The notes under the pieces were generated by a model that searched no databases, was not told the DNA's origin, and worked only from the letters and a program-made list of their open reading frames with translations. A program made the translations under genes and the position numbers. Positions 1 through 25,067 of a stretch of 25,067 bases of DNA are shown here, piece after piece (position 1 is the first letter of the stretch; every line of letters starts with the position of its first letter). Origin of the DNA: a virus; IMG/VR virus record IMGVR_UViG_3300031785_000053, positions 1 to 25,067 of that record; one strand, written 5' to 3'.

Positions 1-530
1 AATTGTGCAGTTGGTAAAAAGGTTGCAATCTCCCATTCTGGTGCTTTTACTTCTGCGAACTTACTTTTTACATGTTCAGTCAAATAATGTTTGATACATG
101 GTTTATAGAATTCTAAACTTGAAGTACTTGCAAGAAGTTTTACGGTCAATTCAAATTTTGCATCTTCACTCTTTTTACTTGTGACATTATCCATAAGTGC
201 ATCAAGAAATTGAGCACGAAGTATAGGTGGTAGATAGTGTAAGTTTAATCCAAGAAAACCACCTTTTGCGGGTTTTAATATAATTGACAAAGGAAACCTA
301 TCATAGTATGGTAAGGTCTCTTTGTATTTCGGGTCATAAAAAAACATTTGCATAGAACCGATAATTCTACGACCACCCCTTTTTAAAGGTTCTTCTTTCA
401 TTAACTCGTCACGATTTATACCACGCATAGTTTGTGCTTTTTTCATAAACCATTCTCTACTCTCTTTAGTTCTTGGAGTAATCTGATTTCTAAAAGCCGC
501 AAGTTCTAACTTCTGGAATATATTTGACAT
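1..530 (-). CDS. Conserved T4-like virion protein, partial; possible DNA end protector (gp2-like)
   Basis: An open frame starts at the ATG complementary to 528-530 and runs off the left edge, giving about 176 residues of the N-terminal part. The start reads MSNIFQKLELAAFRNQITPR and is followed by TKESREWFMKK. Further on are MFFYDPKYKETLPYYDRFPL and a GGFLGLNLHYLPP stretch. It looks like a soluble alpha/beta protein with no signal peptide or membrane segment. I recognise the TKESREWF/PYYDRFP pattern as conserved in marine T4-like phages but cannot name it from sequence alone. The gp2 suggestion rests on gene order: in T4, gene 2 (DNA end protector) neighbours gene 4, and here gp4 is immediately upstream. 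An exact late promoter lies 5 bp before the start codon. The CDS is secure; the function is a guess. Confidence 0.85.
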   Translation of the reverse strand, partial: MSNIFQKLELAAFRNQITPRTKESREWFMKKAQTMRGINRDELMKEEPLKRGGRRIIGSMQMFFYDPKYKETLPYYDRFPLSIILKPAKGGFLGLNLHYLPPILRAQFLDALMDNVTSKKSEDAKFELTVKLLASTSSLEFYKPCIKHYLTEHVKSKFAEVKAPEWEIATFLPTAQ

Positions 531-535
531 ACTTC

Positions 536-543
536 TATTTATA
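536..543 (-). promoter_or_regulatory. T4-type late promoter TATAAATA for the partial minus-strand gene
   Basis: The minus strand reads TATAAATA, a perfect match to the T4 late-promoter octamer recognised by gp55-containing RNA polymerase. It fills the 14-bp gap between the gp4 stop (545) and the next ATG (530). Only five bases separate it from that ATG. T4 late transcripts start about six bases past the octamer, so the first base of the message should be at or next to the A of the start codon. Confidence 0.8.
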
Positions 544-544
544 C

Positions 545-1027
545 TTATTTTTTCCTATTTGTGAAAGGTTTTAGTGGTTTCATAGATTTTGGTAGAATAC
601 CCATAGACTCTAAAGTTTTTTCCGTCCAGATTTGAAACTCATACCCATTATCCTTTGCAAACTCATTAGCTGCGTCCCACTTATTCATATTCCTTACATA
701 TGTTGCGGCCTCATTAATAAATGTCTTGGTTCTTCTGCTTCCCTTTCTGGGTGGTTTGGTTTGTGAGTCTGGTTTTATTTCTACAAGTATGGTCTTACCT
801 TCTTTAAATGTTATTTTTAAATCAAGAAAATATCTATGATATCTTTTATCTACTTCATAGAAATACGGAACAACAACTTCTTCGGAACTCCATGATTGTA
901 CTTTTGGATTTTCATCACACCAACGAAAACAATTGCGTTCCCATAAAGAACGAAAGATGACATTCTCATAATCACCTTTATATTTTTTTGTATTTTTTAC
1001 TTTATATCTTCCTTTGTATGTCTTCAT
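545..1027 (-). CDS. 4: Head completion protein gp4 (TnsA/PD-(D/E)XK endonuclease-like)
   Basis: This 160-residue protein matches T4 gp4, which acts on packaged heads before tail joining. Seen directly: a Lys-rich N-terminus, FRSLWERNCFRWCDENP (residues 25-41), SSEEVVVPY (47-55), HRYFLDLKI (64-72), VEIKPDSQ (82-89) and a helical KTFINEAATY...KWDAANEFAK segment (101-125). E30, D69, E83 and K85 fit a PD-(D/E)XK core with the ExK signature intact, as in TnsA-type endonucleases. Length is close to T4 gp4 (about 150). The late octamer at 1052-1059 lies upstream and the next minus-strand gene follows after 14 bp. No clear Shine-Dalgarno precedes the ATG. Assignment is confident; nuclease activity is a family-level expectation only. 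Confidence 0.9.
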   Translation of the reverse strand: MKTYKGRYKVKNTKKYKGDYENVIFRSLWERNCFRWCDENPKVQSWSSEEVVVPYFYEVDKRYHRYFLDLKITFKEGKTILVEIKPDSQTKPPRKGSRRTKTFINEAATYVRNMNKWDAANEFAKDNGYEFQIWTEKTLESMGILPKSMKPLKPFTNRKK

Positions 1028-1032
1028 TCGTG

Positions 1033-1040
1033 TATAAATA
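1033..1040 (+). promoter_or_regulatory. T4-type late promoter TATAAATA for the hub operon
   Basis: Exact late octamer, with predicted initiation near 1046 and a leader of about 24 nt that contains AGGA ahead of the ATG at 1070. It should drive the tightly packed set from gp48 to the gene ending at 9689. It faces the minus-strand octamer at 1052-1059. Confidence 0.8.
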
Positions 1041-1051
1041 GAACTATAAAG

Positions 1052-1059
1052 TATTTATA
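1052..1059 (-). promoter_or_regulatory. 4: T4-type late promoter TATAAATA for gp4
   Basis: The plus strand reads TATTTATA, so the minus strand carries an exact late octamer pointing at gp4. Predicted initiation is near 1046, giving a leader of roughly 19 nt with no obvious Shine-Dalgarno. The leader crosses the opposing plus-strand octamer. The pair is also an 8-bp inverted repeat with an 11-bp spacer, so a structural role is a less likely alternative. Confidence 0.72.
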
Positions 1060-1069
1060 GGAAACATAC

Positions 1070-2161
1070 ATGGCAGACAAATCAAAGAACTTCGGGAACA
1101 AAGTCGCAAACTTCGGAAAGAAATTTATCGGTGGTCTATTATTTGATGACCTACCAGAAGCGTCAGAAGTATCAGAAGCAGACAGACTCGAATATCCTTT
1201 ACATGATACTCAAGATTATAAGTCTTGTATTGAGTTTGGAACAATACAAGAAGAAGGAGTTGATTTAAAATCTTTAATAGGTTTTGGTTCTTTGTTTGGT
1301 AAGAATGAAACCATAGAAGGTGAAGATGAAGACAATGGTAATGGAAATGGTAATGGAGTAGATATAAAAACTCCACAAGATGTAGATGATACTCAAGGAA
1401 AGGGTGATGATGTACAACCTATTTTTGGTATTGGTAATACTAATGATATAAACCCACAAATATTAAAAAAATGTAAAATGTATTTACCAGCTGCAATTCC
1501 TTTTCGTGATACTGCATCATATGAAAATGCAGATTTAGGTATGGCGGGTGGAATTGCGGAAGCGGGGGGTAAAGCGTCAGAAGGTTTAATACAGTCTTTA
1601 TTTTCTGGTGTTGGTCAAACAGCTGCAGCTGCATTTGGTGGTAGTGGTGGAGAAGGTTTGGGTAGACTTGCAATGACCAAAATAAGTGTGTCAAAATATT
1701 TAGGTGGAGAGGGAACTGCACTTGCAGTAAAACAAGCTGCGGGTGTGACTATGAACCCAAACACTAGGTCATTATTTAAATCAGTTGCACTTCGAGAGTT
1801 TGCATTTCAATTTAAATTTATCCCGTTGTCAAAACAAGAACACGATACAGTAATAAAAATTATCGCATTTTTTAGAAAAGAGTTATATCCAGAGGATATT
1901 ACTGTTAATGTTGGAGAACAAAAAGCATCGATTGGTTATAAGTTTCCAAAAAGATTTAAAATAAGAATATTGTATGACGAAAAAGAAAATCTAAATACAC
2001 CGAGAATATTACCTTGTTATCTACGTGATGTGACAACTACTTATAATCCTTCTAATCAATCTATGCACGCTAATGGAGAGTTTGGTGAAATAGATATGTC
2101 TCTTGCGTTTACAGAAACAAGAACACTCTCGAAAAAAGATTTAACTGAAAAGGGTTTCTAA
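1070..2161 (+). CDS. 48: Baseplate tail-tube cap gp48
   Basis: This 363-residue protein is very close in length to T4 gp48 (about 364), the cap on the baseplate hub from which tail-tube polymerisation starts. The C-terminal half supports this: FAFQFKFIPLSKQEHDTVIK (a tube-protein-like beta strand plus helix), then PCYLRDVTTTYNP and a final strand IDMSLAFTETRTLSKKDL. These parallel the T4 gp48 PCQIQSIRF and FTLEITMREIITLNRASL segments. The first 130 residues are acidic and low in complexity, with a run of NG repeats. A Gly/Ala-rich stretch (about 155-200) follows. AGGA lies upstream of the ATG. The stop overlaps the gp53 start (TAATG). The related tube initiator gp54 is the main alternative, but the C-terminal pattern favours gp48. 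Confidence 0.78.
   Translation: MADKSKNFGNKVANFGKKFIGGLLFDDLPEASEVSEADRLEYPLHDTQDYKSCIEFGTIQEEGVDLKSLIGFGSLFGKNETIEGEDEDNGNGNGNGVDIKTPQDVDDTQGKGDDVQPIFGIGNTNDINPQILKKCKMYLPAAIPFRDTASYENADLGMAGGIAEAGGKASEGLIQSLFSGVGQTAAAAFGGSGGEGLGRLAMTKISVSKYLGGEGTALAVKQAAGVTMNPNTRSLFKSVALREFAFQFKFIPLSKQEHDTVIKIIAFFRKELYPEDITVNVGEQKASIGYKFPKRFKIRILYDEKENLNTPRILPCYLRDVTTTYNPSNQSMHANGEFGEIDMSLAFTETRTLSKKDLTEKGF
1334..1357 (+). repeat. Short tandem repeat (AATGGW x4) inside gp48
   Basis: Four hexamers alternate AATGGT and AATGGA and encode four Asn-Gly pairs within an acidic low-complexity region of gp48. Such repeats can change copy number by slippage without shifting frame. Small, but plain in the sequence. 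Confidence 0.85.
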
Positions 2162-2901
2162 TGAGTGGTACTAAATTTTTTGAAAACTTTGAATTTGTTC
2201 AATACTCTTTTGGTAATAGAGAAGACCCCGTTTTATTCAATAATATAACTCAATATGTAGATATTATTGATAAAATAAAACAAGAAGTATCGTTTCTAAA
2301 CAAATATACAATTGTCGGGGGAGATAGACCAGATAGTTTATCACAGAAACTATATGGAACTACTGACCACTATTGGACATTCTATTTGATGAATGATGAC
2401 CTAAGATATAGTGGTTGGCCTGTAGATACCAATGGTTTATTAGAAGCTGCAATATCCAAGTATCCAAATAGAACGATAGTGACTGCAGATGATATTGGTG
2501 CATTGTTCCCAGTAGGACAAGTAGTAGAAGGTACAACTTCTGGTACAACTGGAACAATCATAAAAAGAAATTTAGATTTAGGACAACTTATTATTAAAAC
2601 AACAAATGGAACTAAATTTACTGGTGGAGAACAACTTAGATATACAGATTTAAATGGAGTAATTCAAATATTAACAACTACTAGTGAAACAGAACAATAC
2701 AATTCAATACATCATTATGAAAATACAAGTGGGGTACAAGTAGATGTTGACCCACATAATTTAAATACTAGTGGACTTGTTCCGATTACTTTCCGAGAAA
2801 GAATGGAAGCAAAAAATGACGCTTTGAAACAAATAATTACAATCAGACCAGACTCAATTGACACGGTTGTTTCTGAGTTTAACCGTATGTTGAAACGATA
2901 A
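2161..2901 (+). CDS. 53: Baseplate wedge protein gp53 (LysM-like)
   Basis: This 246-residue protein matches the T4 gp53 family, the wedge component that joins neighbouring wedges around the hub. The N-terminus (FFENFEFVQYSFGN, then ITQYVDIID) leads into a LysM-like core, IVGGDRPDSLSQKLYGTTDHYW at 51-72, followed by FYLMNDDLRYSGWP (74-87). The C-terminal TFRERMEAKNDALKQI...IRPDSI is also typical. Between core and tail, residues 117-160 hold a small inserted beta module with the pattern VGQxVxGTTSGTTGTI...GQLIIK...FTGGE. Variants of this module recur in gp8 and the DUF4815 protein of this window. The start codon overlaps the gp48 stop, so translation is probably coupled. Confidence 0.85.
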   Translation: MSGTKFFENFEFVQYSFGNREDPVLFNNITQYVDIIDKIKQEVSFLNKYTIVGGDRPDSLSQKLYGTTDHYWTFYLMNDDLRYSGWPVDTNGLLEAAISKYPNRTIVTADDIGALFPVGQVVEGTTSGTTGTIIKRNLDLGQLIIKTTNGTKFTGGEQLRYTDLNGVIQILTTTSETEQYNSIHHYENTSGVQVDVDPHNLNTSGLVPITFRERMEAKNDALKQIITIRPDSIDTVVSEFNRMLKR

Positions 2902-2905
2902 TGTT

Positions 2906-4351
2906 ATGTCAAAATCTTCACAATTTTCTATAACTAAATGTCAGATAACCGCAGATAGACTTGGTGGTTTTGATAAGAAGTTTTATGATGTCAAAACTCA
3001 AGTAATAGAACTTAATATTTTTGAAAGTTTAGAGAATGCGTTTTTGTCTGGAACTATTTCAATTATTGATGATAAAGGTTTGTATGACATAATAAACTTT
3101 GACGGTACTGAAAGAATTAAAATTGAAATTGCGGGTATGGGTAAAGATGTTGACCCAGTATTTGAAAGAACCTTTATTATGACTGGTATTGATAACATGG
3201 TTAAAGCAAAAGATAATGCAAGTGTTTTCGTCTTTGGATTATTAGATGAACATGCATATATCTCAGAAGTACAAAGACTTAGAAACTCTTATCGTGGTAC
3301 ATTATCAGATATTATTGCAAAAATATCCGCACAATCACTTGACAAAGACATAGATGTATCGTATACTTTGGACGCAAACGAACAAATCATTGACTCGGTA
3401 CAGACTGAAATGCGAGTCATTGTTCCTAACCTACCACCAATGCAGGCTATGAAATGGTTGTTATCAAGAGCAACCACAAAAACGGGTTCTCCATTTTATC
3501 TTTGGTCAACTGTTCACGATGACAATCTAAGACTTGGTAATTTAGATGTTATGTTAAAACAACCAGCATTTAATAGTAAACTACCTTACACTTATAATAG
3601 TGCAAACATTAGTACTGCAGAAACCCAAACTGATTTTGCACAAGGATTTACAATAAAGGCTATTGATGAAAGAGGTTCAGGAGATACTTTAACTCTTGCA
3701 CAAGCGGGTAGTATAAGTGCAGACTATTGTGTCACTAATTTAAATACTGGACAGATATTCATGAAGAAATATGATATCGATACTCTACTGACTAATTTAA
3801 ATAATGAAGGTACAATTGACAAAAGATTTCAGAATGTTTTTGACGATAAGTTTAAATTAAAAGATAAACCTATAAACGAATATCGTAGTTCTATCATACA
3901 TAACATAGTATCAAGTGGAACATATGGAGAATATAAATCATATCACGATGAATACGATAAACCATTACATCTTAAAAAACTAGAAAGTAATGCAATCAAA
4001 AATTTATTATTTAAAAATATGAGAACTGTTGTAGTTCCAGGCACTGCATTCTTTGTGGGTAAAGCTGCAGTGGGTGATATTGTTAATTTAAATATAAGAA
4101 ACGATAATACTGAAAACCCAACGAATGAAGACAATGCAATTGACCAGAATAAATCTGGACATCATCTAATACATGATTTAAGACACACCTTTAGAGAAAC
4201 TTCACATGAAGTGACTATGACTGTATGTAAACTTGAAAGAAAAGGAACTAAAGAGTCCAAGTTAGCAGGTAGGGGTGCGAGAGTTGTATCAGAAATTAAA
4301 AAGAACTCTAACTCTCAAAGAGCAATACTAAGGGGTAAAAGAATAGTATGA
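2906..4351 (+). CDS. 27: Baseplate hub protein gp27
   Basis: This 481-residue protein is called gp27, the trimeric hub ring that holds gp5 beneath the tail tube. Support: VIELNIFESLENAFLSGTIS (33-52) followed by a short DxK turn and IKIEIAG corresponds to the first gp27 tube-like domain. IVPNLPPMQAMKWLLSRATT followed by FYLWS corresponds to the T4 VPDIPW...FVFVWQD segment. A late GTAFFVGKAAVGDIVNLNI strand pair and a HHLIHDLRHTF strand match the gp27 C-terminal tube-like domain. It is longer than T4 gp27 (391). The next gene, overlapping by four bases (ATGA), encodes the gp5-type OB fold, the known gp27 partner. The similarity is structural-pattern level. Confidence 0.75.
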   Translation: MSKSSQFSITKCQITADRLGGFDKKFYDVKTQVIELNIFESLENAFLSGTISIIDDKGLYDIINFDGTERIKIEIAGMGKDVDPVFERTFIMTGIDNMVKAKDNASVFVFGLLDEHAYISEVQRLRNSYRGTLSDIIAKISAQSLDKDIDVSYTLDANEQIIDSVQTEMRVIVPNLPPMQAMKWLLSRATTKTGSPFYLWSTVHDDNLRLGNLDVMLKQPAFNSKLPYTYNSANISTAETQTDFAQGFTIKAIDERGSGDTLTLAQAGSISADYCVTNLNTGQIFMKKYDIDTLLTNLNNEGTIDKRFQNVFDDKFKLKDKPINEYRSSIIHNIVSSGTYGEYKSYHDEYDKPLHLKKLESNAIKNLLFKNMRTVVVPGTAFFVGKAAVGDIVNLNIRNDNTENPTNEDNAIDQNKSGHHLIHDLRHTFRETSHEVTMTVCKLERKGTKESKLAGRGARVVSEIKKNSNSQRAILRGKRIV

Positions 4352-5235
4352 GTTTTGATAATCCCATTCAAAGTGAGTTTTATGGAGATAATGTCCGTTG
4401 GTTTATTGCAACTGTCATAGATGCAAGTCCACCTTTTGGTTTTGAAGGACGAGTAAAGATAAGAATACACGGATTACATTCTCCAGAGACATACTTATTA
4501 CCACAACAAGATTTGCCTTGGGCCCAATGTGTTCTTCCTACTACCGAAGGTGGAATGTCTGGTATTGGTAAAGTACCTAAACTACAACCAAACGCACTAG
4601 TCTTTGGTTTCTTCATGGACGGAATGCAATCACAAACACCCGTTGTAGTCGGTTCATTACCACACATAGAGATACCCACATATTTACAAGACCAACAACA
4701 AAATGAAGATGTTGGAGACGATAGTAAACCTTCAAATGTATTTCAAAGTTTTGCGGGTTTCTTTGCACCTAAATTTGATGTTGATGATGAAAACAATATT
4801 TCTACTGGAAGACAACTTGCATTTGGTGGTAATCAGGATAGTCGAGTGAAATACGCAGTTCAGTTCTTCATAAATATAGGATACACAGAAAACCAAGCAC
4901 TTGCATTGACTTCTGGTTTGTTTGCAAAATCTGGTATGGCTACTGGTGGGTCTGGTCTTTGTGATTGGGAAGAAACTAGGTTTAGAAGATTAAAAATGTT
5001 TAGTGATTTGTTTCATAGGTTTACCGTGCAAGTATTTTTTGTTGCATTTGAATTAAGAACTTTTAAAACAGATGCAAATATAAAATTACTTGCAACAGAA
5101 AAACTCGATGCAGATGACGGTGCATGTCAGGTAGTTGCAAAAGATTATCTTGATAGTAGAAGTATAAAGGAACGAGAAGAATTGATTGGTTTAATAGAAG
5201 ATAAAGCAAGAGAGTTAAAAGAAGATAATGGCTAA
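4348..5235 (+). CDS. 5: gp5-type hub protein: OB fold plus degenerate tail-lysozyme domain
   Basis: The first 110 residues closely follow the T4 gp5 OB domain: VRWFIATVIDASPP, GFEGRVKIRIHGLHSPE, QQDLPWAQCVLPTT, GGMSGIGKVP, then FGFFMDGMQSQTPVVVGSLP. Past an acidic linker, residues 165-290 resemble a phage_lysozyme-like tail domain of the PF18013 type: VQFFINIGYTENQALALTSGLF, a short loop, GSGLCDWEETRFRRLKMF, then helices. In that family the residue before SG is the catalytic Glu. Here the motif reads AKSGM, with K194 in that place, and the GxxQW Gln is Asp. The domain is probably inactive as a muramidase. T4 gp5 is one 575-residue polypeptide; here the needle lies in a separate gene. The stop overlaps the next start by eight bases. 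OB assignment is firm; the lysozyme-domain assignment is moderate. Confidence 0.82.
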   Translation: MSFDNPIQSEFYGDNVRWFIATVIDASPPFGFEGRVKIRIHGLHSPETYLLPQQDLPWAQCVLPTTEGGMSGIGKVPKLQPNALVFGFFMDGMQSQTPVVVGSLPHIEIPTYLQDQQQNEDVGDDSKPSNVFQSFAGFFAPKFDVDDENNISTGRQLAFGGNQDSRVKYAVQFFINIGYTENQALALTSGLFAKSGMATGGSGLCDWEETRFRRLKMFSDLFHRFTVQVFFVAFELRTFKTDANIKLLATEKLDADDGACQVVAKDYLDSRSIKEREELIGLIEDKARELKEDNG

Positions 5236-7096
5236 CACTCCAGAAAGAACAAGAAGAAATCTACAAGGTCATATAAACAAACACCTACAAGGTTTAAGTA
5301 GAGAAGATGCACAGTCTGCTTTAGAACAAGGAGACTTTGAAGAAGTTCGTGAAATACTACAGTTTGAAAGAAATAACATGGTAAATAAGTATTGGGACGA
5401 TTTAGAGAAAGAAGGTTATGATGTTCCAACAGAAATTGAACCACTTGAAATTACAGAGTCTTATACGAATGATGTAAATCAAGGTGAGGGTGCAATGCAA
5501 ATTGTACCAGAAGAAGCATTCTCTACCGAAACTTTAATAGACCCTAAGAAAGAATTACTTACTGCGGGAACGGTAAACTTTACTAATAACTTTGCAACCA
5601 TAACAGACGGTACTGGAACACCCACTGCAACAATTACTGGGGGAGATAGTAATCAACCCATATCTGATATAGTTGGTGATTTAACTGGTATGCCTTCATT
5701 AAAAACTGAAAAGAAAAAGTTTGGTATGAATTTAGTGGGTTCATCAAGTCCAGAAGGTATCAAAGCCGCAATGGACAAAGGTCAAGATTTATTAGGTAAA
5801 ACAAATGATGCAATCAAGACAGCACATGATGCGGCTGGTGGTCTTAAGTTTGTAAAAAATAATTTAGGAGATGATGCAAAAAACAAAGCACTGTCTGCAA
5901 TTAAAAGTAAAATAAGTGGTTTACCAGATGTCAACAAAGCACTTCCTAATCCAGAACAGTTAGCAGAAAGTATTGAAAATCAAACTGGTAATAAACTATT
6001 AACTGCAAAGACTAAAGTTGCAAAAGCAAAACTAACAAAGATTGCATCTGTAGTTGCACTAGTAGGAACTGTAGCTGCATTCAAAGATAAGTTATCAGGT
6101 TTTGTTGATAAAGCAAAAAGTTTTGTAAAAGATAATTTAGCTAAAGTTGCAACTGGATTGATTGTTGGTGGTGTTATACAAGATATTGCAGAAAAAGTCA
6201 ATAGTGGTATTAAAAACAAAGTGACTGAAAACTTAGGTGCAGAACTACCTGCTAAAGTACAAGAAAAGATTAATGAAAAAGTTGCAAAAGGTGATAAAAA
6301 AGGTGCAGCTGAAGAGATTAAAAAAGCCACTGGTAAAATAGATGCTGAAGGTAAACCTACTCCAGAAACTAGTCAAGATGACTTAGACCGTATTGATGAT
6401 TTAGCAAATGAATTAAATCCAACTATATCAGGTTCATTAGTTAGAGATGCAGATTTTTATGGAGAACCAGTAAAACTGGGAGATAATATACCTAAGTGGG
6501 CTGGAGAAAGAACTGGAGATGAAGCATTTACTTATGTCGCATCTGTAGAAGAACTTAATTCAGAAATGATGTCAATTTCAAGACGCATTTCAGAAGTAAT
6601 AATACATGCAACTGAGACCGCAGAAAATAAAAATATAGGTTCAATTGAGATAAACAATATACATAAACAACTTAAACATGACGGTATTGTTTATCATTAT
6701 GTTATAAGAAGAGACGGTAGATTACAAAGAGGTAGACCCGCAGACCGTGTATCTGAACACACTGCGAAGGAGAGTCATAATAACTTCTCTTTGAGTGTTG
6801 CATTGGTTGGTGGAATAAATCTTCCTACGGGTGATGTAAACCCCTTAGATAACCGTTCTGAGACTGCATTCACAAGAGAACAATATACCACACTCGAAAG
6901 ATTTTTAGAAGCATTTTTTATGAAGGTGCCTGGTGGACTGGTATTTGGACACAATGATATAGAGATTGATGAACTAGACCCATACTTTGATGTAAAAGAT
7001 TATGTCGAAAAAACCTTTAGAAAGACTTATGATAGAGTAGGTAATACTTTTGAATTTGAAGCACTAGACCCAGATGACACGGAGATAAATAGTTAG
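5228..7096 (+). CDS. Hub-associated tail protein with C-terminal T7-lysozyme-like amidase
   Basis: This 622-residue protein has an N-terminal helical segment (1-60), a low-complexity Thr/Gly region (95-145), a long Ala/Lys-rich helical region (about 150-390) and an Amidase_2 domain (about 450-605). The amidase part follows T7 lysozyme almost motif for motif: SEVIIHATE with H460, GIVYHYVIRRDGRLQRGRP with Y489, LSVALVGGINLPTG, FTREQYTTLERFL, then FGHNDI with H575 and ELDPYFDVKDYVEK with D584. H460, H575 and D584 fit the zinc ligands (Asp in place of T7 Cys130, as in AmpD). Y489 fits T7 Tyr46. The Lys two residues before the third ligand in T7 and AmpD is E582 here. Predicted role: cleaving the amide bond between MurNAc and the stem peptide during penetration. 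Context between the gp5 OB and needle genes places it in or near the hub. No signal peptide. Confidence 0.8.
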   Translation: MANTPERTRRNLQGHINKHLQGLSREDAQSALEQGDFEEVREILQFERNNMVNKYWDDLEKEGYDVPTEIEPLEITESYTNDVNQGEGAMQIVPEEAFSTETLIDPKKELLTAGTVNFTNNFATITDGTGTPTATITGGDSNQPISDIVGDLTGMPSLKTEKKKFGMNLVGSSSPEGIKAAMDKGQDLLGKTNDAIKTAHDAAGGLKFVKNNLGDDAKNKALSAIKSKISGLPDVNKALPNPEQLAESIENQTGNKLLTAKTKVAKAKLTKIASVVALVGTVAAFKDKLSGFVDKAKSFVKDNLAKVATGLIVGGVIQDIAEKVNSGIKNKVTENLGAELPAKVQEKINEKVAKGDKKGAAEEIKKATGKIDAEGKPTPETSQDDLDRIDDLANELNPTISGSLVRDADFYGEPVKLGDNIPKWAGERTGDEAFTYVASVEELNSEMMSISRRISEVIIHATETAENKNIGSIEINNIHKQLKHDGIVYHYVIRRDGRLQRGRPADRVSEHTAKESHNNFSLSVALVGGINLPTGDVNPLDNRSETAFTREQYTTLERFLEAFFMKVPGGLVFGHNDIEIDELDPYFDVKDYVEKTFRKTYDRVGNTFEFEALDPDDTEINS

Positions 7097-7098
7097 TC

Positions 7099-8574
7099 AT
7101 GACTACTAAGAAAGACAATCTAGAAAATAGACTCAAACAACTTGGAGAAGGACAAGAGGAGAGTATCGGAGTACCCGAAGACGGTTTTCAAGACCCAACT
7201 GGTGAGTATCCAAAAAGAGATTACAACTTTGGGTCAGGAATAAACAAAGCTGCAAGGGGTACAAAGGTAAATGACCTTTATGTAAATGGTGGTGCAGAAG
7301 GTGTCCCACTAAATATTGAAGAACAAAGACCTTCTCGTTTTCCTTTTAATCAAGTAGATGAAACTCCTTCGGGACATGTTGTGGAATATGATGACACGCC
7401 TGGTGGGGAACGTATACTAATTAAACACCGTAAAGGTGCGGGTGTAGAAATGCGAGCAGACGGTTCGGTAGTTATTTCTGCAGTCAATAATAAAGTAGAA
7501 GTGACTGGTGGAGACCAAACTCTTATTGTTGAAGGTCATGGTAGTTTGGTATATAAAGGTAATTTAAATCTAACCGTGACTGGAGACTACAATGTTGATG
7601 TCGGGGGTAATTATAATGTGCAAGTTGGGGGTAATCACATAGAAGGTATCTCAGAGAACCATAGAACCTTTGTGACCAAGAATTCTGAATATGTGACCAA
7701 AGGTACTAAGTCAACCAAAACAATTGGTAAACACACCGACATTATGTTATCAGATAATAATCAATATGTCAAGGGTAATCAAAGAAACTGGATAGAAGGA
7801 GAGAATGAGATTGCAGTAGAGAAAGATATGTTTGTATCTGCAAAGACTTCTCTTGCAATGACTAGTGAAGTATTTAACGCAACGGGTATTAAACAAGTAT
7901 CTATCTTTGGAATGAAAGGTTCGATAGGTGGTAAGAATGTAAACTTTACTGGAGATGTCTTTATGGGTAATGCGGGTGCAAAACCGTTTACCAGTGGTGC
8001 ATCATTCTACGGGTCTTTTCATGGACAAGCAACGGAGTCTATCTTTGGATTGTTTGCATATAAATCTGAACGTGCTAAGTTTGCAGAAGTATCTGATTTA
8101 ACACACTCACAATCATATGCAGAGGCCGCTACATCTGGTAGTACACTTGGACATAGTGGTGGTGCTCCAGATATTGCAATAGACCAAGAAACTAACAAAC
8201 CATTAGGGCCACCACCGATACCAGATATCGTTGCAGCTTACGGAACAGTTGGAGAGTTTGCAATACGTGATATATCAATTGATAATGAAGACAAACTTAA
8301 AAATGCACTTGACTTTAGTGATGACTATCTAGGGTTCTTTGATAGACACCCAACAACTCAGGAGATTAGGTCAAAACTCAGGACAGAAAGTAAAAGAGAT
8401 GAACTTCTGGGACAAATGGTTGCGGAAGGTAGAGTGAGTAAAACATCATTTAGAACAAAACCAAAACGTATTGGTAGAGTCAGTGGTATTGAACCAACAT
8501 CTAGGTTTGGTTATACTGCGATAGGTAATGCAATGGAGAATAGGGGTAAAAGGTTTACTCCGAAAAAACGATGA
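7099..8574 (+). CDS. gp5 C-terminal-type beta-helix needle protein
   Basis: This 491-residue protein carries the T4 gp5C parts without OB fold or lysozyme. Residues 28-40 (DGFQDPTGEYPKR) match the gp5 linker GFSDPTGQYPRR. Residues 91-106 (SGHVVEYDDTPGGERI) match the strand entering the T4 needle. Residues 115-250 show the gp5C periodicity of about eight residues: VEVTGGDQ, LIVEGHGS, NLTVTGDY, NVDVGGNY, NVQVGGNH. This is an intertwined triple-stranded beta-helix used to puncture the outer membrane. Unlike T4 gp5, the helix is followed by about 190 further residues, ending in a basic RGKRFTPKKR tail. A two-base gap from the amidase gene and a four-base overlap with the next indicate co-translation. 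Identification of the needle is confident; the C-terminal part is unknown. Confidence 0.85.
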   Translation: MTTKKDNLENRLKQLGEGQEESIGVPEDGFQDPTGEYPKRDYNFGSGINKAARGTKVNDLYVNGGAEGVPLNIEEQRPSRFPFNQVDETPSGHVVEYDDTPGGERILIKHRKGAGVEMRADGSVVISAVNNKVEVTGGDQTLIVEGHGSLVYKGNLNLTVTGDYNVDVGGNYNVQVGGNHIEGISENHRTFVTKNSEYVTKGTKSTKTIGKHTDIMLSDNNQYVKGNQRNWIEGENEIAVEKDMFVSAKTSLAMTSEVFNATGIKQVSIFGMKGSIGGKNVNFTGDVFMGNAGAKPFTSGASFYGSFHGQATESIFGLFAYKSERAKFAEVSDLTHSQSYAEAATSGSTLGHSGGAPDIAIDQETNKPLGPPPIPDIVAAYGTVGEFAIRDISIDNEDKLKNALDFSDDYLGFFDRHPTTQEIRSKLRTESKRDELLGQMVAEGRVSKTSFRTKPKRIGRVSGIEPTSRFGYTAIGNAMENRGKRFTPKKR

Positions 8575-9689
8575 GCATATTAGTAGTAGACCCAGTATAT
8601 AATCCTAATTTAGTTGCAACAATTACGTCTGCAACAAAGTTAGGGCCTGGTATAACCATTGCAAAGTTTCTTGGTGCATATGGAGATAGAACATCTTTTA
8701 ATCACATAGGTACTAAGAAAGAAAGAGAAGCGATTGCAAGACAACTATATCTACAAGCAGAAATGATGCGTATGATAAATGGTAATATAGATTTATTCAA
8801 CAAAGTAAGATTGGTGGTAAGTGAAGGTATTTATCGTGCAGGCCCAGATGAAACTCTATCAGGTGATACTCTTGCAAAGAGTAAAGGTGAATTAGTATAC
8901 TATCAGGTGATTGGTAATGACGGTATTGTTGATTTGGAAACAACATTTGATGTTGCAGAATACTGGAAAGACTATGCAGACTATGGTGAAATAAGATTAG
9001 ACTACGACTCTTATAATCCAGATAATACTCTTACTGCACAGATTGGAGTGCAAATGCCTACTATCGGAGAGGACTTTAATGTAAACTTTACCAGAATGAT
9101 TAAAACTTTCTTCAATGGTAAACTACAATCTGACGGTGAGTTTATTGAAGTATTAGAATACTTTGATAGAAACGATAGAAGAGTACAAAGAAACTTATCC
9201 AGTAAAATTACTTACGATACGTCTGGTCAAAGTTCACATGGAAGAACCCTACAGAACCAACCACGAAATTTAGAGAAACAATTAGAAGCAGAAGAGACTA
9301 TTGACAATCTTGCGGATACTCGTCCAGTAGGAAGTGGTCATGAGTTAACTAAAGTTCCAGAAAACTTAGATATAGTACAAGAGTCAGTAGAAAATGTAGA
9401 ACAAGATACAAAAGAAGTTTTAGCTGGAACAAGAAAATTAATTGACGGTAATACTGGTTTAGAAGTAGACCCTAATTCAAAAAGAGGTCAAGAATTAATT
9501 GATGCAAATAGAAAGTTAGAACAAGCACAGGCTGACTCCCGAAGAAGAGAACTTGCAAGACAACGAAGAGTCGAAGAAAAGAGATTAGCAAGTTTAACTC
9601 CAGAACAAAGAAGAGAAGAAAAAAGAATTGCATCATTCTATGATAGTATTGACGGAAGTTTAGGTGGAGACGATGAAGAAGATTTATAA
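8571..9689 (+). CDS. Hub-cluster protein; possible degenerate M15-peptidase fold with charged coiled-coil tail
   Basis: I do not recognise this 372-residue protein with certainty. Residues 25-165 hold ITIAKFLGAYGD, a helix EREAIARQLYLQAEMMRMIN, VRLVVSEGIYR (79-89), ELVYYQVIG, a helix FDVAEYWKDYADYG and YGEIRLDYDSY...LTAQIGVQMP. The order resembles the M15/VanY D,D-peptidase core (SGYR, SxHxxGxAxD, helix, DQLIxE, WxHV). The His/Asp zinc-ligand motifs are not present, so if related it is catalytically dead. Residues 230-372 are polar, with a strongly charged Arg/Glu helix around 310-355 and an acidic end. It overlaps the needle gene by four bases and is the last gene before the gp25 promoter, which suggests a structural hub role. 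The M15 relation is an inference from motif spacing. Confidence 0.8.
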   Translation: MSILVVDPVYNPNLVATITSATKLGPGITIAKFLGAYGDRTSFNHIGTKKEREAIARQLYLQAEMMRMINGNIDLFNKVRLVVSEGIYRAGPDETLSGDTLAKSKGELVYYQVIGNDGIVDLETTFDVAEYWKDYADYGEIRLDYDSYNPDNTLTAQIGVQMPTIGEDFNVNFTRMIKTFFNGKLQSDGEFIEVLEYFDRNDRRVQRNLSSKITYDTSGQSSHGRTLQNQPRNLEKQLEAEETIDNLADTRPVGSGHELTKVPENLDIVQESVENVEQDTKEVLAGTRKLIDGNTGLEVDPNSKRGQELIDANRKLEQAQADSRRRELARQRRVEEKRLASLTPEQRREEKRIASFYDSIDGSLGGDDEEDL

Positions 9690-9709
9690 CGATAAAATAA
9701 CCAAACGAG

Positions 9710-9717
9710 TATAAATA
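9710..9717 (+). promoter_or_regulatory. T4-type late promoter TATAAATA for gp25-gp6-gp7
   Basis: Exact octamer in the 33-bp gap after the hub operon. Five bases separate its last A from the gp25 ATG at 9723, so transcription should begin at or beside that A. No Shine-Dalgarno fits in the gap. The same five-base spacing occurs at the minus-strand promoter 536-543. Confidence 0.8.
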
Positions 9718-9722
9718 GATAC

Positions 9723-10169
9723 ATGGGAAACGCATACGCAAAAGAAGACCAAGGCGACTTAAATGTTTTTAACATTTCTACCAGTCGTTCATCTAACTAT
9801 AAAGACATTGATTTGTTCTTCAAAGCGAAAGGAACAAGTGGTGATATATTTAAAAAAGAAAATGCGGCCGCAGTAAAACAATCAATCAAAACTCTACTTT
9901 TAACAAATAAATTAGAGAAACCTTTTAATAATGACTTTGGTGGAGATGTACAAGGTAGATTGTTTGGACTTGCGGTTGATAGTACTGCGGGGGAAATAAA
10001 AGACCAGATATTGTTTACTATATCTAAGTACGAACCCCGTGCAGAAGTATTAGATTTAATCGTCACAATTGACCCAGATAGAAATTCACTACATGTAAAT
10101 GTAGAGTTTAAAGTAATTAATACTGGTCAAATTGTAGAGTTTTCTACAGTAATCGAAAGGATAAGGTAA
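9723..10169 (+). CDS. 25: Baseplate wedge protein gp25
   Basis: This 148-residue member of the gp25 family (T4 gp25 is 132) is the wedge core protein that contacts the first sheath ring and is shared by all contractile injection systems. Family features present: an early IDLFFKAKGTSGDIFKKENA segment, AAVKQSIKTLLLTNKLEKPF (49-68) with a Gly-rich turn GGDVQGRLFGL, then the helix ILFTISKYEPRAEVLDLIVT and the closing strands HVNVEFKVINTGQIVEFSTV. The classic EPR motif of gp25 proteins is intact (YEPRAEV). One base separates its stop from the gp6 start, consistent with the equimolar gp25-gp6-gp7 assembly module. Confidence 0.93.
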   Translation: MGNAYAKEDQGDLNVFNISTSRSSNYKDIDLFFKAKGTSGDIFKKENAAAVKQSIKTLLLTNKLEKPFNNDFGGDVQGRLFGLAVDSTAGEIKDQILFTISKYEPRAEVLDLIVTIDPDRNSLHVNVEFKVINTGQIVEFSTVIERIR

Positions 10170-10170
10170 T

Positions 10171-12018
10171 ATGGGACAAACAACAATTAAATCAACCGCA
10201 CTAGATTTTCAAGCAATTAAGAATAATCTAAAAACATTTCTTGCACAAACAGACGAATTTAGTGATTATAACTTTGAAGCATCTGGTCTTTCTAATATAC
10301 TAGATGTTCTTGCATATAACACACATTTCAATGGATTGATTGCTAACTTTGCATTAAACGAGTCTTATCTCGGAAGTGCTCAGTTAAGAAGTTCTATTGT
10401 CTCACTTGCAGAAGGTATTGGTTATGTACCAGACTCTAAAAACTCTTCTCAGGGAGTTATTAATATGTCAATCAGTCTTGCGGGTGTTTCTGGTAGACCG
10501 AACAAAGTCACAATTCCAAGTGGTTTTAAATTCAACTCAACTGTAGATGATATTGCATATGAATTTCAAACACAAGAAGAAATATCTGCAACCGATGACG
10601 GTGCGGGTGCATATAAATTTACTACAGTAGACGGTAGTGAAAGTATTAAAGTATTTGAGGGAACTGCAACAACTAAAACCTTTTTAATTACTGGACAGAC
10701 CGAAAACTTTGCATATATTATTCCAGACGAAAATATGGATATTGATACTGCAGTTGTTAAGAACTTTGAGACTGCAAGTGGAACAACCTTCTCAACCTTT
10801 ACTGATTTAAGAAACGCAACCAGTTTAACAGAACTATCAAGAATTTATATACTTAGAGAAAGTCCAAACGGAAACTTTGAATTAAGTTTTGGAAACAAGA
10901 CTACTTTAGGTATATCACCAGTTGCGGGAAACAAAGTCACAGTTGATTATCTATCTGTAAAAGGTGCAGATGCTAATGGTGCAAAGGTATTCGCACCACA
11001 ACAACAAGTACAAGTAAATGGTGTTGGATATACTGCATCTGTCACAACAGTATCTAATTCTTCGGGTGGTTCTGAGAAAGAAACTGTAGAGTCTATCCGA
11101 ACTACTGCACCATTTCAGTATGCAACTCAAAACAGAGCTGTGACTGCAGATGACTATGCAACCTTAACAAAAAGAAACTTTAGTTCTTTAATCAAAGATA
11201 TAAAGGCATTCGGTGGACAAGATGCACTTGAACCAGAATTTGGTGTAGTATTCTTATCATTACTATTCAACGATAGTATCGAAAATGATACCGTAAGTGG
11301 TGATGCAACGAAACAAGAAACCAAAGATGCAATCGTGGATTTACTTAAAGATTTATCCGTTGCGTCTTTTGATATCAAGTTTATTGACCCAATTAAGACT
11401 TTTATTGAAACTACTACATTCTTCCAGTTTAATCCTAACTTAACAAGTGAAAGTGAAGCATCTATTAGAGCAAATATAGAAAATGAAATTTCATCTTATT
11501 TTAGTGATAAGACTGGTAAGTTTGGTCAATCATTCAGAAGGTCTAATCTATTAGCATTAATTGATGAAGTAAGTCCCGCAGTTTTATCTTCTCGAATGAA
11601 TTTAAAAGTACAACAAAGATTTACTCCAACACTTACTGCAGTAGAAAATCATAGTTTAAAATTTCCAATGGATATTGCAACCGCAGACGATGTAAATAGA
11701 ATAGTGACTTCTTCTGCATTTAACTTTAACAATCAAAGTTGTAGTATCCGAAATCGTTTGGGTTCTACGATACTAGAATTATTTTCAAATTTAACGCAAG
11801 AAGTTATTGTTGATAATGTTGGTTCTTTTAGTGGAGATACAGTTAGTATAACTGGATTACAAGTAGATAGTATTGTCACTGGAGATACATTTGTTAAAAT
11901 AAGTGTAGTACCCGCTAACCAATCTTTTGTGACACCATTGAGAGAAAATGTAATTGAGTTTGATGCAATCCAATCATCTGTCACTGCAGTTGAAGTAGAC
12001 TCGAGTGTAATAAACTAA
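10171..12018 (+). CDS. 6: Baseplate wedge protein gp6
   Basis: This 615-residue protein (T4 gp6 is 660) forms the iris-like dimer ring of the wedge. The N-terminus carries IKNNLKTFLAQTDEFSDYNF, then GLSNILDVLAYNTHFNG and LGSAQLRSSIVSLAEGIGYVPDSKNSS. These align with T4 gp6 NEFLDYDFEGS, LLAYNT and LRSSVVQAAQDNGYLPTSKSA. Later landmarks are NFELSFGNKTTLG, VDYLSVKGADANGAK (T4: ISTNGADANGA), a J-like segment AVTADDYATLTKRNF and EIMFI-type strands in the SFDIKFIDPIKTFIETTTFF region. An AAGG precedes the ATG by a few bases. One base separates it from the next gene. Confidence 0.93.
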   Translation: MGQTTIKSTALDFQAIKNNLKTFLAQTDEFSDYNFEASGLSNILDVLAYNTHFNGLIANFALNESYLGSAQLRSSIVSLAEGIGYVPDSKNSSQGVINMSISLAGVSGRPNKVTIPSGFKFNSTVDDIAYEFQTQEEISATDDGAGAYKFTTVDGSESIKVFEGTATTKTFLITGQTENFAYIIPDENMDIDTAVVKNFETASGTTFSTFTDLRNATSLTELSRIYILRESPNGNFELSFGNKTTLGISPVAGNKVTVDYLSVKGADANGAKVFAPQQQVQVNGVGYTASVTTVSNSSGGSEKETVESIRTTAPFQYATQNRAVTADDYATLTKRNFSSLIKDIKAFGGQDALEPEFGVVFLSLLFNDSIENDTVSGDATKQETKDAIVDLLKDLSVASFDIKFIDPIKTFIETTTFFQFNPNLTSESEASIRANIENEISSYFSDKTGKFGQSFRRSNLLALIDEVSPAVLSSRMNLKVQQRFTPTLTAVENHSLKFPMDIATADDVNRIVTSSAFNFNNQSCSIRNRLGSTILELFSNLTQEVIVDNVGSFSGDTVSITGLQVDSIVTGDTFVKISVVPANQSFVTPLRENVIEFDAIQSSVTAVEVDSSVIN

Positions 12019-12019
12019 T

Positions 12020-12994
12020 ATGGGACATAAAGTAGACGATACTCTAAGAGATGATAACCGTAGAGAACTTGCGTTTCCTACGGGTCGTGATGTAGAGAAA
12101 GTTCTACCAGACCATTTCAAAACTGAATATCCAAAATTTGTCTCGTTTTTAAAAGAATATTTTCACTTCGAGGACAGTGACGGTTCTCCAAGTAGATTAG
12201 TAAATGATTTATTTTATGCAAGAGATATCAATCAGGTAGACGAGTCTCTATTATCTTATATAGAAGATGAATTGTTATTAGGACAAGCATACTTTGAAGG
12301 ATTTATTGATAAAAGAACAGCCGCAAAATTCTCACATAATTTATATAGTACCAAAGGTACTAAGTTTTCAATACAACAATTTTTTAGAATGTTCTACGGT
12401 ATTGATGTAGAAGTAGACTATCCTAAAAAAGATGTTTTTACTGTAGGTTCATCTAACATAGGTGCGGAGTCAATTAAGTTTTTAACAAACGATGAATTGT
12501 ATCAAACTTTTGCAATACGAATAATTAGTGAACTATCACAAAAAGACTGGGAAAGACCCTACAAGTTATTTGTTCACCCCGCTGGAATGTTTGTTGGTTC
12601 AGAAGTAAGATTAGAAAATACTGGACTTCTTGGTACATCTTCACCATTATCTATTGTAGACTCAGATGCGGGTTCAATTGATGTGGTAGGTTTCAACACT
12701 GCGTTATTCAGTCAAGTTAACCAATTTGCACCAGAAGTCACTGGTCTTTTAGACAGTGGTGGTACAACTCTAAGAGTTATCATCGATGATAATCTAATTA
12801 GTTCACTTGCAACTGCAAGTATCTCAGATGTACAGAAACAATATGCAACAATGAGAGCCGCAGAATTAAGAACAAGTCCTACATTTGATGCGGACTCGAA
12901 TGGTGCTGGTACTGCAACAACTAACTTTGAGATAGACTTTAGTAATGAATTTACAATAGAAACATTTGACCAAGACAAATTTGAAACTTTTTAA
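12020..12994 (+). CDS. 7: Short baseplate wedge protein gp7 (C-terminal core only)
   Basis: This 324-residue protein matches the last third of T4 gp7 (1032 residues). YPKFVSFLKEYFHFED (T4: FEAFCEAYIQYL) is followed by DKRTAAKFSHNLYSTKGTKF (T4: DAVARFFESRSYDFYSTKG), the helix SIQQFFRMFYGIDVEVDYP (T4: SYKFLFKVLYNEEVEIEIE) and LSQKDWERPYKLFVHPAGM (T4: SSRWKSDVIRFVHPVGF). The long T4 N-terminal peripheral domains are absent. T4 gp7 runs alongside the gp6/gp25 core, so the part kept here is the part that binds the core. Gene order gp25-gp6-gp7 agrees. The start is ATGGGACAT, with no Shine-Dalgarno; translational coupling to gp6 is likely. Confidence 0.82.
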   Translation: MGHKVDDTLRDDNRRELAFPTGRDVEKVLPDHFKTEYPKFVSFLKEYFHFEDSDGSPSRLVNDLFYARDINQVDESLLSYIEDELLLGQAYFEGFIDKRTAAKFSHNLYSTKGTKFSIQQFFRMFYGIDVEVDYPKKDVFTVGSSNIGAESIKFLTNDELYQTFAIRIISELSQKDWERPYKLFVHPAGMFVGSEVRLENTGLLGTSSPLSIVDSDAGSIDVVGFNTALFSQVNQFAPEVTGLLDSGGTTLRVIIDDNLISSLATASISDVQKQYATMRAAELRTSPTFDADSNGAGTATTNFEIDFSNEFTIETFDQDKFETF

Positions 12995-13013
12995 GGATTA
13001 GGTTTATAACTTG

Positions 13014-13021
13014 TATAAATA
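13014..13021 (+). promoter_or_regulatory. T4-type late promoter TATAAATA for the fibre/gp8 operon
   Basis: Exact octamer in the 45-bp gap between gp7 and the next gene. Predicted initiation near 13027 leaves about 13 nt of leader containing AGGA before the ATG at 13040, so this message should carry a usable Shine-Dalgarno. It probably drives 13040-24174. Confidence 0.8.
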
Positions 13022-13039
13022 GGACATAGGAAATAAAAT

Positions 13040-13924
13040 ATGGGAAAATCAGTAATCAATAACGGAAGTAGTGCGAATGACGGAACGGGTGATACTCTCC
13101 GTGCGGCTGCAACCAAGATAAACGATAACTTTACAGAAATTTATGCTGTATTGGGTGGAAAGACCGCAACTGATTTATCTGCAAGTGCAGCTACTTTAAC
13201 TACTAAGATTACTCTTAGTGACTCTGCAACTGGATTAATTAGATTTGAAGGTACAACTGCAGATGCACACGAAACTACTTTACAAGTTGTAGAACCAACT
13301 GGAGATAGACAGATAGTATTTCCAAATGCAAGTGGTAATGTAGTATTAGACTCAAGTACAAATACCCTAACAAACAAAACACTTACTAGTCCAACAGTCA
13401 ACACACCTACAATAAATGCACCTAAGATTTCTGGTTTATCTGGGGGTGGTGTATTACAAGACTCTTCGGGTAATGAAGTATTAGAATTAACAAAAACTGC
13501 AAGTGCAGTTAACCACATCAACCTTACTAATAACGCAACCAGTAATAATCCAAAGATAACCGCAAAAGGTGGAGACACTAATATTGGTTTAGAATTAGAA
13601 GCAAAAGGAACTGGTAAAATTATACTAAATAATTCACATGTTCTTAAACAAGAAACAGTAAACACGGGTTCTAATGAAGCATTGTCTTTATTACTTCCAT
13701 TTACTGAAATAACAAAAGGTACTGCGGGTACATATAGTATCGCAGACGGAGTTGCTGGACAAGTTAAATATTTAGTAAATAGTGGTGCTGGTAATGCAGT
13801 TATCACTCCCGCAAATTTTGGTGCGGGAACTACTTTAACATTACAACAGAATGAAACTGGAACATTAATTTTTGACGGAACTAACTGGCAAATACTTGCA
13901 ACCTACGGTGGTGCAGTCGCATAA
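13040..13924 (+). CDS. Short tail-fibre-like structural protein
   Basis: This 294-residue protein opens with INNGSSANDGTGDTLRAAAT and KINDNFTEIY, a head motif shared by many T4-like and other phage fibre and adhesin proteins. It continues with FPNASGNVVLDSSTNTLTNK and a run of short TxxSPTVNTPTINAPKIS repeats typical of trimeric beta-rich fibre shafts. GGDTNIGLELEAKGTGKIIL follows. The C-terminus, TLTLQQNETGTLIFDGTNW followed by QILATYGGAVA, resembles a small beta-sandwich tip. Position between gp7 and gp8 suggests a baseplate-attached spike or short fibre; I cannot equate it with T4 gp9, gp11 or gp12. Composition is Thr/Asn/Gly-rich with few aromatic residues until the end. Confidence 0.75.
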   Translation: MGKSVINNGSSANDGTGDTLRAAATKINDNFTEIYAVLGGKTATDLSASAATLTTKITLSDSATGLIRFEGTTADAHETTLQVVEPTGDRQIVFPNASGNVVLDSSTNTLTNKTLTSPTVNTPTINAPKISGLSGGGVLQDSSGNEVLELTKTASAVNHINLTNNATSNNPKITAKGGDTNIGLELEAKGTGKIILNNSHVLKQETVNTGSNEALSLLLPFTEITKGTAGTYSIADGVAGQVKYLVNSGAGNAVITPANFGAGTTLTLQQNETGTLIFDGTNWQILATYGGAVA

Positions 13925-13928
13925 GGAG
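13923..13928 (+). promoter_or_regulatory. Strong Shine-Dalgarno AAGGAG for gp8
   Basis: AAGGAG overlaps the stop codon of the upstream gene and lies eight bases before the ATG at 13937. It fixes the gp8 start and shows that the phage uses canonical ribosome binding at some genes, in contrast to the leaderless arrangement at gp25. Confidence 0.75.
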
Positions 13929-13936
13929 AATAAAAG

Positions 13937-15358
13937 ATGACCGCAACAATAACTAGTCCTTTGAGAAAATTTATTTTAGACGAAATCAAAGGTAGAAAAG
14001 ATAGTAATGGAGATAAGTTCTTTGCAGCTATTGGTCGTTCACAAGAGTGGAATGCAACAGATGTATCTCCTACACCAGACGGGTCTTATCACGAGGAAAG
14101 AGATTTTAGAAACAATATGCAATCAGTTAAATTAATAACTGATGCATCTTTTGTAGTTCCAAGATATAACTGGTCATCTGGTACATTCTATGATGCATAT
14201 GATGACCAATCAACTGGTAATTCAAGTGCATACTATGTAATCAACTCAAACCAACAAGTATATATGGTATTGAGAAAATCTATTTCTAACACTGGAGTTG
14301 CAATCGCATCTACTGTAGAACCAACGGGTAATACTACGGGTACACCTTTTAAAACATCTGACGGATATGTTTGGAAAATGGTATACAGTATTAGTTCTGC
14401 GAATGCAAACAAATTCCAATCTGCAAACTTTATACCAGTTGAACTTGTTAAGGGTCAAAATGATAGTGCGGATATTTCTGTTGGTGATAGTGGAAGTTAT
14501 TCTGCAGACCAACTCGCACAAGCAGTAATTCAAAAAAATGCAGTGGACGGTCAAATTGTGGGATATGCAATTGATAATCCAGGCTCTGGTTATAATTCTG
14601 CACCAACTTTAACAATTACGGGTAATGGTACAAATGCAAAAGCAGTTGCAACCATATCTGGTGGTGCAGTGGTTAAAGTCACAACAGATAGTGATAGTGC
14701 TGGCGGAATAGGAATTAGTACAACAAACTTTGGTACTGGGTATGACTTTGCTTCAGTTGCAGTAAGTGGTGGTTCACCAGACTCAGCTGCAATAATCAGA
14801 CCAATCCTAGCAACCGCAAATGGTGGTTTTGGAAAAGACCCAGTAAAAGATTTAAGAAGTAATGCACTCATGTTTAATGCAAAACCTTCGGGTGCAGAAA
14901 GAGCAGACTTCTTTATAAACCAACAATTTAGACAAGTAGGTCTTCTCAAGAACCCTACAAAACCAGACGGAACTGCATTTGATAGTTCAACGGGTAATGC
15001 ACTAACAGTTCTTAACTTTGCAACTGTAAGTACTCCATTTGAAAAAGACCAAGTAATAACTGGTGGAACATCTGGTGCGAAAGCAATTATAGATTTTGAC
15101 TCTACTGGTTCAACTGGTGTATCTGGGGGTGCTTTGTTCATTCATCAAACTGATAGTAATGGATTTACATCTTTTACTACGGGAGAAACAATTACTGCAT
15201 CTGGTGGTTCTACTGGTGTACTTCTTGGTAGTAGTAGACACGACAGTTCTCCAGAAGTAGACCCACAATCAGGTGAACTATTGTATATTGATAACCGAAG
15301 TGCAATTACAAGAGCAAGTGGTCAAACCGAAGATTTGAAAATTGTAATACAAGTATAG
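13937..15358 (+). CDS. 8: Baseplate wedge protein gp8 with inserted beta modules
   Basis: This 473-residue protein matches T4 gp8 (334 residues) at both ends. The N-terminal FFAAIGRSQEWNATDVSPTP corresponds to T4 FITFGRSEPW, VVPRYNWSSG to VIPRRDWGD, and DGYVWKMVYSI to DGYVWEYLFEI. The C-terminal SGELLYIDNRSAITRASGQT and EDLKIVIQV correspond to T4 SGEMIYMENRPPIIMAMDQT and EEINILFTF. The extra length is inserted. Residues about 205-283 hold a twin GxGYxSAPxLxIxG-type beta module. Residues 370-430 hold a VITGGTSGAKAII...FTTGETI module like those in gp53 and the next gene. gp8 dimers form the outer wedge in T4. A strong AAGGAG precedes the start. Confidence 0.88.
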   Translation: MTATITSPLRKFILDEIKGRKDSNGDKFFAAIGRSQEWNATDVSPTPDGSYHEERDFRNNMQSVKLITDASFVVPRYNWSSGTFYDAYDDQSTGNSSAYYVINSNQQVYMVLRKSISNTGVAIASTVEPTGNTTGTPFKTSDGYVWKMVYSISSANANKFQSANFIPVELVKGQNDSADISVGDSGSYSADQLAQAVIQKNAVDGQIVGYAIDNPGSGYNSAPTLTITGNGTNAKAVATISGGAVVKVTTDSDSAGGIGISTTNFGTGYDFASVAVSGGSPDSAAIIRPILATANGGFGKDPVKDLRSNALMFNAKPSGAERADFFINQQFRQVGLLKNPTKPDGTAFDSSTGNALTVLNFATVSTPFEKDQVITGGTSGAKAIIDFDSTGSTGVSGGALFIHQTDSNGFTSFTTGETITASGGSTGVLLGSSRHDSSPEVDPQSGELLYIDNRSAITRASGQTEDLKIVIQV

Positions 15359-15367
15359 GAATAAAAA

Positions 15368-18300
15368 ATGTCAACAACTTTTAATAAGTCAACTTTTGAA
15401 ACAACATATAAAGACGACTTTGACAGTGCAGATAATTTTCATAGAATATTATTCAACTCAGGTCGTGCGTTGCAAGCAAGAGAACTTACGCAAATGCAAA
15501 CTATCATTCAAGAAGAAATTGCAAGGTTTGGTAGGAATATATTTAAAGAAGGTGCGGCTGTAAACCCAGGCGGGCCTAGTGTTGACAGAGGTGCGGAATT
15601 TGTAAAATTAGATACAAGTGTAAATACCTTACCAACCGATACTTCTACTTTACTTGGATTAGAATTTACGGGTGCAACTTCAAGTATTAAAGCAAGAGTT
15701 ATTAGAGTAGAGACCGCAAGTGGTTCTGACCCCGCAACTTTATATGTACAATATACTGATACAAACACAAGTGGATTAGCGGGTTCTGCACCAGTTAGAT
15801 TTAGTGCGGGTGAAACTATAAACTCTGGTGGAACTGCACTATCAGTTCAAACAACAAATACTATTGCAAATCCAGCAACTGGTCAAGGTACAATACTTCA
15901 TGTATCTGGGGGAGACTTCTTTGTAAGAGGACACTTTGTGTTTGCACCACAACAATCCTTAATTATTTCAAAATACACTACAACTGGAACTGCAACTGTT
16001 GGATTTACTATTGCAGAAGATATTGTCACGTCAGGAGATGATACATCACTCTTTGATAATCAGGGTGCAACTCCAAATACTGCATCGCCTGGTGCAGACC
16101 GATACAGAATTAGATTAACTCTTGTTAACAAAACAAGTGTCACTGCAAGTGATAACTTCGTATACTTTTGTGATATAGTAAACGGAGAAATAGAAGAAGT
16201 TGTCACTGGTACAGAAGATTACAATAAAATTAATGAAGTTCTTGCACTCAGAACAAAAGAAGAGTCAGGTAATTATGTTGTCCGTCCATTTAGAGTGACT
16301 TTTGAAGATGACTCTGCAAATGGTAGTACATCTAACTTAATTGCAAATATATCTGCGGGAACAGTATATCTAAACGGTTATCGTGTAAATAAAGAAAGAC
16401 CAAGTAAATTAACTATTTCAAAACCCAGAACTACAGTCACAAATAACAACGAAGCAATTGGTGTAGACTATGGTGCATATCTGGTATTTAAATCAGACGG
16501 TGGTTCAACTGTAGGGACTGCAGCTGCACTTGGAAATTTTGAATTAGTTAATTTATTAACGGGTAGTACAGTTATTGGTACTGCAAGGGTTAAATCAATT
16601 CAAGTAGTAAACAGTGAAGTTCGTCTTTACCTAATGGACATTCAGTTGAAAGGGCCAGGTGGTTCTAATCGACAAATAACAGATATTACTTCTGTAGAAA
16701 GACACGGAGATTTCGACACCGCACCACATAGATTTGTAGTTGAAACTACGAGTAGCACTGCACTTATACCAAGTACTGCATTATTTAGAAATATAGGTGG
16801 TAATGATTTACTATTCCCGACTCAAAGACCAAGACCAAAAAGTATTTCAGATGTTTCATTCCAAGTATTAAGACAGATTGATGACTCTGCAAATGCTCCT
16901 TCTGCGGGTACACACCCGTCAATTAGTTTATCTTTATCTGCAACTGGAGAAACATTTACAGATGTAGGTAATTGGATTATTACGAGTGCGGTCACTGGAG
17001 AAAGGGTGACTAACTTTAGTGTTAGTGGAACTGGAACACAAAGTGCAACTATTAGTACTACTACTAATCATGCTAATGGTGGTTTAGACTCTGGTGCAAA
17101 ACATAACATCTTTGCAAGAATAAACAAAGGAAATGCAACTCGAAGAACAAAAACCTTGACAGAAACTACAATTACTGGTACAATAGACTCAGACGGAGAA
17201 AACTTAAGATTTGTTAAGATACCGTATGCAGATGTCTATGAAGTAATATCAATCAAACAAACTGACTCGGACGGTGCAGATTTATCTCACAACTTTACTT
17301 TAGATAATGGACAAAGAAAAGATTTCTATCAACATGGTAGATTAGTACTTAGAAGAGATACCACTCCACCAAGTGGAACAATATTTAGTAGATTAAAATA
17401 CTTTGCTCACGGTGCAAGTGGAGACTTCTTCTCTGTAAACTCATATGACGGTACTGTAAATTACGAAGACATACCAGACTTCCAGATTAGTGGAAGAAAG
17501 AGTATTAACCTTCGTGAAGTAATTGACTTAAGGTCAATAAGAGACAGTGACGGTGTTGGTATTAGACATCAATACTTAGTACAAGACTCTAGTGGTTCTG
17601 ACTCAGACGGTTATGCAAACCCAATCACTGGAAACACTGGGGTTGCAAGTTCATATACTAAAAAGGTTGAAATACCAGTTGCGGGTCAAACTATTACTGC
17701 AGATATAGAATACTACTTACCAAGAGCAGATAAGATTGTAGTTAACAATGAAGCAGAATTTAGTGTAGTGTCTGGTAAAGACGGATTTGCATTACAACAA
17801 CCACCTACACCAGAAAACAATTTATTATTATTTAATTTAGCGATAAATGGTTATGGTGTAAATGACTCAGACTTGACTTTAGGTGTATCTCAATATAAAA
17901 GATTTAGAATGCAAGATATTGCAAGAATTGAAAAAAGACTTGATGACCTTGCAGAAACTACTGCACTAACACTTTTAGAACAAGCTACAGACGCAAGATT
18001 AATTTTAGACTCGGACGGTGTGTCTAGAACCAAACTAGGTATTCTTGCAGATAACTTTAAAGACAGATTATTGTCAGACCACGAAGACCCAATGTATCGT
18101 GCGTCAATAAATCCAACAACAAATACTTTACACCCTGCTTTCTCAAATAATCAAGTACCTTTGATTTACGACTCTGCAAAATCAACAAACACAATTATTA
18201 AGGGTGATAACATTTATCTTCACTATACAGAAGACTCTGCAATATCACAAAGAATGATATCAGGTGTTGAGAATGTAAACCCATTTGCAGTTATAAGTGG

Positions 18301-20698
18301 AGAAGGACATATAACTTTATCACCAACAAGTGATAACTGGGTTGATACAGAAACTAGAACTGTACCCGCAGTACCACAAGTAAACAATGCATTTCCAGAA
18401 GTAAATGTTGCGGCTATACCAACATTCGGAAACACTTTAGGTTTGATGCCTCCGACTTTTGCACCCGCATTAAATGGTGGTGCATTATGGAACTGGGGTG
18501 GAATAGATTTAACTGCAGTAAATATTGGTTGGGGAGCAACAGTAGATTTAACTGGAATAATGGTTGGTGACACCAATCCTTTTGGTACTGGTGGTGGAAA
18601 TACTACATCTATAGGAGATTTCGGAACAAGAGTTGTAAATAATAGTGTTATAAATGAAGTAGTAGGAGATAGAGAAGTATCTTTGACTGCTATTCCATTT
18701 ATGAGACCAAGACTTATATTCTTCCGTGCAGAAGGTCTAAGAGCAAACACTCAATACTTCCCATTCTTTGACGGAATTAAAGTAGATGACTATGTAAATA
18801 CTACGGTTAGTTTTACAAATGTTGCGGGACAGACTTACACTGGAAACCAATATAGAGGTACAACAGTACACCCAAGTGGAAGTACAACTATTGTCACAGA
18901 CGCAAATGGTAAAGTAGACGGTTCATTTTTATTACCAAATAATGACTCGTTAAGATTTAGAAGTGGAGAAAAAGAATTTAAATTACTAGATATTTCGGTA
19001 GATGACCAATCTTCTGCAACTTCTCGTGCAACTGCAATCTTTACGAGTAGAGGTACTTTAGAAACTACGACAGTCACACTTAGACCACCAGAACCAGTAC
19101 CACAAGTTAATGTGAACTGGATAGACCCGCTCGCACAAACCTTTAGGGTTTCTGCACCAAGTGGTATGTTTGTGACTAAGATACAAACTTATTTTAAATC
19201 AAAAGATGCAACTGTACCAGTAAGACTTGAATTGCGTCCAGTAGTAAATGGTGCGCCTAGTTCAGATGATATCTTACCAGGCTCAGTAGTGGTTTTACCA
19301 CCAAGTGCGGTACAAACTGCAGTAAGTCAGACACAAGCATCTGCATTGTCTAGTCCTACCACATTTACTTTTGATGAACCGATATTCTTAGAACATGATG
19401 AAGAATATGCAATCGTATTATTATCCGATTGTAATTCATATGAGGCATATGTTGGAGAAACTTATGAATTCCAACTTGGTTCTACTGAAAGAAGAATTGA
19501 CAGACAACCAAGTTTAGGTTCATTATTTAAGTCACAAAACGGAACAACTTGGACACCAGACCAAACTAAAGACCTTGCGTTTGATTTATTTAAAGCACAG
19601 TTTACCACTGCGGGTGGAACAGTAGTATTTGAAAACTCAGTAGTTCCAGATATGTTGTTATCAAATAATCCAATATCAACTGACTCAGGTAGTAGAACCA
19701 TTTCAGTTCTTGCACCAGACCATGGCTTTATCGTAGGAGACACAGTAAGTATTACTGGGTTTGACTCTGCGGGTACGGGTCTTTTAAATGGTATAGACTC
19801 TGCGGGTAGAGTAAATGACTTTACACATACGATTACTGCGGTAGACGGATTTGGTTATCAAGTAGTGCTTAGTGACTCTGCAACTGCAACTGGTTTTGTT
19901 GGTGGTGCAAGAGTTAAGTCTTCAAGACAAATACTTTTTGATACGGTAATACCACAACTTGATACTTTAGTTCCACAAGATACTAATATCACAGTAGATG
20001 CGAAGTTTACTACTGGTAGGTCACTTGCGGGTGCGGAAACTAGAGGTACAAAAGATACTGCATTCTCTGGAGACCTTGCTATAGGACAAGAAAACGATTT
20101 CTCGGCACCAAGAATAATTGGAACTACTGCATTTGAAACTGCAAACATAGGGTCAGGAGAAAAATCAGCAACAATTCAAACTGCATTCTCTACAACTCGT
20201 GCAGATGTATCACCAGTAATTGATTTACAAAGAGCTGGTATGATTACTATATCAAATAGAATAGATAATCAAGTATCATCTGGTGCGACTGCGGGAACAA
20301 GTAATACTCCCATATTCTATGTTGGAGAAGACAGTGACGGTTCAAGTTTAAGTAAACACATTACTAAAGTAGTTAATCTTATTGAACCCGCACTAGGTCT
20401 AAGTATATTAGTAAATGCAAGAAAACCAAGTTCTGCTGATTTCCAAATTTGGACTAGAGTTGCAGACGCTGATGAAAATATATTTGAAAAACCTTGGAAA
20501 CTCGGAACTCAAATAAATACTGTTTCTAGTAATGAATTAAGTTTCAAAGATTATGAATTTGTTCGTGAGTTTGTTTCTAACAGCGGAAGTAATGACCCAA
20601 CTAGTTTTATGTCCTATCAAGTTAAGATAGTAATGACATCTACTAATTCATCAACACCACCATTATTTAGGGACTTGCGTGTTATCGCAACTGCATAG
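15368..20698 (+). CDS. Giant DUF4815-type tail/baseplate structural protein
   Basis: This 1776-residue protein has an N-terminus, DNFHRILFNSGRALQARELT (residues 22-41) then QMQTIIQEEIARFGRNIFKEG, that is the signature of DUF4815-type proteins found in marine T4-like phages and other tailed phages. Residues 97-151 hold a TGATSSIKARV...FSAGETI module shared with gp53 and gp8. The central part is long and Ser/Thr/Asp-rich. Around 1250-1330 come VSFTNVAGQTYTGNQYRGTT and FRSGEKEFKLLDIS. The C-terminal third has WIDPLAQTFRVSAPSGMFVT, RLELRPVVNGAPS and a SLFKSQNGTTWTPDQTKDL segment, the usual closing beta-sandwich region of these proteins. It may take the place of the peripheral baseplate parts (T4 gp7 N-terminus, gp10) or anchor fibres; this is inferred from size and position. 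AGGAATA precedes the ATG. Confidence 0.82.
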   Translation: MSTTFNKSTFETTYKDDFDSADNFHRILFNSGRALQARELTQMQTIIQEEIARFGRNIFKEGAAVNPGGPSVDRGAEFVKLDTSVNTLPTDTSTLLGLEFTGATSSIKARVIRVETASGSDPATLYVQYTDTNTSGLAGSAPVRFSAGETINSGGTALSVQTTNTIANPATGQGTILHVSGGDFFVRGHFVFAPQQSLIISKYTTTGTATVGFTIAEDIVTSGDDTSLFDNQGATPNTASPGADRYRIRLTLVNKTSVTASDNFVYFCDIVNGEIEEVVTGTEDYNKINEVLALRTKEESGNYVVRPFRVTFEDDSANGSTSNLIANISAGTVYLNGYRVNKERPSKLTISKPRTTVTNNNEAIGVDYGAYLVFKSDGGSTVGTAAALGNFELVNLLTGSTVIGTARVKSIQVVNSEVRLYLMDIQLKGPGGSNRQITDITSVERHGDFDTAPHRFVVETTSSTALIPSTALFRNIGGNDLLFPTQRPRPKSISDVSFQVLRQIDDSANAPSAGTHPSISLSLSATGETFTDVGNWIITSAVTGERVTNFSVSGTGTQSATISTTTNHANGGLDSGAKHNIFARINKGNATRRTKTLTETTITGTIDSDGENLRFVKIPYADVYEVISIKQTDSDGADLSHNFTLDNGQRKDFYQHGRLVLRRDTTPPSGTIFSRLKYFAHGASGDFFSVNSYDGTVNYEDIPDFQISGRKSINLREVIDLRSIRDSDGVGIRHQYLVQDSSGSDSDGYANPITGNTGVASSYTKKVEIPVAGQTITADIEYYLPRADKIVVNNEAEFSVVSGKDGFALQQPPTPENNLLLFNLAINGYGVNDSDLTLGVSQYKRFRMQDIARIEKRLDDLAETTALTLLEQATDARLILDSDGVSRTKLGILADNFKDRLLSDHEDPMYRASINPTTNTLHPAFSNNQVPLIYDSAKSTNTIIKGDNIYLHYTEDSAISQRMISGVENVNPFAVISGEGHITLSPTSDNWVDTETRTVPAVPQVNNAFPEVNVAAIPTFGNTLGLMPPTFAPALNGGALWNWGGIDLTAVNIGWGATVDLTGIMVGDTNPFGTGGGNTTSIGDFGTRVVNNSVINEVVGDREVSLTAIPFMRPRLIFFRAEGLRANTQYFPFFDGIKVDDYVNTTVSFTNVAGQTYTGNQYRGTTVHPSGSTTIVTDANGKVDGSFLLPNNDSLRFRSGEKEFKLLDISVDDQSSATSRATAIFTSRGTLETTTVTLRPPEPVPQVNVNWIDPLAQTFRVSAPSGMFVTKIQTYFKSKDATVPVRLELRPVVNGAPSSDDILPGSVVVLPPSAVQTAVSQTQASALSSPTTFTFDEPIFLEHDEEYAIVLLSDCNSYEAYVGETYEFQLGSTERRIDRQPSLGSLFKSQNGTTWTPDQTKDLAFDLFKAQFTTAGGTVVFENSVVPDMLLSNNPISTDSGSRTISVLAPDHGFIVGDTVSITGFDSAGTGLLNGIDSAGRVNDFTHTITAVDGFGYQVVLSDSATATGFVGGARVKSSRQILFDTVIPQLDTLVPQDTNITVDAKFTTGRSLAGAETRGTKDTAFSGDLAIGQENDFSAPRIIGTTAFETANIGSGEKSATIQTAFSTTRADVSPVIDLQRAGMITISNRIDNQVSSGATAGTSNTPIFYVGEDSDGSSLSKHITKVVNLIEPALGLSILVNARKPSSADFQIWTRVADADENIFEKPWKLGTQINTVSSNELSFKDYEFVREFVSNSGSNDPTSFMSYQVKIVMTSTNSSTPPLFRDLRVIATA

Positions 20699-20700
20699 TT

Positions 20701-20910
20701 ATGAGTTATATAAAAGTAGAAGGTAGACCTAATTTAGTAAGAGACACGGAAAGTGGTGCGATACTAAATACTAATAGAACTGCAGTAGAAAACTACTATA
20801 AGATAAGAGAAAAACATAGGAACAAAGATAAACAAATTGCACAAATGCAATCTGATATCGATGAATTAAAACAACTAGTAAAACAATTGGTAGAAAAAGA
20901 AAATGGCTAA
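20701..20910 (+). CDS. Small coiled-coil protein between baseplate and fibre genes
   Basis: This 69-residue protein has an N-terminal VEGRPNLVRDTESGAILNTN head (6-25) and a C-terminal heptad-patterned helix (about 36-66) with repeated I/L spacing (QIAQMQSDIDELKQLVKQLV). I recall similar short proteins from cyanophage T4-like genomes but know no function. It begins two bases after the DUF4815 gene and overlaps the next fibre gene by eight bases, so it is embedded in the operon and probably translationally coupled. The layout suggests a trimeric connector or assembly helper for the neighbouring fibre; that is a guess. Confidence 0.8.
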   Translation: MSYIKVEGRPNLVRDTESGAILNTNRTAVENYYKIREKHRNKDKQIAQMQSDIDELKQLVKQLVEKENG

Positions 20911-22399
20911 TAAACATACTGTCACAGCAATAACAGATAATTTAAGTCAGTTAATTACTAACCTGAACCAAACAGCAAAAGATGTTGGTGGTACGGATAG
21001 GTTGACAACTACTCAAGACTCTGATATAGTAGGTGCGATAAACGAACTAGATGCAGAAATAGGTTCTGTCACTCTAACTACAACTGCACAAACACTTACG
21101 GGTGCAATCCAAGAAATATTTCAAGGTGGGTTTGAAGAACTAGATTTAACTTTAGACTCAGTAAAAAGTTCAACTGGACTTGCATTAGGTGGATTTACCG
21201 ACTCAGAAAGAAGTAGTTTAGGTAAAGCACTTAACGCATTGTCAAGAGATATACAGATACTTGACTCCGATATGGTTGGTTTACTCGGAAGGGACTCTGG
21301 AGATAGTGGAAGAGCAATAGACCTTTTAACAACCACTGCAAAAACTATTGTCGGTAGTGTAAACGAACTAGATGCAGAAATAGGAACTTTAAGTGGTCTG
21401 ACTACTGGAAATAAATCAACTGTAGTTGCGTCTATCAATGAACTAGACTCTGATATAGGTGCATTAACAAGTCTTAATTCAGAAGTTAGAGACTCTAACA
21501 TTGCAGCTACAATTAATACATTAAATACAAAAGTAAATAATAGAAATAGATTTATAGAATTTTTTACTGATAGTGCAGCTGGTGGAGATAGTGCGGGAAG
21601 TAGAATAGTTGCAGATAGTGCTAATGATTTTGTAAAATTTAGTGGTGGAACTAATCTAGAAGTAGTAGTCGCAGACTCAGATAATGCAAGAACAATTACA
21701 TTTAATCACACTAGTGTTGGTGCAAGTTCTGTAGATAATTCTGGTAATACTTTTATTCAAGACTTAACAATTGATGAAAACGGTCACGTCACGGGAACTA
21801 CAAGTGCAGCTGCTACATCTCCGAACAACGCACAACACATAATGGCCGCTGGTGGTGGTCTTTTAGTCAACACACCTGGCGGAAGTAATTTTACTGCAGA
21901 TGCATCGACTAATATCACAACAACTTATTCACTTGACTCCGATTTAAGAGGTAATGTTCACTTTATCGGCCCAGATGCTAATGACTTTTTACACTTTACA
22001 GACTCAAGTTTAGATGTCTTTATCAATACTCAGAAAGTGGGAGTTTTTTCATCAAACGGAGACTTCCATGCAAACAATGATATTGTTGCATTCTCAACCA
22101 CTGCGTCAGACATGAGATTGAAAACTGATATTGAACCAATCACAGATGCACTTGAAAAGATAAATGCATTAACTGGTTATACTTTTACTTACGATTACAA
22201 TGGAAGAAAGTCTGCGGGATTACTTGCACAAGAAGTAGAAGAAGTTTTACCTTCTGCAGTAGTTGATAAAAAACTAGTATTTAAAACAGATGATAATCAA
22301 GAATACAAAACTTTGCAGTATGACCAAACAATTGCATTACTGGTGCAATCAATTAAGGAGTTGAAATCAGAAGTTGATATTCTTAAGAGGAATAAATAA
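20903..22399 (+). CDS. Tail fibre with C-terminal peptidase_S74 chaperone
   Basis: This 498-residue protein has an N-terminal half containing repeated helical units with the pattern GxINELDxEIG (about residues 47-58, 154-165 and 179-190). A beta-rich shaft (about 210-390) follows. The C-terminal domain starts at SDMRLK (S402) and continues ALEKINALTGYTFTYDYNG, SAGLLAQEVEEVLPSAVV, YKTLQYDQTIALLVQSIKEL. This is the intramolecular chaperone auto-processing domain (peptidase_S74), known from endosialidases and T5 L-shaped fibres. In that family the chain cuts itself just before the Ser of SDxRLK after trimerisation. Ser402 and the following Lys are present, so release of a domain of about 97 residues is expected. 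Probably a receptor-binding or side fibre. Confidence 0.87.
   Translation: MANKHTVTAITDNLSQLITNLNQTAKDVGGTDRLTTTQDSDIVGAINELDAEIGSVTLTTTAQTLTGAIQEIFQGGFEELDLTLDSVKSSTGLALGGFTDSERSSLGKALNALSRDIQILDSDMVGLLGRDSGDSGRAIDLLTTTAKTIVGSVNELDAEIGTLSGLTTGNKSTVVASINELDSDIGALTSLNSEVRDSNIAATINTLNTKVNNRNRFIEFFTDSAAGGDSAGSRIVADSANDFVKFSGGTNLEVVVADSDNARTITFNHTSVGASSVDNSGNTFIQDLTIDENGHVTGTTSAAATSPNNAQHIMAAGGGLLVNTPGGSNFTADASTNITTTYSLDSDLRGNVHFIGPDANDFLHFTDSSLDVFINTQKVGVFSSNGDFHANNDIVAFSTTASDMRLKTDIEPITDALEKINALTGYTFTYDYNGRKSAGLLAQEVEEVLPSAVVDKKLVFKTDDNQEYKTLQYDQTIALLVQSIKELKSEVDILKRNK
21040..21063 (+). repeat. Direct repeat copy 1 in fibre gene
   Basis: A 24-bp stretch beginning AAACGAACTAGATGCAG is identical to the copy at 21361-21384, 321 bp (107 codons) downstream in the same frame. 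It encodes the NELDAEIG core of the helical repeat. Confidence 0.9.
21361..21384 (+). repeat. Direct repeat copy 2 in fibre gene
   Basis: Identical in frame to 21040-21063. A third, diverged copy at about 21437-21459 reads AATGAACTAGACTC and encodes NELDSDIG. Exact DNA identity against a diverged third copy suggests recent duplication or conversion between copies 1 and 2. Confidence 0.9.
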
Positions 22400-24174
22400 T
22401 GCCTCAAATATTTGGTACTTCGGGTTTAATTAGTTTAGATTTATTTAAAGGTAAATCTGCTCAGTCATCAGATACTTTTAGTAGATTTCTTGAATTTGGT
22501 TTTAGAGAAAATAATGTTGGTTTCCAAAAACCAATAGTAAATACAGCTACTAATAAACTTAATAAAACAACTAATATTAGTATTAATGATTTTAAAGATG
22601 AAGCACAAATTGATAAGCGACTGACAAGTATTCCATTTCTAAGATTTACTCAATACTCAGGATTTTTGCCCACACTTCCAGGCTACCAAGGTGGTGTTAT
22701 TCAAAGACGAGTAAGAATATTTGGTAGTTCAATAAACTCAGCTTTTGGAGATATCGCTCCCAGTAAATTTAATATGGACAAATCTTCAATGTTTGAACCC
22801 ATAGGTTCATTGGGTAAGGTAGAAAATTACCAAGAAAAATTAAACTCTTCGGGGTTTCCATTCGGAAATAATTTTAATTTAAACACTTCCGAGTTTCGTG
22901 AACTAGTTGGTAAATCTGACGGTGAAGCAAATCAAAAAATGGGAGATTACATAAACGCAAAAATGTTTTTTAGTGAAGGTCAGGATATAGCGTTTCCTTT
23001 AAGACAAGGTGGGTCGGTAAGAGGTTTTAACATAACACCATATTTTGGTGATAGAATAGAAACTTCTTTAGCAAATGGTTATAAAGCACCTTCAATCACT
23101 TCCAGTGCAGAAACTTATTATAATGACCTATATCAAGGAAATAATACTGCATCTGAAACAGTAGGTCTTGATTTTAAATTCGTAAATGAAGCGGGTGGAT
23201 TAAGATGTTTTGTAAGACAAAACAATGGGCCAAGTTTCAGTAGTTTAGTTAATCGTACTAATACTTCTGGCGATACTCACGATTTTAAATTTACAAAAGA
23301 CAGACTTTGTTATGTAAGTCAGTATCAGTCTTTTTCCCCACAGGCAGATAATAAAATTAACAATGTTTCTGGAACATATTTACCTTTTTATTTTCTACCA
23401 GACTTACCTAATGGAGTAGATACTTTAAGACTTAAATCACTAACCGAAGTAGATGCTAGAAATTACGTTGCGTTATCTCATGACCCGCAAATTGCAAGAG
23501 CTGCTCTTGTTAATACATCAGTTGCTCAAGTAAATTCACCTTCAGCGGTAAGTGTACCAACACCAAGTTCTTCAAACAATGAAAGTGGTGAGACCTTTAT
23601 AGGTATTGATACCCAACAAACTGGTCTGGGACTTGGAAGTGCTTTTGGATTTACACAAAAAATGACTGCAAGTACCAATAATAAAAACGGTATAAACCAC
23701 CTTAGAGTTTTTAGACTGCAATTACAAGCAACTAAAAGTAATGTAAGTAGAGGACAAGAAAGAACTGTTTTAAACTATTTCTTTGGACTAAACACTAAAA
23801 TTGAACTTTATGATGTTGGTGCGCCTCTTGTCATTGCGTTTAATCCTATTTTTGATTTTAGTGGTATAAACTTTGGATTTGGAGATATATTTGCTTGGAC
23901 AAATGTGTATGGATTTGCTATATCTGGTGGTTATGGTGGATATTCGGATACTCGTTTAAAAGATAACATTAGATTTGTTCATAGACCAAATAGACACAAT
24001 GTTTATACATGGGATTGGAATGATTTAGCAAAATCAATTGGTGCAGATAAACAACCTAATTACGGAGTTCTTGCAGATGAAATAGTTAGCACTAACCCAG
24101 AAGCATTAGAAAAAGATGAAAACGGTTATTGGAAAGTAAACTATTTTAAACTTAGACAAAACAAGAAAGAATAA
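22399..24174 (+). CDS. Second tail-fibre-like protein with short S74-type C-terminus
   Basis: This 591-residue protein opens IFGTSGLISLDLFKGKSAQS and is largely beta-predicted and Asn/Ser/Phe-rich, without obvious repeats or known enzyme motifs. Around residue 465 a Gly/Phe-rich stretch (FGFGDIFAWTNVYGFAISGG followed by YGGY) leads into SDTRLKDNI (S516 at the S74 catalytic position). VYTWDWNDLAKSIG, YGVLADEIVSTNPEALEKDE and VNYFKLRQN follow. This is the S74 order (SDxRLK, aromatic strand, GxLAQE-like helix, YxxL), but the domain is only about 76 residues and lacks the long terminal coiled coil seen in the preceding gene. The start overlaps the previous stop by one base (TAATG) and has AGAGGAA upstream. 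Likely a second fibre or its tip; receptor unknown. Confidence 0.8.
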   Translation: MPQIFGTSGLISLDLFKGKSAQSSDTFSRFLEFGFRENNVGFQKPIVNTATNKLNKTTNISINDFKDEAQIDKRLTSIPFLRFTQYSGFLPTLPGYQGGVIQRRVRIFGSSINSAFGDIAPSKFNMDKSSMFEPIGSLGKVENYQEKLNSSGFPFGNNFNLNTSEFRELVGKSDGEANQKMGDYINAKMFFSEGQDIAFPLRQGGSVRGFNITPYFGDRIETSLANGYKAPSITSSAETYYNDLYQGNNTASETVGLDFKFVNEAGGLRCFVRQNNGPSFSSLVNRTNTSGDTHDFKFTKDRLCYVSQYQSFSPQADNKINNVSGTYLPFYFLPDLPNGVDTLRLKSLTEVDARNYVALSHDPQIARAALVNTSVAQVNSPSAVSVPTPSSSNNESGETFIGIDTQQTGLGLGSAFGFTQKMTASTNNKNGINHLRVFRLQLQATKSNVSRGQERTVLNYFFGLNTKIELYDVGAPLVIAFNPIFDFSGINFGFGDIFAWTNVYGFAISGGYGGYSDTRLKDNIRFVHRPNRHNVYTWDWNDLAKSIGADKQPNYGVLADEIVSTNPEALEKDENGYWKVNYFKLRQNKKE

Positions 24175-24175
24175 T

Positions 24176-24183
24176 TATAAATA
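24176..24183 (+). promoter_or_regulatory. T4-type late promoter TATAAATA for the 24191 fibre gene
   Basis: Exact octamer starting two bases after the preceding stop codon. Seven bases separate it from the ATG at 24191, so the leader is predicted to be about two nucleotides and holds no Shine-Dalgarno. It makes the last gene an independent late unit. Confidence 0.8.
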
Positions 24184-24190
24184 GTATATT

Positions 24191-25067
24191 ATGGGAACTC
24201 CACTTAAACTCGAAGGTACAAACGGTGACTTAAAAGAAATGACCACCGCCGAAGAGAACTATCTTGCGTATCAAGCGGGGGAACAATTAAAGGCATCTGC
24301 AAAGACCGAAGTCGGTGCAATCACTGACGTATCAAGTGGAAACGAAACCGTTGGTGCATTTACTGATACTCGTTTTAATGAAGCACCAGGCTCACACGGT
24401 TCAATCAATACAACTTCTACAGTCACAACTTTATATCAAACCGAAGGAACAGCTGCAGAAAATGGTGGAGATTTTAGAAATGCAGTACATCAAGCCGCAA
24501 GTTCTGATACAGATACGCACAATAGACAACTGCATGAATTTACTTCTGCAGAAATGGATACTCTGACTGATAGGTTGGTTGCAACTATTTTTGCAAACGA
24601 TTACCCAGGCACATATCAATTAGGTTCTTCTGCACCAAGTTCAGATTACGACACGCATTTATCTGCAGTCTTTACAGACACACGAACCGATGCAGGCCCA
24701 AGTACAGTCACAGTTGCAACTTACAATATCTATCAAAGACAAACCTTCTCTGCACCCACAGCAGTCCGTCCAGTCTCGCTTAAAAGAAGTTCTGGTGATA
24801 CTGGTACATTCCAAGGTATTCAAGAGATGTCAGATGCAGAAATTAAATATACCTTTGGACAACGTGCAAAGACTCGTATCATGAATGGTACGAAGGGTGT
24901 CGGAACTTACATATTAAATAGTTCTGCAACTGGAGCCCCAAGTGAAACGGGTACATGGGTTGCAAAAGGAACTGCAACCGATACGAGACATACTACCACA
25001 GATACCGATTATACGCAAGACTTTGTAGGTACATTTGAAACTACATTTACTGGAACATTTGTGGGAG
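24191..25067 (+). CDS. Repetitive fibre-like structural protein, 3' end outside window
   Basis: An open frame starts at ATGGGAACT, directly after a late promoter, and stays open to the right edge (292 codons). The start MGTPLKLEGTNGDLKEMTTA followed by EENYLAYQAG is typical of a structural protein seen in cyanophage and pelagiphage T4-like genomes. Residues 44-150 and about 157-237 look like two copies of one module: an FTDTR...AP motif, a Thr/Val-rich strand pair, a helix around an EM[DS] motif, then GTYxLxSSA. A third TDTR occurs at 253-256. The visible end, DYTQDFVGTFETTFTGTFVG, starts the FxGxFxG short-period repeat these proteins carry downstream. Short frames at 24315 and 24690 inside it are out of frame and rejected. 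Function presumably fibre or tail decoration. Confidence 0.85.
   Translation, partial: MGTPLKLEGTNGDLKEMTTAEENYLAYQAGEQLKASAKTEVGAITDVSSGNETVGAFTDTRFNEAPGSHGSINTTSTVTTLYQTEGTAAENGGDFRNAVHQAASSDTDTHNRQLHEFTSAEMDTLTDRLVATIFANDYPGTYQLGSSAPSSDYDTHLSAVFTDTRTDAGPSTVTVATYNIYQRQTFSAPTAVRPVSLKRSSGDTGTFQGIQEMSDAEIKYTFGQRAKTRIMNGTKGVGTYILNSSATGAPSETGTWVAKGTATDTRHTTTDTDYTQDFVGTFETTFTGTFVG

Follow-up and report, generated by a model that had tools for sequence, protein, structure and literature searches.

A predicted zinc amidase of the T7 lysozyme type between the halves of a split gene 5 in uncultured T4-related viruses

Introduction

The spike of phage T4, the textbook example of a cell-puncturing device, carries a muramidase as its enzyme. 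T4 gp5 (gp5*-gp5C, with gp27) is encoded by a single gene that harbors a GH24-type lysozyme, and it is cleaved between Ser351 and Ala352 (PMC3004832). Several other phages carry hubs of related design. In Rhizobium phage RHph_I1_18 and Ochrobactrum phage vB_OspM_OC, an OB domain is followed by a Phage_lysozyme2 domain, as in the viruses described here. Unlike the latter, both hubs retain the catalytic Glu of that domain, contain extra M15 peptidase domains, and have no adjoining amidase gene. The gp5C part of RHph_I1_18 is also a separate gene; in vB_OspM_OC (L200, 3933-6359), one hub gene comprises the OB domain, an M15 peptidase, the Glu-intact Phage_lysozyme2 domain, and a C-terminal gp5C-like part. 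Methylophilales phage Melnitz EXVC039M (Kyanoviridae) likewise has an OB gene separate from its gp5C gene, but the enzyme modules in both genes resemble VanY/M15 peptidases. In Melnitz-3 EXVC039M (L015, 3862-6905), the OB gene gives a weak VanY-type match and the gp5C gene weak VanY/M15 matches. Phage C48C1 (OQ984149; L014, 7980-10173), the closest annotated phage by gp6, has a 196-aa OB gene devoid of an enzyme domain, followed by 76-aa and 451-aa genes.

The locus analyzed here shares with T4 gp5 the OB domain, the beta-helix domain, a gp27-like neighbor, and the baseplate gene neighborhood. It differs in that the OB and beta-helix domains are encoded by separate genes, the enzyme domain belongs to another family and is inactivated, and an amidase gene lies between the two. 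The amidase, in turn, resembles T7 lysozyme (gp3.5) and other Amidase_2 phage endolysins in its predicted fold, its two histidine ligands, and a catalytic-site tyrosine, with about 30-36% domain identity. In contrast to these endolysins, its third ligand is Asp and not Cys, Glu replaces Lys128, the domain is attached to a 440-residue carrier, and the gene lies in a spike operon.

Sequences and models

The window, i.e., the whole stretch of DNA analyzed, comprises 25,067 nt (positions 1 to 25,067 of IMG/VR record IMGVR_UViG_3300031785_000053); a megablast of all of it against phages returned no match. Viral contigs were scanned with an amidase-domain profile and with full-length alignments, and at least 557 stretches encode a relative; the loci fetched are the best 80 per scan of these matching stretches. 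The clade set consists of 79 distinct amidase domains from 167 fetched loci of uncultured viruses, many of which overlap the same contigs. These domains were aligned with 14 T7-like phage amidases as references. The model of the whole amidase protein was obtained with AlphaFold2 on the clade alignment and is weak, with a mean pLDDT of 45 and values of roughly 50-80 in the amidase domain. The dN/dS values compare the window with seven relatives.

Table 1. Positions of genes, domains, and active-site codons in the window.
Feature	Position	Strand	Remarks
gp27-like hub gene, expected gp5 partner	2906..4351	+	481 aa; phrog_350 3e-43
gp5 N-terminal (OB) gene	4348..5235	+	OB domain about residues 13-110; lysozyme-like tail about 144-295
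Inactivated Phage_lysozyme2 domain	4777..5232	+	PF18013 in relatives; catalytic Glu absent clade-wide
Codon of Lys194, position of phi29 gp13 catalytic Glu45	4927..4929	+	Alignment with five Glu-intact references
Amidase gene	5228..7096	+	622 aa; start within OB gene end, 8-base overlap
Carrier region, residues 1-439	5228..6544	+	Fast-evolving; low pLDDT; dN/dS 0.20-0.51
Amidase_2 / T7-lysozyme-type domain	6575..7042	+	About residues 450-605; Pfam, PHROG, PDB, model; dN/dS 0.06-0.13
His460, putative zinc ligand 1	6605..6607	+	78/78 clade domains covering site
Tyr489 (T7 Tyr46)	6692..6694	+	Tyr 71, Phe 8 of 79
His575, putative zinc ligand 2	6950..6952	+	79/79
Glu582 at T7 Lys128 position	6971..6973	+	Glu 69/79, Lys 0/79
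Asp584, putative zinc ligand 3	6977..6979	+	Asp 79/79; Cys in T7-like phage amidases 14/14
gp5C-like beta-helix spike gene	7099..8574	+	491 aa; phrog_430 3e-30, aligned to C-terminal part of profile
Conserved gene after gp5C in clade	8571..9689	+	No Pfam/PHROG match; present in relatives

Organization of the split gene 5

Gene 5 is split in the window, because the OB domain lies in 4348-5235 and gp5C in 7099-8574, with the amidase gene between them. The OB domain and the beta-helix of the T4 gp5 spike are thus both found, but in a set of three genes instead of in a single chain with a lysozyme between them. The gp5C assignment relies on the PHROG match and on a Gp5_trimer_C match of 24.1 bits, which is below the Pfam cut-off of 30.9. 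The family to which the gp27-like protein is assigned, phrog_350, also contains a vB_OspM_OC protein that its depositors assigned to T4 gp27 (1WTH_D); a direct BLASTP comparison of the two proteins is weak (E 0.026). The amidase had been described in an earlier note on this DNA as built into a baseplate hub protein; it is instead the product of a separate gene between the OB and gp5C genes.

The gene order gp27-like, OB, amidase, gp5C, gp25, gp6 is kept in relatives, including those whose amidase proteins are only about 31% identical overall. Among the 222 fetched loci in which both genes occur, the amidase frame directly adjoins the OB gene in 220; the remaining two have a broken OB frame. 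In some cases the OB and amidase genes seemed to be separated by about 455 or 1082 bases, but these gaps were traced to the requirement for ATG starts and discarded as artefacts, the frames being continuous. An OB gene lacking an amidase neighbor occurs in 16 fetched loci. In 15 of these the locus stops no more than 1.4 kb from the OB gene; the other is L281, which is related to the Rhizobium phage hub and retains the lysozyme Glu.

The OB gene of L041 (3562-4540) is broken within the lysozyme-like domain into ORFs 3562-4074 and 4250-4540, which may reflect misassembly or the insertion of a mobile element. Two relatives (L008, about 7911-8630; L026, 6549-7256) have an additional ORF between their amidase and gp5C genes, with a PP-loop-like SGGSDTALLLYLL motif and a C-x2-C-x2-C cysteine cluster. 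This ORF is weakly QueC-like (phrog_1550, E 0.0055 for the L026 copy).

The OB gene and its inactivated lysozyme domain

The OB gene is recognized by Gp5_OB (1.6e-6, Pfam) and by phrog_1922/430 (about 1e-24). Its tail (residues 144-295) shares the fold of the phi29 gp13 tail lysozyme (lysozyme domain 3csq; Z 14.6, rmsd 2.3 A, 137 residues). Pfam places Phage_lysozyme2 (PF18013) in 21 of 26 clade OB proteins at a lenient threshold, with a best value of 7e-12, and does not report it in the window's own OB protein even at E 1. The domain was therefore detected only through divergent relatives and structure.

The suggested catalytic residue of phi29 gp13 is Glu45 (PMC10394673). The alignment places this Glu in gp13, RHph_I1_18, Bacillus phage Bobb, a Cellulophaga phage, and Twort, and the vB_OspM_OC protein, read directly, has it as well (KQESGF). 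In contrast, it is absent from every examined clade OB protein that covers the site, and Lys194 takes its place in the window. Three Glu-intact T4-type hub genes were found (RHph_I1_18, vB_OspM_OC, and L281), none of which has an adjacent amidase gene. This pattern fits a replacement of muramidase by amidase, although the association reflects few independent changes, as both the Glu loss and the amidase may date to one ancestral event.

The amidase domain and its carrier

The resemblance to T7 lysozyme reported earlier for residues 450-605 is borne out by three kinds of match. Pfam Amidase_2 (PF01510) covers residues 452-582 with an E value of 6.3e-12 and 46.4 bits, above the gathering cut-off of 26 bits; PHROG amidase family 822 matches at 4e-29; and T7 lysozyme from the PDB aligns with residues 455-603 at an E value of about 1e-12. 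The AlphaFold2 model is consistent with the T7 lysozyme/PGRP fold, as T7 lysozyme 1lba is its top hit (Z 13.8, rmsd 3.5 A, 137 residues), followed by many PGRP and AmpD chains. Alignment and structure prediction thus both support a T7-type domain. The placement of such a zinc amidase in the hub region, where T4 carries a muramidase, is likewise supported, but the inactivated Phage_lysozyme2 domain in the upstream OB gene had been overlooked.

With dN/dS values of 0.06-0.13, the amidase domain is under strong purifying selection. The values for the carrier, 0.20-0.51, lie above this range. Carrier residues 1-444 have no credible relative among 50,697 phage records (best E 0.3); weak matches to tape-measure proteins, none below E 0.3, were rejected as chance. 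A transmembrane anchor is unsupported, the maximum hydropathy being 1.59. The 450-residue helical carrier described earlier was not confirmed, because the model is weak overall and the pLDDT is below 50 at residues 63-325.

Active-site residues across the clade

The HMMER alignment pairs H460, Y489, H575, E582, and D584 of the window with H17, Y46, H122, K128, and C130 of T7 lysozyme, respectively. The Amidase_2 zinc site is composed of two His and one Cys or Asp, which H460, H575, and D584 would supply. Of the residues that characterize the T7 lysozyme subtype, the equivalent of Tyr46 is present (Tyr489), while those of Cys130 and Lys128 are replaced by Asp584 and Glu582. The claim that the three ligands and Tyr489 are in place is confirmed by this alignment and by their conservation in the clade. 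The correspondence with T7 holds for the positions of the ligands but not for the identity of the third, which is Cys in T7 itself. His575 is kept in all 79 clade domains and His460 in all 78 that cover its site, and the third ligand is Asp in every clade domain, as opposed to Cys in all 14 references.

Position 582 is occupied by Glu in 69 clade domains, by Ser in four, by Val in two, and by His, Asp, Met, and Phe in one each; Lys occurs in none, and the references have Lys (13) or Thr (1). The replacement of Lys128 by Glu noted earlier is thus correct and general in the clade, and with these counts in distinct domains it is neither chance nor a sequencing error. Glu582 is 87% conserved, with an entropy of 0.84 bits. 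Since the adjacent loop positions 580, 581, and 583 are highly variable (2.6-2.9 bits), Glu582 is either retained for a reason or inherited under constraint. Arg501, which is specific to the clade (79/79), was examined as a possible replacement for the lysine and rejected, as it does not co-vary with Glu582. The position of Tyr489 is occupied by Tyr in 71 domains and by Phe in eight (L031, L033, L114, L115, L117, L118, L119, and L189). A small divergent subgroup lacks Arg503 and His511 while retaining the zinc ligands.

The residue at the Lys128 position varies among characterized enzymes, being Lys in mesophilic phage enzymes and Thr in PGRPs (PGRP-LB) and Ts2631 (PMC4573324). The active clostridial endolysin LysB has Ser, and its change to Lys abolished activity (PMC8430805). 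Since activity is compatible with Lys, Thr, or Ser at this position, Glu at 582 is by itself no sign of an inactive enzyme, and the suggestion that it lowers activity is not established. An E582K comparison would be hard to interpret, given that published exchanges in which Lys was lost or introduced here (K128T, T158K, and S132K) reduced or abolished activity (PMC4573324, PMC8430805).

The conserved ligands and the purifying selection favor a working zinc site, and Glu582 together with the Asp ligand probably marks a variant active site. It is conceivable, though we hold the idea only tentatively, that Glu582 and the Asp zinc ligand take over the role of Lys128 or Thr in a rearranged site. 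This site would be a distinct Amidase_2 catalytic variant, evolved for use in an injection device in which the original muramidase domain had been inactivated. By way of speculation, Glu582 might act as an acid/base, with the zinc ion and Tyr489 stabilizing the transition state.

Role of the amidase

The reading that we favor, with some reserve, is that a T4-type cell-puncturing device was rebuilt, with an amidase on its own carrier protein taking the place of the muramidase activity. It draws on direct observations, namely, the homologies, the gene order, the loss of the lysozyme Glu, the conservation of the zinc ligands, and the purifying selection on the amidase. The single gene 5 of T4, whose product joins OB domain, lysozyme, and beta-helix, corresponds here to three adjacent genes: the first encodes the OB domain and the inactivated Phage_lysozyme2 domain, the second the carrier with the predicted zinc amidase at its C terminus, and the third the gp5C beta-helix. 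The amidase would ride on the hub or spike in the virion and cut the MurNAc-L-Ala bond at entry, in place of the lost muramidase. Because the catalytic residue of the lysozyme is lost and a zinc amidase gene stands beside it, infection by these viruses probably involves cleavage of another bond in the bacterial wall. Points against the proposal are the low confidence of the amidase model, the few independent changes behind the association of Glu loss and amidase, and the Tyr-to-Phe change seen in eight of the 79 domains, which abolishes the activity of T7 lysozyme and PGRP-LB.

The last point bears on the possibility that the domain is a pseudoenzyme which keeps the zinc ion and the groove without cleaving and docks the spike on peptidoglycan, entry then being mechanical or achieved by another enzyme. 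T7 Y46F and PGRP-LB Y78F are inactive, yet Y78F PGRP-LB still binds peptidoglycan (PMC8124813), and the lack of Lys in all 79 domains and the loss of Arg503 and His511 in the divergent subgroup point in the same direction. The corresponding Phe variant of clostridial LysB retains 42% activity (PMC8430805). Non-catalytic PGRPs are described as devoid of zinc or its ligands (PMC8124813), whereas the ligands are conserved in essentially all members of the clade. Moreover, Glu582 stands out from its very variable neighbors, and family members with Thr or Ser at the equivalent position are active. A pseudoenzyme is unlikely.

That the amidase is an endolysin, acting in lysis from within or in both entry and lysis, with an incidental location in the baseplate operon, is also unlikely. 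It is the sole Amidase_2 in each of eight large contigs with the amidase gene, one of 149 kb, and a search of nine contigs detected no GH24 lysozyme, while one of four contigs detected neither an M15_4 peptidase nor an SLT domain; these contigs are possibly incomplete, and the families looked for were Amidase_2, GH24, M15_4, and SLT. However, the long N-terminal region is unlike the short T7-type endolysins fetched for comparison, and the gene sits between the gp5 halves in every informative locus, both of which favor a structural role. An ordinary T7-type amidase, in which the replacement of Lys is a simple loss or error with no consequence for grouping or function, is very improbable, for although active enzymes naturally vary among Lys, Thr, and Ser at this position (PMC4573324, PMC8430805), Glu occurs in 69 of 79 diverse domains and always together with a third ligand that has changed from Cys to Asp.

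Implications for T4-type spikes

On the reading of a rebuilt spike, muramidase activity appears to have been lost from the hub in a large and widespread group of uncultured T4-related marine viruses, and an amidase to have taken a place in the same gene cluster. Since gene 5 is divided, the spike parts would be made separately and not via cleavage of a precursor. No description of this split-spike and amidase arrangement was found in the searchable literature, subscription journals being largely outside the search. Together with the M15 and Phage_lysozyme2 versions in other phages, this arrangement suggests that the enzyme in T4-type hubs is exchangeable, and the exchange perhaps matches the chemistry of the host wall. 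For the divergence of gp5 in pelagimyophages, matching to the host wall has been proposed in general terms (PMC7029224). The clade also provides a naturally occurring set of Amidase_2 domains whose active site is unusual, and in which the function of the Lys/Thr/Ser/Glu position can be studied.

Other genes of the window

Beside the baseplate wedge genes, positions 15368-20698 encode a 1776-aa protein with DUF4815 that is strongly similar to PHROG 358. Two consecutive genes (20903-22399 and 22399-24174) encode proteins ending in Peptidase_S74-type chaperone domains, the second of which scores slightly below the Pfam cut-off.
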